The notes under the pieces: generated by a model
The model's database searches: none
What the model was told of the DNA's origin: nothing
The model's input: only the letters and a program-made list of their open reading frames with translations
Source of the DNA: Brevundimonas sp.
Lineage (GTDB): Bacteria > Pseudomonadota > Alphaproteobacteria > Caulobacterales > Caulobacteraceae
Direction of reading: 5' to 3'
Assembly: GCF_030656255.1 (NCBI RefSeq)
Contig: NZ_JAUSOE010000036.1
Span: 1-64,000 of the forward strand
Length of the DNA: 64,000 bases
Translations under genes and position numbers: made by a program
Shown here: positions 1 through 64,000 of the stretch, one piece after another
How positions within the stretch are numbered: position 1 is the stretch's first letter
How the letters are laid out: every line of letters begins with the position of its first letter

Positions 1-650
1 GCGCCGGTGCCGACCGTGGTCGAGGCGAAGGAAGCGTCGCCCGTCAGATAACGGTAGGTCAGGTCGATGTTGGCGCGGTCGCTGATGGCCCAAGCCAGAC
101 CGGCGATCGCCTGAGCAGCGAACTCCGTCGAGCTGTCATCGACAGCGAAGGTGGCGGCGCGGTTGGCGCGCAGGGCGCCCACGGTCTCGGTATTGACGTG
201 GTTCACGCCGGCGCCGAGGCCGACGAAGGGACGGATGCCCCAGGCTTCATAGCCGAAGTCATAGATGACATTGGCCATCAGGGTGGTCGACTCGATGTCG
301 CCTTCCGGGGAGTAGCAGCCGCCGGTCGCCGGGGTCAGGTTGCACAGGCCCTGGGTGCCGGAGACGGCGCGAACCTTGCCGATGTCGCCCGAGCGATAGC
401 CGCCTTCGAGTTCAACGCGCCAGTTGGGGTTGAAGCGATAGCCGAGACGGGCGAAAGCCGCCCAGCCGTCGTTCACTTCATAGTTCCAGTTGGCGCCCGT
501 CGTCGACGACTCGGCGTTGATGTCGTCGATGATGTGGTAGCCGGCGTCGATCGCGCCGTACCAGCCGTTCGGTTCTGCCGAAGCCGCGCCAGCAGACAGG
601 GCCAGGGCGGCCGCTGCGCTGGAGGCCAGCACGATAGTCTTCATACTCAT
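1..650 (-). CDS. Outer-membrane beta-barrel protein (OmpA-like N-terminal barrel), partial, runs off the window edge
   Basis: Minus-strand reading from ATG at 650: MSMKTIVLASSAAAALALSAGAASAEPNGWYGAIDAGYHIIDD...FARLGYRFNPNWRVELEGGYRSGD; signal peptide plus alternating beta-strand motifs. Confidence 0.75.
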   Translation of the reverse strand, partial: MSMKTIVLASSAAAALALSAGAASAEPNGWYGAIDAGYHIIDDINAESSTTGANWNYEVNDGWAAFARLGYRFNPNWRVELEGGYRSGDIGKVRAVSGTQGLCNLTPATGGCYSPEGDIESTTLMANVIYDFGYEAWGIRPFVGLGAGVNHVNTETVGALRANRAATFAVDDSSTEFAAQAIAGLAWAISDRANIDLTYRYLTGDASFASTTVGTG

Positions 651-881
651 GGGGGTTAGCCCTCCGCCTGTTCATATTGGGGCGGGTCTACCGCCTTCGC
701 GGGTCTTACCAGCGTTGCCGTGGAAGGTCGAGGCGAAAACGAGGCGGACAAGCGCGCTGAATTGATCACCGTGCTATTGATGCTACAGGTGAAATTGTCC
801 GGCGACCTTTGCTTGAACGCGTTTCCGACCCGGCTGCGACACAACGGCTGGGCGCGGAGCGGGCGTCCTGAAGCGAGGACA

Positions 882-1352
882 CTAGTCGGCGATCACCTGC
901 ATTCCCAACCATTCCGCGATCAGGGCAGGCTTGTCGTCGCCTTCGATCTCGACCGTGATCTCATGCTTCAACAACCAACGCCCAGCGCCCCGGTCTTCGG
1001 CCGACAGCAGCCGGAACCGCCCCCGAACCCTCGACCCCGCTCGCACCGGCGCCAGGAACCTGAGCCGGTCGAACCCGTAGTTGATTCCCATCGACACGCC
1101 CTCAAGCGGCGGAACGGCGTCATAACTCATGGCCGACGCCAGGCTGAGGGTCAGGAAGCCATGGGCAATGGTTCCGCCGAACGGCGTCGCCTGGGCCGCA
1201 TCGGGGTCCACATGGATGAACTGCCGATCCTCAGTGCAATCCGCGAAGGCGTCGATCCTGGCCTGACTCACCTCGAACCACTTCGATACGCCCACCTGCT
1301 GACCGACCAAACTCTGGAGTTCGCCCGTCGTCGTCCTCGCTGTCTTCGCCAT
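882..1352 (-). CDS. MaoC-like (R)-specific enoyl-CoA hydratase family protein
   Basis: ORF 882..1466; likely start MAKTART at 1352; motif FADCTEDRQFIHVDPDAAQATPFGGTIAHGFLTLSL typical of the MaoC hot-dog fold. Confidence 0.85.
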   Translation of the reverse strand: MAKTARTTTGELQSLVGQQVGVSKWFEVSQARIDAFADCTEDRQFIHVDPDAAQATPFGGTIAHGFLTLSLASAMSYDAVPPLEGVSMGINYGFDRLRFLAPVRAGSRVRGRFRLLSAEDRGAGRWLLKHEITVEIEGDDKPALIAEWLGMQVIAD

Positions 1353-1416
1353 GCGATCCCTTCCTGTCGTTTTCTGTTTGAGCGACGGTGGCTTAGACGG
1401 AGGCCGAAAGAAAGAC

Positions 1417-2394
1417 TCACCCCCTGAAACGGCCCTCGACGATCTCACCGTAGAGGGCGGCGTCAATATTGCCCCCGGATAGGACGATACCTGTGGTTCG
1501 CCCCCTCGTTTCAGACTTGCCGGAGAGCAGGGCCGCCAGGGAGACCGCCCCGCCGGGCTCGACGACCAGTTTCAGGTGACGAAAGGCGAACCGCACCGCC
1601 TCGGCCACCTCGGCGTCGGACACCGTGACCGCCCCCGCCAGCCGCCGGTTGATCGGCCAGGTCAATGCGCCCGGCATTGGGGACATCAGGGCGTCGCAGA
1701 TCGACGGCGCGCCCTCCGGATGACCGACCCGTTCTCCCGCCGAAAGAGACCGCGCCGTGTCGTCATAGGCCTCGGGCTCCACCACGATCACCTTCGTCTG
1801 CGGACTGCGTTCTGCCATGACCAGGTTGATCCCGGCCATCAGCCCGCCGCCCGAGGCGCCGCACAATAGTTGATCCATCGGCGTGTCGGCTTGATCCAGC
1901 ATCTCCAGCGCCACCGTGCCCTGGCCTTCGATAATGAAGGGATCGTCGAACGGCGGAACCAGAACCGAGCCCCGCTCGTCTGCTATCGCGGCGCCGATAG
2001 CCTCGCGGCTCTCGGTCCAGCGATCATAGAGCCGAACCTCGCCGCCGAACCCGATCACCCCCTCGACCTTCACCCGAGGCGAGTCGGACGGCATGACGAT
2101 GATGGCCGACGTCCCGACAAGGGCGGCGGCGGCCACGCCCTGGGCGTGATTGCCGGAAGAAAAGGCGACGACGCCGCGCGTCTTCTCTTCGGCGCTCAGT
2201 CGGCTGATACGGTTGTAGGCCCCGCGGAACTTGAAGGCCCCTGCCCGTTGCAGGTTCTCCGCCTTCATCAGCACCCGACCGCCGACAACCGCGTTCAATG
2301 CGGGGCTTTCGATCAACGGCGTGCGGACGGCGACGCCATAGATCTGGCGGGCGGCGTCGAGGACGCCTTCATAGCTGGGCCGGTGCGTGGTCAT
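1417..2394 (-). CDS. Threonine/serine dehydratase (PLP fold type II)
   Basis: ENLQRAGAFKFRGAYN PLP-lysine motif, SSGNHAQGVA, CGASGGGLMAG, LSGGNID. Confidence 0.88.
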   Translation of the reverse strand: MTTHRPSYEGVLDAARQIYGVAVRTPLIESPALNAVVGGRVLMKAENLQRAGAFKFRGAYNRISRLSAEEKTRGVVAFSSGNHAQGVAAAALVGTSAIIVMPSDSPRVKVEGVIGFGGEVRLYDRWTESREAIGAAIADERGSVLVPPFDDPFIIEGQGTVALEMLDQADTPMDQLLCGASGGGLMAGINLVMAERSPQTKVIVVEPEAYDDTARSLSAGERVGHPEGAPSICDALMSPMPGALTWPINRRLAGAVTVSDAEVAEAVRFAFRHLKLVVEPGGAVSLAALLSGKSETRGRTTGIVLSGGNIDAALYGEIVEGRFRG

Positions 2395-2439
2395 ATGTCC
2401 CCCTTAGCCCAAGGACTGAGCGCCGCGTAAGGCGCCGAT

Positions 2440-3951
2440 ATGGAGAGAAACCGCTTGAGCCTGATCCTCGCCATCGACCAGGGCACGACCTCGACCCGCG
2501 CCATCGCCTTCGAAATCCGCGACCAGGGCCTGCGGCCCGTGGCCGTCAGTCAGATCGAACTGGCCCAGTATTTCCCCCAGTCCGGCTGGGTCGAACACGA
2601 TGCGTCCGAGATCTGGTCCGCCGTGCTCCAGACCTGTCGTGAAGTGGTGCAGAAGGCCGGCGGCGTGGATCGTTTCGCCGCCGTGGGCCTCACCAACCAG
2701 CGCGAGACGGCGGTGATGTGGGACGCAGAGACCGGCGCGCCCCTGCACCACGCCATCGTCTGGCAGGACCGACGCACCGCCCCCGTCACCGCCCGTCTGA
2801 CCGCCGAAGGCCACGAGCCCGCCGTCCAGGCCGCGACGGGCCTGATCCTGGATCCCTATTTTTCGGCGACCAAGTTCGCCTGGCTGCTGGACGCCGTGCC
2901 GGGCGCGCGCGACCGGGCGATCCGGGGCGAGGTCAAACTGGGCACGATCGACGCCTGGTTGATCTGGAAACTGACGGGCGGCCGGGTCCACGCCACCGAC
3001 GCCTCCAACGCCGCCCGCACCGCCCTGATGGACCTGAAGACGGTGGAATGGCGTGACGATCTGTGCGCCCTGTTCGCCGTACCCCGCGCCGCCCTGCCCG
3101 TCATCGTGCCTTGCGCGGGGGTGATCGGCGAGACGGAGCCCGGCCTGTTCGGTCGCGCCCTGCCCCTGGCCGGATCCGCTGGAGACCAGCAGGCGGCCCT
3201 GGTCGGGCATGGCGCCCTGAACCCCGGCGACGCCAAGATCACCTATGGCACCGGGGCGTTCCTGGTCGCCAATGTCGGGCCGGAACCCGTCGCCTCAACC
3301 CGTCGCCTGCTGGGCACGCTGGGCTATCAGGCCGCAGGCCAGACCGCCTATGCGCTGGAGGGTTCGATCTTTTCGGCCGGCTCGGCGATTCAATGGCTTC
3401 GTGACGGGGTGAAGCTGATCTCGGAGTCCCGCCAATCCGAAGCTATGGCTCAAGGCCTGATCGACAATGGCGGGGTCTATATGGTGCCCGGTTTCACGGG
3501 TTTGGGCGCGCCCTGGTGGGAGCCTGATGCGCGGGGCGCCGTGGTGGGGCTGACGCGGGATTCCGGCCCCGCCCATTTCGTCCGCGCGGCGCTGGAGGCC
3601 CTGGCCTATCAGACGCGGGACCTGCTGGACGCCCTGGCCCAGGATGGCGCTCCGCCGCTGAAAACGCTGAAGGTCGACGGCGGCGTCACCGCCAACAGTT
3701 TCGCCATGCAGTTCGTCGCCGACATCTGCGAGGTCGAGGTCGAACGCCCGGCCTTCCAAGAAATGACGGCCCTGGGGGCCGCCCGCCTCGCCGCCCTGGG
3801 CGTCGGGCTTCTGCCGGATCTTCAGGCGCACACGACCGAGGCGCCGGCCCGCTGGAGGCCCCGCATGAAGCCGGCCGAGCGCGACCATCTGCTTTCCGGC
3901 TGGCGCCGCGCTGTAAAGGCCGCCATCATCGCCGCACCGGACCGCGCATAA
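2440..3951 (+). CDS. glpK: Glycerol kinase
   Basis: LILAIDQGTTSTRAIAF, GLTNQRET, VWQDRRTA, YGTGAFLVANVG, KVDGGVTANSF; FGGY kinase signature. Confidence 0.95.
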   Translation: MERNRLSLILAIDQGTTSTRAIAFEIRDQGLRPVAVSQIELAQYFPQSGWVEHDASEIWSAVLQTCREVVQKAGGVDRFAAVGLTNQRETAVMWDAETGAPLHHAIVWQDRRTAPVTARLTAEGHEPAVQAATGLILDPYFSATKFAWLLDAVPGARDRAIRGEVKLGTIDAWLIWKLTGGRVHATDASNAARTALMDLKTVEWRDDLCALFAVPRAALPVIVPCAGVIGETEPGLFGRALPLAGSAGDQQAALVGHGALNPGDAKITYGTGAFLVANVGPEPVASTRRLLGTLGYQAAGQTAYALEGSIFSAGSAIQWLRDGVKLISESRQSEAMAQGLIDNGGVYMVPGFTGLGAPWWEPDARGAVVGLTRDSGPAHFVRAALEALAYQTRDLLDALAQDGAPPLKTLKVDGGVTANSFAMQFVADICEVEVERPAFQEMTALGAARLAALGVGLLPDLQAHTTEAPARWRPRMKPAERDHLLSGWRRAVKAAIIAAPDRA

Positions 3952-3984
3952 GACGGGGCCGGTGCAGGAAACGACAGGCCGCCC

Positions 3985-5058
3985 ATGACCGACGCTTCAA
4001 TCGACGCCCAGACGGCGTTTTCCGGCACGCGCGAGGTCGATCCTCGCTATCGGCTGGACGAGGACGCTCTGAACGCCTGGATGGCGGTCCATGTCGCGGA
4101 CTACGCCGGCCCCCTGACTGTGCGCCAGTTCAAGGGCGGCCAGTCGAACCCGACCTATGAGCTGACCACGCCGTCCGCCGCCTATGTGCTGCGCCGCAAG
4201 CCGCCGGGGGTTCTGCTGCCAAGCGCCCATGCGGTGGACCGCGAGTTCCAGGTCATCTCCGCCCTCGCCGCCCAAGGGTTTCCAGTCGCCCGACCGCACG
4301 CCCTCTGCATGGACGAGACCGTCATCGGCTCGATCTTCTATGTGATGGACAAGGTCGAGGGGCGGATCTTCTGGGACCTGAAACTGCCCGGCCTGGCTCC
4401 GACGGAACGGCGCGCCGTCTATGAGGCTCAGACGGACGCCCTGGCCCGGCTGCACGCCTTCGATCCCGACGCCATCGGACTGTCGGACTATGGCAAGGCC
4501 GGCAACTACTTCGCTCGCCAGGTCGGCCGCTGGACCAAACAGTATCGCGCCTCAGAGATCGAGCCGATCCCGGCCATGGATCGGCTGATCGCCTTCCTGC
4601 CGGACAGTCTGCCGCCCGAGAGCCCCAGCCGCATCGTTCACGGCGATTTCCGGCTGGACAATCTGATCCTGGCGCCGGACGCGGCCGAGGTTCGGGCCGT
4701 GCTGGACTGGGAGCTGTCGACCCTGGGCGATCCGATGGCCGACTTCTCCTATCTGCTGATCGCCTGGGCCATTCCGGCGTCGCTGCGCAACGGCCTCGGG
4801 GGCGCCGACCTGGAGGCCCTGGGGATTCCGTCGGTAGAGGAGACGGTCGAACGTTATGCGGCGGCGACCGGGATGCGACCCGCCAATCTGGACTGGCTAT
4901 ACGCCTATAATCTGTTCCGGCTGGCGGCCATCTGCCAGGGCATCGCCGGCCGGGTCCGCGACGGCACGGCCGCCAGCGCCCACGCCCGCACCATGGCCGC
5001 CCAGGTCGGACCGCTCAGCGACGCGGCCTGGGGCTTTGCGAAGAAGGCCGGCGCCTAG
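3985..5058 (+). CDS. Phosphotransferase (APH) family protein, acyl-CoA dehydrogenase-associated type
   Basis: IVHGDFRLDNLILAPDAAEVRAVLDWELSTLGDPMADFSYLL kinase-like motifs. Confidence 0.88.
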   Translation: MTDASIDAQTAFSGTREVDPRYRLDEDALNAWMAVHVADYAGPLTVRQFKGGQSNPTYELTTPSAAYVLRRKPPGVLLPSAHAVDREFQVISALAAQGFPVARPHALCMDETVIGSIFYVMDKVEGRIFWDLKLPGLAPTERRAVYEAQTDALARLHAFDPDAIGLSDYGKAGNYFARQVGRWTKQYRASEIEPIPAMDRLIAFLPDSLPPESPSRIVHGDFRLDNLILAPDAAEVRAVLDWELSTLGDPMADFSYLLIAWAIPASLRNGLGGADLEALGIPSVEETVERYAAATGMRPANLDWLYAYNLFRLAAICQGIAGRVRDGTAASAHARTMAAQVGPLSDAAWGFAKKAGA

Positions 5059-5126
5059 CGCCTGGCTTTACGCAGGCTGTCTGCGACGGTAACGGCGCGT
5101 TCTGATTATCTATCCGGGGCCAGGCG

Positions 5127-6218
5127 ATGATCTTCCCAATCCTGACACGAGGGCGACGCGCCGGGGCGCTGGCGGCAGCCATCGCTTTGATCGGCGCGGT
5201 TGGACCAGCGACAGCCGGCGCGGCCGAGCCGGCGAAGTCGCCGACACAGTTCCACTGGCGGTCCTCCGCCCAGCTGATCTCGCCGCACGCCGAGGACGGG
5301 AACGGCTATTCCGCCCTCAAGGACCCGTCCATCGTCTATGTGGACGGCGAATATCATGTCTTCATGACCTCGGTCGGCGCCGAAGGGTGGCACATGGCCT
5401 ACACCCATTTCACCGATTGGTCCCAGGCCTCCGCCGCCCCCATCGTGGACCTGAAACAGTCCGGGATCGGACCCGGTTATCGCGCTGCGCCCCAGGTCTT
5501 CTATTTCGCGCCGCATAAGCTCTGGTACATGGTCTATCAGAGCGGCCCGCCCGTCTATTCGACGACAGCGACCCTGGGGGATCCGTCGTCCTGGACCGCC
5601 CCGAAACCCTTCTTCGACCAGACCCCTGACCTCATCAAGGCCGCCACGGGCGAGGAGGCCTGGCTCGATTTCTGGGTCATCTGCGACGAGACGTCCTGCT
5701 ATCTGTTCAACACCGACGACCACGGCAATCTGTTCCGGTCCCGGACCTCGATCCAACAGTTTCCGGCCGGGTTTTCCGACACGCAACGGGTCATGTCGGG
5801 GCCGCGGGACGATATCTTCGAGGCCAGCCTGCACTACCGGCTGGCCGGAACGAACACCTACCTGACCCTGATCGAGGCCATCGGACCCCAGGGACGCTAT
5901 TTCCGCGCCTGGACCAGTGATCGGCTGGACGGGGATTGGACCCTGCTGGCGGGCAGCCCGTCGGACTCCTTCGCCGGATCGGACAATGTCGTCTTCGACG
6001 GCCCGGCCTGGTCTCAGGGCGTGTCGCACGGCGAACTGGTTCGCAGCGGCTATGACCAGACCCTGACCCTTGATCCCTGCCGGCCCCTGCAGTTCCTCTA
6101 TCAGGGCCTGGAGCCCCACGCGCCCGATACAGCCTATATCGACCTGCCCTATCGCCTCGGTCTGTTGACGGCGACCGGCCCCAATCCCGTCAGCGCCCTC
6201 TGCCCGACGTCGAAGTGA
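5127..6218 (+). CDS. GH62-like non-reducing-end alpha-L-arabinofuranosidase, secreted
   Basis: Signal peptide; LKDPSIVYVDGEYHVFMTSV, WYMVYQSGPPVYSTT, EEAWLDFWVICDETSCYLFNTDDHGNLFRSRT, FEASLHYRL typical of GH62. Confidence 0.82.
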   Translation: MIFPILTRGRRAGALAAAIALIGAVGPATAGAAEPAKSPTQFHWRSSAQLISPHAEDGNGYSALKDPSIVYVDGEYHVFMTSVGAEGWHMAYTHFTDWSQASAAPIVDLKQSGIGPGYRAAPQVFYFAPHKLWYMVYQSGPPVYSTTATLGDPSSWTAPKPFFDQTPDLIKAATGEEAWLDFWVICDETSCYLFNTDDHGNLFRSRTSIQQFPAGFSDTQRVMSGPRDDIFEASLHYRLAGTNTYLTLIEAIGPQGRYFRAWTSDRLDGDWTLLAGSPSDSFAGSDNVVFDGPAWSQGVSHGELVRSGYDQTLTLDPCRPLQFLYQGLEPHAPDTAYIDLPYRLGLLTATGPNPVSALCPTSK

Positions 6219-6242
6219 GCGCGGTCGCTCGGGCGGCGTCGC

Positions 6243-6995
6243 TCAGTTTCTAACGGCGGCGCCCAGGATGCGGCGGTCCGTCTTGCCCTGGATCATCACC
6301 ACCACGGCGTCGCCGCCATGCGTCTGGGGCAGGTCGAACAGGATGGGCCGGCCGCGCCAGTCGCCGAGATTCACGATATCGCGCACCACATTGATATGGC
6401 GCACGGTCTGACCCCGGTTCTCGCCACGGCTGACCTCAACCACCTGGGGACCGGGCGTATAGGTGACGGCCAGCACCTCGGCGCCGCCTGACGGCGGACG
6501 GCCCGAGCCGATCCCGACCCGGTCGCCGGTCTCGCGGAACTCGATCTCGGGCGGCCAGACCTGACGGCCTGCCTCCTGAACGATGGCGGTTTCCAGCTCA
6601 AGGCCGCGCGCGCCGGACACCTGGCGACGACCATCGATCACCACCTGCGGGGTCGAGACGCCGCGCTGGCGCAGGGCGACACGATAATCCCGCTGGCGCT
6701 GGGTGAACTCCGGCCGGGCGAAGGTGTCGGTCCAGCCCAGATAGTCCCAGTAGTCGACGCCGTATGTCAGGGCGATCACCCCGGGCTCCGCCGCCGCCCG
6801 CTCGACCACGGCATTGGCCTCGATACAGCCGCCGCATCCCTGGGCGGTGAACAGTTCGACCACGACCGGGGGACCGGCCGTAACGGCCGGGCGCACGGGT
6901 TTGGCCCGCGCCCCGACGGGCTGGGCGATCGACCCGACGGACAGCAGGACGCCCGTCATGACCGTGGCTGCGATGACCCAGACCCTGTTTCTCAT
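6243..6995 (-). CDS. DUF1223 domain secreted protein (thioredoxin-like)
   Basis: VVELFTAQGCGGCIEANAVV...ALTYGVDYWDYLGWTDTFARPEFTQRQRDY. Confidence 0.85.
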   Translation of the reverse strand: MRNRVWVIAATVMTGVLLSVGSIAQPVGARAKPVRPAVTAGPPVVVELFTAQGCGGCIEANAVVERAAAEPGVIALTYGVDYWDYLGWTDTFARPEFTQRQRDYRVALRQRGVSTPQVVIDGRRQVSGARGLELETAIVQEAGRQVWPPEIEFRETGDRVGIGSGRPPSGGAEVLAVTYTPGPQVVEVSRGENRGQTVRHINVVRDIVNLGDWRGRPILFDLPQTHGGDAVVVMIQGKTDRRILGAAVRN

Positions 6996-7061
6996 GGCGA
7001 CGTTCTTAGCCCGCGCGGATGCGGCCGGGGGTCATAAGTGCGTGACCCGCAGCGGCAAGCC

Positions 7062-9293
7062 TCAATCCATCAGTTGCTGCGACAGATAGACATAGTGGCG
7101 GGCCCAGCGACGGGCGTTGGCCACCGGATCGGCGTCGTTCGAGTGACCGCCGGCCGTGTCCTCGTAATAGAGATGGTCGTGGCCCTGATCCCCCAGGCGC
7201 GCGGCGAACTTGCGCGCATGGCCGGGATGGACCCGGTCGTCGCGCGTGTTGGTGGTAAGATAGACACGCGGATAGGTCACGTCGGGCCGCAACTGCTGAT
7301 AGGCCGAATATCGGGCGATCCATTCCGCCTCTTCCGAAATGCGCGGGTCGCCGTATTCGCCAATCCAAGAGGCGCCGGCCGGCAGCTCGTGATAGCGTAG
7401 CATGTCCACCAGCGGGCTCTCGATCACCGCTGCGTTGAACAGTTCCGGGTGCTGGGTGATCGACACGCTGGTCAGGACCCCGCCGTTCGAGCGGCCGTAG
7501 ATGCCCAGCCGACGCGGGCTGGTGATCCCGCGCTGTTCCAGATCTCGCGCGACGGCGGCGAAGTCGTCGAAGGCGCGCTGGCGGTTTCCGTCCAGGGCCG
7601 CCTGGTGCCAGTCGGGACCGAACTCGCCGCCGCCGCGGATATTGGCCTGAACAAAGACCCCGCCCCGCTCCAGCCACAGCTTGCCCATCTCGGGTTTGTA
7701 GGCCGGGTTCAGACTGACCTGGAACCCGCCGTAGCCCAGCATGATGGTCGGGTTCGACCCGTCCAGCTTCATGTCGCGCGGACGGGTGATGAAATAGGGG
7801 ATCTTGGTCCCGTCGGTCGAGGTGGCCTCGTACTGCTCGGTCACATGGGTCGAGGCGTCGAACTTGGCCGGAGCCGATTTCAGCGGGGTCAGGCTCGCGT
7901 CGCCCGCATCGGCCAGGCTGAGAGTCGGCGGAACCAGGAAGCCTTGGGTCGAGACGAAAACCTCGCCTCGCGACTTGGACGAGTCGCCCAGGCCGACGGC
8001 GAGGTTGTCGGGAACGGCGACGGACCGCTCGTGCCAAGGGAACTCGCCTTGAGGCGTGAAGATCGAGAGGCGACCGCTGACATTGTCGTTTATGGCGACG
8101 ACGATGCGATCGGAAAGCACCCTGACATCGGCGATGGCTTGCCGTGGGGTTGGAACGAAGACCTGTGCCGCCTGATGGCTCGGTCCCGCCCGGGAACCGT
8201 CAGGCCGGTCATGTAAGCTGTCCAATGGCATCGCCATCAGGGCTCCGGCAGGCCCACCGCCATATCCGAGAAGATCCCGGCCAAAGACCTCTTCAGGCGT
8301 GAAGACCAACATGCCGTCGAGCATGCCGTAGATGCTTACCCGTTCGGGAATTCTGAGCTTATAGGTTCGCTCCCCCACCAGCCGCCACGTCTCCGACCGG
8401 AAGGTGTCCAGCGGACGGGTGATGATCACCGCCGTCACCTTGCCGTCCTTGTCGCGATAGACGGCGGGGCTGACGCCGTAGCCGCCGTCGCCCTGTTCGC
8501 CGCGATAGACCTCGGTCGCCTGGGCCAGGGTCTGGCCGCGCTTCAACGTCTTGACGATGAAGGGATAGCCGGACTCGGTCATGGTCCCGGCGCCGAAGTC
8601 GGTGGCGACCAGAAGGGTGTCACGGTCCAGCCATTCGATGCGGTGCTTGCCTTCGGGCAGGCTGAACCCGGCCCCCTCGCCTGGAGTGACGAACCGCTTG
8701 GTCGTCAGGTCGAACTCGCGAACGACCACTGCGTCCTTGCCGCCGTCGGACAGATTGATCAGGCAGCGGGTCTCGTCGGGCGCTAGGCAGTCGGCGCCCT
8801 TGAACACCCAGTCCTTGCCCTCAGCCTTGGACAGGGCGTCGATGTCCAGCAGGGTCTCCCACTGCGGCGTCGCGGCGCGGTAGCTGTCCAGCGTCGTGCG
8901 GCGCCAGACGCCCTTGGGATTGGCCGCGTCCTGCCAGAAGTTGCCGATCCCGTCGCCGAGGAAGGACGGGCCGGGGATCCGGTCGGTGGCGGTCAGGATC
9001 GCCTGAGCCTCGGCGCGGAAGGTCTCGTAGCGAGGGTCGCCGGTCAGGACGGCCAGGGATTTGCGGTTCTCCTCGGCGACGAAGGCCATGGCCTCGGCCC
9101 CGTCCACCTGCTCCAGCGCCAGATGATCGTCCGCTGCCGCGACGCCGGCCGGGGTCAGGTCGCGGGGGAAGTGGGGCGGGGACGTCTCCGAAGCGACGGT
9201 CATGGGGGAGAAATACTCTTCCATGTTCCGATTGCTCGCGCAGGCGCCGAGCAGAAGCGCCGGAATGGCGGCGGACAAGATCAGGTGACGCAT
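7062..9293 (-). CDS. Prolyl oligopeptidase family serine peptidase (S9), lipoprotein-like N-terminus
   Basis: GRSNGGVLTSVSITQHPELFNAAVIESPLVDMLRY, GYGGFQVSLNPAY, GGHSNDAD; lipobox-like LLLGACASN. Confidence 0.9.
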   Translation of the reverse strand: MRHLILSAAIPALLLGACASNRNMEEYFSPMTVASETSPPHFPRDLTPAGVAAADDHLALEQVDGAEAMAFVAEENRKSLAVLTGDPRYETFRAEAQAILTATDRIPGPSFLGDGIGNFWQDAANPKGVWRRTTLDSYRAATPQWETLLDIDALSKAEGKDWVFKGADCLAPDETRCLINLSDGGKDAVVVREFDLTTKRFVTPGEGAGFSLPEGKHRIEWLDRDTLLVATDFGAGTMTESGYPFIVKTLKRGQTLAQATEVYRGEQGDGGYGVSPAVYRDKDGKVTAVIITRPLDTFRSETWRLVGERTYKLRIPERVSIYGMLDGMLVFTPEEVFGRDLLGYGGGPAGALMAMPLDSLHDRPDGSRAGPSHQAAQVFVPTPRQAIADVRVLSDRIVVAINDNVSGRLSIFTPQGEFPWHERSVAVPDNLAVGLGDSSKSRGEVFVSTQGFLVPPTLSLADAGDASLTPLKSAPAKFDASTHVTEQYEATSTDGTKIPYFITRPRDMKLDGSNPTIMLGYGGFQVSLNPAYKPEMGKLWLERGGVFVQANIRGGGEFGPDWHQAALDGNRQRAFDDFAAVARDLEQRGITSPRRLGIYGRSNGGVLTSVSITQHPELFNAAVIESPLVDMLRYHELPAGASWIGEYGDPRISEEAEWIARYSAYQQLRPDVTYPRVYLTTNTRDDRVHPGHARKFAARLGDQGHDHLYYEDTAGGHSNDADPVANARRWARHYVYLSQQLMD

Positions 9294-9304
9294 GACTCAA
9301 ACTC

Positions 9305-9434
9305 TCCGCTCATCCCCGCGAAAGCGGAGACCCAGACCTTTGGGCGTTCGGCGTCGCCCGTTCGTACTGAACTCGATCCCAGCCGCCGAACCTTGCGAAA
9401 GAACTGGGTCTCCGCTTTCGCGGGGATGAGCGGA
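9305..9434. repeat. REP/BIME-like element: perfect 31-bp inverted arms (9305-9335 and 9404-9434) around a 68-bp centre
   Basis: CCGCTCATCCCCGCGAAAGCGGAGACCCAG ... CTGGGTCTCCGCTTTCGCGGGGATGAGCGG; spurious translation IPAKAETQ...WVSAFAGMSG is typical of proteobacterial REP repeats. Confidence 0.8.
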
Positions 9435-9446
9435 AAGAAATAGGGC

Positions 9447-11675
9447 CTATTCCTGCGCCGGCGCATCCATCAGCCGCCGCGACAGGTAGGTGTATTCCAG
9501 CGCCAACCGCCGCGCGGTCTCGCGCAGGTTCGCCCCCGCCGCATGGCCGCCGTCGGTGTTCTCGTAGAACAGGACCGGATAGCCCAGTTCCTCCAGGCGC
9601 GCCGCCGCCTTCCTGGCATGACCCGGATGGACCCGGTCGTCCTTGGTCGAGGTGTGGATGAAGACCTCCGGATAGGGCTGACCCGCCCGCAGGTTCTGAT
9701 AGGGCGAATAGGCCTGGATCCAGGCGCGTTCTTCCGAAACGTCCGGATTGCCGTATTCCCCGATCCACGAGGCGCCGGCCAGCAGCTTGTGGAAGCGCAG
9801 CATGTCGAACAGGGGCACCTGGATGACGGCCGCGTTGATCAGATCGGGCCGCTGGGTCAGCATCGCCCCCATGAACAGGCCGCCCTGTGAGCCGCCCATG
9901 ATCCCGAGCTTCGGCTGGCTGGTGATGTTGCGCGCAATCAGGTCCAGGGCCACGGCCTGGAAATCCTCGTGCGCCCGCTGGCGGTTCTGTTGCAGGGCCG
10001 CCTCGTGCCAGCGCGGACCGAACTCGCCGCCGCCGCGCGTATTGGCGATGACATAGACCCCGCCCCGCTCCAGCCACAGCTTGCCGACCGTGGCCGAATA
10101 GCCGGGCAGCAGCGAGCTTTCGAACCCGCCATAGCCGTACAGCAGGGTCGGGTTCGACCCGTCCAGCGGCATGTCGGCCTTATGAACCACGAAATAGGGG
10201 ATCATGGTCCCGTCGGCCGACCGGGCCTCGTGCTGATCCACCGTCATGCCCGTCGCATCGAACTTGGCCGGCATCGACTTGACCTGATCCACCGCTCCGG
10301 TCGCCGCATCGGCCAGCCACAGGCTGGACGGGTTCAGATAGCCGGTGACGCTGACGAAGACCTTGTCGTCGGTCTCGGAGGCCGAGCCGACGCCGACCGA
10401 GACGTTCTGCGGCAGGTCCAGGGTCGTATGGGTCCATTCCGTCTCTCCGGGCCGGTAGATCCGCACCGAACCGCGCACATTGTCGTACAGGGCGACGACC
10501 AGGGTGTTGCGCGTGGCGTTGACGCCCTCGACCGCCTGACGCTCGGTCGGGCGCAGCACCAGGACCGCGGGCGTGGCCTGGTCTTCCAGCCAGGCGTCCA
10601 GCGGCCAGGCGATCAGGTCGCCGCTCTTGAAATCCTGGCCCGACGGCGCGGTCCAGTCCTGTTTCAGCGACACCACCAGCTTGCCGGCGACCAGTCCGGT
10701 GATGTCCGACTTGGCCGGCAGGGCCAGTTTCACCACCGCCCCGTCGTCGGTCACGCGATAGGTCTCGGACGAGTAGAAGTCGATCGACCGGTTGATCAGG
10801 GTCGCCTTCAGCACTCCGTCGGCGTCGCGCAGCGTATAGCCGGACACCGAGACGTCGGTCGGTTCGCCCATGAACAGGACATCGGCCTGATCCAGCGACT
10901 GGCCGCGCGTCATCCGCTTCACCACCATCGGATAGCCCGAGTTGGTCAGGGTGCCGACGCCGAAATCACGCGCGATCAGCAGGGTGTCCTTGTTCAGCCA
11001 GGTCGCCCCGCCCTTGGATTCCGGCAGGACGAAGCCGCCCTCCACAAAGCTGCGGGTCACGCTGTCGAACTCGCGCAGGGTCACGGCGTCCTTGCCGCCG
11101 TTCGACAGGCTGATCAGGCAGTAGCGTTCTTCGGGGGCCAGGCAGGTCGAGCCCTTGTAGACCCAGTTGGCGCTCTCGGCCTCGGCCAGTGCGTCGATGT
11201 CGAGCACCGTCTCCCACTGGGGCTCGGCGGTCTTGTAGGAGTCCAGCGTCGTGCGGCGCCAGACGCCGCGCACATGCTCGGCGTCCTGCCAGAAATTGTC
11301 GATATGGCCGTCATGGGTGAAGCCAGGCGCGGGGATCCGGTCACGCGCCTGGACGATTTCGAGCGCCTGCTGGTGCAGGGGCTCATACCGGGGGTCGCCC
11401 TGCAGCACGCCCAGGGAATGGGTGTTGTGGTCCTTGACCCAGGCCATGGCCCGCTCGCCCTCGACGTCCTCCAGCCAGACATAGGGGTCGGCCGCCTCGC
11501 TGGTGGCGAAACCGGAGCCAGGGACCGGGGTGGAGGCGGGAGCGGTTTGGGCCATGGATATCGACGTCAGGCTGGTGGAGGCGAGAAGAGCCGCGAGCAC
11601 GGCGGCGGATGAGCGGATCATGAACAGTCCCCGGAATGAAGCCCGGCACCTTAGCGGCGACCCGCCTCGCGGCAA
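9447..11675 (-). CDS. Prolyl oligopeptidase family serine peptidase (S9), secreted; true start probably internal (MIRSSAAVLAALLAS)
   Basis: GGSQGGLFMGAMLTQRPDLINAAV, YGYGGFESSLLPGY, GGHAAGANLRE; paralogous to the neighbouring ORF 7062..9293. Confidence 0.9.
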   Translation of the reverse strand: MPRGGSPLRCRASFRGLFMIRSSAAVLAALLASTSLTSISMAQTAPASTPVPGSGFATSEAADPYVWLEDVEGERAMAWVKDHNTHSLGVLQGDPRYEPLHQQALEIVQARDRIPAPGFTHDGHIDNFWQDAEHVRGVWRRTTLDSYKTAEPQWETVLDIDALAEAESANWVYKGSTCLAPEERYCLISLSNGGKDAVTLREFDSVTRSFVEGGFVLPESKGGATWLNKDTLLIARDFGVGTLTNSGYPMVVKRMTRGQSLDQADVLFMGEPTDVSVSGYTLRDADGVLKATLINRSIDFYSSETYRVTDDGAVVKLALPAKSDITGLVAGKLVVSLKQDWTAPSGQDFKSGDLIAWPLDAWLEDQATPAVLVLRPTERQAVEGVNATRNTLVVALYDNVRGSVRIYRPGETEWTHTTLDLPQNVSVGVGSASETDDKVFVSVTGYLNPSSLWLADAATGAVDQVKSMPAKFDATGMTVDQHEARSADGTMIPYFVVHKADMPLDGSNPTLLYGYGGFESSLLPGYSATVGKLWLERGGVYVIANTRGGGEFGPRWHEAALQQNRQRAHEDFQAVALDLIARNITSQPKLGIMGGSQGGLFMGAMLTQRPDLINAAVIQVPLFDMLRFHKLLAGASWIGEYGNPDVSEERAWIQAYSPYQNLRAGQPYPEVFIHTSTKDDRVHPGHARKAAARLEELGYPVLFYENTDGGHAAGANLRETARRLALEYTYLSRRLMDAPAQE

Positions 11676-11713
11676 GGCGGCCGAGCCGATCCTTACGCTT
11701 TTGTCATGTCCGA

Positions 11714-12523
11714 TCAGTCCTCGTCGGGAATACAGAGCAGGTTCCCGCAGGCCTTGCAGTGGACGGCGTCCGGATCATGCGTCTGAAGGCCGCAGCGGTC
11801 GCAGGGGAAGCGCACCTTGTGCGGCTTGATCAGGGCCTGAGCCAGACGCAGGAACAGGGTGATGCCCACCAGCATGATGGCGATGGACAGCAGCCGGCCC
11901 GCCGATCCCGGCAGGGTGACGTCCCCGAACCCCGTCGTCGTCAGGGTCGCCACGGTGAAATACAGGGCGTCGACATAGCCGTTGATCCCGTCGTGTCCCC
12001 GGAAGGTCGCATAGACGAAGCCGGTCACGACGAAGACGAAAGTCACCAGCCCTGACAAGGCCCGCACGATCGCCTCGACCCGCGTGTCGTCGAACTTGGC
12101 GCCGATGGTGCGCCAGAAGAAGTCCGAGTTCAGCAGGGTCCACAGCCGCAGCATCCGCAAGAAACCCAGGTTGAATAGCCAGATCGGGAACAGCAGGGTG
12201 GCCAGGATAAACAGATCCAGCCAGACGATCGGCCGTTTCAGCCAGTCCCGGATGTCCGAATAGGCATAGGCCCGGGCCGCCAGATCCGCCGCCAATATGG
12301 CCGCGATCAGATAGTCGAGCACATAGAAGGCGACCCCCATATTCTTCAGAATGGGCGAAGCCAGGAAAAAGGCGATGATGGCGAAATCGACCGTGATCAC
12401 CATCAGCCGGAACCGCACCGCCGGCGGCTGGCTTCCATGGTATAGATAGCGCAGCCGGGCCCTCAGTCTCAGGCCGCTGGTCTTGTCGGCCGGGACTGTC
12501 GGCTCAGATTCCGTTTGAGACAC
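11714..12523 (-). CDS. Potassium/voltage-gated ion channel family protein with C-terminal zinc-ribbon-like motif
   Basis: Multiple TM segments, selectivity-filter-like TVATLTTTGFGDVTLPG, C-terminal CDRCGLQTHDPDAVHCKACGNLLC. Confidence 0.85.
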   Translation of the reverse strand: MSQTESEPTVPADKTSGLRLRARLRYLYHGSQPPAVRFRLMVITVDFAIIAFFLASPILKNMGVAFYVLDYLIAAILAADLAARAYAYSDIRDWLKRPIVWLDLFILATLLFPIWLFNLGFLRMLRLWTLLNSDFFWRTIGAKFDDTRVEAIVRALSGLVTFVFVVTGFVYATFRGHDGINGYVDALYFTVATLTTTGFGDVTLPGSAGRLLSIAIMLVGITLFLRLAQALIKPHKVRFPCDRCGLQTHDPDAVHCKACGNLLCIPDED

Positions 12524-12666
12524 TCTGTATTCCGCTTATTCCGGCGGGGCCGGATCCTGGGGGAGCCGCCACTCAATCGTTTACGGCCTCAACTGTCCAA
12601 CGGTTCCGGACGGCAAGGGGCGATACGGCCGTTTCGCCGCACGGCCGGCTGGCCTATATCCCCGAC

Positions 12667-13497
12667 ATGACCCGTCCCTTCGTCAAGATGAACGGCGCCG
12701 GCAACGACTTCGTCGTGGTCGATGCGCTGGAACAGCCGTTCCGTCCGAGCGAGGACCAGATTCGCGCCCTGGCCGACCGCGCCTCGGGCGAGGGTTTCGA
12801 CCAGCTGATCGCCATCGAGCCGTCCGATACGGCCGAGGCCTTCATGCGGGTGTGGAACGCCGACGGCTCCATGGTCGAGACCTGCGGCAACGCTCTGCGC
12901 TGCGTCGGCTGGCTGCTGATGGAAGCGGGCGGCGGAGACAAGGTGACGATCGACACCGCCGCCGGACCAACCACCGCCACGCGCGCTGGCGACCACCAGG
13001 TCACGGTCGACATGGGCAAGCCCCGGCTGGACTGGACCCAGGTGCCCCTGGCCGAGGAGATGGACACCCGCGGGATCGAGCTTCAGGTCGGCCCCATCGA
13101 CGCCCCTCTGCTGCACACGCCCGGCGCCGTCTCCATGGGCAATCCGCACGTCGTCTTCTTCACCGACCGCCAGGACGACGGCTTCGTCACCGGCTCGGGC
13201 TCGCTAATCGAACATCACCCGCTCTTTCCCGAGGGTGTGAACGTCGGTTTCGCCCATGTGCTGGACCGCGACCACATCCGCCTGCGGGTCTGGGAACGGG
13301 GCGCGGGCCTGACCAAGGCCTGCGGCACCGGCGCCTGCGCGGCCCAGGTCGCGGCGGCCCGGCGAGGCCTGACGGACCGCAAGGCCACCGTCGTCGTTGA
13401 TGGTGGCGAACTGGTCATCGATTGGGATGCGGCGACCGACCATGTCCTGATGACCGGCCCGGTCGAGATCGAACGCACGGGCGCGCTGACCTTCTAG
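12667..13497 (+). CDS. dapF: Diaminopimelate epimerase
   Basis: MNGAGNDFVVVDA, ADGSMVETCGNALRCVG, KACGTGACAAQVAA. Confidence 0.95.
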   Translation: MTRPFVKMNGAGNDFVVVDALEQPFRPSEDQIRALADRASGEGFDQLIAIEPSDTAEAFMRVWNADGSMVETCGNALRCVGWLLMEAGGGDKVTIDTAAGPTTATRAGDHQVTVDMGKPRLDWTQVPLAEEMDTRGIELQVGPIDAPLLHTPGAVSMGNPHVVFFTDRQDDGFVTGSGSLIEHHPLFPEGVNVGFAHVLDRDHIRLRVWERGAGLTKACGTGACAAQVAAARRGLTDRKATVVVDGGELVIDWDAATDHVLMTGPVEIERTGALTF

Positions 13498-13639
13498 GCG
13501 ATTTAGCTGGTTGACGCTGACGCGAACGGAAGCTTCGGAACAGGTCCGTACGCCTTACGGAGCGTCAAGGCTTGGCGTGGCCCTTCCCACACTCTAGGAC
13601 ACGAACGGTTACAGCCCCGCCGACGCCCTGGACCTTCCG

Positions 13640-15997
13640 ATGCCTGATCAAACCGAAAAACAGACCTTCTCCGACCAGGAAGCGCTGGACTTCCACAGCA
13701 TCCCGACGCCGGGCAAGATCTCCATGGCGCCGACCAAGCCGATGGCGACCCAGCGCGATCTGTCCTTGGCCTATTCGCCGGGCGTGGCCGTGCCGGTCCT
13801 GGCCATCGCCGCCGATGCGGACAAGGCCTACGACTATACGGCCAAGGGCAATCTGGTCGCGGTCATCTCGAACGGCACCGCCATCCTGGGCCTGGGCAAT
13901 CTGGGCCATATGGCCTCCAAGCCGGTGATGGAAGGCAAGTCGGTCCTGTTCAAACGGTTCGCCGACGTCGACAGCTTCGACGTCGAGGTCAAGACCACGG
14001 ACCCGGACGAATTCATCACCGTCGTCAAGAACATCGGCGACACCTGGGGCGGGATCAATCTGGAGGACATCAAGTCCCCCGAATGCTTCGTCATCGAGAG
14101 CGAACTTCAGGACCTGCTGGATATCCCCGTCTTCCATGACGACCAGCACGGCACGGCCATCATCTCGACCGCCGGCCTGATCAACGCCTGCCACGTCGCC
14201 GGAAAACGGCTGGACGAGGTCAAGGTGGTCCTTTCGGGCGCCGGCGCGGCCGGCCTGTCCTCGATCGCCCTGATGAAGGCCGCCGGGGTCAAGGCCGAGA
14301 ACACCGTCATCTGCGACAGGGACGGCGTCGTCTATCAGGGCCGCGAACACGGCATGGACCAGTGGAAGGCCGCTCACGCCACCGACACCCCCTTGCGCAC
14401 CATGGCCGAGGCCATGGTCGGGGCCGATGTCGTCCTAGGCCTGTCGGCGAAGGGCGCGATCACCAAGGAGATGGTGGCCTCCATGGCCCCCAATCCGATC
14501 ATCTTCGCCATGGCCAACCCCGATCCCGAGATCACGCCGGAAGACGTCAAGTCGGTGCGGTCCGACGCCATCATCGCCACCGGCCGCTCGGACTATGTGA
14601 ACCAGGTCAACAACGTCCTGGCCTTCCCCTATCTGTTCCGGGGCGCCCTGGACGTGCGGGCGCGGCGGGTGAACCACGAGATGAAGGTCGCCTGCGCCCA
14701 GGCCCTGGCAGCCCTGGCCCGCGAGGACGTGCCGGATGAGGTCGCCGCCGCCTATCGCGGCCGCAAGCTGAAATTCGGCCCGGACTACATCATTCCAACC
14801 CCGTTCGACCCGCGCCTGATCTGGTACATCCCGCCCTTCATCGCCCAGGCGGCCATGGATACCGGCGTGGCCCGGGTCCAGATCGAGGACATGGACGTCT
14901 ATCGCAACGCCCTGCGCTCGCGCGTCGATCCGTCCGCCGCCCTGATGCAGAAGATCAGCTCGGCCGTGCGTGGCGGACCGAACAAGCGGGTCGTCTTCGC
15001 CGAGGGTGAAGAACTGGCCGTGATCCGCGCCGCCTGGGGCTTCAAACAGGCCGATCTGGGCACGCCGATCCTGGTCGGCCGCGAGGATCTGATCCGCCAG
15101 AACGCCGCAGAGGCCGGTCTGAACTTCGACGACCTGGGCATCGAGATCACCAACGCTCGCGTCTCCGAACACAATGTCGAGGACACCGACTGGCTGTACG
15201 AAAAGCTGCAGCGCCGGGGCTATCTGCGCCGCGATGTGGCGCGGATGATCAATCAGGACCGCAACTATTTCGCCGCCACCCTGGTCGCCAAGGGCCGGGC
15301 CGACGCCATGGTCGCGGGCGTGACCCGCAACTTCAACATGGCCCTGAAGGAAGTCCAGCGGGTGCTGGACGTCGAGGACACCCTGATCGGCCTGTCGATC
15401 CTGCTGGCCAAGGGCCGGACCCTGTTCGTCGCCGACACCTCCATTCACGAACTGCCGGACGCGGCGGATCTGGCCGACATCGCCGTCAAGGCGGCCGAGA
15501 CCGTTCGCCGACTGGGCCGCAACCCGCGCGTCGCCTTCCTAAGCTATTCCACCTTCGGCAATCCTCCGGGCGACCGGGCCGAAAAGGTGCGCGAGGCCAT
15601 CCGCATCCTGGACAAGAAGGGCGTCGACTTCGAATACGAAGGCGAAATGCCGCCCGAGGTCGCCCTGGATCCGGCGGGCCACCCCGCCTACGCCTTCAAC
15701 CGCCTGACCAAGCCCGCCAACGTCCTGGTCATGCCGGCGATTCATTCAGCCGCCATCTCGACCAAACTGGTTCAGGCTCTGGGCGGCGCCACGGTCATCG
15801 GCCCGCTGTTGGTGGGCCTGGAGAAGCCGGTGCAGATCGTCTCCCTGGGCGCCTCGGTCAGCGAGATCATCACCGCCGCCACCTTCGCCGCCTATGACGC
15901 CGGTCCCGCCTTCCAGGGATCGGGCCTCACCTCGGCCCCGCGCCCGCCCGCAGCAGCGGTCGAGAAGACCACCACTGCGGTGCCTCCCACCGTCTAA
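13640..15997 (+). CDS. maeB: NADP-dependent malic enzyme (malic domain plus phosphotransacetylase-like C-terminal domain)
   Basis: SPGVAVPVLAIAADADKAYDYT, NIGDTWGGINLEDI, FHDDQHGTAI; C-terminal PTA-like domain. Confidence 0.92.
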   Translation: MPDQTEKQTFSDQEALDFHSIPTPGKISMAPTKPMATQRDLSLAYSPGVAVPVLAIAADADKAYDYTAKGNLVAVISNGTAILGLGNLGHMASKPVMEGKSVLFKRFADVDSFDVEVKTTDPDEFITVVKNIGDTWGGINLEDIKSPECFVIESELQDLLDIPVFHDDQHGTAIISTAGLINACHVAGKRLDEVKVVLSGAGAAGLSSIALMKAAGVKAENTVICDRDGVVYQGREHGMDQWKAAHATDTPLRTMAEAMVGADVVLGLSAKGAITKEMVASMAPNPIIFAMANPDPEITPEDVKSVRSDAIIATGRSDYVNQVNNVLAFPYLFRGALDVRARRVNHEMKVACAQALAALAREDVPDEVAAAYRGRKLKFGPDYIIPTPFDPRLIWYIPPFIAQAAMDTGVARVQIEDMDVYRNALRSRVDPSAALMQKISSAVRGGPNKRVVFAEGEELAVIRAAWGFKQADLGTPILVGREDLIRQNAAEAGLNFDDLGIEITNARVSEHNVEDTDWLYEKLQRRGYLRRDVARMINQDRNYFAATLVAKGRADAMVAGVTRNFNMALKEVQRVLDVEDTLIGLSILLAKGRTLFVADTSIHELPDAADLADIAVKAAETVRRLGRNPRVAFLSYSTFGNPPGDRAEKVREAIRILDKKGVDFEYEGEMPPEVALDPAGHPAYAFNRLTKPANVLVMPAIHSAAISTKLVQALGGATVIGPLLVGLEKPVQIVSLGASVSEIITAATFAAYDAGPAFQGSGLTSAPRPPAAAVEKTTTAVPPTV

Positions 15998-15999
15998 TC

Positions 16000-16872
16000 A
16001 TGAGCGAACCCGGCCCCTTCCCGCCCACCGCCCCCCCGCCCCGGCGGGTGGAGCCGGGTCTCTATCTGGTGGCGACGCCGATCGGGAACCTGCGCGACAT
16101 GACGCTCAGGGCCCTGGACGTCCTGGCCGCCGCCGACCTGGTCCTGGCCGAGGACACCCGCGTCACCGCCAAGCTGCTGACCGCCTATGGGCTGAAGGCC
16201 AAGCTGGAGCGATGCGACGACCACGCCTCGAGCCGCGCCGCCGAACTGGCCATCGAACGGCTGAGGAACGGCGAGGTCGTGGCCCTGGTGTCCGACGCCG
16301 GCACGCCGTTGGTGTCTGATCCCGGCTTCGTCGTGGCCCGTGCGGTGATCGCCGAGGGCCTGCCAGTCCACCCGATCCCCGGTCCGTCTAGCCTGCTGGC
16401 CGCCCTGTGCATCGCCGGCCTGCCCGCCGACCGGGTCCTGTTCGCCGGTTTCCTGCCGCCCAAGACCGCCGGCCGCAAATCGATGCTGGAAGACCTGAAA
16501 AGCCAGCGCCAGACCCTGGTCTTCTTCGAGAGCGGGCCGCGTCTGCGCGACAGTCTGACGGACATGGCCGCCGTCCTGGGTCCGCGCCCCGCCGCCGTGG
16601 CCCGCGAACTGACGAAACTGTTTGAGGAATGCGTGCGCGGCTCGCTCGACGAACTGGCGGTTCATCCCAAGCTCGACGGTCCCAAGGGCGAGATCGTCGT
16701 GGTCGTCGGTCCCGGCGAAGCCGAGGTGGCCTCGGCGGCCGATGCGGATGCGGCTCTGGCCGAGGCCCTGACCCGGCTGGCGCCCGGCGAAGCGGCGTCC
16801 GAGGTGTCGCGCGCGCTGGATCTGCCGCGCAAGCCTCTGTACCGCCGGGCTCTGGAGCTTCAGGGCAAGTGA
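16000..16872 (+). CDS. rsmI: 16S rRNA (cytidine-2'-O)-methyltransferase
   Basis: GLYLVATPIGNLRDMTLRALDVL, EDTRVTAKLL, VSDAGTPLVSDPGF, PIPGPSSLLAAL. Confidence 0.94.
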   Translation: MSEPGPFPPTAPPPRRVEPGLYLVATPIGNLRDMTLRALDVLAAADLVLAEDTRVTAKLLTAYGLKAKLERCDDHASSRAAELAIERLRNGEVVALVSDAGTPLVSDPGFVVARAVIAEGLPVHPIPGPSSLLAALCIAGLPADRVLFAGFLPPKTAGRKSMLEDLKSQRQTLVFFESGPRLRDSLTDMAAVLGPRPAAVARELTKLFEECVRGSLDELAVHPKLDGPKGEIVVVVGPGEAEVASAADADAALAEALTRLAPGEAASEVSRALDLPRKPLYRRALELQGK

Positions 16873-17291
16873 GCCCCCGTCTGCCTCGCCCGACGCCGAT
16901 TCGTCGCCCCAAGGCGGCGTGGCGTCAGGCCAAGGGCGGCGCCGCTTTCAAGGCCGGCCACGCGGCGGAATGGATCGCCGCCCTGTGGCTGATGCTCAAA
17001 GGCTATCAGGTGCTGGGTTTCCGGCTGAAGACCCGCTCGGGCGAGATCGACCTGCTGGCCCGCCACGGCCGGATCTTGGCCGTGGTCGAGGTCAAGCGAC
17101 GCGCCACTCTGAACGCCGCCCTCCTTGCGCTGAAGCCGGCCCAGCATGATCGACTGGTCGCAGCGGGCGAAGCCGTCCGGCGCAATCGGCCGGCCCTGCA
17201 ACCTCTTGATTTGAGAATTGATATGGTGGCGCTGGCTCCCGGTCGGTTTCCACGTCATCTTCGCGGCGTCCAGAGACACGGCGGGGGCTGA
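16869..17291 (+). CDS. YraN family (UPF0102) endonuclease-like protein
   Basis: GTG start overlapping the rsmI stop; GHAAEWIAALWLMLKGYQVLGFRLKTRSGEIDLLARHGRILAVVEVKRR. Confidence 0.85.
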   Translation: MSPRLPRPTPIRRPKAAWRQAKGGAAFKAGHAAEWIAALWLMLKGYQVLGFRLKTRSGEIDLLARHGRILAVVEVKRRATLNAALLALKPAQHDRLVAAGEAVRRNRPALQPLDLRIDMVALAPGRFPRHLRGVQRHGGG

Positions 17292-17300
17292 AAGGATCGC

Positions 17301-18116
17301 ATGACGCGGGAGAAGGCCGAGGCCATCCTGACGTCGGCCGGAGCGGCCGGCGACGACGGCTTCCCTCTGCTGGAGGCGGCGATCGCCTGCGCCATCCATG
17401 ACGACCCGTTGCGCGACGCCGAGCCCGTCCGCACCCTGGCCCACAGCGCCTGCGAACGGCTGAAGGAGCGGATCGGCGCAGAAGGCCCCGACGACGCCCT
17501 GTCCGAGACCATGGCGGCCGATCTGCGGCTGAACGGCGACCTGCTGCACTACGACCATCCCGACAATACCGACATCATTGCGGTGGCCGAGCGTCGGCGC
17601 GGTCTGTCGGCGGCGCTTGCGGTCTTTTATCTGCACGCGGCCAAGGCGGCGGGACTCAAGGCGGCCGGCGTCGATTTTCCGGGCCATTTTCTGGTGCGGG
17701 TCGAGACCGGCGAAGGGCCCGTGGCCCTGGACCCCTTCAGTCAGGGGCGGCTGGTCATGCCCAGCGAACTAACCCGGCGCGCCCTGCGAGCCGGCTTGAC
17801 GCCGCATGTCGCCGACCGTCTGGACATACTGATGGCGCCGGTGACCGACCGCCAGACCCTGATCCGGCTGCAGAACATGCTGTTCAGCCGCGCCATCCAC
17901 AGCCGCGACTATGACGCCGCCGAGCGTTCAGCCCTACGCCGCGCCCTATTGGACCCTGACGACCACCGGCCCTGGCTGGACGTCGCCGCCGCGCGCGAGA
18001 AACAGGGCGCCCTGACCGGCTCGCTCCAGGCCCTGTCGCGCGCCCACGGTCTGGACGGTGTCGAGGAGGCGCGGCGCAGTTCGACCTTCGAACGCGTGCG
18101 GCTGCAACTGAACTAG
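17301..18116 (+). CDS. Transglutaminase-like / SirB1 family protein
   Basis: NTDIIAVAERRRGLSAALAVFYLHAAKAAGLKAAGVDFPGHFLVRV. Confidence 0.8.
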   Translation: MTREKAEAILTSAGAAGDDGFPLLEAAIACAIHDDPLRDAEPVRTLAHSACERLKERIGAEGPDDALSETMAADLRLNGDLLHYDHPDNTDIIAVAERRRGLSAALAVFYLHAAKAAGLKAAGVDFPGHFLVRVETGEGPVALDPFSQGRLVMPSELTRRALRAGLTPHVADRLDILMAPVTDRQTLIRLQNMLFSRAIHSRDYDAAERSALRRALLDPDDHRPWLDVAAAREKQGALTGSLQALSRAHGLDGVEEARRSSTFERVRLQLN

Positions 18117-19366
18117 ACCACCTCGCCGCGCAGCAGCTTCGGCAAATCCCCGGTCGCCCCGCCGGCCTCCTGCATGAAGGCCCGGCGCAAGGGTCCGATA
18201 CGGTTCACCGCCGCCATGCCGAGGTCGCGCGCGATCCGCACAGCGGCGATGTCGTTGGAGAACAGCCGCACGAAGGCGTCGAACCCCGCCGCCAGGACCG
18301 CCGTGTCGAACCGGCGCCAGCGGGCGTAGCGTTCCAGAACCGTCTCGGCGCCCAAGTCTTCGCCCAGACGCGCGGCCTCGGCCAGCACCTCCGCCAGGGC
18401 GGCGGCGTCCTTCAGCCCCATGTTCAGGCCCTGACCCGCCACCGGATGCACGCCGTGAGCCGCGTCGCCCATCAGGGCGATGCGCGGCGCGATCAGTTTT
18501 TCGGCCAGGCTGAGCGACAGCGGATAGACGAAACGCGGCCCCTCGACCGTCACATCCTGCAGGAAATCGCCGAACCGTCGCATCAGATGGGACTGGAAGG
18601 CCGCATCGGACGCGTCGCGCAACGCCTCGGCCCGGCGTGTGGTCTCGGTCCAGACCAGGCTGGCGCGCTGGTCCGTCAGCGGCAGTATCGCAAAGGGGCC
18701 GCTGGGCAGGAAATATTCATGGGCGACATTGCCGTGGTCGCGGCCCAGCCGCACCGTGGCCACTACGCCGCTCTGACCGTAACTCCAGCCGACCGTCTCG
18801 ATCCCAGCGGCGCGCCGCACGGTCGAACCCCGGCCTTCCGCCCCCACCACCAGAGGCGCGATCAGGGTCGCGCCGTCCGCCAGGGTCACGGTCGCCTTGC
18901 CGGCGTCGGTTTCGACCCGGACGACCGAGGCCGGCGCCCGCACCTCGATCCCCGCCGCCGTCACCGCCTCTGCCAGGGCCACGCGGATGCGGCGGTTCTC
19001 GACCATATAGCCCAGGGGCTCGCCCCCGGTGCGGCCGCCGATCTCGTCGGCGTCGAACCGCAGGAAGGCCGGCGAGGCCGACCGGCTGGCCGCGCCCGGC
19101 CGACGGCCGTCGGTCACCAGGATATGGTCCATCCGGCAGGCGTGGGGTCGCAGGGACTGGCCCAGACCCAGGACGTCCAGCATGCGGAAGGTCGAAAAGG
19201 CCACGGCCGTCGAACGGCCGTCGAAAGTCGGCGCCAGCTGGGCGCTGAACGGTTGCGGATCGACCAGGACCACCTTCAGCCCGGCCTGGGCCGCCGCCAG
19301 AGCGAACGCCGCCCCGCTCAACCCCGCCCCGGCGATGATGATGTCGTAGCGTTCGGTGTCTGCCAT
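18113..19366 (-). CDS. FAD-dependent monooxygenase, UbiH/UbiF/Coq6 family
   Basis: IIIAGAGLSGAAFALAAAQAGL, LMGDAAHGVHPVAGQGLNMGLKDA. Confidence 0.88.
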   Translation of the reverse strand: MADTERYDIIIAGAGLSGAAFALAAAQAGLKVVLVDPQPFSAQLAPTFDGRSTAVAFSTFRMLDVLGLGQSLRPHACRMDHILVTDGRRPGAASRSASPAFLRFDADEIGGRTGGEPLGYMVENRRIRVALAEAVTAAGIEVRAPASVVRVETDAGKATVTLADGATLIAPLVVGAEGRGSTVRRAAGIETVGWSYGQSGVVATVRLGRDHGNVAHEYFLPSGPFAILPLTDQRASLVWTETTRRAEALRDASDAAFQSHLMRRFGDFLQDVTVEGPRFVYPLSLSLAEKLIAPRIALMGDAAHGVHPVAGQGLNMGLKDAAALAEVLAEAARLGEDLGAETVLERYARWRRFDTAVLAAGFDAFVRLFSNDIAAVRIARDLGMAAVNRIGPLRRAFMQEAGGATGDLPKLLRGEVV

Positions 19367-19493
19367 GGCAGGCTTGTCGCGCCCGAAGACCGAAACGTCC
19401 AGACGGGAAATCGTCACAGCGCCGACGAGCCTTGACCGAGGTCAAGGCTTTCGCCCGGCGGCCGGCTCACGGGTGTCGGGGCAGGAGGCCCGG

Positions 19494-20585
19494 ATGAACA
19501 GACGACGGATTTTGATCGGCGCTGGCGCCACGCTCGCCCTGGGCGCAGCGGGCGGCGTGGCTTGGCGGACGTCCACCGGATCGAGCGGCGACTACGACCG
19601 CTTGGCGGCCCGGTTTCGCGCGCCCCTGACCGACGCGCCGCCCGTCACTGAACTGATCCGCTACGCCGCCCTGGCGGCCAGTGGTCACAACACCCAGCCC
19701 TGGCGCTTTCGCCTGTCCGACGGGGCCGTCGACATCCTGCCCGACCTGTCGCGTCGAACGCCGGCGGTCGATCCTGACGACCATCACCTGTTCGTCAGCC
19801 TAGGCTGTGCGGCCGAGAATTTGCGGATCGCCGCCGGTGCGACCGGCCGTCCCGGCGAACTAGCCGTCGGCCCCGATGGACGCAGCCTGCGCTACAGCTT
19901 CACCTCCGGAAGCGCCCAGCCCGATCCCCTGTTCGCCGCCATTCCGGCTCGACGCTCCAGCCGCACCGTCTATGACGGCCGCCTTATACCGGCGAACGCG
20001 CTGGCCCAACTGCGTCAGGCGGCTGCGGCGCCCGGCGTCGCCGTTCATCTTCTGATCGACCGACCCAGTCTGGACCGCGTCCGCGAACTGGTCGTCGCCG
20101 GCAACACAGTTCAGATGGCCGATCCCGCCTTCATGGCCGAGCTGAAGCAATGGCTGCGCTTCAATCCCCGCGCGGCTCTGCGCCAGGGCGACGGCCTGTT
20201 TTCGGCGGCCAGCGGCAGTCCCGTCCTTCCCGACGGGCTCGGCCGGCTCGCTTTCGACCGGTTCTTCACCGCCGCGAGCGAAAACACCCGCTATGAGGCC
20301 CAGATCGCCTCGTCCGCCGCCGTGGCCGTCTTCGTGGCGGAACGATCCGATCCCGCCCACTGGATCGCCGTCGGCCGGGCCTGCCAGAGGCTGATGCTGG
20401 CCGCGACGGGCTTGGGGCTGCGCCACGCCTTCGTGAATCAGCCAGTCGAGGTCGCGGCCCTGCGCCCGGAACTGGCCGCCCTGGTCGGCGAGGGCGACAA
20501 ACGCCCGAACCTGGTGCTGCGGCTCGGCTACGGCCCGACCCTGCCTCTGTCCCCGCGCCGCTCGGTCGAGGCGGTGATCGTCTGA
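19494..20585 (+). CDS. Acg-like nitroreductase family protein with Tat/Sec-like leader
   Basis: [24 protein letters not shown] leader; [31 protein letters not shown]. Confidence 0.75.
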
Positions 20586-20602
20586 CGGCTTGGGCCGGCT
20601 GG

Positions 20603-20619
20603 TAAACAACCTCTTAACC
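20603..20619 (+). promoter_or_regulatory. Candidate CtrA box upstream of ftsK (TAAA-N7-TTAACC)
   Basis: TAAACAACCTCTTAACC; one mismatch to TTAA-N7-TTAAC. Confidence 0.4.
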
Positions 20620-20673
20620 CTGAAGGTGCGACAAGGGCGGTTGAACGTCAGCCGCCCGGAAGGTCCGCCTTTC

Positions 20674-23088
20674 ATGTCCACCGCCCTCGCCGTCGGCCGT
20701 CAGGCCTGGATCAGCGCCCGCATCCTGTGGGGCGCGCCCTTTGTGGTGCGGTTCCGGGGCGTGCTTCAGGCCCTGCTGGCCACCCTGCTGATGATCGCGC
20801 TGATCTCGTGGAACCCGGCCGACGCCAGTCTGAACGCCGCCTCCAGCCTGCCGACCACCAACTGGCTGGGCGCCAACGGCGCTTTGTTCGCCGATCTGTT
20901 CATGCAGTCGCTGGGTCTGGCCGCCTGGCCCGCAGCCCTGCTGCTGGTCGCCTTCGGCCTGGCCCGTGCGGTCGGCGACGCCATCCAGCAGCGGCTGAAG
21001 CCGACACCATTGAAGGCCCTGGCCGCGACGGCCGGGGTGCTGCTGCTGTCCGGGGCCCTCGCCGCCCTGGCCGCGCCGGCCGCCTGGCCCCTGGCCGCCG
21101 GACTGGGCGGACTTTGGGGCGACGGCTTCACCGGCCTGACGGCCCAGGGCCTGGGCGCCCTGCGTATTCCCGGCGGTCGGATCATCGCCGGCCTGATCTT
21201 CCTGATCGGCGGCCTGTGGCTGACCGGTTTCGCCATCGGCCTGCGCGCCATGGATTTCGTGGACGCCCTGCACTGGGGCCGGTCGCTGCGTCGCCCGAGC
21301 GCCCCCCCCGCCCCTGCAGTCAAGACGCCCCGCGCCCGGGCGCCGGCCAAGCCCAAGCCGGAACCCCGCTCAGCCGTCGCGCCTGGTGAGGCGGCGCTCG
21401 ACGCGGGTTCGGCCGACGCCCCACAGACCGCCTATGACGACCTGCCGCCGTGGGAGGACGAACAAGTTCAGGCCGCGCCCCGCCTTTCGGCCGCTCGCCC
21501 GATCGAGCCCCGCGTGGCCGCCCCCAAGGCGCCCAAGGCCCGCAAGGAGGACACCGACCAGCAGGCCTTCGACTTCGTACGGCCCGAAGGCGCCTTCGAC
21601 CTGCCGCCGCTGGGCATACTGACCAAGCCCGCCCAGCGCGTCGCCTCGGTGGACGAGGATTCGCTGAAGCAGAACGCCAAGATGCTGGAAGGCGTGCTGC
21701 AGGAGTTCGGCGTGCGCGGCGTGATCGACCAGATCCGCCCCGGCCCCGTCGTCACCCTGTACGAACTGGTCCCCGCACCCGGCGTGAAACACGGCCGCGT
21801 CGTGGCCCTGGCCGACGATATCGCCCGCTCCATGTCCGCCCGCGCCTGCCGGATTTCGGTGGTCCAGGGGCGCAACGCCATCGGCATCGAACTGCCCAAC
21901 GCCAAGCGCGAGACCGTCTATCTGCGCGACCTGCTGTCCAGCGCCGAATACGACAAGAAGGGCCATCTGCTGCCCCTGGCCCTGGGCGAGACCATCGGCG
22001 GCGAGCCCTATGTCGCCGACCTGGCCCGCATGCCCCACCTGCTGATCGCGGGCACCACCGGCTCGGGCAAGTCGGTCGGGGTCAACGCCATGATCCTGTC
22101 GATCCTGTATCGCCACAGCCCGGCCGAATGCCGTTTCATCATGATCGACCCCAAGATGCTGGAGCTGTCGGTCTATGACGGCATCCCGCACCTGCTGGCC
22201 CCGGTGGTCACCGATCCAAAAAAGGCCGTCGTCGCCCTGAAATGGACGGTGCGGGAGATGGAGGACCGCTATCGCCGCATGTCCAAACTGGGCGTGCGCA
22301 ACATCGCCTCCTACAACGAGCGCGCCCGCGAGGCTCAGGCCAAGGGCGAGCATTTCGAACGCACGGTCCAGACCGGTTTCGACGAGCAGGGGCGCCCGGT
22401 CTATGAGTCCGAGAAAATCCGGCCCGAGCCCCTGCCCTTCCTGGTCGTGGTCATGGACGAGATGGCCGACCTGATGCTGGTCGCCGGCAAGGACGTCGAG
22501 GGCGCCGTCCAGCGCCTGGCCCAGATGGCGCGCGCCGCCGGCATTCACCTGATCATGGCCACGCAACGCCCGTCGGTCGACGTCATCACCGGCACCATCA
22601 AGGCCAACTTCCCGACCCGGATCAGCTTCCAGGTCACGTCAAAAATCGATAGCCGCACCATCTTGGGCGAACAGGGCGGCGAACAGCTGCTGGGCCAGGG
22701 CGACATGCTCTATATGGCCGGCGGCGGACGGATCACCCGCCTGCACGGCCCCTTCGTCGACGACAAGGAGGTCGAGGACGTCTGCAAACACCTGAAGGCG
22801 CAGGCCGAGCCCGACTATCTGGACCTGATCACCGACGAGCCGGACGGGGATGCGGACGGCGCCGTGGACGATGGGGGCGGCGGCTCCGGCGACGACCTCT
22901 ACGATCGCGCCGTGGCCGTGGTCACCCGCGACCGCAAGGCCTCGACCTCCTACGTCCAGCGCCGGCTCCAGATCGGCTACAACCGCGCCGCCTCCCTGAT
23001 CGAACGGATGGAGCAGGAAGGCGTGGTCAGCCCCGCCAACCACGCCGGCAAGCGCGACGTCCTCGCCGGCCCGCCGCCGATGGTGTGA
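20674..23088 (+). CDS. ftsK: DNA translocase FtsK/SpoIIIE
   Basis: [25 protein letters not shown] (Walker A), [36 protein letters not shown], gamma domain [20 protein letters not shown]. Confidence 0.95.
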
Positions 23089-23273
23089 CGCCGCTTCGGA
23101 ACAGGCGACGTCCAAGGCCGTTACCCCTCCCACTGCCGTCGCAAGCTTCAGCATTTCGATGAACAGGGCTTCATCGGAGCGCCGGAATATGGTCAGGCTC
23201 GCGTCATTCCGACGCCAAGCCGACCGGGCAAGACGGCAGGATCGACAACCGTCCCGAACGGGAGACTGACTTC

Positions 23274-23957
23274 ATGACCGCCCACGCCAAGACCCTCGCC
23301 ATCGCCCCTGCCGATCTCCAGCGCCGTCGGCTGCTGTTGGGCGCAGGCCTCCTGACCGGCTTCGCGGCGCTCGGCGTCTTCGATGCGGCCCAGGCCCAGT
23401 CCAACCTGTCCGCCGAGGACCGCGCCGTGGTGCAGCAGGCTCAAGCCTATCTGCAGGCCCTGACCTCTGCTCAGGGGACCTTCGTCGAGACGGGTCCCGG
23501 CGGTCAGCGCCGTGAAGGTCGGTTCTATCTGCAGCGTCCGGGCAAGATGCGCTTCGAATACACCAATCCCGCCGGCCTTCTGGTGGTGTCGGACGGCTAC
23601 AACGTCAAACGCTATGACCCGCGCCTGAACAATTTCCAGCAGGTGCCGCTGGGCCGCACGCCCCTGTCCACCTTCCTGGCGCGCAATGTCCGCCTGGATC
23701 AGGGCGTCCGCATCGACCGTGTCACGCGGATGAGCTCGGGCGCCTTCGCGATCACGGCGCGCGATTCCGGTCGTCCCAACGACGGTGCGGTCGTTCTGGC
23801 CTTCGCCGGCGATCCGATGCGGCTGCATGAATGGACCATTACGGACGCACAGGGCGCCCGCACCCGCACCCAGCTGACCGCTCTTCAACCGGCTTCGAAC
23901 CTGGCTTCCAGCCTGTTCCAGTTGCGGGATCCGACCCGTCGCCCGGGCCGCAACTGA
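23274..23957 (+). CDS. lolA: Outer-membrane lipoprotein carrier protein LolA family
   Basis: AYLQALTSAQGTFVET...GRFYLQRPGKMRFEYTNPAGLLVVSDGYNVKRYDPRLNN. Confidence 0.82.
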   Translation: MTAHAKTLAIAPADLQRRRLLLGAGLLTGFAALGVFDAAQAQSNLSAEDRAVVQQAQAYLQALTSAQGTFVETGPGGQRREGRFYLQRPGKMRFEYTNPAGLLVVSDGYNVKRYDPRLNNFQQVPLGRTPLSTFLARNVRLDQGVRIDRVTRMSSGAFAITARDSGRPNDGAVVLAFAGDPMRLHEWTITDAQGARTRTQLTALQPASNLASSLFQLRDPTRRPGRN

Positions 23958-24033
23958 GTCTGGCTTCAAGGATCAACACTATCCGTCCGTTGCCGGATAA
24001 TCACAGCCAAACGTCAAATATGACAATTTGACC

Positions 24034-24166
24034 TTTTCTTTTTGCCGTGACATCAGAAGCACAGAGCGGCGGCGGCCGTTCTACCGCCTCGGATGCATCC
24101 CCCTCCCGGCGGCGAGAGAGACGATCACCTTTTATAAGCCCGGCCCGTAGCGGCCGGGCCTTTTTT
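24034..24166 (+). ncRNA. Candidate small RNA between lolA and xth ending in an intrinsic terminator; 5' end uncertain
   Basis: Non-coding, TTGACC hexamer at 24028, G/C-rich stem-loops, C-rich CCCCCTCCC segment, strong terminator at 24138-24166. Confidence 0.35.
24138..24166 (+). terminator. Rho-independent terminator
   Basis: GCCCGGCC-CGTAGC-GGCCGGGC-CTTTTTT. Confidence 0.85.
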
Positions 24167-24193
24167 ATGCGCCGGGGCCTGCTATGGCGGGGC

Positions 24194-24991
24194 ATGACCC
24201 TTCGCCTCGCCACCTGGAACATCAACTCCGTCCGCCTGCGCATCGACCAGGTCGCCCGGTTCGTCGCCGAACGCGCGCCCGACGTCCTGCTGTTGCAGGA
24301 GATCAAATGCACGACGGATCAGTTTCCGCGCGCGGCCTTCGAAGAGATGGGGATGCCCCACTTGCGCGTGGCGGGCCAGAAGGGCTGGCACGGGGTCGCC
24401 ATCGCCTCGCGCCTGCCGCTGGAGGACAGCGACACCTTCCAGGTCTGCAAACTGGGCCATGCGCGCTGCGTCTCGGCCCAGGTCGCCGGGATCGATGTTC
24501 AGAACTTCTACATCCCCGCCGGCGGCGACGTCCCTGATCGGACCCTGAACCCCAAGTTCGATCACAAGATGGATTTCTACGAACAGCTGACGGCCATCGT
24601 CGCCCGCCAGGATCAGGCCCGCCCCCTGGTCATGGCCGGAGATTTCAACATCGCGCCGGGTGAAGGCGACGTCTTCAACCATCGCTACATGTCCAAGATC
24701 GTCAGCCACACCCCGATCGAGGTCGAGACCCTCAATCGGCTCCAAGCGACCGGCGGTTTCGCCGACGTGCTGCGCGACCGGTTCCCCGAGCCGCAGAAAC
24801 TGGCCAGCTGGTGGAGCTATCGCGCCGCCGACTTCCGCAAGTCCAACCGCGGCCTGCGCCTGGACCATATCTGGACCTCGCCGGGCCTGACCTCCGCCGT
24901 CGTCAAAGACACCGCCCGTATCCACGACGACGTCCGCGAATGGGAACGGCCGTCGGACCACGCCCCGGTGACGGTCGATCTGGACGTCTGA
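24194..24991 (+). CDS. xth: Exodeoxyribonuclease III
   Basis: MTLRLATWNINSVRLRIDQV, LLLQEIKCTTDQFP, AGDFNIAPGEGDV, SDHAPV. Confidence 0.94.
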   Translation: MTLRLATWNINSVRLRIDQVARFVAERAPDVLLLQEIKCTTDQFPRAAFEEMGMPHLRVAGQKGWHGVAIASRLPLEDSDTFQVCKLGHARCVSAQVAGIDVQNFYIPAGGDVPDRTLNPKFDHKMDFYEQLTAIVARQDQARPLVMAGDFNIAPGEGDVFNHRYMSKIVSHTPIEVETLNRLQATGGFADVLRDRFPEPQKLASWWSYRAADFRKSNRGLRLDHIWTSPGLTSAVVKDTARIHDDVREWERPSDHAPVTVDLDV

Positions 24992-24994
24992 CCC

Positions 24995-26467
24995 TCAATA
25001 GACGGGAAGCAGGCGTCCACGAGTCGCGGTGGTGGGCTTGGGGCGTCGGCCCAGAGCCTTGGCCGCCTTGGCCAGTCGGTCCACGGCCTGATCCAAGACC
25101 GGTTCGGGCAGGGTGTAGGGCAGGCGCAGGCGGCGTTCGAAGGCGCCGTCGACGCCGAATCGAGGCCCGGCCGCGAGCCGCAGCCCCTCGGCCTCGGCTC
25201 GCACCGTCAAGGCGGAGCTGATCGGCGCGGGCAGCCGGACCCAAAGCGACAGGCCGCCGGCAGGACGGGGGCAGGTCCAGTCCGGCAGGCGGTGAGCAAG
25301 CTGCGCGCGCAAATGGTCTCGGCGCGCGCGCAGCAGGGGGCGACGCGCCGCCAGGGCCGCGCCGCCGTCATTCAGCAGTTCAACCGCCGCCAACTGCTCG
25401 AGGATCGGCACGCCCAGGTCGAAACTGGCGCGGCTTTGGGCCAGGCGCTGGATCACCGCTCGGTCGGCGCGGATCCAGCCGATGCGCAACCCGCCCCAGA
25501 CGCTCTTGGACATGGAGCCCAGCCGCACGACGCGCGGCGCATCGACGGCCGAGGCGCTGAGTGCGGGCGGTCCGCTGAGCGTCAGATCGACCAGGGTCTC
25601 GTCGAGGACCAGCAGGGTCTCGCTCCCCTTCAACCCGGCCAACAAACGCGACCGGTCGGGCGCACGCATCATCCGGCCGGTCGGATTATTATGATCGAGG
25701 ACCAGATAGGCCATGGGCGCGCCGCTGCGCCGACAGGCCGAGACCAGACCCTCTACATCCCAACCGTCCTCGCTTGCGTCGTCCGGCAGGGCCACGGGCG
25801 TGGCGCGTCCTCCGGCGGCCAGGATGGCGTCGATGGCCTGGGGATAGGTCGGATGGTCGATCACCACCGGATCACCGGGGCGAACCGTCAGGCGCAACAG
25901 ATGGACCAGGCCGTTGTGCGCCCCGTGGGTGATCAGGATCTGGCCCGGCGACGTCGGCAGGCCCCGGCGGCGATAGCCGGCCGCGACCGTTTCGCGCAGC
26001 TCCTCCAGCCCGGCGGTTTCATAGCCGTGGCCGGGCAGGTTCGCGGGCAATCGCTCGAGCGCGCGAACATAGGCGGCATGAACATTGGGGTCGGCGGGCA
26101 GGACTGCGGCCGTCAGGTCGATCAGGCCGGGTTTAGTCTCGTCGACGCCGGGGGCATGACGCGGACCGGGCCCGGCCGGCAGACTTGTCCGGGCCGCCGC
26201 CCCCTGTCCGCCGGTCAGAAAGCCGTCATCCCGAAGTCGGCCATAGGCAGCGGATACGGTCGTACGGCTCAAACCCAACACCTGCGCCATTTCTCGCTCA
26301 CCGGGCAGCCGCGCCGCCAACGGCAGTCGTCCGTCCAGGATCAAAAGTCGTACTGCGCCGGCAAGCTGGCGATAGGCCGCCCCCGCGCCGGGCGTGCGCC
26401 AGGGGCCGAGATGACGTGTCAGGGAGACGGGACTGATAGATTGCGGCGACATAGGCCAGAATGGCAT
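24995..26467 (-). CDS. MocR family transcriptional regulator (GntR HTH plus PLP aminotransferase domain)
   Basis: N-terminal winged helix RLPGEREMAQVLGLSRTTVSAAYGRLRDDGFL, C-terminal aminotransferase fold VLDHNNPTGRMM, RLGSMSKSVWGGLRIGW. Confidence 0.92.
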   Translation of the reverse strand: MPFWPMSPQSISPVSLTRHLGPWRTPGAGAAYRQLAGAVRLLILDGRLPLAARLPGEREMAQVLGLSRTTVSAAYGRLRDDGFLTGGQGAAARTSLPAGPGPRHAPGVDETKPGLIDLTAAVLPADPNVHAAYVRALERLPANLPGHGYETAGLEELRETVAAGYRRRGLPTSPGQILITHGAHNGLVHLLRLTVRPGDPVVIDHPTYPQAIDAILAAGGRATPVALPDDASEDGWDVEGLVSACRRSGAPMAYLVLDHNNPTGRMMRAPDRSRLLAGLKGSETLLVLDETLVDLTLSGPPALSASAVDAPRVVRLGSMSKSVWGGLRIGWIRADRAVIQRLAQSRASFDLGVPILEQLAAVELLNDGGAALAARRPLLRARRDHLRAQLAHRLPDWTCPRPAGGLSLWVRLPAPISSALTVRAEAEGLRLAAGPRFGVDGAFERRLRLPYTLPEPVLDQAVDRLAKAAKALGRRPKPTTATRGRLLPVY

Positions 26468-26494
26468 AACTGGACCTTTTTCTAATAGCCAGTT
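26468..26494. promoter_or_regulatory. Candidate MocR operator: AACTGG-N15-CCAGTT inverted repeat
   Basis: Seen between divergent MocR and YczE-like genes. Confidence 0.45.
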
Positions 26495-26511
26495 TGTCGC
26501 AATTCGACGAA

Positions 26512-27117
26512 ATGACCCGTCGCCTGATCCAATTGTTCGTCGGCCTGATCCTCTACGGCCTGTCTATCGCCCTGATCGTGCGCGCCGATCTGGGGCTGGA
26601 CCCGTGGGACGTCCTGACCCAGGGCGTATTCGAACGGTTCGCCGGCCCGGCGGGTATCGGCTTCGGCCTGGTCGTCAACCTGATCGGTATGGCGGTGCTA
26701 TTGTTATGGATTCCCCTGCGCCAGCGGCCAGGAATCGGCACTCTAGCCAATGTTCTGGTCATCGGCACGGTGGCGGGGTTTGGTCTGGACTGGCTGCCGA
26801 CAGACCTGGGCCTACCCGTCAGGGCCGTTCTATTAGGTACAGGAATCCTGCTGAACGGCGTGGCCAGCGGCGCCTATATCGGCGCGGGTCTTGGTCCGGG
26901 GCCGCGCGACGGCCTGATGACCGGGATTGTCGCGCGCACCGGCTGGCCGGTGAAATGGGTGCGAACAACAATCGAAGTGATCGTGGTGGCCGTCGGCTGG
27001 AGCCTGGGGGGCTCCGTGGGCCTGGGCACAGTGCTTTACGCCGTCAGCATCGGCCCGCTGGTCCACGTCTTCCTGCCGATGTTCACGATCAGGAAGGCGG
27101 CTGAGCCTCAGGGCTGA
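26512..27117 (+). CDS. YczE-like integral membrane protein
   Basis: LFVGLILYGLSIALIVRADLGLDPWDVLTQG...GPRDGLMTGI; hydrophobic; divergent partner of MocR. Confidence 0.85.
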   Translation: MTRRLIQLFVGLILYGLSIALIVRADLGLDPWDVLTQGVFERFAGPAGIGFGLVVNLIGMAVLLLWIPLRQRPGIGTLANVLVIGTVAGFGLDWLPTDLGLPVRAVLLGTGILLNGVASGAYIGAGLGPGPRDGLMTGIVARTGWPVKWVRTTIEVIVVAVGWSLGGSVGLGTVLYAVSIGPLVHVFLPMFTIRKAAEPQG

Positions 27118-27794
27118 AGCCGGTATCCGCCCGCGTCGGTCAGCAGCAGTCGGGCCTGCCCAGGCTCGGGCTCGATCTTCTGGCGCAGCCGATAGATATG
27201 GGTTTCCAGCGTATGGGTGGTGACGCCGGCGTTATAGCCCCAGACTTCGGTCAGCAGCTCCTCACGCGACACCGGCTTCGCGCCGGCGCGGTACAGGTAT
27301 TTCAGGATGTTGGTTTCCTTTTCCGTCAACCGCACCTTCTTGCCCTTGGCGTCCATCAGAACCTTGGCCGCAGGACGGAACTCGTAGGGGCCGATGGAGA
27401 AGACGGCGTCTTCCGACTGTTCGTGGCTGCGCAGATGGGCGCGGATGCGGGCCAGAAGCACGGCGAATCGGAAAGGCTTGGTGACATAGTCGTTGGCCCC
27501 GGCGTCCAACCCCAGGATGGCGTCGGCGTCGGCGGCCTGGGCCGTCAGCATGATGACCGGGGTGGAAACCCCGTCCTTGCGCAGCAGGCGGCAGGCCTCG
27601 CGGCCGTCCATGTCGGGCAGATCGACGTCCAGCAGGATCAGGTCGGCGCGGATCTCGCGACCCATCCTCACCCCGTCCGTGGCGGTCGCGGCCTGCTGGG
27701 TCTTGAACTCCTCATGGAGGTTCAACTGCTCGGCCAAGGCCTCGCGCAGGTCGTCGTCGTCGTCGATGATCAGAATGGTCTTGGGCGTGGGCAT
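27108..27794 (-). CDS. cenR: OmpR-family response regulator, probable CenR orthologue
   Basis: ILIIDDDDDLREALAEQL, LILLDVDLPDMDGREACRLLR, C-terminal winged helix ETHIYRLRQKIEPEPGQARLLLTDAGGYRL; position relative to parAB and leuS resembles Caulobacter. Confidence 0.75.
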   Translation of the reverse strand: MPTPKTILIIDDDDDLREALAEQLNLHEEFKTQQAATATDGVRMGREIRADLILLDVDLPDMDGREACRLLRKDGVSTPVIMLTAQAADADAILGLDAGANDYVTKPFRFAVLLARIRAHLRSHEQSEDAVFSIGPYEFRPAAKVLMDAKGKKVRLTEKETNILKYLYRAGAKPVSREELLTEVWGYNAGVTTHTLETHIYRLRQKIEPEPGQARLLLTDAGGYRLQP

Positions 27795-27874
27795 GTTCAG
27801 ACAATGGCGAGGCTTGGCCCCCGCGCCAAGGCTTGGGGGTGCGAATTCACGTCGGGTTACGGCCTAGAGGCGGT

Positions 27875-28573
27875 TTAAGGACGATTTCGTTCCCCAAACA
27901 ACGCCGTTCCCACTCTGACATGGGTCGCGCCGCAGCGGATGGCGGCCTCATAGTCGCCGCTCATCCCCATCGACAGGACCGACAGGCCGTTGCGTTCAGC
28001 CATGTCGCGCAACAGGACAAAATGGGATTCGGCCGCCTGATCCGCTGGCGGAATGCACATCAGACCTTCGACCGTCAGGCCGTAGGTCCGTCGCGCCGTC
28101 TCGATCAGGGCGTCGGCGGCCTCGGGCAGGACCCCGGCCTTCTGCGGCTCGGCGCCGGTGTTGACCTGAACCAGGACGCGCGGCGATCGGCCGCGTTTCT
28201 GCGCCGCCTCGGCCAGGGCGCGGGCCAGTTTTTCGCGGTCCAGGGTCTCGATCACATCGAACAGGGCGACGGCGTCCTCGGCCTTGTTCGTCTGCAGGGG
28301 GCCGATCAACCGCAACTCCAACCCCGCCAGGCCCGACAACCTCTCGGTCCAGCGCCCCTGCGCCTCCTGCACCCGGTTCTCGCCGAACACCCGCTGGCCC
28401 GTGGCCAGGATGGCGTCGATGGCCTCATCCGGCTGGGTCTTGGAGACGGCGGTCAGGGTGACGGCGGCGGGATCTCGTGCGGCCGCGTGACAGGCGGCGT
28501 CGATTCGGGCGCGGACGGCGGCGACCCTTTCGGCGATGGACGGGGCGGACGAAGCGAGGGAAGAAGAGGTCAT
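27875..28573 (-). CDS. YggS family PLP homeostasis protein
   Basis: LTAVSKTQPDEAIDAILATGQRVFGENRVQEA, HFVLLRDMA, LSMGMSGDYEAAIRCGATHVRVGTALFG. Confidence 0.93.
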   Translation of the reverse strand: MTSSSLASSAPSIAERVAAVRARIDAACHAAARDPAAVTLTAVSKTQPDEAIDAILATGQRVFGENRVQEAQGRWTERLSGLAGLELRLIGPLQTNKAEDAVALFDVIETLDREKLARALAEAAQKRGRSPRVLVQVNTGAEPQKAGVLPEAADALIETARRTYGLTVEGLMCIPPADQAAESHFVLLRDMAERNGLSVLSMGMSGDYEAAIRCGATHVRVGTALFGERNRP

Positions 28574-29216
28574 GATCCTGCCGGCTGATTACAGCGACGA
28601 TGCGCGCGCGCTCTGGGATGCGGCGACCGCTCTAAACCGTGCCGCCGCCGCTGTCAGCCCGCACGCCGCCGGTTTGCCGCCGTTGCTGTTCTTCACCGAC
28701 CCGGACCGTACGCCTCGACCGTGGGAGACGGCGGTCCGGCTGCCGGCGGGATCTGCGGTGGTCTATCGCGCCTTCGGGGCGGCCGACGCCGTCGAGACGG
28801 GACGACGGTTGAGAGAAGCGACGCAGGGCGTCGGGGTGAAGCTTCTGATCGGGCGAGACGCCGATCTGGCGGAGACCTTGGAGGCGGACGGGCTTCATCT
28901 GCCTGAACGCGAGGCGGGACGGGCGCGGTCCGTTGGTCAGGCTCATCCCGATTGGCTGCTGACCGCCGCCTGGCATGGGGGTCGGCCCATGACCGAAGGT
29001 CTGAACGCCCTGGTGCTGTCGCCGGTGTTTCCGGCCGGCGGAACCTCAGCGGTCAAACCCGCCCTGGGCGTCGCCGAATTCAGGTGTTGGAGCCAGAATG
29101 TCGATCTTCCGGTCTATGCTCTGGGTGGGATCAAGCCGGATAATGTCGCGTCCCTGATCGGAGCGGGAGCGTGCGGGCTGGCGGGGGTGGAGGCGATCCA
29201 ATTCGCCTTCCGTTGA
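28572..29216 (+). CDS. ThiE/TenI-like thiamine phosphate synthase family protein, divergent
   Basis: LLIGRDADLAETLEADGLHLPE, NALVLSPVFPAGGTSAVKPALG, PVYALGGIKPDNVASLIGAGACGLAGVEAI. Confidence 0.75.
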   Translation: MILPADYSDDARALWDAATALNRAAAAVSPHAAGLPPLLFFTDPDRTPRPWETAVRLPAGSAVVYRAFGAADAVETGRRLREATQGVGVKLLIGRDADLAETLEADGLHLPEREAGRARSVGQAHPDWLLTAAWHGGRPMTEGLNALVLSPVFPAGGTSAVKPALGVAEFRCWSQNVDLPVYALGGIKPDNVASLIGAGACGLAGVEAIQFAFR

Positions 29217-29292
29217 GACGGTCGTCTCGACGACGCATAAAAACCATCGGCCAGTCTGGCCCGCAAGGCGTGGCCAGGGCGGAAGGCTGGCG

Positions 29293-29312
29293 TCGACGCC
29301 GTGAGGCGTCGA
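29293..29312. terminator. Hairpin between convergent ThiE-like and NtrZ-like genes
   Basis: TCGACGCC-GTGA-GGCGTCGA perfect 8-bp stem, no clear T-run. Confidence 0.35.
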
Positions 29313-29319
29313 TCACGAA

Positions 29320-29715
29320 TCAGAAGTTGAAGATGGTCTCGAGCCGCACGCGGGGCTGGGTCCGGCCATTGGTTTCAGGCGCGCGGGCCGGGTCGGCTTC
29401 GCGCGATGCTACAGCGGCGGCGGCGCCGACGCGCAGACGGTCGTTCAAGCGGTAATAGGCGCCAGCCTCGACATCGCCCCAGTCGGTCTCGCGCCCGACC
29501 GGTTGGTTCAGATTGAAATCGAGACCCCACCGACCCTTGTCGTTCAGGCGCAGGCCACGTCGTTGTTGTGACGGGGCGTTGCGCTGGGCGGCCTGGGCTT
29601 CGGACAAGGTGACGCTGGGCGCGCGCGTGGTCGCTGCGTTCTGGGCAAGCGCCGGCGCAGCGACGGCGAGCGCCATCGTCGCAAAAATCACAGCCGAGAA
29701 ACCGCCGAAACGCAT
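29320..29715 (-). CDS. NtrZ-like periplasmic regulatory protein
   Basis: Signal peptide then GRWGLDFNLNQPVGRETDWGDVEAGAYYRLNDRLRVGAAAAVAS...RVRLETIFNF. Confidence 0.65.
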   Translation of the reverse strand: MRFGGFSAVIFATMALAVAAPALAQNAATTRAPSVTLSEAQAAQRNAPSQQRRGLRLNDKGRWGLDFNLNQPVGRETDWGDVEAGAYYRLNDRLRVGAAAAVASREADPARAPETNGRTQPRVRLETIFNF

Positions 29716-30086
29716 TCTGAACCCTTCGAACGTCCTTGATTTTGGACGTCCCTACCCTGAACCGACCCTAATATGGTCGTGGACGCCGCGATTAGACACC
29801 GGGGGTCCGCCCGGTCAACGCAACGTGGTCCGGATGTCGGGGTTCCGCTGCATTGTTGCAGTGCGATGTGGCTCAAGCGTCACGGGATTCGAGCCAAAAG
29901 AGGGGTTGCTGTCAGCGATCTGTCACGGAACGGCGCAACTCGTATCGGCGCAGGGCTGCACTTCGCCTTGTCATCGCCCCTTTTGCCCGTGTTATAGAGC
30001 CACGCAGCGGCGCGAACCTACGCGCGGTCCCCTGCGCGCGTGTGGGCGAGGGCCTTCACGTCCCTGAGTTTACGGAGACTTCCTTG

Positions 30087-30542
30087 ATGAGCCTCAACAA
30101 GGCCCTGGTTCGCGGCGTCGCCATCGCCCTGGTCTCGGGCGTCGCCCTGAGCGCCTGCTCGAGCATCCCCTTTGTCGGCGGCGGCGACAAGAAGGCCCCC
30201 AAGACGAACGTGCAGCAAGGCATTGGCGTCAACGGCTATCTGTGGCGCGCCTCGCTCGACACCCTCAGCTTCATGCCGTTGCTGACCGCTGATCCGTGGG
30301 GCGGCGTGATCAACTACGACTGGTACGCCAACCCCCAGACGCCGAACGAGCGCTTCAAGGCGACCGTCTTCATCCTGGACACCCGCCTGCGCGCCGACGC
30401 GTTGAACGTGACGGTGACCAAGGAAGTGAAGGGCGCGGACGGTCAATGGACCGCCGCTCCGGTCGCCGCCCAGACCGAGGCGGACCTGGAAAACGCCATT
30501 CTGACCAAGGCGCGCCAACTGAACCTGTCTAACGCAGGCTGA
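30087..30542 (+). CDS. DUF3576 domain lipoprotein-like protein
   Basis: Lipobox-like VALSACSS; GIGVNGYLWRASLDTLSFMPLLTADPWGGVINYDWYANPQTPNERFKATVFILD. Confidence 0.85.
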   Translation: MSLNKALVRGVAIALVSGVALSACSSIPFVGGGDKKAPKTNVQQGIGVNGYLWRASLDTLSFMPLLTADPWGGVINYDWYANPQTPNERFKATVFILDTRLRADALNVTVTKEVKGADGQWTAAPVAAQTEADLENAILTKARQLNLSNAG

Positions 30543-30552
30543 CTTTCTGGTT

Positions 30553-30664
30553 GGCGCTACCGCCCTTCGGGCTAGTTGAGCGCCGATTAGTCTGAGTTCG
30601 GTCGTCGTTGAGGCGATTAGAACTCATTTTTCTTGGGCGCTGTCGTCCTTCGGGCTAGTTGAGC
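30553..30664. repeat. Direct repeat GGCGCTnnCGyCCTTCGGGCTAGTTGAGC (copies at 30553-30581 and 30636-30664)
   Basis: Two near-identical 29-nt copies in the DUF3576-leuS intergenic region. Confidence 0.7.
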
Positions 30665-30687
30665 ACGGAGGGCGGCAGCGCCCTTTT
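30635..30687 (+). terminator. Probable terminator: GGGCGCTG ... CAGCGCCC followed by TTTT
   Basis: 8-bp stem 30635-30642/30676-30683 with T-run 30684-30687. Confidence 0.5.
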
Positions 30688-30703
30688 GACTTTCAGGACG
30701 ACC

Positions 30704-33253
30704 GTGGCCCGTTACGAACCCAAGACCGCCGAACCTCGCCAACAGGCCCGCTGGGCCGAGGCCTCCGCCTTCGTGACGAAGGACACCGGCCGGCCGAAAT
30801 ACTATGTGCTCGAGATGTTCCCCTATCCGTCGGGCAACATCCACATGGGACACGCCCGCAACTATGTGATGGGCGACGTGGTGGCGCGGTCCAAGCGCGC
30901 CCAGGGCTATGACGTCCTGCACCCGATGGGCTGGGACGCGTTCGGCATGCCGGCCGAGAACGCAGCCATGGAGCGCGGCATCCACCCCAAGGGCTGGACC
31001 TACGACAATATCGCCCAGATGCGCGACCAGCTGAAACTGCTGGGCCTGTCGCTGGACTGGTCGCGCGAGTTCGCGACCTGCGACCCGGAATACTACGGCA
31101 AGCAGCAGGCCTGGTTCCTGGAGCTGTATCGGCGCGGCCTGGTCTATCGCAAGGACGGGGTGGTCAACTGGGACCCGGTCGACAACACCGTCCTGGCCAA
31201 TGAACAGGTCATCGACGGGCGCGGCTGGCGCTCGGGCGCGGTGGTCGAGAAGCGCAAGCTGAACCAGTGGTTCCTGCGCATCACCGACTATGCCGACGAC
31301 CTGATCGACGGCCTGAAGACCCTGGACCGCTGGCCCGAGAAGGTCCGGCTGATGCAGGAGAACTGGATCGGTCGCTCCAAGGGTCTGCAGATGACCTGGG
31401 CTTTCGCAGGCCAGGCCCCTGCGGGCTACGAGTCCGGGGTCGAAATCTACACCACTCGGCCGGACACCTTGTTCGGCGCCAGTTTCCTGGGTCTGGCCCC
31501 CGATCACCCGATCTCGAAACAGCTGGCCGAGGCCGATCCGGCGGTCGCCGACTTCGTCGCCAAATGCCGCGCTGGCGGCACGTCTCAGGCCGATATCGAC
31601 CAGGCGGAAAAGATCGGCTGGGACACGGGCCTGAAGGCCGTCCATCCCTTCACCGGGGCCGAGGTCCCGGTCTGGATCGCCAACTTCATCCTGTCGGAAT
31701 ACGGCACCGGCGCGATCTTCGCCTGCCCGGCCCACGACCAGCGCGATCTCGACTTTGCCCGCAAGTACGGCCTGCCGGTGATCCCGGTGGTCCGCCCCGA
31801 GGGCGCCGGCGACGATTTCGCCGTCGGCGACGAGGCCTATACGGGCCCGGGCTCCATCTTCCATTCCGACTTCCTGGACGGCCTGGATATCGAGACCGCC
31901 AAGGCCGAGGCGATCCGCCGCGTCGAGGCGGCGGGTGCGGGCCAGGGCGCGACCATCTATCGTCTGCGCGACTGGGGCGTTTCGCGCCAGCGCTACTGGG
32001 GTTGCCCGATCCCGATCATTCACTGCCCATCCTGCGGGCCGGTGGAGGTTCCCGCCGACCAGCTGCCGGTGGTCCTGCCCGACGACGTCACCTTCGACGT
32101 ACCCGGCAATCCGCTGGACCGTCACCCCAGCTGGAAGCACGTCAAATGCCCGTCCTGCGGTCAGGACGCGACGCGCGAGACCGACACCCTGGACACCTTC
32201 GTGGACTCCAGCTGGTATTTCGCCCGTTTCACCGACCCGACGGCGGCCGAACCGATCAATACCGAGGCGGCGAACCGCTGGCTGGCGGTGGATCAGTATA
32301 TCGGCGGGGTCGAACACGCGGTGCTGCACCTGCTGTACGCCCGCTTCATCACCCGCGCCCTGTCCGACGCCGGCATGCTGTCGGTGAAGGAGCCGTTCGC
32401 GGGCCTGTTCACCCAAGGCATGGTGGTTCACGAGACCTATCGTCGTGAGAACGGCCAGTGGGTCGAGCCCACCGACGTCGAGCTGACCAATGCTGACGGC
32501 GTCCGCTCCGCGCGCCAGCTGTCGACCGGCGAGGCCCTGGTCATCGGCGACATCGAGAAGATGTCCAAGTCCAAGAAGAACGTCGTCGCCCCCCAGGAAA
32601 TCCTGGAATCGCATGGTGTGGACGCCGGTCGCCTGTTCGTCCTGTCCGACAGCCCGCCCGAACGGGACGTGCAATGGACCCCCGGCGGGGTCGAGGGCGC
32701 CAGCCGGTTCGTGCAGCGCACCTGGACCCTGTTTGATGCCTATGACGCCGGCTTCGCCGGCGAGGACAAGGCCAACGCCGAGCTGCTGCGCGAGACGCAC
32801 AAGGCGATCAAGGCCGTGTCCGAAGGGGTCGAGGGCTTCCGCTTCAACTCGGCCATCGCCAAGCTGTACGCCTTTGTCGCCACCGTCCGCGACAGCGCTC
32901 AGGCCGGCGGCGACGCCAAGCGCCAGGCCCTATCGGCCCTGGCCCGCCTGATCGCCCCCTTCACCCCGCACCTGGCCGAGGAATGCTGGACCCAGCTGGG
33001 CGAGGACGGGATGGTTCTGGACGCGCCGTGGCCGGTGTGGGACGCTGCGCTCGCGGCCGACGACGAGGTGGTCCTGCCCATCCAGATCAACGGCAAGCGT
33101 CGCGCGGAAATCCGCGTACCGCGCGGCATGGAGCCCGCCGAGGTCGAGGCCATGGTGTTGGCCGACGAGACTGTGCAGGCGCGGCTGGAGGGTCTGAGCG
33201 TGAAGAAGATCGTCGTGGTCAAGGACCGGATCGTCAATCTGGTGGCCGGCTGA
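30704..33253 (+). CDS. leuS: Leucyl-tRNA synthetase (probable GTG start at 30704)
   Basis: [26 protein letters not shown] (HIGH region), [10 protein letters not shown] (KMSKS). Confidence 0.96.
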
Positions 33254-33732
33254 TGCGCGGTGCAGCGGTTATTGCGGTCATAGGCGCGCTGGCGGTCTCC
33301 GCGTGCGGCTTCACCCCCATGTACGCCGAGCCGGCTGTGGGCTCGCCCCTGCGCCGGATCGCCGTCTCGGCCCAGGATGACCGACTGGGCTATCGGCTGC
33401 GCGAGCAGCTGGAGGACGCCCTGGGCTGGGATCGGTCGGCGACACCCCTTTATCGCCTGACGACCCAGGTGGAACAGGAACGGCGCTCGCTGGGACGGCG
33501 GATCGACGATACCGCCACCCGTTATGAGTTAACCGTCAAGGCCAGCTGGACCCTGACGCCCGCCGCCGGCGGGACGCCCGCCACGGGTGTGCAGACCGTC
33601 ACCACCACCTACGCTGCCGCCGACCAACCCTACGCCGCCATCGCCGCCCAGCAGGACGGCGAGGAACGCGCGGCGTCGGAACTGGCCCGCCGGATCCGGC
33701 TGGACCTGATGCAGGCGCTGTCGAACCAGTGA
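33253..33732 (+). CDS. lptE: LPS assembly lipoprotein LptE
   Basis: ALAVSACGFTPMYAEP lipobox and LptE-like sequence; upstream of holA. Confidence 0.85.
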   Translation: MRGAAVIAVIGALAVSACGFTPMYAEPAVGSPLRRIAVSAQDDRLGYRLREQLEDALGWDRSATPLYRLTTQVEQERRSLGRRIDDTATRYELTVKASWTLTPAAGGTPATGVQTVTTTYAAADQPYAAIAAQQDGEERAASELARRIRLDLMQALSNQ

Positions 33733-34781
33733 TCCTCGCCAAACGCCCTGAGATCGATCGCTTTCTGAAGGCGCCCGATCCGGCCATCCGGGCGGCGGTG
33801 ATCCACGGCAAGGACCGGTCGGGCGTCGCCGAGCGGGCCGAGGTCCTGTGTCGCGCGATCACGCCGGATCTGAACGACCCCTTCAATGTCACCGTCCTCA
33901 CCGACAGCGACATCGACAGCGACGAAAGCAAGCTGGAAGAGGCCCTGACGGCCATGTCCCTGATGGGCGGGCGTCGTCTGGTGCGGATCCGCCTGTCGAC
34001 GCTGAAGCCCGGCGTGGACAAGGCTGTGGCCGCGGCCGTTAAGATTCATGCCGAAGGCGGTTATAATCCCGACGCCATGCTGGTGGTCGAGGCCGACCAA
34101 CTGGGCCGCGAATCCGTCCTGCGCAAGACCGCAGAAAAGGAAAACGGAGCCGTCGGCATCGTCTGCTACGAAGACGAGACAGGCGACGTAGCCCGCATGG
34201 TCCGCGAGGCCCTAGCCATCGACAAGGTGGGGCTGACGGCGGACGCCCTGGACCGGTTTGTCGGCCGACTGCCGCGCGAGCGGGGCCTGATGCGCCAGGA
34301 GATCGAGCGTCTGGCCCTGTTCATCGGCCCCGGCTCGGGCCGGACTATCGACGTAGAAGAACTGGAACAGCATCTGGGCGTCGAGCCTGACGCCTCCCTG
34401 TCCGACGCCGCGCTTCAGGCCTTCGGGGCCCGGCCCGGTCCCGCTCAGGCGGGTCTCAGGAGGGCCTTCGCCGAGGGGGAATCCTCGGTCCTGGCCGTGC
34501 GGTCCGCCGCCTTGCATCTGGGGCGGCTGCGGCGGATCAATATCCTGCAGACCAATGGCGCAGGCGCCAAGGAGGCGGCCAAGGCCGCCGGCGTGTTCTG
34601 GAAGCAGGAGGCGGAAATGCTGCGTCAGGCCCGCGCCTGGCGCCTGGAGGCGCTGGACGAGGTGCTGGACAGCATCAATACCGCTGACGTCGCCACCAAG
34701 ACGACAGGCATGCCGGATCAGCTGATCGCCGAACGCCTGCTGCTGGAAATCGCCGGCCGCGCGCGCAGGCTCGGTCTTTAA
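33729..34781 (+). CDS. holA: DNA polymerase III delta subunit
   Basis: GTG start overlapping the lptE stop; FLKAPDPAIRAAVIHGKDRSGVAERAE, LMGGRRLVRIR, LPRERGLMRQEIERLALF. Confidence 0.92.
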   Translation: MILAKRPEIDRFLKAPDPAIRAAVIHGKDRSGVAERAEVLCRAITPDLNDPFNVTVLTDSDIDSDESKLEEALTAMSLMGGRRLVRIRLSTLKPGVDKAVAAAVKIHAEGGYNPDAMLVVEADQLGRESVLRKTAEKENGAVGIVCYEDETGDVARMVREALAIDKVGLTADALDRFVGRLPRERGLMRQEIERLALFIGPGSGRTIDVEELEQHLGVEPDASLSDAALQAFGARPGPAQAGLRRAFAEGESSVLAVRSAALHLGRLRRINILQTNGAGAKEAAKAAGVFWKQEAEMLRQARAWRLEALDEVLDSINTADVATKTTGMPDQLIAERLLLEIAGRARRLGL

Positions 34782-34818
34782 CGGCCTTCCTCCCCTGAAA
34801 GGGGGGAGAAAGGCAGTC

Positions 34819-35001
34819 TCAGCCCCGCTTCGACGCCTTGCGGAAAGCCGGTTGGGCCATGGCGACATTCCGCGCCGAGACGCTCTTTTCCTCAGCCTTG
34901 GCGCCGGCCTGGGCTTTAAAGCCATGACCCGCCTTGGCCTTCTTGGCGGCGAGGGCCTGTTTCAGATTGTCGGCGGCGGAGGGGGTGGTTTCGTCGGTCA
35001 T
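34819..35001 (-). CDS. Small basic hypothetical protein (60 aa)
   Basis: MTDETTPSAADNLKQALAAKKAKAGHGFKAQAGAKAEEKSVSARNVAMAQPAFRKASKRG; sits in the only non-coding gap, no competing ORF preferred. Confidence 0.55.
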   Translation of the reverse strand: MTDETTPSAADNLKQALAAKKAKAGHGFKAQAGAKAEEKSVSARNVAMAQPAFRKASKRG

Positions 35002-35041
35002 GGACTGATCCTAGCACGTCCTCACCGATGAGTCTGGCGTC

Positions 35042-35923
35042 TCAGGCGCGCATCAAACGCCTGCACAGGTCATCCAGCTGTTCCAGCGAGCCATAGCGGA
35101 TCGTCAGCTCGCCCTTGCCGCTGCGGTCGTTCAGCTGGACATTCAGGCCCAGAGCGTCGGCCAGATCCTGTTGCAGGGCGGCGACATCGGCCGCCCCCTC
35201 CCCGCTTTCGACCGGCTTGGGCTTGACCGGTTTGGGGCCTTCCGCCGCGCGCCGCGCCAGGGCCTCGACCTGACGAACGTTCAGGCCTTCGTTGTAGGCC
35301 TGTTCAGCCAGCGCGGGGGCATTGGGCGCGGTGATCAGGGCGCGGGCGTGACCGGCCGTCAGCTTGCCGTTGCGAACGTACCAGAGCACTTCTTCCGGCA
35401 GCTGCAGCAGGCGCAGGGTGTTGGCGATGTGACTGCGGCTCTTGCCGACAATGCCCGCCACCTGGTCCTGGGTACGGCCGAACCGCTCCATCAGCACGCG
35501 ATAGGCGTCGGCCTCCTCCAGCGGATTCAGGTCGGCGCGCTGGACGTTTTCGATGATGGCGACTTCGAACACCTCGACGTCGTCCATCTCGTGGACGACG
35601 ATCGGCACCTCGGTCAGGCGCGCCGCCTGAGACGCGCGCCAGCGGCGCTCGCCGGCGATGATCTGCCAGACCCCGTCCTCGCCAGGCTGCGACCGGACCA
35701 GGATCGGTTGCAGCACGCCCTTGTCGCGGATCGAGGCCGTCAGTTCTTCCAGATGTTCCTGGGTGAAGATCTTCCGTGGCTGATCGGGATTGGGCTTGAG
35801 GCTCTCGATCGGCACGCGTTGAACGCCTGACGGCAGGGTCGCGCCCGCCGCCGTCGGCGCCTCGACGGCCTCGCCCATCAGGGCGGACAGACCGCGTCCA
35901 AGACCTCTTTGTCGTTCAGCCAA
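35042..35923 (-). CDS. parB: Chromosome partitioning protein ParB
   Basis: RQRGLGRGLSALMGE, NPDQPRKIFTQEHLEELTASIRDKGVLQPILVR, AGERRWRASQAA, GKSRSHIANTLRLLQLP. Confidence 0.97.
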   Translation of the reverse strand: MAERQRGLGRGLSALMGEAVEAPTAAGATLPSGVQRVPIESLKPNPDQPRKIFTQEHLEELTASIRDKGVLQPILVRSQPGEDGVWQIIAGERRWRASQAARLTEVPIVVHEMDDVEVFEVAIIENVQRADLNPLEEADAYRVLMERFGRTQDQVAGIVGKSRSHIANTLRLLQLPEEVLWYVRNGKLTAGHARALITAPNAPALAEQAYNEGLNVRQVEALARRAAEGPKPVKPKPVESGEGAADVAALQQDLADALGLNVQLNDRSGKGELTIRYGSLEQLDDLCRRLMRA

Positions 35924-35974
35924 GATACTGTTCCGTTTCTTCTTCTAATACTCGTGGACCGTTTCGGGCCCGAC

Positions 35975-36805
35975 TCAGGCGGCCAGTTTCAGCCGCTGGC
36001 GTTCGCGCTTCACCACTTCCTTGGCCAGGCGCAGATAGGCCTGGCTGCCCGCACATTTCAGATCATAAATCAGGGCCGGCTTGCCGAACGAGGGCGCTTC
36101 GGCCACGCGGACATTGCGAGGGATGACGCTGTCATAAACCTTGTCGCCGAAATGGGCCCGGACATCATTGGCCACCTGGCCTGAAAGGGCGCTGCGGCGA
36201 TCATACATGGTCAGGACCAGGCCCTGGATTTCCAGCGCAGGGTTCAGGCTTTGCTTGACCATGTCTATGGTCCGCATCAGCTGGCTCAGGCCCTCTAGAG
36301 CAAAGAATTCGCACTGAAGCGGCACCAGAACCGCATCCGCGGCCGCCATGGCGTTCAGCGTCAGCAGGTTCAGGGAGGGCGGACAGTCGATCAGCACATA
36401 GTCATACGCGGTAGGGCCGTCGTCATGCGCCCGCAAGGCGTCGCGCAAGCGATAGGAGCGGCGATCGGCCTGGCTCAATTCGATCTCAACGCCGGACATG
36501 TCGGCGTCGGACGGCACGATCCACAGGCCGGGCACCGTCGTCTGAACCGCAGCATCATCGACCGAGCGCTGATCGACAACGACATCATAAATGGTGACGC
36601 GGCGTGTTTCACGTGGAACACCCAGACCGGTCGAGGCATTGCCCTGCGGGTCCATATCTACGATCAGGACACGCTTGCCGATGGCGGCCAGGGCGGTGCC
36701 GAGATTGATGGCGGTCGTGGTCTTGCCCACCCCGCCTTTCTGGTTGGAGACGGCAAGAACGCGGGCAGGCAGTTTGCTAGTGCTGGGGGCGGGCACGTCG
36801 AACAC
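35975..36805 (-). CDS. parA: Chromosome partitioning ATPase ParA
   Basis: VLAVSNQKGGVGKTTTAINLGTAL deviant Walker A; VLIVDMDPQGNASTGLG; LIDCPPSLNLLTLNA. Confidence 0.97.
   Translation of the reverse strand: MFDVPAPSTSKLPARVLAVSNQKGGVGKTTTAINLGTALAAIGKRVLIVDMDPQGNASTGLGVPRETRRVTIYDVVVDQRSVDDAAVQTTVPGLWIVPSDADMSGVEIELSQADRRSYRLRDALRAHDDGPTAYDYVLIDCPPSLNLLTLNAMAAADAVLVPLQCEFFALEGLSQLMRTIDMVKQSLNPALEIQGLVLTMYDRRSALSGQVANDVRAHFGDKVYDSVIPRNVRVAEAPSFGKPALIYDLKCAGSQAYLRLAKEVVKRERQRLKLAA
36605..36620. promoter_or_regulatory. parS: parS-like site TGTTTCACGTGGAACA (inside parA)
   Basis: 15/16 match to TGTTTCACGTGAAACA. Confidence 0.85.
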
Positions 36806-37409
36806 TCCGGACTGTCACGATGCGGCCGCGCGGGTCGCTTTGCGACGGGGCCAGTTCAGCCTCGAGATGCCAGGATTTCCGCGCTTCAATCAACTCGGAT
36901 TCGGCCTTCTCCCCCTTCAGGAACAGACCTTGTGCACCCCTTTGGAAGTAGGGCTGTGCATAACCTAGCAATCGCTCCATCGGGGCGACGGCGCGCGCGG
37001 TGACGATATCGCATTTGACCGTCTGCTCCTCCGCCCGCCCATTAATGACCGTCGCCGGCAGGTCCATGGCGTCGACGATTTCCTGCAAGAACCGGCAGCG
37101 TTTACCCAGGCTGTCGATCAACCAGACATGCGCCCCAATCCTGTCTTTCAACAGAATGGCCAGGACGACGCCCGGGAAGCCGGCGCCCGCGCCCAGGTCG
37201 GCCCAGGTGAGAGCCTCAGGCGCATGAGCCAAAAGCTGGGCGCTGTCCCAGGCATGCCGGTTCCAGAAGTCCGGCAGACTGTCGGGACCCACCAGATTCA
37301 TCACCGAATTGGCCTCGCCCAGCCGGATTCGAAAATCCTCCAGGTCCGCCATCTGCTGAGGGGTCGCACCGGCCTTGATCTGAAAGGCGGTCTTTTCGGC
37401 ATCCAACAT
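36777..37409 (-). CDS. rsmG: 16S rRNA (guanine527-N7)-methyltransferase
   Basis: NRHAWDSAQLL, TWADLGAGAGFPGVVLAILL, DSLGKRCRFLQEI, VTARAVAPMERLL. Confidence 0.95.
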   Translation of the reverse strand: MLDAEKTAFQIKAGATPQQMADLEDFRIRLGEANSVMNLVGPDSLPDFWNRHAWDSAQLLAHAPEALTWADLGAGAGFPGVVLAILLKDRIGAHVWLIDSLGKRCRFLQEIVDAMDLPATVINGRAEEQTVKCDIVTARAVAPMERLLGYAQPYFQRGAQGLFLKGEKAESELIEARKSWHLEAELAPSQSDPRGRIVTVRSVRRARPQH

Positions 37410-39301
37410 CAGGCGGCGACCCCGCCTTGAACCGAGGGCTTCGGCGCCTTCTTCACATGCGCAAGTAGGGCGGTCAGGGCGCCGGGGGTCATGCCTTCGA
37501 TCCGCCCCGCCTGGCCCAGGGTACGGGGCTGAACCCTCGACAGTTTTTCCTTCACCTCGTTCGACAGGCTGCCGATGGCGGCATAGTCGAGATTCGAGGG
37601 CAACAACAGGCCCTCCTCGGTTCTCAGGGCTTCGGCGTCTACCGACTGACGATCCAGGTAGTTGGCGTAGCCGGCGTCGATCTCCACCTGCTCGCGCACC
37701 TCGGCGTCCCAGTCGGCAATGACAGGATAGGCCTTAACGAAATGATCCAGGCTCACATCCGGGAAAGCCAGCAGCTCCCGCATGGAACGCCGCCGGCCGT
37801 CTGCGTTCACCGGAATGCCCAGCGCATTGGCCTCCTTGGGCGTGAACAGGGTTTCACGTGAAACAAGACCGGCCTCGGACAGTTTTTGGGCCTTAATCTC
37901 AAACCGGCTCCGACGCTCCGACCCCACGATCCCCAGCTCTATCGCCAGCGGCGTCAGCCGCTGGTCTGCATTGTCGGCCCTCAAGGTCAGCCGATATTCC
38001 GCTCGGCTGGTAAACATCCGATAGGGCTCCGTCACCCCCCGAGTCACCAGATCGTCGATCATCACCCCGATATAGGCCTGGTCACGCCCCAGGATCACCG
38101 GCGCGCGGCCACCCGCCGTTCGCGCCGCATTCAGGCCAGCCATCAAACCCTGGGCCGCAGCCTCCTCGTAACCCGTGGTGCCATTGATCTGGCCGGCCAG
38201 GTACAGGCCGGGGCGCTTCTTGACCTCAAGTGCCGGGCTCAGTTCTCGCGGGTCGACGTAGTCGTATTCGATGGCGTAGCCGTAGCGGAACACCTCGACC
38301 GCCTCCAGCCCAGGTATGGTGCGGAGAAACGCCAGCTGGGTCGGCTCCGACACGGAGGTCGAGATACCGTTCGGATAGACGGTGGGATCATCCAGACCTT
38401 CCGGCTCCAGGAAGATCTGATGGCTGGTCTTATCGGCGAACCGTACGACCTTGTCCTCGATCGACGGGCAATAGCGAGGGCCCCGGCCTGACAGCTTGCC
38501 GCCATAGGCCGCGCTCTCACCCAGGTTCTCGGCGATGATGCGGTGGGTTTCCTCGGTCGTATGGGTCACGCCACAGGCGATCTGCGGCACGGTGATTGCG
38601 TCCGTCATGAAGGAGAAGGCGGAAGGCGTCTCGTCCGCCTGCTGCATCTCCAACCGATCCCAGGCGATGGTTCGTCCATCCAGCCGCGCTGGGGTGCCGG
38701 TCTTTAGACGTCCCATCATCAGATCGGCCGCATGAAGATCAGCGGCCAAACCCGTCGAGGGATCCTCGCCATGACGGCCGGCCGCAATCCTTTCGTCGCC
38801 ACGATGAATGACGCCGTTCAGGAAGGTGCCGGTCGTCAGGACCACGGCGCCCGCCCTGATCTTCTCCCCTGCCCCCGTCGTCACGCCAACCACGCGGTCG
38901 CCGTCGAGGATCAAGCCCTCGGCCGTGCCCGCCCTCAGGCTCAGGTTCGGCGTCTGGGCCAACTCCGCCTGCATGGACTCGCGATACAGGCGGCGGTCGA
39001 TCTGACTTCGGGGGCCGCGCACGGCTGCGCCTTTGGATCGATTCAACAGTCGGAACTGGATACCTGAAACATCGGCCAGCCGCCCCATAATCCCGTCCAG
39101 CGCATCGATCTCACGCACCAGATGGCCCTTGCCCAGGCCGCCAATGGCGGGATTGCACGACATCTCGCCAACGGTTTCGAGCTTCTGGGTCAACAACAGG
39201 GTGCGCGCGCCAGCACGGGCCGAAGCGGCTGCGGCTTCACAGCCGGCGTGACCGCCGCCAATGACGACGACGTCGTAGGAAATCTCGATTGGGGGGTTCA
39301 T
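37409..39301 (-). CDS. mnmG: tRNA uridine-5-carboxymethylaminomethyl modification enzyme MnmG (GidA)
   Basis: [76 protein letters not shown]. Confidence 0.97.
37850..37865. promoter_or_regulatory. parS: parS-like site GGTTTCACGTGAAACA (inside mnmG)
   Basis: Perfect 14-bp core GTTTCACGTGAAAC at 37851-37864. Confidence 0.85.
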
Positions 39302-39384
39302 CCCCGCCACATAGTCCAGATGGACGGTTTTCGCTATACCGCACACCGCGGCATCGCTTCGAAGATCGGTGGTATTACCTAAGG

Positions 39385-39400
39385 TGTTTCACGTGAAACA
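39385..39400. promoter_or_regulatory. parS: Perfect parS TGTTTCACGTGAAACA between mnmG and mnmE
   Basis: 16/16 palindrome. Confidence 0.95.
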
Positions 39401-39406
39401 CCGGTA

Positions 39407-40714
39407 TTACTTGCCAATGCAGAAGGACGAAAACACCTGGCCAAGGATATCTTCAACGCCAATCGCCCCTGTCACCCGCGACAAGGACTCGGCCGCCCGT
39501 CGCAGGTCCTCACCCGCCATCTCCGGCGCAATGTCCAAGGCCCGTCTTCCTGACTCGACAGAAGCCAGGGCCTCGTTCAGACGCAGACGGTGACGTTCTC
39601 TCGTAATCGCTGGAAAATCGGCGCCGGACAGATCCTGCGCCAATCGCGCCGCGATCCAGTTGTGCAGAGCGGAGAGACCCTCCCCGCTTCGGCTGCTGAC
39701 CTCTATTCTCTCAAAACCGCCGCTTGGAACAGAGCCGCCTAAATCCGCCTTGTTGGCTACGACGAGGTCGCCAGGCTTGGCATATGCGGCCGCCACCCCA
39801 TCAGGATCTCCGGGCGCCCTGACCCAAAGACGCAGATCCGCTTGTTCGGCCCGCATACGCGCCCGTCGCACGCCTTCCGCCTCGACAAGGTCAGTGCTCT
39901 CTCTCAGGCCGGCCGTATCGGATAAGGTCACCGCATAGCCGCCAATCACCAGGTCGGCGTCCAGGACATCACGCGTCGTCCCGGCAATGGGCGTCACGAT
40001 AGCCGCCTCGCGTTCGACCAGAGCGTTGAACAGCGACGACTTGCCCGCATTGGTTTCGCCGATCAGGACGATCCGATAACCGTCACGCACCCGCTCGCCC
40101 CGCCGCCCTGTATCCACCGCGCGCCGTAAATCATTCGCCAATCGGTCCAGCACAGGCCCGGCTGTTCGCGCCAGATTATCGGGCACATCTTCGTCCGGAA
40201 AATCGATCTCCGCCTCGACCAAGGCCAGGGCGTGGAGCAGGTCGCGGCGAAAGCCGGAATAGGTCTCGCTAAGCTTCCCCTCCAGTTGGCCCAGGGCCTG
40301 CCGCGCCTGGGCGGTCGTCTCGGCGTCGATCAGGTCCGCAACCGCCTCGGCTTGGGCGAGATCCATTCGCCCGTTCTGGAAGGCGCGCCGGGTGAACTCG
40401 CCCGGCTCCGCAGGCCTCACACCAAGGGCGATCAGCGCCTGGCTCGCCGCCTCGACCACGGCGCGCCCACCGTGCAGATGCAGTTCGGCCGCATCCTCGC
40501 CGGTATAGGAGTTGGGGGCCACGAACCGCAGCACGAGGGCTTGGTCGATGTGGGCGCCGTCATGGGTCAGGTCGCGGACCGAGGCCATGCGCGGCTTCAG
40601 CCGCCCCGCGCCCATGGCGGCCAGAACCGGCTCAACCGCCGGCCCCGACAGTCTCAAAACGGCGATTGCTCCCCGACCGGGAGGCGTAGCGAGGGCGAAG
40701 ATGGTGTCAGTCAT
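39407..40714 (-). CDS. mnmE: tRNA modification GTPase MnmE (TrmE)
   Basis: TIFALATPPGRGAIAVLRLSG, GETNAGKSSLFNALVERE, IAGTTRDVLDAD, C-terminal CIGK. Confidence 0.97.
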   Translation of the reverse strand: MTDTIFALATPPGRGAIAVLRLSGPAVEPVLAAMGAGRLKPRMASVRDLTHDGAHIDQALVLRFVAPNSYTGEDAAELHLHGGRAVVEAASQALIALGVRPAEPGEFTRRAFQNGRMDLAQAEAVADLIDAETTAQARQALGQLEGKLSETYSGFRRDLLHALALVEAEIDFPDEDVPDNLARTAGPVLDRLANDLRRAVDTGRRGERVRDGYRIVLIGETNAGKSSLFNALVEREAAIVTPIAGTTRDVLDADLVIGGYAVTLSDTAGLRESTDLVEAEGVRRARMRAEQADLRLWVRAPGDPDGVAAAYAKPGDLVVANKADLGGSVPSGGFERIEVSSRSGEGLSALHNWIAARLAQDLSGADFPAITRERHRLRLNEALASVESGRRALDIAPEMAGEDLRRAAESLSRVTGAIGVEDILGQVFSSFCIGK

Positions 40715-40759
40715 GATCCTGTTGTCTCCTCCCCACCCCGTGCGGAGGAGACGTGGTGT

Positions 40760-40984
40760 TCACTTCACTGCGGCTTCCATAAGCCTGCGGAACTGGTCCT
40801 GGGCCTGAAGCCCGAAACTGGTCCAGGTCTTCATCAGTTCGTCGGGCTGCATGGCGGCCACATTGGCCTCCATCCGCTTCTGCATCTCGGCCACCATCGC
40901 CTCGTTCAGGGGGGTGACGTCGGGCAGGCCCAGGAAGGCCCGCGCCTCGGCCGGGGTGCAGTCCACTTCGACATTGATCTTCAT
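40760..40984 (-). CDS. DUF6489 family small protein
   Basis: MKINVEVDCTPAEARAFLGLPDVTPLNEAMVAEMQKRMEANVAAMQPDELMKTW... Confidence 0.8.
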   Translation of the reverse strand: MKINVEVDCTPAEARAFLGLPDVTPLNEAMVAEMQKRMEANVAAMQPDELMKTWTSFGLQAQDQFRRLMEAAVK

Positions 40985-40996
40985 CGAACCCTCTCC

Positions 40997-41012
40997 TGTT
41001 CCACGTGAAACC
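40997..41012. promoter_or_regulatory. parS: parS-like site TGTTCCACGTGAAACC (between DUF6489 gene and rho)
   Basis: 14/16 match; core CACGTGAAAC intact. Confidence 0.7.
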
Positions 41013-41025
41013 GTCAGACGACGGA

Positions 41026-42456
41026 TCAGGTGTTCATCGACTGGAAGAAGTCCGAGTTGTTCTTCGACTGACGCAACTTGTCGAGCAGGAATTCGATCGC
41101 GTCCTGCGGACCCATGGGGTTCAGGATGCGGCGCAGGACATAGGTCTTGGCCAGCTGGTCCTTCGGCGTGATCAGGTCTTCCTTGCGGGTGCCGGACTTC
41201 AGCACGTCGATGGCGGGGAAGATGCGCTTGTCGGCGACCTTGCGGTCCAGCACGATTTCCGAGTTGCCGGTGCCCTTGAACTCTTCGAAGATCACCTCGT
41301 CCATCCGGCTGCCGGTGTCGATCAGGGCCGTGGCGATGATGGTGAGAGACCCGCCTTGTTCCACGTTCCGCGCGGCGCCGAAGAAGCGCTTCGGCCGTTG
41401 CAAGGCGTTGGCGTCCACACCGCCGGTCAGCACCTTGCCCGACGACGGGACGGTGGCGTTATAGGCGCGGCCCAGGCGGGTGATGGAGTCGAGCAGGATC
41501 ACCACGTCCTTCTTGTGCTCGACCAGCCGCTTGGCCTTTTCGATCACCATCTCGGCGACGGCGACGTGACGCGTGGCCGGCTCGTCGAAGGTCGAGGCCA
41601 CGACCTCGCCCTTGACCGTGCGTTGCATGTCGGTGACCTCTTCCGGCCGTTCGTCGATCAGCAGCACGATCAGGAAGACTTCCGGGTGGTTCCGCTCGAT
41701 CGACTTGGCGATGTTCTGCAACATCACCGTCTTACCGACCCGCGGCGGCGCCACGATCAGGCAGCGCTGGCCCTTGCCCAGGGGGGCGACGATGTCGATC
41801 ACCCGGCCCGAGCGATCCTTCAGCGTCGGATCCTGGATTTCCATGTGCAGCCGCTCTTCGGGATAGAGGGGCGTCAGGTTGTCGAACAGGACCTTGGTCT
41901 TGACCATCTCGGGGTCTTCGAGATTGATCGTGTCGACCTTCAACAGGGCGAAATAACGCTCGCCTTCGCGCGGCGCCCGCACCGCGCCATGGACGGTGTC
42001 GCCCGACCGCAGGCCGAAGCGGCGGATCTGCGACGGCGACACATAGACGTCGTCCGGGCCCGGCAGATAGTTGGCGTCCGAGCTGCGCAGGAAGCCGAAC
42101 CCGTCGGGCAGGATTTCCAGCACGCCGTCGGCGATGATCTCGACTTCCTCGTCGGCCAGAGCCTTCAGGATGGCGAACAGCAGATCCTGCTTGCGCAGGT
42201 TCGAGGCGTTCTCGACCTCCAGCTGTTCGGCGAAGGCGACCAGGTCGGCCGGCGTCTTCTCGTTCAGCTCGGCCAGGGTGATCCGGCCGTTGGCGACGAC
42301 GGGCTCGCCATCATCTTCTTCGTCGTCCGCCGTGGTGTCCACGCCGGAATCGGCGCCCGCCGCCTCGCCGGCTTCATGCTCGGCGCCGTGATGGGCCGGG
42401 GCTTCAACCTCGGCGTTTTCGGTCTCGGGGGTGTCGTTGTCGGTGACGTCGGTCAT
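41026..42456 (-). CDS. rho: Transcription termination factor Rho
   Basis: [70 protein letters not shown]. Confidence 0.97.
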
Positions 42457-42672
42457 GATACAGGCTCGCGGACGCGCGCACGGAACCGCACGGCGTCAGG
42501 TCTCTGGAAATGTCTGGCCGTGAGGCCGGAGGGAGGCGCGGCGGGCTCCCGCTGGTCGAACCGGCGGGCGTCGCGAAAAGAGAGGGACCGCCGGAAGGAC
42601 CGAACGGTTCACCGCCAGCGGAACCACAGGCGGCGGTTCAGGTCAAGCGGAGGCGCATCAGGATGCCCAGGA

Positions 42673-43203
42673 TCAATCCGCCACTTCCCCAATCAGCCAC
42701 ATCTCCCCCCACTCTTCAAAGGGAGGATCGAATGAGTCATCGCGCTGATAAGTATCGAACCCTCGAACTTCGAAGCCGTGTGGGATGCTCAAATTCCAGC
42801 GGGCAACCCGTTCTGAATCCGGCCGAGCGACCCTTTTGAAGTCGTCCGAGTTCCGGCTGCAGAAGGAAGCAAAATACTCAGGTTTGAAGAAGAGGCAGAT
42901 CTCGCTCTGAAACAAATCCGGATAGCCCAGGATCACCACAACACGCGTATCCTGGAGCGACTTGGGCTTCAAACTCGCCAGTCTTCTACTGGCATCGATC
43001 ATTATCTGGGCGCAGATCGCCTGAAAACGAGGTCTGGCCGAGGCGCCCGACACCAAACCCGCTGGCACGGGTATTTTCCAATGGAAATATCCCATGCCCG
43101 AATGGGGCTCGGTCGGAAATTGAATGGCTTCCAATTCCCGACGAAGTTTCCTGGTCACTCGAACGGCGTCATATCGCTCTCGACCCACGCCTAACCGCCT
43201 CAC
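42673..43203 (-). CDS. DUF3916-like domain protein
   Basis: GTG start overlapping the hemJ TGA; pattern GYFHWKIPV...RFQAICAQIMIDASRRL...VVVILGYPDLFQSEICLFFKPEYFASFCSRN...WNLSIPHGFEVRGFDTY...EMWLIGEV resembles DUF3916. Confidence 0.7.
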   Translation of the reverse strand: MRRLGVGRERYDAVRVTRKLRRELEAIQFPTEPHSGMGYFHWKIPVPAGLVSGASARPRFQAICAQIMIDASRRLASLKPKSLQDTRVVVILGYPDLFQSEICLFFKPEYFASFCSRNSDDFKRVARPDSERVARWNLSIPHGFEVRGFDTYQRDDSFDPPFEEWGEMWLIGEVAD

Positions 43204-43667
43204 CCGAAGGTCCACTCCGTCGTCACCGACAGCACCATGACGATGGCCAGGACGAACGGGACCTCGTTCGTCATCCGCCAGAACTTGCCGGAATATTTCG
43301 ACGTCCCCGCAGCGATCTTCTTGCGCTGCGCCGCCAGGAAGCCGTGCCAGCCACTGAGCAGGAAGACCCCGACCAGTTTGGCGACCATCCACGGCTCGGC
43401 CAAAAACGCAGCCCCCCGCGCCGAGACGTCGATATGGATCAGCCACAGGCCGAAGCCCCAGGCCAGGATCATGGCCGGGTTGACGATGATGCGCAGCAGC
43501 CGGGACTGCCACAGCCTCAACAGCGCTTGCATTTCGCTGCGTAGGGGCTCGGGCTTGGCGTTCTGTTCGGCGTCATAGGCATAGAGCCGCGGCAGGAACA
43601 GCAGCCCGGCCATCCAGGCGATCACCGCCAGAATGTGCAGGCCACGCGCGAGGTCATAGGGGTTCAT
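43200..43667 (-). CDS. hemJ: Protoporphyrinogen oxidase HemJ
   Basis: YDLARGLHILAVIAWMAGLLFLPRLYAYDAE, KLVGVFLLSGWHGFLAAQRK, KFWRMTNEVPFVLAI. Confidence 0.92.
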   Translation of the reverse strand: MNPYDLARGLHILAVIAWMAGLLFLPRLYAYDAEQNAKPEPLRSEMQALLRLWQSRLLRIIVNPAMILAWGFGLWLIHIDVSARGAAFLAEPWMVAKLVGVFLLSGWHGFLAAQRKKIAAGTSKYSGKFWRMTNEVPFVLAIVMVLSVTTEWTFG

Positions 43668-44725
43668 GCCGCATCCTTGCGCTGACGATAGGGGCAGGCC
43701 TTCCAATCCGCCTTGCAGCCCGGCCCAAAGGGCGCGACGCCAGTCCGCCCCAAGGCGCCGACCGTCGCATCGGCCAGGGCGTCGATGAACAGCGGCGCCG
43801 TCCCGACGGCCGGCGCCCTCAAATACAAACTGACCCCTTTTTCGTGGGCCAGTTCACCGTATTCGATATCCAGTTCGACCAGGGTCTCGATATGTTCGGA
43901 GACGAAGGCGATGGGGGTGATCACGACCCCGACCCCGTCCCGACCGGCCTGTTCGATGGCCTCGGGCGTCGACGGGCCCAGCCATTTCATCGGCCCGACG
44001 CGGCTCTGGTAGCAGAGGGCGTGATCGATCGGCCCCCGGTCGCGTTCGATAGCGGCGACCACGGCGGCCACGGTCGTCTCGACCTGTTCCTGATAGGGGT
44101 CGCCCTTGCCGCTCACCAGTTTCTCGGGGATGCCGTGGGCGGAAAACAGCACCCGAACCGGTCCCTCCCCCGCCTCGTCCAGCTTCGCTCCGATGGCCTG
44201 GGCCTGGGCCTCGACCCAGCCGTCGGCGCGGGGATAGCAGCAGACGGCCCGACTGACGCCGGACCCGGCATAGGTCTCGTTCCAGACCTTCAGCGAGGAC
44301 TGGGTCGTGGTGGTCGAGAACTGCGGATACAGCGGCAGCAGCACCACTTCATCGGGCCCGAAGGCCGCCACATCCACCGCAGTCTCTTCCGTAAACGGAT
44401 GCCAGTACCGCATGGCGATGAAGACACGCACCTCATCCCCGCCAAGGCGCCCGTTCAGAACCGCCTCCAGGGCCTCAGCCTGGCGGCGGGTGCCGGGCAA
44501 CAGCGGCGAACCACCCCCCATCAGGGCGTAGTTGGCCTGGGCGCTGGTCTCTCGCCGGCTGGAGATCAGCTTGGCCAGGGGCGTTCGCGCAAATCCCGGC
44601 AGGCCGATGATGGCCGGATCATTGAACAGATTGAACAGGAAAGGCTTCACCGAGGCCTGATCATCCGGTCCGCCCAGATTGAACAGCACCACCGCGATAC
44701 GGCGACCTTGCGAGGTTTGGGTCAT
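43664..44725 (-). CDS. hemH: Ferrochelatase
   Basis: VVLFNLGGPDDQASVKPFLFNLF, LFSAHGIPEKLV, CYQSRVGPMKWLGPST, PIAFVSEHIETLVELDIEY. Confidence 0.96.
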   Translation of the reverse strand: MTQTSQGRRIAVVLFNLGGPDDQASVKPFLFNLFNDPAIIGLPGFARTPLAKLISSRRETSAQANYALMGGGSPLLPGTRRQAEALEAVLNGRLGGDEVRVFIAMRYWHPFTEETAVDVAAFGPDEVVLLPLYPQFSTTTTQSSLKVWNETYAGSGVSRAVCCYPRADGWVEAQAQAIGAKLDEAGEGPVRVLFSAHGIPEKLVSGKGDPYQEQVETTVAAVVAAIERDRGPIDHALCYQSRVGPMKWLGPSTPEAIEQAGRDGVGVVITPIAFVSEHIETLVELDIEYGELAHEKGVSLYLRAPAVGTAPLFIDALADATVGALGRTGVAPFGPGCKADWKACPYRQRKDAA

Positions 44726-45780
44726 TGCGCGCCGATCCTCTTCAGAACCCGTTCGACATGGTCGATGGGCACGTCCGGCAATATGCCATGACCCAGGTTG
44801 AACACCCACGGCCCCTGGCCCCAGGCCTCCATCAGCTGATCCACCCGGCGGTCCAGCAATTCGCCCCCGGCGCGCAGCAACAGGGGGTCCAGGGCGCCCT
44901 GGATCGGCTTGATCTGCTGCACCCGTTTGCCGACCTCCAGCGGACAGGCGGTGTCCAGGGCGACGGCGTCGACCTCAACCTCCTGCGCATACCGCTCTGC
45001 AAGCGCCGCAGAGCCCCGAGGGAAGCCGATCAGGGGCACGGTGACACCCAGCTCCCGGGTGCGCTTCACAAGCGCCTGGTGGGGCTTCAGGACCAGTCTT
45101 TCGAACAGGTCGTCCGGCAGACCCTCGGCCCAGCTCTCGAAGATCTTCAACACCTGGGCGCCGGCGTCGGCCTGCATCTTCAGATACCGCGCCGTGGCCT
45201 CGACCAGAACCTCCAGCGTCTCGTCCACCCGCTTGGGATCGGCATAGGCGTAGGTCCGGGCCTGGGCGCGCTCGCCCTTGCCGATGGTCCGGTGCTCGCC
45301 GTCCAGCATATAGGTGGCCACCGTCCAGGGCGCGCCGGCGAAACCGATCAGGGCGCGTTCCGGCTCCAGGGCCTTGCGCACGATCGACAGGGTCTCGCCC
45401 ACGGCCGACAGATGCGCGCCGGCGTCGGGCGCCAGTTCCGCCATCCGGCCGGGGATCGGCATTTCGCCCAGCCGAGGCCCCTCGCCGGTCTCGAACCAGA
45501 CGTCCTGACCCAGGGCGCGCGGGATCAGCAGAATGTCCGCAAACACGATGGCCGCGTCGAAGCCGAACCGACGCATCGGCTGAAGCGTCGCCTCAGCCGC
45601 CATCTCGGGGTTCAGGCAAAAGGCGATGAAGTCCGGCGCCTCGGCCCTGAGCCGACGATACTCGGGCAGATACCGGCCCGCCTGGCGCATGAACCAGACC
45701 GGCGGGCGCTCCAATCTCTCTCCCCGAAGAGCCCGGATCATCATCGGCGTCTGAGCGGGGTTCGGGGTCTGATCGGTCAT
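44722..45780 (-). CDS. hemE: Uroporphyrinogen decarboxylase
   Basis: PPVWFMRQAGRYLPEYR, IVFADILLIPRALG, GFAGAPWTVATYMLDG, NLGHGILPDVPIDHVER. Confidence 0.97.
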   Translation of the reverse strand: MTDQTPNPAQTPMMIRALRGERLERPPVWFMRQAGRYLPEYRRLRAEAPDFIAFCLNPEMAAEATLQPMRRFGFDAAIVFADILLIPRALGQDVWFETGEGPRLGEMPIPGRMAELAPDAGAHLSAVGETLSIVRKALEPERALIGFAGAPWTVATYMLDGEHRTIGKGERAQARTYAYADPKRVDETLEVLVEATARYLKMQADAGAQVLKIFESWAEGLPDDLFERLVLKPHQALVKRTRELGVTVPLIGFPRGSAALAERYAQEVEVDAVALDTACPLEVGKRVQQIKPIQGALDPLLLRAGGELLDRRVDQLMEAWGQGPWVFNLGHGILPDVPIDHVERVLKRIGAQ

Positions 45781-46029
45781 GCAGGACGATTAAGGTCACA
45801 GCCCCCCGCTCTCAATCCCTAATCAGATTAAGAATTAAAAGATTCGAAGTGGCAGGTAGGGCGGTGGAACGGCGGGGATGGTTTGGCGGTCGTCGGCGGA
45901 ACAAAAGCGGATATCCACGACACACCATGGCTTAACGGGGATGTCGAACAGCCCTATCCCGGCGGTGGACAATCCCTAATGAAACCTTAACGCCCAAGGC
46001 TTTGCGGGGGTCTGAGGCTGTGAACGGGG

Positions 46030-46043
46030 TTAAGCGTCGTTAA
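46030..46043. promoter_or_regulatory. Candidate CtrA box TTAAGCGTCGTTAA (N6 spacing)
   Basis: Two TTAA half-sites within the putative origin. Confidence 0.5.
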
Positions 46044-46056
46044 CCTTCCATTAGGA

Positions 46057-46065
46057 TTTTCCACA
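46057..46065 (+). promoter_or_regulatory. Candidate DnaA box TTTTCCACA
   Basis: 8/9 match to TTATCCACA. Confidence 0.55.
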
Positions 46066-46230
46066 GCCGAGCCGAAACCGGTTGTCCGCCTTGGGACGAA
46101 CCGCTGTCGAACCGACGCCGCCGTCCACCGTCATCCCCGCTCGCGACCGCGCCTATGACCCGCTAAGGAGAACGGCGCCCCGACGGTCCCTCGCCGTCCC
46201 CCATTTTTCAACAGGGAGTCGACAGACCGA

Positions 46231-47112
46231 ATGAGCCCCGCGCGACCCTCCGGCGCCCGTCCCGGCCCCACCCGTCTGGCCACCTATTTTCACGTCCATC
46301 TGGTCTCGGATTCGACCGGTGAGACCTTGAACGCCATGGCCAAGGCGGTGACGGCCCGCTTCGACGGCGTCATTCCGATCGAACACATCTACGCCCTGGT
46401 CCGGTCCGAGAAGCAGATGGAGCGTGTCCTGCAGGAGGTAGAGGCGGCGCCCGGCGTGGTTCTGCATACTTTGGTGGACCGTGATCTGCGTGAACAGCTG
46501 GAGGACGGCTGCCGGCGGCTGGACATGCCCCAGATCGGCGCCCTGGATCCCCTGGTCGGGGCCATGTCCCGCTATCTGGGCGCGGCTCTGTCGACGCGGG
46601 TGGGCGCACAACACGCTCTGGATCACGACTATTTCAACCGCATCGCCGCCCTGGACTTCGCCATGGCCTATGACGACGGGCAGGGGTCGCTGGAACAGCT
46701 GGAGGGCGCCGACGTCGTCCTGTGCGGCGTCAGCCGGACGTCCAAGACCCCCACCTGCATCTATCTGGCCCACCGCGGCATCCGCGCCGCAAACGTGCCC
46801 TTGGTGCCGGGCCAGGAGGACGGCGAACGGCTGACCAAGCTGAAGAACCCTCTGGTCATCGGCCTGACCGTTTCGCCCGACCGTCTGGTCCAGATCCGCC
46901 GCAACCGGATCGACAATCTGAACGCCAGCCAATCCTCCAACTATACCGACCAGGACGCCGTCCGCGACGAGACCATCAAGGCCAAACGCGCCTTCGCCCG
47001 GCGCGGCTGGCCCACCATCGACGTCACCCGTCGCTCGGTGGAGGAGACGGCGGCCGCCATCACCAACCTGCTAAGCGAGCATCGCAACCACAAGATCGGG
47101 ACAAGCTGGTAA
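46231..47112 (+). CDS. ppsR: Pyruvate, water dikinase regulatory protein (DUF299 kinase/pyrophosphorylase)
   Basis: FHVHLVSDSTGETLNAMAKAV, GVSRTSKTPTCIYLAHRGIRAANVPLV, TRRSVEETAAAI. Confidence 0.94.
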   Translation: MSPARPSGARPGPTRLATYFHVHLVSDSTGETLNAMAKAVTARFDGVIPIEHIYALVRSEKQMERVLQEVEAAPGVVLHTLVDRDLREQLEDGCRRLDMPQIGALDPLVGAMSRYLGAALSTRVGAQHALDHDYFNRIAALDFAMAYDDGQGSLEQLEGADVVLCGVSRTSKTPTCIYLAHRGIRAANVPLVPGQEDGERLTKLKNPLVIGLTVSPDRLVQIRRNRIDNLNASQSSNYTDQDAVRDETIKAKRAFARRGWPTIDVTRRSVEETAAAITNLLSEHRNHKIGTSW

Positions 47113-47712
47113 ATGCCTGAGCGCGAACCCCTCATCCTGGCGTCAAAGAGCGCCGCCCGCCGCGCCATGCTGGAAAACGCCGGCGTTCCGTTCGAGGTCC
47201 GCGTCGCCGGGGTGGACGAGGAGGCGATCAAGGCCGTTTCGACCGACCTTGACCCCGCCGCCCTCGCCGTCCGCCTCGCCGAGGCCAAGGCTCTGGCCGT
47301 GTCGCGCGACGATGCGGCCGCCTGGGTGCTGGGCTCGGACCAGACCCTGGCTTTCGACGGCGGACTGATTTCCAAGGCGAAATCGCTGGAGGCCGCGCGC
47401 GACCGGCTGAAATCCATGCGTGGCCGCACCCACCACCTCCATTCGGGCGCCGCACTGGCCGTTAAGGGCGAGATCGTCTGGTCCGGTGTCGATACGGTCG
47501 AGATGCGGATGCGCGACTTTTCCGACGCCTTCCTCGACGCCTATCTGGCGGCCGAGGGCGAGGCCATGCTGTCCTGCGTCGGATCCTACCGGCTGGAGGG
47601 GATGGGATCGCAACTGTTCGAGGCGATCAACGGCGACTATTTCACTGTCCTGGGCCTGCCTCTTTGGCCGGTGCTGACCGAATTGCGTCGCGCGGGAGTT
47701 CTCACGGCATGA
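47113..47712 (+). CDS. maf: Maf family nucleotide pyrophosphatase
   Basis: LILASKSAARRAMLENAGVPFEV, WVLGSDQTL, SYRLEGMGSQLFEAINGDYFTVLGLPL. Confidence 0.94.
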   Translation: MPEREPLILASKSAARRAMLENAGVPFEVRVAGVDEEAIKAVSTDLDPAALAVRLAEAKALAVSRDDAAAWVLGSDQTLAFDGGLISKAKSLEAARDRLKSMRGRTHHLHSGAALAVKGEIVWSGVDTVEMRMRDFSDAFLDAYLAAEGEAMLSCVGSYRLEGMGSQLFEAINGDYFTVLGLPLWPVLTELRRAGVLTA

Positions 47713-48539
47713 GCGGTCATCGCATCACGGGCGCGGCCTTGGTCGCCGGGATCGCCGGCAATCCGGTGGCTCATTCGCTCAGCCCTGTCATCCACAACGC
47801 CTGGCTGGCGGCCGGCGACATCGACGGTGCCTATGTGCCCTTCGCCCCCGCCGATGCGGCGGGGTTCGATGCACTGGTGGCCGCCGGTCGGGCCGGGCTG
47901 ATCACCGGGCTGAACGTCACCGCGCCGTTCAAGGAACAGGCTTTCGCCCTGGCCGATGCGGCGACGGCGGCGGCTAAACTGACGTCTTCGGCCAATATCC
48001 TGACCTTTGAGGCCGGCCGGGTTCTGGCCGACAGTTCCGACGGCGTCGGCCTGATGCGGGGTCTGAAGGAACAGGCGCCGGACTTGAACCTCGACGGCAA
48101 GCCGGTCGTCGTCCTCGGAGCAGGCGGGGCGGCGCGGGCTGGCTCCGGCGCCCTGGTCGAGGCCGGCGCCCAGGTGCGGATCGTCAACCGATCGGCCGAC
48201 CGGGCCTTGGCCCTGGCCGCTGACTTGGGTCCTTCAGTCCAGGTCCTGTCGGGCCCTGAGGCTTTTGACGGCGCGGTTCTGGTGATCAACGCCCTCAGCG
48301 TCCAGCCGGATGTGGATTTCGACGCCGTCGCGCCGGGCACGGTGATGATGGACATGACCTACAAACCCCTGGCCACGCCCTTCCTGACGGCGGCGCGGGC
48401 GCGGGGCCTGCCGACGGTGGACGGTCTGTCGATGCTGATCGGCCAGGCGGCGCCCTCGTTCCAGGCCCTGTTCCGCCGCCCGCCGCCGCCGCTGGACCTG
48501 CGCGCCCTGTTGACGGCGCATCTGGGCGAAACGGCATGA
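47709..48539 (+). CDS. aroE: Shikimate dehydrogenase
   Basis: [59 protein letters not shown]. Confidence 0.95.
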
Positions 48540-49186
48540 TCCTGCTGGGTCTCACCGGCTCCATCGGCATGGGCAAGTCGACGACGACCGCCATGTTCGC
48601 CGGCCTGGGCGCCCTGGTCTGGAACGCCGACGACGCCGTGCATCAGCTCTATGCGCCCGGCGGCGCGGCCGTCGAACCGGTCGGCGCCGCCTTTCCTGGC
48701 GTGATCGTGGATGGGGCCGTCGACCGTACCCGCCTGGCCGAGGCCCTGGGTCGGGACGAAACCGCCTTCCGCCGGCTGGAATCCATCGTCCACCCGCTGG
48801 TGGCCCAGGGCCGGGCCGCTGATTTGGAGGCGGCGCGGGCGGCAGGCGTGAAATTGGCGGTCCTCGACATTCCCCTGCTGTTCGAAACCGGCGGCGACGC
48901 CCATGTGGACGCCGTGGTCGTGGTCACCGCCGACCCGGCGATCCAGGCCGAACGGGTCCTGGCCCGCCCGGGCATGACCCGCGACCGGTTCGAGGCTATC
49001 CTGGCCCGCCAACTGCCCGACGCCGAAAAACGCGCCCGCGCCGATTTCGTCATCGATACGGGCCGTGGGCTCGAGGCCGCTCGCGCCGAGGTCGCCGCCG
49101 TGGTCGAGACCGTGCTGGATCCGGCGTGGATATCTCCGCGTCACGGCAAAGCCGGTCTTCCGCAAAGCGACGAACGACTCCATTAA
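48536..49186 (+). CDS. coaE: Dephospho-CoA kinase
   Basis: [63 protein letters not shown]. Confidence 0.95.
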
Positions 49187-49192
49187 GGGCCC

Positions 49193-49918
49193 ATGGCCCG
49201 CGAGATTGTTCTGGATACCGAAACCACCGGCTTCGACCCCAAGACGGGCGACCGGCTGATCGAGGTCGGCTGTATCGAGATTCAGGATCTGCTGCCGACC
49301 GGCCGCACCTTCCACCGGTTCGTCAATCCTGAGCGGACCATTCCGCCGGACGCGATCCGGGTGCATGGCATCACCGACGACAAGGTGAAGGACGCCCCGA
49401 AATTCCACCAGATCGCCGACGACCTGATCGAATTCATCGGCGACGCGCCGATGATCGCCCACAACGCCGCCTTCGACCGCAACTTCATCGATTTCGAATA
49501 CAAGTTGTGCGGCCGGCCGATCACCGGCGAGGCGCGCTGGATCGACACCCTGAAGCTGGCCCAGGCCCGGTTTCCGGGCATGCCCAACTCGCTGGACGCC
49601 CTGTGCAAACGGTTCAAGGTGTCGCTGGTCGAACGCACCCTGCACGGCGCCCTGATCGACGCCCGTCTGCTGGCCGAGGTCTATCTGGAGCTTCGCGGCG
49701 GCAAGGAGCGGGTGCTGGACCTGTCGGCCGCCCCGGTCGCGGGCCGTTCGGCGGCCGGGATCACCCAGACCGCCGTCTATGGCGCCCGGCCCCAGCCGCT
49801 GACGCTCCGTTCAACCCCGGAAGAACAAGCCGCCCACATCGCCTTCCTGGCCCAGACCCTGAAGGATCATTCCCTGTGGGACTCCTATGGGGTCAAGATC
49901 GCGGAAGACGCGGCCTGA
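49193..49918 (+). CDS. dnaQ: DNA polymerase III epsilon subunit
   Basis: REIVLDTETTGFDPKTGDRLIEVGCIEI, MIAHNAAFDRNFIDFE, HGALIDARLLAEVYLEL. Confidence 0.96.
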   Translation: MAREIVLDTETTGFDPKTGDRLIEVGCIEIQDLLPTGRTFHRFVNPERTIPPDAIRVHGITDDKVKDAPKFHQIADDLIEFIGDAPMIAHNAAFDRNFIDFEYKLCGRPITGEARWIDTLKLAQARFPGMPNSLDALCKRFKVSLVERTLHGALIDARLLAEVYLELRGGKERVLDLSAAPVAGRSAAGITQTAVYGARPQPLTLRSTPEEQAAHIAFLAQTLKDHSLWDSYGVKIAEDAA

Positions 49919-49923
49919 GGGCA

Positions 49924-49954
49924 ATCTCTCCCTCCGCCTGCGGGGGAGGGAGAT
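49924..49954. terminator. Probable bidirectional hairpin between convergent dnaQ and secB
   Basis: ATCTCTCCCTCC...GGAGGGAGAT stem. Confidence 0.5.
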
Positions 49955-49964
49955 TTAGTTCGTC

Positions 49965-50483
49965 TTAGGCCTGGCCGGTCTCGACCGGCTGTTGGGCGAT
50001 CTGCTGCTGGCGGGCGATATAGATGGCGGCGAAATCGATCGGGTCCAGCATGAAGGGCGGATAGAAGCCGCCGTCCGCCGTGGCGCGGGCGATGATCTCG
50101 CGGGCGAACGGGAACAGGTAACGCGGGCATTCGATCAGCAGCAGGGGCTCGATGTCCTGCTCCTGGACATTGGCCAGCTGGAACAGGCCGCCATAGACCA
50201 GTTCGACATGGAAGACCGGCTGGTCTTCGTGACTGGCCTTGATCGACAGCTTCAGGTCCAGTTCGAACAGGCCGTCCGGACGCCCCTGGGCCGCCATTTC
50301 GACGCCTAGGTCGATGGCCGGCTTGCCGTCGATGCGCAGGGATTCCGGCGCGCGCGGGTTCTCGAACGAGAAGTCGCGGACATATTGCGCCAGGATGCGG
50401 AATCCGGGACCGGCGGGCTGGCCCTGCTGGGGCTGTGTCCCGTTCGGGGCGGCGGTGTCGGCGGGCGGAGCGGCGTCGGTCAT
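49965..50483 (-). CDS. secB: Protein-export chaperone SecB
   Basis: [78 protein letters not shown]. Confidence 0.96.
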
Positions 50484-50672
50484 GGGCGTCTTCGATTACG
50501 GAAAAGGGCCGATTGGGCCGGGAATAAGGCGCCGCGACTACCACGCCGAGACGCTTGGCCGCAACGTCGCTTGCTCGACAGGGGGCGCGCGCCGCCTTGC
50601 GTCCTCCTATATGAGACCCTAATCGTCTCCGTGGCGCCTTCTCGCTCGCGCGCCGAAAGTCAGGAAGTCCCC

Positions 50673-51314
50673 TTGCCGGTCCAGTTCCAGATCGTGATCT
50701 TCGCCGTCATCGCGGCGATTGTCCTGTTCCAGCTCTATAATGTGCTGGGCAAAAGGGTCGGCCGTCAGCCGCAGGAGGACGCCAAGGTGCTCCCTTCGCC
50801 GCCGACCTCCACCCCGGACGCCGCCAAGACCCCGGCGCTGGACGCCGCGACCCTGGCCTCCATCGCCGGCCTGAAGGCGCGCGACCCGGCCTTCGACCCC
50901 AATCGTTTCGTCGAGGGCGCGCGTCAGGCCTATGAGACCATCGTACGCGGCTACGCCTCCGGTGATCGCGCGGCCCTGGCTCCCCTGCTGACCCCCAATG
51001 TCATGGCCTCGTTCGACGCCGGCATTGCGGCGCGCGAGACGCGCGGCGAGACCGAGACGGTCGAATTCCTCTTCCCGCCCCGCGCCGATCTGGAAGGCGC
51101 CACGGTTCAGGGCGATAAGGCCGTGGCCAAGGTCCGCTTCCTGGCCGAGCTGCGCAGCCGCGTGACCAAGGCCTCGGGTGAAACCGCTGATTCCGTCACG
51201 GGCGAGCCTCTGGTCGAGGAACGCCGCACCGCCGAACACTGGACCTTCGAACGCACCCTGGGCGCCGCCGATCCCAACTGGGTCCTGGCCCGGGTCGAGC
51301 CGGCCAACGCCTGA
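50673..51314 (+). CDS. Tim44-like domain protein (probable TTG start)
   Basis: N-terminal TM LPVQFQIVIFAVIAAIVLFQLYNVLGKR then Tim44-like domain FDPNRFVEGARQAYETIVRGYASGDRAAL. Confidence 0.88.
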   Translation: MPVQFQIVIFAVIAAIVLFQLYNVLGKRVGRQPQEDAKVLPSPPTSTPDAAKTPALDAATLASIAGLKARDPAFDPNRFVEGARQAYETIVRGYASGDRAALAPLLTPNVMASFDAGIAARETRGETETVEFLFPPRADLEGATVQGDKAVAKVRFLAELRSRVTKASGETADSVTGEPLVEERRTAEHWTFERTLGAADPNWVLARVEPANA

Positions 51315-52435
51315 TGTCGGCCGTCCTGCGGCGGGTCCGGGCGGCGTCGCTTCTGGCGACCGTCTTGGCCGCCGCCGCCTGTTCCACCGGCCCCATGACG
51401 CCCACGGCGCCGACCGCTCCGGGAACGGGGCCCCGGCCCTATGTTCCATCGCCGGGACCGGCCGCTCCCCTGCCCCCGCCCTCCGATGCTCTCAGTCCCG
51501 CCGTCCTGCCGGGTTGGAATGACGAGGATCATCTGGCCGCCTTCCACGCCTATCTCGACGGATGTGGCGCGGCGCGCGACGCCGTCGCCCGTGCGGTTTG
51601 CGGCCGGGCCAAGACCATGGCGTCGACGACGACTGTGACGCCGTCGACCGCGCGCGCCTTTTTCGAAGCGAACTTCAGCGCCGTCCCGGCCGATACCCCT
51701 GACGGACGGCCGGGCCTGCTGACCGCCTATTTCGCCCCGGAATACCCGGCACGCCGGGTTCCGGACGCCGAGTTCGCCGCGCCCGTCCTGCCCAAGCCCG
51801 CCGATCCGCGCGGCGCCGGCGACCGGGCCATGGTGGAATCCAACGCCCGTCCCGATCAGGCCCTGGCCTGGATGCGGGCCGAGGACTTGTTCTTTTTGCA
51901 GATCCAGGGCTCGGGCTATCTGACCTTTGAGGACGGATCGCGCGCGCGCGCCGCCTACGCCGCCGACAACGGCCGGCCTTTCGTCGGCATCGCCCGTCCC
52001 ATGGCGCGCCAGGGCCTGCTGCCGGAAAACGGCACGTCGGGCGACGCGATCCGAGCCTGGCTGGCCGACCATCGGGGATATGAAGCCCAGACGGTCATGG
52101 CGTTGAACCCGCGCTACATCTTCTTCCGGCTAGACCCGGATGACGACGGACATCCGGCCGGGGCGGCGGGCGTGCCCTTGACCGAGCGTCGGGCCGTCGC
52201 CGTCGATCCGTCCCAGTGGCGCTATGGCGAGCTGGTCTGGCTGGACGCGGACGGCGGAAACCTGCGCGGCGCCACGGCCTCGTATCGAGGTCTGGCCATG
52301 GCGCTGGACACCGGCTCGGCCATCCGCGGCCCGGTCCGCGCCGACCTCTATATGGGCCGGGGCGACGCCGCCGGGGCCGAGGCCGGCACGGTGCGTCACC
52401 CCCTGCGCATGTGGCGCCTGACGCCCAAGGGTTAG
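51314..52435 (+). CDS. mltA: Membrane-bound lytic murein transglycosylase A
   Basis: Lipobox-like; LTAYFAPEYPA, FFLQIQGSGYLTFEDG, MALNPRYIFFR, LDTGSAIRGPVRADLYMG. Confidence 0.93.
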   Translation: MSAVLRRVRAASLLATVLAAAACSTGPMTPTAPTAPGTGPRPYVPSPGPAAPLPPPSDALSPAVLPGWNDEDHLAAFHAYLDGCGAARDAVARAVCGRAKTMASTTTVTPSTARAFFEANFSAVPADTPDGRPGLLTAYFAPEYPARRVPDAEFAAPVLPKPADPRGAGDRAMVESNARPDQALAWMRAEDLFFLQIQGSGYLTFEDGSRARAAYAADNGRPFVGIARPMARQGLLPENGTSGDAIRAWLADHRGYEAQTVMALNPRYIFFRLDPDDDGHPAGAAGVPLTERRAVAVDPSQWRYGELVWLDADGGNLRGATASYRGLAMALDTGSAIRGPVRADLYMGRGDAAGAEAGTVRHPLRMWRLTPKG

Positions 52436-52857
52436 GCGACGGTCAGGGTCACCGCGATATTGCCGCGCGTGGCGTGGGAGTAAGGGCATACCGTGTCCGC
52501 CTCGGCCACCAGGGCCTCCGCTTCGGCGCGATCAACGCCCGGCAGGGTGACCACCAGCGCGACCTCCAGACCGAACCCCTTGTCGCTGCGCGGGCCGATT
52601 CCGACCGTGGCGCTGACCGTCGCGTCGGCCGGAACCTTCGCAAAGCCTTCTTGGGTCCCGACGAACTTCATCGCGCTCAGGAAACAGGCGGCATAGCCCG
52701 CGGCGAACAGTTGCTCGGGATTATTGCCGACGCCGGCGCCGCCCAGCGCCTTGGGCGTGCCGAGCGCCAGATCCAGCGCCCCATCTGTGGTGGCGACCCG
52801 GCCGTCGCGGCCGCCCGTGGCGGCGGCGGTGGCGCGATAGAGGACATTGATAGACAT
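52432..52857 (-). CDS. ohr: Organic hydroperoxide resistance protein (Ohr/OsmC family)
   Basis: MSINVLYRATAAATGGRDGRV, NPEQLFAAGYAACFLSAMKFV, VCPYSHATRGNIAVTLTV. Confidence 0.94.
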   Translation of the reverse strand: MSINVLYRATAAATGGRDGRVATTDGALDLALGTPKALGGAGVGNNPEQLFAAGYAACFLSAMKFVGTQEGFAKVPADATVSATVGIGPRSDKGFGLEVALVVTLPGVDRAEAEALVAEADTVCPYSHATRGNIAVTLTVA

Positions 52858-52878
52858 GGCGAGCTCCTGATGAAATAG

Positions 52879-52890
52879 ATCGTGTACGAT
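52879..52890. promoter_or_regulatory. Candidate OhrR operator half ATCGTGTACGAT
   Basis: Palindrome in the ohr/ohrR divergent promoter region. Confidence 0.6.
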
Positions 52891-52946
52891 ATAATCGCGC
52901 GGTCCTTCTAGCTCCAGAGGCCTTCGGACGTCAAGCTTGCGATTAT

Positions 52947-52958
52947 ATCGTGTGCGAT
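52947..52958. promoter_or_regulatory. Candidate OhrR operator half ATCGTGTGCGAT
   Basis: Second copy, one mismatch to the 52879 site. Confidence 0.6.
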
Positions 52959-52970
52959 TATTATAGGTCT

Positions 52971-53441
52971 ATGCCCGACGCCCCTCCCCAATCCGACCTG
53001 TCCGGCGCCGCCCCGCTGGATGTCGACGACATGCTGTGTTTCGCCGCCTATTCGGCCAGCCTGGCCTTCAATCGCTACTACAAGCCCATGCTGGACCGGA
53101 TGGGGCTGACCTATCCCCAGCTCCTGGCCATGAGCGTTTTGTGGCGGGAGGACGGCCAGACGGTGGGCCGCCTGGGCGAGCGGCTGTTTCTGGAGTCCAA
53201 CACGGTCACGCCCCTGATCAAGCGGCTGGAGGCCGCCGGTCTGGTTACTCGGACGCGGGATCCGGCCGACGAGCGCGTCGTGCGGGTCAGTCTGACCGAC
53301 GCCGGTCGCGTCCTGGCGCAGGAGGCGGCCTGTATCCCCGACGCTTTCCATAAGGCGACCGGCCTGGCGCCGGAGGCCATGGTGCAATTGCGCGATGGTC
53401 TGATCGACCTGCGCAATCAGCTCCGGTCGGCCTCGGCCTAG
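52971..53441 (+). CDS. ohrR: MarR family transcriptional regulator, probable OhrR
   Basis: DMLCFAAYSASLAFNRYYKPMLDRMGLTYPQLLAMSVLWREDGQTVGRLGERLFLESNTVTPLIKRLEAAGLVTRTRDPADERVVRVSLT. Confidence 0.93.
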   Translation: MPDAPPQSDLSGAAPLDVDDMLCFAAYSASLAFNRYYKPMLDRMGLTYPQLLAMSVLWREDGQTVGRLGERLFLESNTVTPLIKRLEAAGLVTRTRDPADERVVRVSLTDAGRVLAQEAACIPDAFHKATGLAPEAMVQLRDGLIDLRNQLRSASA

Positions 53442-53450
53442 GGCTTCGTG

Positions 53451-53918
53451 CTAGGCTAGGTCTTCGATCTCGGCCTCGGTCAGTTCGCCGGGGACGATGG
53501 TGACCGGCAGTTTGCGCCCGCCCAGCTGGGCGCCCTGTTTGATGATGGCGGAGACCAGCGGTCCGGGCCCTCGCGATCCGGTTCCGGCGGCCAGAACCAG
53601 GATCTTGATGTCCGGATCGTCGCTGACCGCCTTCTTGATCGCGCCTTGGGCCTCGCCCTTCTCGATCAGGAAGATCGGCGGGGCGCCGGACCGCTCCAGC
53701 GCCTCCTCCCCCAGCCGGTTCAGCAGGGCCTCGGCCTCTTCGCGCTGCTGTCGTTCGATCTCTTCGCGCACGCCCGACCAGTGGGCGTCGCTGTTGGACG
53801 GCAGGACCCGCAGCATGACCACCCGCCCCCCGGTTGAGCGGGCGCGGCGGCAGGCGAAGCGCAGCGCCGCCTCGAACTCGGGACTGTCGTCCACGACGAC
53901 CAGGAATTTTCTCGGCAT
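53451..53918 (-). CDS. Universal stress protein (UspA) family
   Basis: RKFLVVVDDSPEFEAALRFACRRARSTGGRVVMLRVL...DPDIKILVLAAGTGSRGPGPLVSAI. Confidence 0.85.
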   Translation of the reverse strand: MPRKFLVVVDDSPEFEAALRFACRRARSTGGRVVMLRVLPSNSDAHWSGVREEIERQQREEAEALLNRLGEEALERSGAPPIFLIEKGEAQGAIKKAVSDDPDIKILVLAAGTGSRGPGPLVSAIIKQGAQLGGRKLPVTIVPGELTEAEIEDLA

Positions 53919-53972
53919 GCCGGCCTCCCCGCTCTTCTTATCGACCGAAGAGGCCGCGAGACGAGACCCCCG

Positions 53973-56900
53973 TCAAGCCTGCACCGCTGCGGACGCCAGG
54001 TCGCGGATCGCTGCATTGGCGATGGTCAGCTTGGCGAAGGTCCAGCCCGATCCCGACTGTTCGATCTCGTCCACCGAGGCGCGGACGCCTTCGACCACGG
54101 CCAGTTTCGAACCGATCCAGGCGTCCACGGCGGCCTCGGCCGCATCCTCGCTGACCCCGACGGCGGCGTCCGACGCTCGGGCCACGGCGCGGGTCAGGGT
54201 CGCCTGCTCGTTCATCAGGTCTTCGATCATGCGACGCACGGCCAGACGGTCGAAATGATCGACCGACGGGATCGACCCGGCGGCTGCGCGCAAACGGTCG
54301 AAGTCGAAGGCGGCGCCCACCTGGTGATACAGCCGCGCCATGGCCGCGACCGGCCAGCCGCTTTCCTGGGCCAGGTCGCCGATATCGGCGGCGGCCACCA
54401 GGGGCCGCATGATGGCGATGCGGCGGGTCAGGTCCTGCGGCGCGCCATGATGCGCGAAGATGGCGACTCGGTCATCCAGACGGTTCTGTTCGAAGCGCGA
54501 CAGAACCGGCGCGCCCTCGGCTTGAAGCGCGTCGGCGGTCGGACGATAGCGGTCGATCAAGGCCTGGACCGACGCCCCGGCCTTGGCGCGACGGGCCAGC
54601 CAGAAGGTCTGGCGACGCAGCACCACGGCGATCTCGCGATAGAGGGCGGTCTGGGCCTCGGCCGAGATCTTGAGGTCCAGCGCCGAGACCGCGTCCCAGG
54701 CCTCGTCCAGTCGGAACACGCGCCTGGCGGCCTCGAAGGCGATGATCAGAGCTGTGGTGTCGCACTCGGCCGAGCCGCGCAGCCGGTCCGGGAAGGTCGG
54801 GCCGCACATGTTGACGACCTCGTTGGCTATGACGGTGGCGATGATCTCGCGCCGCAGCCGGTGGCTCTTCATCTCCGGCTCGAACCGGGCCAGGGCCTCG
54901 GGGAAGTAGCGGACCAGGATCTGTTCGAAGAAGGGATCCTCCGGCGCCTGGGACGCGACGATCTCTTCCGACAGCTCCAGCTTGGCGTAGGCGGTCAGCA
55001 CCGCCAGCTCGGGTCGGGCCAGCGGGATTCCGGCGGCCATCATCTCCTTGACCCGGGCGTCGCCCGGCAGGCCCTCGACCTTGCGGTCCAGTTTGCCGCG
55101 CGCCGACAGGGCCAGCATGAACCGCTGCTGGGCGTCCAGGGCCCCAGACCCTTCCGCCTGTTGCAGGGTCAGGGCCAGGGTCTGGTCATAGTTGTGCGCC
55201 AGCACCTTCAGTCCGACTTCATCGGTCATGGACGCCAGCAGCGGGGTCCGCTCTTCGACCGGCAGGACGCCGTTGGTCACGGCCGACCCGACCAGGATCT
55301 TGATATTGACCTCGTGGTCCGAGGTGTCGACCCCGGCGGAGTTGTCGATGGCGTCGGTGTTCATCCGCCCGCCGCCCTGGGCGAAGACGATACGCCCGGC
55401 CTGGGTGAAGCCCAGATTGGCCCCTTCCCCCACCACCTTGACCCGCAGCTCGTCGCCGTTGATCCGCAGGGCGTCCGTGCCCTTGTCGCCGACCTGAGCG
55501 TCGGTCTCGGCCGCCGATTTCACATAGGTGCCGATCCCGCCGAGATACAGCAGGTCCGCCGGCGCCTTCAGTATGGCGCGGATCAGGCTGACGGGATCCA
55601 GTTCGTCGTCGGCGATGTCCAGCGCCGCCTTGATTTCGGGCGTCAGCTGGATCGACTTGGCCGAACGCGAGAAGACGCCGCCGCCTTGGGAAATCAGACC
55701 CTTGTCATAGTCCTGCCAGGACGAGCGCGGCAGGTCGAACAGCCGTTTGCGCTCGATCCAGCTGGCGGCGGGGTCGGGCGTGGGGTCGATGAAGATGTCG
55801 CGGTGGTCGAAGGCGGCGATCAGCTTGGTGGCCTTGGATAGAAGCGCGCCATTGCCGAAGACGTCGCCCGACATGTCGCCGACGCCGACCATGGTGAAGG
55901 GCTCGGTCTGGATGTCCCAGACCTTGTCGCGGGGACCGATCTCGCGGAAGTGGCGCTTGACCGCCTCCCAGGCGCCGCGCGCGGTGATGCCCATGGCCTT
56001 GTGGTCGTAGCCGATCGATCCGCCGCTGGCGAAGGCGTCGCCCAGCCAGAAACCGTAGGCGGCCGAAACCCCGTTGGCGATGTCCGAGAAGGTCGCCGTG
56101 CCCTTGTCGGCGGCGACGACCAGATAGGGGTCGTCCTGCTCCCAGGCGACGACATGGGCCGGACGCGTCACAGACCCGTCGGCGGCGATATTGTCGGTGA
56201 TGTCCAGCAGGCCCGACAGGAAGGTGCGATAGGCGCGGATGGCCTCGCCCTGAATGGCCTCGCGGTCGGTCGTCCGGGGCAGTTGTTTGGGATAGAAGCC
56301 GCCCTTCGAGCCCACAGGCACGATGACAGCGTTCTTGACCTGCTGCGCCTTGACCAGGCCCAGCACCTCGGTGCGGAAGTCGTCGCGACGGTCGGACCAG
56401 CGCAGCCCGCCCCGCGCCACCGGCCCGAAGCGCAGGTGAACGCCTTCGACGTGCGGCGCCCAGACGAAAATCTCGCGATAGGGTTTGGGCAGCGGCAAAT
56501 CTTCAAGCTCGCGCGAGGCGATCTTGATCGAGATGTACGGCTTGGACAGGCCGTCGGCGTCCAGCTGGAAATAGTTGGTGCGTTTGATCGCCCCGATCAG
56601 CGCGGCCATCCGGCGCAGGGCCTTGTCGTGGTCCAGGCTCTTCACGTCCTGCAGCAGGGCCGTGATCTTGGCGTTCAGTTCGGCCACCGCGCCCTCACGC
56701 GCCTCGACCGCGCCGTCCGCCGGGTCGAACCGGACCTTGAACAGGGACAGTAGGGCGCGCGACAGGTCGGGATATTCGCGCAGGGCCTCCTCCTGCACCG
56801 CCTGGGACGGATCAAGGCCCGTCTGTTGGCGATAGCGGGCCAGGGTGCGGATCAGGGCGGCCTCGCGCCATTCCATGCCCAGTTCGACGACCAGACGGTT

Positions 56901-58844
56901 GAAACCGTCGCTCTCGGTGCGGCCGTTCCACACGGCGGCGAAGGCGCGCTCGAACGGCTCCTTCACATCCGCGAAGACCAGGGCCTCGCCACGCGGGTCT
57001 TCCATCAGGAACTCGTGGACGTGAATCTCTTCCTCGCCCAGCGGCCGGATCGGATAGCCGTATTCCTCCAAGGTCTTCAGACCCATGTCGGCCATGATCG
57101 GCAGGACGTCCGACAGGGGCACCGATGGGCCGCGGCGATAGAGTTTGAAACGGAACTGCAGACGGCTGTCGTCGGCGTTGCGGAAGGCGCGGACCGCCAC
57201 CGATTCTCCGGCTCCGACCTGTCCCGTCGCATTCAGCCGGTTCATCTCGCTCAGATCGACGGCGGCCTCGTCAGCGTCGTAGCGGTCACGGTAGGCGGCG
57301 CCGAAGGCGCGAGCCCAGCGCGTGCTCAGCGGCCCGACCTCGACATCCGCCACGTCGGCGCGGCGCAAGGCGGCTTCGAACCGTTCGACCCAGCCGCGCC
57401 CGGCTTCGGCCACGTCATGCTCAAGCTGGGCGGCGTCCGGGACCGGATGGTCGCCCGGCGTCACGCCGATGATGAAGTGAACCCGCACGAGGGGGGCGTC
57501 CGACAGCTGCGGATACCAAGCCGAGATCCGGCCGCCCCAGGCGCGGGCGACGATCTGGCCGATCCGCTCGCGCACCGAGGAATCGAATTTTTCACGCGGA
57601 ATGAAGCACAGAACCGAGACGAACCGGTCGAACGGATCCTGGCGGGTGAACAGGCGGATGCGCGGCCGGTCGTAGAGGTGGAGGATGCCCAGGGCGATGG
57701 AAAGAAGCTCGTCCTCACCGATCTGGAACAGTTCGTCGCGCGGATAATTTTCGAGAATATTGCGCAGCCGCTTCTCGTTGTGGCTGCCGGGCGCCTTGTC
57801 GGCACGGTTCAGGACATTGGCCACCTTGCGGCGGATCAGGGGGGTCTCCGTCGCCAACTGGTCATAGGCGTCCGAGGTGAACAGGCCGACGAACCGCGTC
57901 TCGCCCGTCGCCTTGCCGTCCGGCCCGTAACGCTTGACCCCGACGTAATCCATGTAGGCGCGGCGATGAACGCGGGACCGGGCGTTGGCCTTGGCGACGG
58001 TGACCGGTTCGCTCAGGTCGAGCTGCCGGCGCATCTGACGGGTCAGGACAGCCGGTTCGGACGCACGACGCAGAACGGTGCGGTCCGGATCGGCCAGGAT
58101 GCCCAGACCGGCGCTCGACTGGCTCAGCGGGGCCTCGGCCTCGTAGTCGCCGTCGGCGTTCAGGGGATAATTATAGTCGCGTGCGCCCAGGAAGACGAAA
58201 TGATCGCTCTTCAGCCATTTCAGGAAGGCGATGTTTTCGGCCAGAACCGCCGGATCGACGGTCGGCGGCGTCGCCTCCAGCCTTTGCATGGCCTGACGCA
58301 TCAGGCCGGTCATGGCCTCATGGTCGGCGACGGCGGCGTGGACGTCGGTCAAGCACTCGGCCAGGCCCTCGCCCAGGGCGTCACGGCGCTCCTGCGGGGC
58401 GCCGTCGATCACCAGCATGATCACCGACAGACGTCGATCGTCCAGCTCGACCACCGGATGGAACAGGGCCCGCACCGAGACCCCGGCCTCGGCCAGGGCG
58501 CCCATGACGCTGTCGACCAGGAAGGGCGCGTCCGTCTGGACGATGCGGACCAGGTCATAGTCCAGCGCCTGACCGTCGGCGCCGGCCAAGGGGCCGACAG
58601 TGATCAGGGGGGCGGAACCGGCCGGATAGTCCTTGGCCGCCCGCCACGAGGCGGCCAAGAGCGCGGCCAGATCCTCGCCGTCCAGCTCGGGCGTTTCGTC
58701 GGCGGCGTAATCCTCGTGCGCCTGAGCCAGGAAGGACTGCTCCGGCTTGCCGGGGCTGGTGCCGAGAATCCGCGCGAATGAGGTTTCCAGGGCGGCCGAA
58801 GAGATTGGCTGAACCGGGACGGGGCGCGGATCGAGGGCGGTCAT
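53973..58844 (-). CDS. gdhB: NAD-specific glutamate dehydrogenase, large (about 180 kDa) type
   Basis: 1623 aa; DAPFLVDSVMGALAEAG, HLRFGPVARGGLRWSDRRDDFRTEVLGLVKAQQVKNAVIVPVGSKGGF, VGDMSGDVFGNGAL, VGEGANLGFTQ. Confidence 0.93.
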   Translation of the reverse strand: MTALDPRPVPVQPISSAALETSFARILGTSPGKPEQSFLAQAHEDYAADETPELDGEDLAALLAASWRAAKDYPAGSAPLITVGPLAGADGQALDYDLVRIVQTDAPFLVDSVMGALAEAGVSVRALFHPVVELDDRRLSVIMLVIDGAPQERRDALGEGLAECLTDVHAAVADHEAMTGLMRQAMQRLEATPPTVDPAVLAENIAFLKWLKSDHFVFLGARDYNYPLNADGDYEAEAPLSQSSAGLGILADPDRTVLRRASEPAVLTRQMRRQLDLSEPVTVAKANARSRVHRRAYMDYVGVKRYGPDGKATGETRFVGLFTSDAYDQLATETPLIRRKVANVLNRADKAPGSHNEKRLRNILENYPRDELFQIGEDELLSIALGILHLYDRPRIRLFTRQDPFDRFVSVLCFIPREKFDSSVRERIGQIVARAWGGRISAWYPQLSDAPLVRVHFIIGVTPGDHPVPDAAQLEHDVAEAGRGWVERFEAALRRADVADVEVGPLSTRWARAFGAAYRDRYDADEAAVDLSEMNRLNATGQVGAGESVAVRAFRNADDSRLQFRFKLYRRGPSVPLSDVLPIMADMGLKTLEEYGYPIRPLGEEEIHVHEFLMEDPRGEALVFADVKEPFERAFAAVWNGRTESDGFNRLVVELGMEWREAALIRTLARYRQQTGLDPSQAVQEEALREYPDLSRALLSLFKVRFDPADGAVEAREGAVAELNAKITALLQDVKSLDHDKALRRMAALIGAIKRTNYFQLDADGLSKPYISIKIASRELEDLPLPKPYREIFVWAPHVEGVHLRFGPVARGGLRWSDRRDDFRTEVLGLVKAQQVKNAVIVPVGSKGGFYPKQLPRTTDREAIQGEAIRAYRTFLSGLLDITDNIAADGSVTRPAHVVAWEQDDPYLVVAADKGTATFSDIANGVSAAYGFWLGDAFASGGSIGYDHKAMGITARGAWEAVKRHFREIGPRDKVWDIQTEPFTMVGVGDMSGDVFGNGALLSKATKLIAAFDHRDIFIDPTPDPAASWIERKRLFDLPRSSWQDYDKGLISQGGGVFSRSAKSIQLTPEIKAALDIADDELDPVSLIRAILKAPADLLYLGGIGTYVKSAAETDAQVGDKGTDALRINGDELRVKVVGEGANLGFTQAGRIVFAQGGGRMNTDAIDNSAGVDTSDHEVNIKILVGSAVTNGVLPVEERTPLLASMTDEVGLKVLAHNYDQTLALTLQQAEGSGALDAQQRFMLALSARGKLDRKVEGLPGDARVKEMMAAGIPLARPELAVLTAYAKLELSEEIVASQAPEDPFFEQILVRYFPEALARFEPEMKSHRLRREIIATVIANEVVNMCGPTFPDRLRGSAECDTTALIIAFEAARRVFRLDEAWDAVSALDLKISAEAQTALYREIAVVLRRQTFWLARRAKAGASVQALIDRYRPTADALQAEGAPVLSRFEQNRLDDRVAIFAHHGAPQDLTRRIAIMRPLVAAADIGDLAQESGWPVAAMARLYHQVGAAFDFDRLRAAAGSIPSVDHFDRLAVRRMIEDLMNEQATLTRAVARASDAAVGVSEDAAEAAVDAWIGSKLAVVEGVRASVDEIEQSGSGWTFAKLTIANAAIRDLASAAVQA

Positions 58845-59008
58845 GGACTACAGTCTCGGGCGACGCGGCCTTGGCCGCAAGGGCATGGCGCGACGAGGCG
58901 CCACAGCGTTGACTAGGCCAGGTCCGGTCGCGCGGGAAGCCCCTGACGATCGAAGATTCTCATGAACAGTGTTCAGGTTGGAAGACTTGTGCGGCGCCAC
59001 AAACGAGA

Positions 59009-59038
59009 AGGCCGCCGAGCGGGGGAACTCGGCGGCCT
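59009..59038 (-). terminator. Strong 11-bp hairpin AGGCCGCCGAG/CTCGGCGGCCT downstream of the AI-2E transporter gene
   Basis: Perfect stem, 8-nt loop; minus-strand continuation CTTCTCGTTTGT is moderately T-rich. Confidence 0.5.
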
Positions 59039-59190
59039 GCGCGAACGACGCTCGGGGAGGGGAATGTGCGTCGGTCGCTTCGCTGCGGTTCGGAGGGGGA
59101 TGTCCCGCAGCGTTGAAGATCAGATGGGAAGCCTTGTTTGAGGTTCAAGAGACCCAAACACAGCTTTCGATGTGGCGCGGCGCCGCAGGT

Positions 59191-60321
59191 TCAGGCTCCG
59201 GCGTCCGCCGCTGCTTCCGTCTCGGTCTGGTCCGCCTTTTTTCGTTTTGACTTGCCCTCGTCGGCATAGGGTTCGCCGTCGCCCGACAGCAGGATGGCCA
59301 TCCATCGTGATCCCTGGAATTCGGCCAGAATCGCCATGGCCATGACGGCCAGAGGGGTGGATAGGAACATGCCGACCACGCCCCACAGCTTGCCCCAGAA
59401 GGCCAGGGACAACAGGACCACGACCGGGTCGATGTTCTGGTTGTCGCCCTGCATCCGCGGCTGGATCATATTGCCGACGATGAACAGTATGGCCTGAAGA
59501 CCGACCAGCAGGATCAGGGCCGGCCAGTAGCTGGGGAACTGCACCAAGGCGAACAGGGGCGGCGCCAAGCCGGCCACTGCGCCACCCAGAACCGGAATGA
59601 AGCCGACGATGAAGATGACGAAGGTCCAGAACTCGGCGTTCTGAAGCCCCACGGCGCGCATCAGGATCCAGGCCACGACGCAGATCATGGCGCCGGTGAC
59701 GGTCTGGACCCAGATATAGCCCTCGACCCCGCTGCGAACCCGGTTGAACACGGCCACCGCCTCGTCGCGCTGGCTCTTCTGCGGGAACATGGCCACGATC
59801 TTGCGCCGGAAACCGATCTGCGAGGCCAGCAGGAAGCCGAGATAGACCATGACGAAGAAAGCGCCGGACGCGATCCCCTGGGCCTGCATGGCGACCATGG
59901 TCACATAACCCCGGATGTCGACGCCGTTGATCAGGTCTTGCGCGGTGGGCGGCTGTTCCAGCCGCACCAGGCCGTAGACGTCGCGGATGATCTGATCGAT
60001 GCGCGGCCCGATGTTCTGGGATACGCCCGAGGCCTCGCCGAAGAAGCTGGCCGCCCCGTTCACGATGATCGCGATGGCGGCGAAGAAGGACAGAACCACC
60101 AGGATCAGGGCGGCGACGCCGGCCCAATGGTCGTTCAGCGGCGTCCGGTCGGCCACCGAACGCTTCACGCCGTCGATCATGATCAACAGGAAGACGGCCA
60201 TGGCCAGCGGAGTGAGGATGTCCCTCAGCCAATAGATCGCGGCGCCCGCAGCGACCGTGGCGATCAGGGCGGCGGCGTTCCGCGATACGGCCGAAGGCTG
60301 CATGGTGATAGGGCTTTTCAT
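59191..60321 (-). CDS. AI-2E family transporter (permease)
   Basis: Multi-TM; YWLRDILTPLAMAVFLLIMIDG, VIFIVGFIPVLGGAVAGLAPPLFALVQF, GKLWGVVGMFLSTPL. Confidence 0.9.
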   Translation of the reverse strand: MKSPITMQPSAVSRNAAALIATVAAGAAIYWLRDILTPLAMAVFLLIMIDGVKRSVADRTPLNDHWAGVAALILVVLSFFAAIAIIVNGAASFFGEASGVSQNIGPRIDQIIRDVYGLVRLEQPPTAQDLINGVDIRGYVTMVAMQAQGIASGAFFVMVYLGFLLASQIGFRRKIVAMFPQKSQRDEAVAVFNRVRSGVEGYIWVQTVTGAMICVVAWILMRAVGLQNAEFWTFVIFIVGFIPVLGGAVAGLAPPLFALVQFPSYWPALILLVGLQAILFIVGNMIQPRMQGDNQNIDPVVVLLSLAFWGKLWGVVGMFLSTPLAVMAMAILAEFQGSRWMAILLSGDGEPYADEGKSKRKKADQTETEAAADAGA

Positions 60322-60430
60322 AGCGGTCCTTTTCGGCGGCGCGCCGAGCGGCGTCAACACGCACCAACAGCGGCGGTTCCGGCGCGACAGGCTCTGCGCT
60401 AGACCATTGCCAGTCCTCTGGAGACCTCTC

Positions 60431-61945
<1,515 letters not shown>

Positions 61946-61983
61946 GTCTTGCAACGGGGCGGGGTCGAGCGCATCTCCCGCCC

Positions 61984-62541
61984 ATGTTCATCCAGACCGA
62001 ACCCACGCCCAATCCCAATGTGCTGAAGTTCCTGCCCGGCCGCGAGGTTTCGCCCATCGCCGTGCTGGATTACCGCACCATCGACGAGGCGACCGCCTCG
62101 CCTCTGGCCGAGGCCCTGTTCGAACTCGAAGGCGTCGACGGCGTCTTCTTCGGCGTCGACTATGTGTCGGTGACCCGGCAGGAGCGCGGGCCGGACTGGT
62201 CGGAGATGAAGGCGCCGATCCTGGGCGTTATCATGGATCATTTCGTCTCGGGCCGGCCCTTGACCCTCGCGGGATCTGAAACCGAGACCCATGCCGAGGA
62301 CGACAGCGAGATCGTGGCCGAGATCAAGGCCCTGCTGGACAGCCGCATCCGCCCGGCCGTGGCCCAGGACGGGGGCGACATCCTGTTCGATTCCTTCGAT
62401 GAGGCGACCGGGGTGCTGAGCCTGCGCATGCGCGGCGCCTGTTCGGGCTGCCCTTCGTCTTCGGCCACCCTCAAGTCTGGCGTCGAACAGATGATGCGCC
62501 ATTATGTGCCAGAAGTGACGCGGGTCGAGCAGACCCTCTGA
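61984..62541 (+). CDS. NifU family Fe-S scaffold protein
   Basis: MFIQTEPTPNPNVLKFLPGREV; IRPAVAQDGGDILFDSF, LRMRGACSGCPSSSATLKSGVEQMMRHYVPEV. Confidence 0.94.
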   Translation: MFIQTEPTPNPNVLKFLPGREVSPIAVLDYRTIDEATASPLAEALFELEGVDGVFFGVDYVSVTRQERGPDWSEMKAPILGVIMDHFVSGRPLTLAGSETETHAEDDSEIVAEIKALLDSRIRPAVAQDGGDILFDSFDEATGVLSLRMRGACSGCPSSSATLKSGVEQMMRHYVPEVTRVEQTL

Positions 62542-62599
62542 CCGGCTGAGCGTTTTCGTTCTCGCCAGACGTGCGGCGGGGCGCCATCCTCGTCCTCCC

Positions 62600-63184
62600 A
62601 TGCCGCGTTTTGTCCCCGATCCCGAAGTTCTTCGCCTGGGTGACGCCCTGGCCGCTCTGCGCCGCCAACGCGGCCTGTCTCAGGCCGAGGCCGGGGCGCG
62701 GCTGGATATGACCAGTCAGGGCTGGGGCCTCTATGAATCCGGCCGCCGACCCGGCCTGTTCCGGCCCGATGTTCAGCGTCGCCTGACCGGGGCGCTGGAT
62801 TCGACGCCAGAGGCCCTGGCCTTGTTTGTCTCGGGCGCCCAGACGCCGCCCGTCGATCCGAGCGCGACCGGTCTGGAAAGCCGAGGGCGCGGCTTCGACG
62901 GCCCGCCGCCTGCTGACGTGAAACACCTGAGGGTCCGGGACGACGCCCTCTCGCCCTGGGCCGAACCGGGAGTCATCCTCGAATACCAACCGGATCTGTG
63001 GCCCAGGGGCGGCCAGGGTTGCATCATTGAGATGAAGGACGGCGACTTGCGCCCACGCCTCTTCGACCGGACCGAGGCCGACCGGCTCCATGTTCGGGGA
63101 GCGGGCGCGCTGGATCGGGCGGAGGTGATTGACCGCCAGTCTGTCGTCCGCATCTCGGCCGTGACCGCCCGCCGCGAATCATGA
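62600..63184 (+). CDS. XRE-type helix-turn-helix regulator with S24/LexA-like C-terminal region
   Basis: LGDALAALRRQRGLSQAEAGARLDMTSQGWGLYESGRRP...; C-terminal VKHLRVRDDALSPWAEPGVILEY. Confidence 0.75.
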   Translation: MPRFVPDPEVLRLGDALAALRRQRGLSQAEAGARLDMTSQGWGLYESGRRPGLFRPDVQRRLTGALDSTPEALALFVSGAQTPPVDPSATGLESRGRGFDGPPPADVKHLRVRDDALSPWAEPGVILEYQPDLWPRGGQGCIIEMKDGDLRPRLFDRTEADRLHVRGAGALDRAEVIDRQSVVRISAVTARRES

Positions 63185-63229
63185 AACGAAAAGGTTGCAT
63201 ACGCGGAAAGGTTGTGAGATCGTCCCGGC

Positions 63230-63637
63230 ATGGACAGGACGCCCGCCACAGCACGCAAGACGGCCCGCGCGCCGGAACCCTTGGACGCCGTCGTCGGCGC
63301 CCGGATCGCTTCACGGCGAACGGCCCTGGGTCTGTCGCAGACCGCCCTGGGCGCCCTGATCGGGGTCAGCTGCCAACAGGTGCAGAAGTACGAGGGCGGG
63401 CAGAACCGAATCTCGGCCTCGCGGCTGCACAATCTGGCCCTGGCCCTCGGTCTGCCCGTCGGGGCCTTCTTTCCCGAACCGGCGGACGGCGGGGAAATCC
63501 CCGAACTGTCCATGATGCGGACCATGGCCGCCACGCCCGAAGGCCGGGCGATGGCCGCCGGTTTTTCCCGCATCGAAGACCGGGCCGTGCGTCAGGCCCT
63601 GACGCGACTGGTGGAGGTTCTGTCTCGCGCGGCCTAG
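63230..63637 (+). CDS. XRE-type helix-turn-helix regulator
   Basis: VGARIASRRTALGLSQTALGALIGVSCQQVQKYEGGQNRISASRLHNLALALG. Confidence 0.88.
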   Translation: MDRTPATARKTARAPEPLDAVVGARIASRRTALGLSQTALGALIGVSCQQVQKYEGGQNRISASRLHNLALALGLPVGAFFPEPADGGEIPELSMMRTMAATPEGRAMAAGFSRIEDRAVRQALTRLVEVLSRAA

Positions 63638-63647
63638 AAGGCGCGGC

Positions 63648-64000
63648 ATGAGACTTCTGGTGATCGATACGGCGCTCGGCGCCTGCACGGCGGCGGTGTT
63701 TGAGGACGAGCGGCCCCTGGCCGTTCGTTTCGAACCCATGACCAAGGGCCATCAGGAACGTTTGGGCGGTCTGGTGCGCGATGTCATGGCCGAGGCGGGC
63801 CGCAGCTTCGACGCTCTGGACCGGATCGGCGTCACCGTCGGGCCGGGCTCCTTCACCGGTTTGCGGGTCGGGCTGGCCTTCGCCCAGGGACTGGGCGCGG
63901 CCCTGGATCGGCCGGTGGTCGGAGTGTCGGCTCTGGATGCGCTGGCCGCGTCTCTGGATTCGGGGGCAACGCCGGTTGCGGCCCTGATCGACGCCCGACG
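63648..64000 (+). CDS. tsaB: tRNA threonylcarbamoyladenosine biosynthesis protein TsaB, partial at window end
   Basis: MRLLVIDTALGACTAAVFED...IGVTVGPGSFTGLRVGLAFAQGLG. Confidence 0.93.
   Translation, partial: MRLLVIDTALGACTAAVFEDERPLAVRFEPMTKGHQERLGGLVRDVMAEAGRSFDALDRIGVTVGPGSFTGLRVGLAFAQGLGAALDRPVVGVSALDALAASLDSGATPVAALIDAR

Follow-up and report, generated by a model that had tools for sequence, protein, structure and literature searches.

A predicted Cori-type chromosomal replication origin in the hemE-ppsR gap of Brevundimonas

Where does replication of the Brevundimonas chromosome begin, and does the gap between hemE and ppsR mark the place? The mapped origin of Caulobacter crescentus (Cori) lies at hemE/COG1806 (PMC1914354), in agreement with the original prediction, which had placed Cori between hemE and a DUF299 gene and had read the equivalent gap here as the functional origin. 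The window (the whole stretch of Brevundimonas DNA that was analyzed, 64 kb) contains the two genes in divergent orientation, hemE on the minus and ppsR on the plus strand, and the claimed gap of 450 bp with its outward strand switch proved exact to the base. hemE immediately adjoined ppsR in 80/80 Brevundimonas loci and in 30/30 loci drawn from the family Caulobacteraceae (own genome counted in). The ppsR protein was 97% identical to ppsR of B. mediterranea and of B. intermedia, which assigns the window to Brevundimonas. The gap is very probably the chromosomal replication origin of this Brevundimonas, of the Caulobacter Cori type. Such an origin would be an expected, ordinary feature of a known kind at this place, a reading that is well supported by the sequence.

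Anatomy of the gap

The boundary genes and the features located between them were as follows.

44722-45780, minus: hemE, uroporphyrinogen decarboxylase, left boundary (TIGR01464 over cut-off)
45781-46230, no strand: hemE-ppsR intergenic gap, 450 bp, predicted Cori-type chromosomal origin (sequence evidence)
45782-45883: conserved island of 102 bp containing the AT-rich element (16-genome comparison)
45809-45848, no strand: AT-richest 40 bp, 70% AT, candidate unwinding element
45841-45845: conserved GATTC (GANTC, CcrM-type site) inside the AT-rich element
45863-45871, minus: DnaA-box-like CGTTCCACC, weak candidate
45911-45919, plus: DnaA-box-like ATATCCACG, within conserved island CGGAACAAAAGCGGATATCCACG (45897-45919)
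45964-45972, minus: DnaA-box-like TTGTCCACC, DnaA part of module 1
45976-45990, minus: CtrA-type TTAA-N7-TTAG, CtrA part of module 1
46030-46043, plus: CtrA-type TTAA-N6-TTAA, overlapping the CtrA site of module 2
46040-46054, plus: CtrA-type TTAA-N7-TTAG, CtrA part of module 2
46057-46065, plus: DnaA-box-like TTTTCCACA, DnaA part of module 2
46080-46102, no strand: conserved island around TCCGCCTTGGGATGA
46121-46129, plus: DnaA-box-like CCGTCCACC, at the edge of conserved island 46124-46146
46231-47112, plus: ppsR (DUF299, COG1806), right boundary (NF003742 over cut-off)

The AT-rich tract CTAATCAGATTAAGAATTAAAAGATTC of the original prediction was present exactly at 45819-45845, its three DnaA-box-like sites (ATATCCACG, minus-strand TTGTCCACC and TTTTCCACA) were all in place at the coordinates listed, and the several TTAA motifs that it named were counted as seven. 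The boxes at 45863-45871 (minus) and 46121-46129, the grouping of TTAA motifs as CtrA-type sites and the parABS genes and sites to the left go beyond it. No other 40-bp window of the 64 kb was as rich in AT as the one at 45809.

Both modules were ordered CtrA site, 2-3 bp, DnaA box. Their CtrA parts lay ∼50 bp apart and formed an inverted repeat with 18-nt arms (83%), and a conserved CTGTGAAC was located in the stretch between module 1 and the TTAA-N6-TTAA site. The minus strand of the TCCGCCTTGGGATGA island in relatives carried TCATCCCA, which resembles a weak box; most near relatives had GATCCACC where the window has CCGTCCACC. The rightmost conserved island read TCCACC.TCATCCCCGCTCGC, and 46124-46146 also contained CATCCCC.

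Site excess, conservation and likeness to known origins

Chance levels for motif counts were obtained from 1000 dinucleotide shuffles of the gap. The seven TTAA motifs compared with 1.3 expected, DnaA boxes with a TCCAC core numbered 5 against 0.55 expected and CtrA full sites 3 against 0.02; for each of these, 0/1000 shuffles contained as many. Boxes within two mismatches of TTATCCACA numbered 4 (0.63 expected, p 0.002). GANTC showed no excess (2, with 2.0 in shuffles), and the one terminator-like hairpin was at chance level. The gap contained 0 exact W-boxes (TCCCCA) and no sigma-70-type promoter was found in it. A plasmid search returned matches to the hemE coding sequence only.

Invariant positions made up 48.9% of the gap in the comparison of 16 close genomes, in which 14.5% of fourfold-degenerate sites were invariant in ppsR and 19.2% in hemE. 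The two-module layout, with its CtrA part, was also present in other Brevundimonas groups with differing sequence. Part of this conservation might be explained by a small RNA encoded in the gap that resembles CcnA, a small RNA of C. crescentus (PMC8959179). This reading is compatible with an origin, and the conserved islands do continue downstream of module 2; it is nevertheless unlikely, as the gap had no Rfam match and the two CtrA modules, at their spacing, leave no room between them for a 182-nt gene.

The CtrA pattern TTAA-N7-TTAR occurred in 14 distinct places in the 3.35 Mb of the own genome, its 20 strand hits being a modest excess over the 13 of a reversed control pattern. The hemE-ppsR gap alone in that genome held two within 1 kb. 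A scan of 2.8 Mb sampled from two relatives, G001 and G002 (B. albigilva), in which a 450-bp window had to contain two or more CtrA sites and two or more DnaA boxes, returned only the hemE-ppsR gap of G002; the hemE-ppsR gap of G001 lay outside the sample. A CtrA orthologue was encoded in the own genome (87% identity to a C. crescentus CtrA query).

The gap resembles C. crescentus Cori in its hemE/DUF299 location, AT-rich tract and weak DnaA boxes, in the CtrA sites beside its main DnaA boxes and in the presence of parS within about 8 kb (PMC1914354, PMC4468827, PMC6399470). The two G-boxes of Cori adjoin or overlap CtrA sites, an arrangement that is matched here by the order of CtrA site, 2-3 bp and DnaA box (PMC4468827). 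Cori differs in having five CtrA sites, against three CtrA-type sites here (two ending in TTAG and a third with N6 spacing). The boxes here are TTTTCCACA, TTGTCCACC and ATATCCACG, and the exact C. crescentus G-box TGATCCACA was absent from the gap. Further differences are the distance to dnaA and the number of parS sites (four here). For IHF, no match was found in the gap with an E. coli-type consensus, from which the Caulobacter site itself differs. The predicted origins of Rickettsia prowazekii and Wolbachia likewise lie at a hemE boundary with DnaA and CtrA-type sites (PMC1914354); their site numbers differ from those of the Brevundimonas gap, and Wolbachia, unlike Brevundimonas, has lost the hemE-COG1806 linkage. 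Escherichia coli oriC shares a DnaA array and an AT-rich element (PMC4285127) but has no CtrA, other neighbours and TTATCCACA boxes.

In the model for Cori, DnaA loaded on weak boxes opens up the AT-rich tract, and CtrA∼P bound next to the central boxes shuts DnaA out (PMC4285127, PMC4468827, PMC6399470). By homology, DnaA would bind the array of sub-optimal boxes in the Brevundimonas gap, oligomerise toward the AT-rich tract beside hemE and melt it, and the helicase would be loaded at the melted tract. CtrA∼P would bind the TTAA-N7-TTAG sites, each separated by 2-3 bp from one of the two central DnaA boxes, exclude DnaA and so restrain replication in the non-replicating cell type. The neighbouring parABS would then move the new origin. 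DnaA and CtrA binding, unwinding and cell-cycle control at the gap are all proposed by analogy with Cori.

Chromosome position relative to parABS and dnaA

The partition genes and sites to the left of the gap were as follows.

35042-35923, minus: parB
35975-36805, minus: parA
36605-36620, no strand: parS, 1 mismatch
37850-37865, no strand: parS, 1 mismatch
39385-39400, no strand: parS, perfect
40997-41012, no strand: parS, 2 mismatches

These four were the only parS sites of the genome (36605-41012), 4.8-9.2 kb left of the gap and beside parAB. Two were intragenic, one in parA and one in mnmG; a third lay where mnmG meets mnmE, and the fourth between mnmE and rho. G001 and G002 had just four parS each, at equal distance from hemE-ppsR, and the genome of B. 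mediterranea likewise had four.

Origins linked to dnaA are common in other phyla, and an origin at dnaA would leave the gap with a merely regulatory role for hemE and ppsR. In two complete Brevundimonas genomes dnaA stands away from the origin locus. The assembly of the own genome is a draft in 170 contigs (3.35 Mb) with dnaA on a separate contig (C15), and skew was therefore read in relatives. The distance from dnaA to hemE-ppsR was 139 kb in G001, where dnaA lies at the edge of the skew trough, a position that favours dnaA, and 618 kb in G002. The dnaA loci contained 0 CtrA sites and no box cluster, with at most 1-3 DnaA cores per 450 bp, and every parS lies near hemE-ppsR.

With 48% of the G001 genome sampled, cumulative GC skew formed a flat trough at 0.88-1.38 Mb containing the locus (0.994 Mb); its minimum was 137 kb away from hemE-ppsR, and the curve peaked clearly at 3.08 Mb. 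The skew of G002 (0-2.39 Mb sampled) also formed a broad trough containing the locus, with a minimum ∼240 kb away. The octamer GGGCAGGG had a strand bias of ∼5:1 on the arms of G001. In form it resembles the KOPS that orient FtsK in E. coli. The cumulative polarity of GGGCAGGG in G002 kept falling beyond dnaA (−78 at 1.135 Mb), had reached −97 at hemE-ppsR (∼1.738 Mb) and bottomed at 1.74-1.82 Mb (−98 at 1.818 Mb); in G001 it was mixed from 1.0 to 1.4 Mb with no sharp turn. The turning point of strand asymmetry in the relatives was consistent with the locus, and was fairly sharp for GGGCAGGG in G002 only. Within the 64-kb window, cumulative GC skew had its minimum at ∼53-55 kb with weak slopes and did not localise the origin, and GGGCAGGG sites were too few for polarity.

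The original prediction had named a skew minimum at dnaA as refutation; none was seen, and dnaA stood on a still-declining slope in both G001 and G002. The skew and octamer data support the locus well and speak strongly against dnaA, and they do not pinpoint the origin. dnaA was rejected as the origin on its distance, the continuing fall of the octamer polarity and its lack of CtrA sites or a box cluster, and an origin there is extremely improbable.

The breadth of the skew trough leaves room for a second reading, in which the gap is a divergent promoter region controlled by CtrA and DnaA and the origin lies elsewhere in the ∼500-kb trough, for example nearer parABS. CtrA and DnaA double as transcription factors, and in relatives the DNA before ppsR contains GCTATAG, which resembles a −10 element, and a GC-rich leader that is conserved. 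An AT-rich tract, a DnaA array and several CtrA sites together were nevertheless found nowhere else in the scanned DNA, and the position is that of the mapped Cori; promoter function alone is very unlikely. Cori synteny, the excess of DnaA and CtrA sites, conservation, the parS cluster and the turning points of the relatives combine to support the origin reading of the original prediction and point to the gap as the origin.

The hemE-ppsR gap across the B. diminuta-bullata clade

The same gap was compared in eleven loci of B. diminuta, bullata, guildfordensis and related Brevundimonas (L052, L058, L059, L061, L065, L067, L070, L071, L075, L078 and L081), which grouped as a single clade, together with L239, in a tree of hemE+ppsR. 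The CtrA motif has been lost from the origin gap of this clade, a sister group to the species of the window. Strict CtrA sites numbered 0 in the hemE-ppsR gap of 11/11 loci, and 0 in the whole 6-11 kb loci too; with one mismatch allowed, no clade gap had more than one hit, and this lay within the AT tract. At least one CtrA site was present in 65 of the 69 other Brevundimonas loci. Each clade gap contained 6-11 GGCGCC palindromes (mean 8.0, against 1.3 from flank density; other species mean 2.3) and 5-8 GANTC sites (mean 6.3, against 0.35 from flank density; other species mean 2.4). The CtrA protein was intact in the clade (88-89% identity, with C. crescentus CtrA as the query). L239, a divergent Brevundimonas, had 11 GGCGCC and 0 CtrA sites in its gap.

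The origin of B. diminuta ATCC 11568 seems to have stayed at hemE-ppsR. Among the matches listed, the strand carrying GGGCAGGGCG switched at 0.68 Mb on scaffold C5, which places the opposite point near 2.36 Mb (scaffold order inferred); ppsR was located at ∼2.435 Mb and parS at 2.440-2.444 Mb. The sharp switch at C5:0.68 Mb probably marks the terminus.

At both module positions of the clade the DnaA-box-like parts were kept, the CtrA halves were lost, and GGCGCC and CcrM (GANTC) sites were gained, which may imply another regulator of initiation. From this we infer, for the clade, a loss of CtrA binding and its replacement by another regulator. The fuller reading is tentative: its origin may possibly have been freed from direct CtrA control while CtrA itself was kept, with GGCGCC and GANTC substituted and a different regulator in charge. 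No paper describing the loss of CtrA sites in this clade was found within the open-licence literature. C. crescentus with all five origin CtrA sites weakened had a cell cycle that was only mildly perturbed in laboratory culture (PMC4468827).

Several independent lines of sequence evidence place the origin of this Brevundimonas, and its two inverted CtrA/DnaA modules provide a compact, strongly conserved footprint for origin studies beyond Caulobacter. What makes the locus interesting is chiefly its difference from the B. diminuta clade, which concerns DNA beyond the window. That difference amounts to a natural experiment on the extent to which the cell cycle depends on CtrA acting at the origin; if the reading of the clade is true, the species of the window would represent the CtrA-controlled state for comparison.
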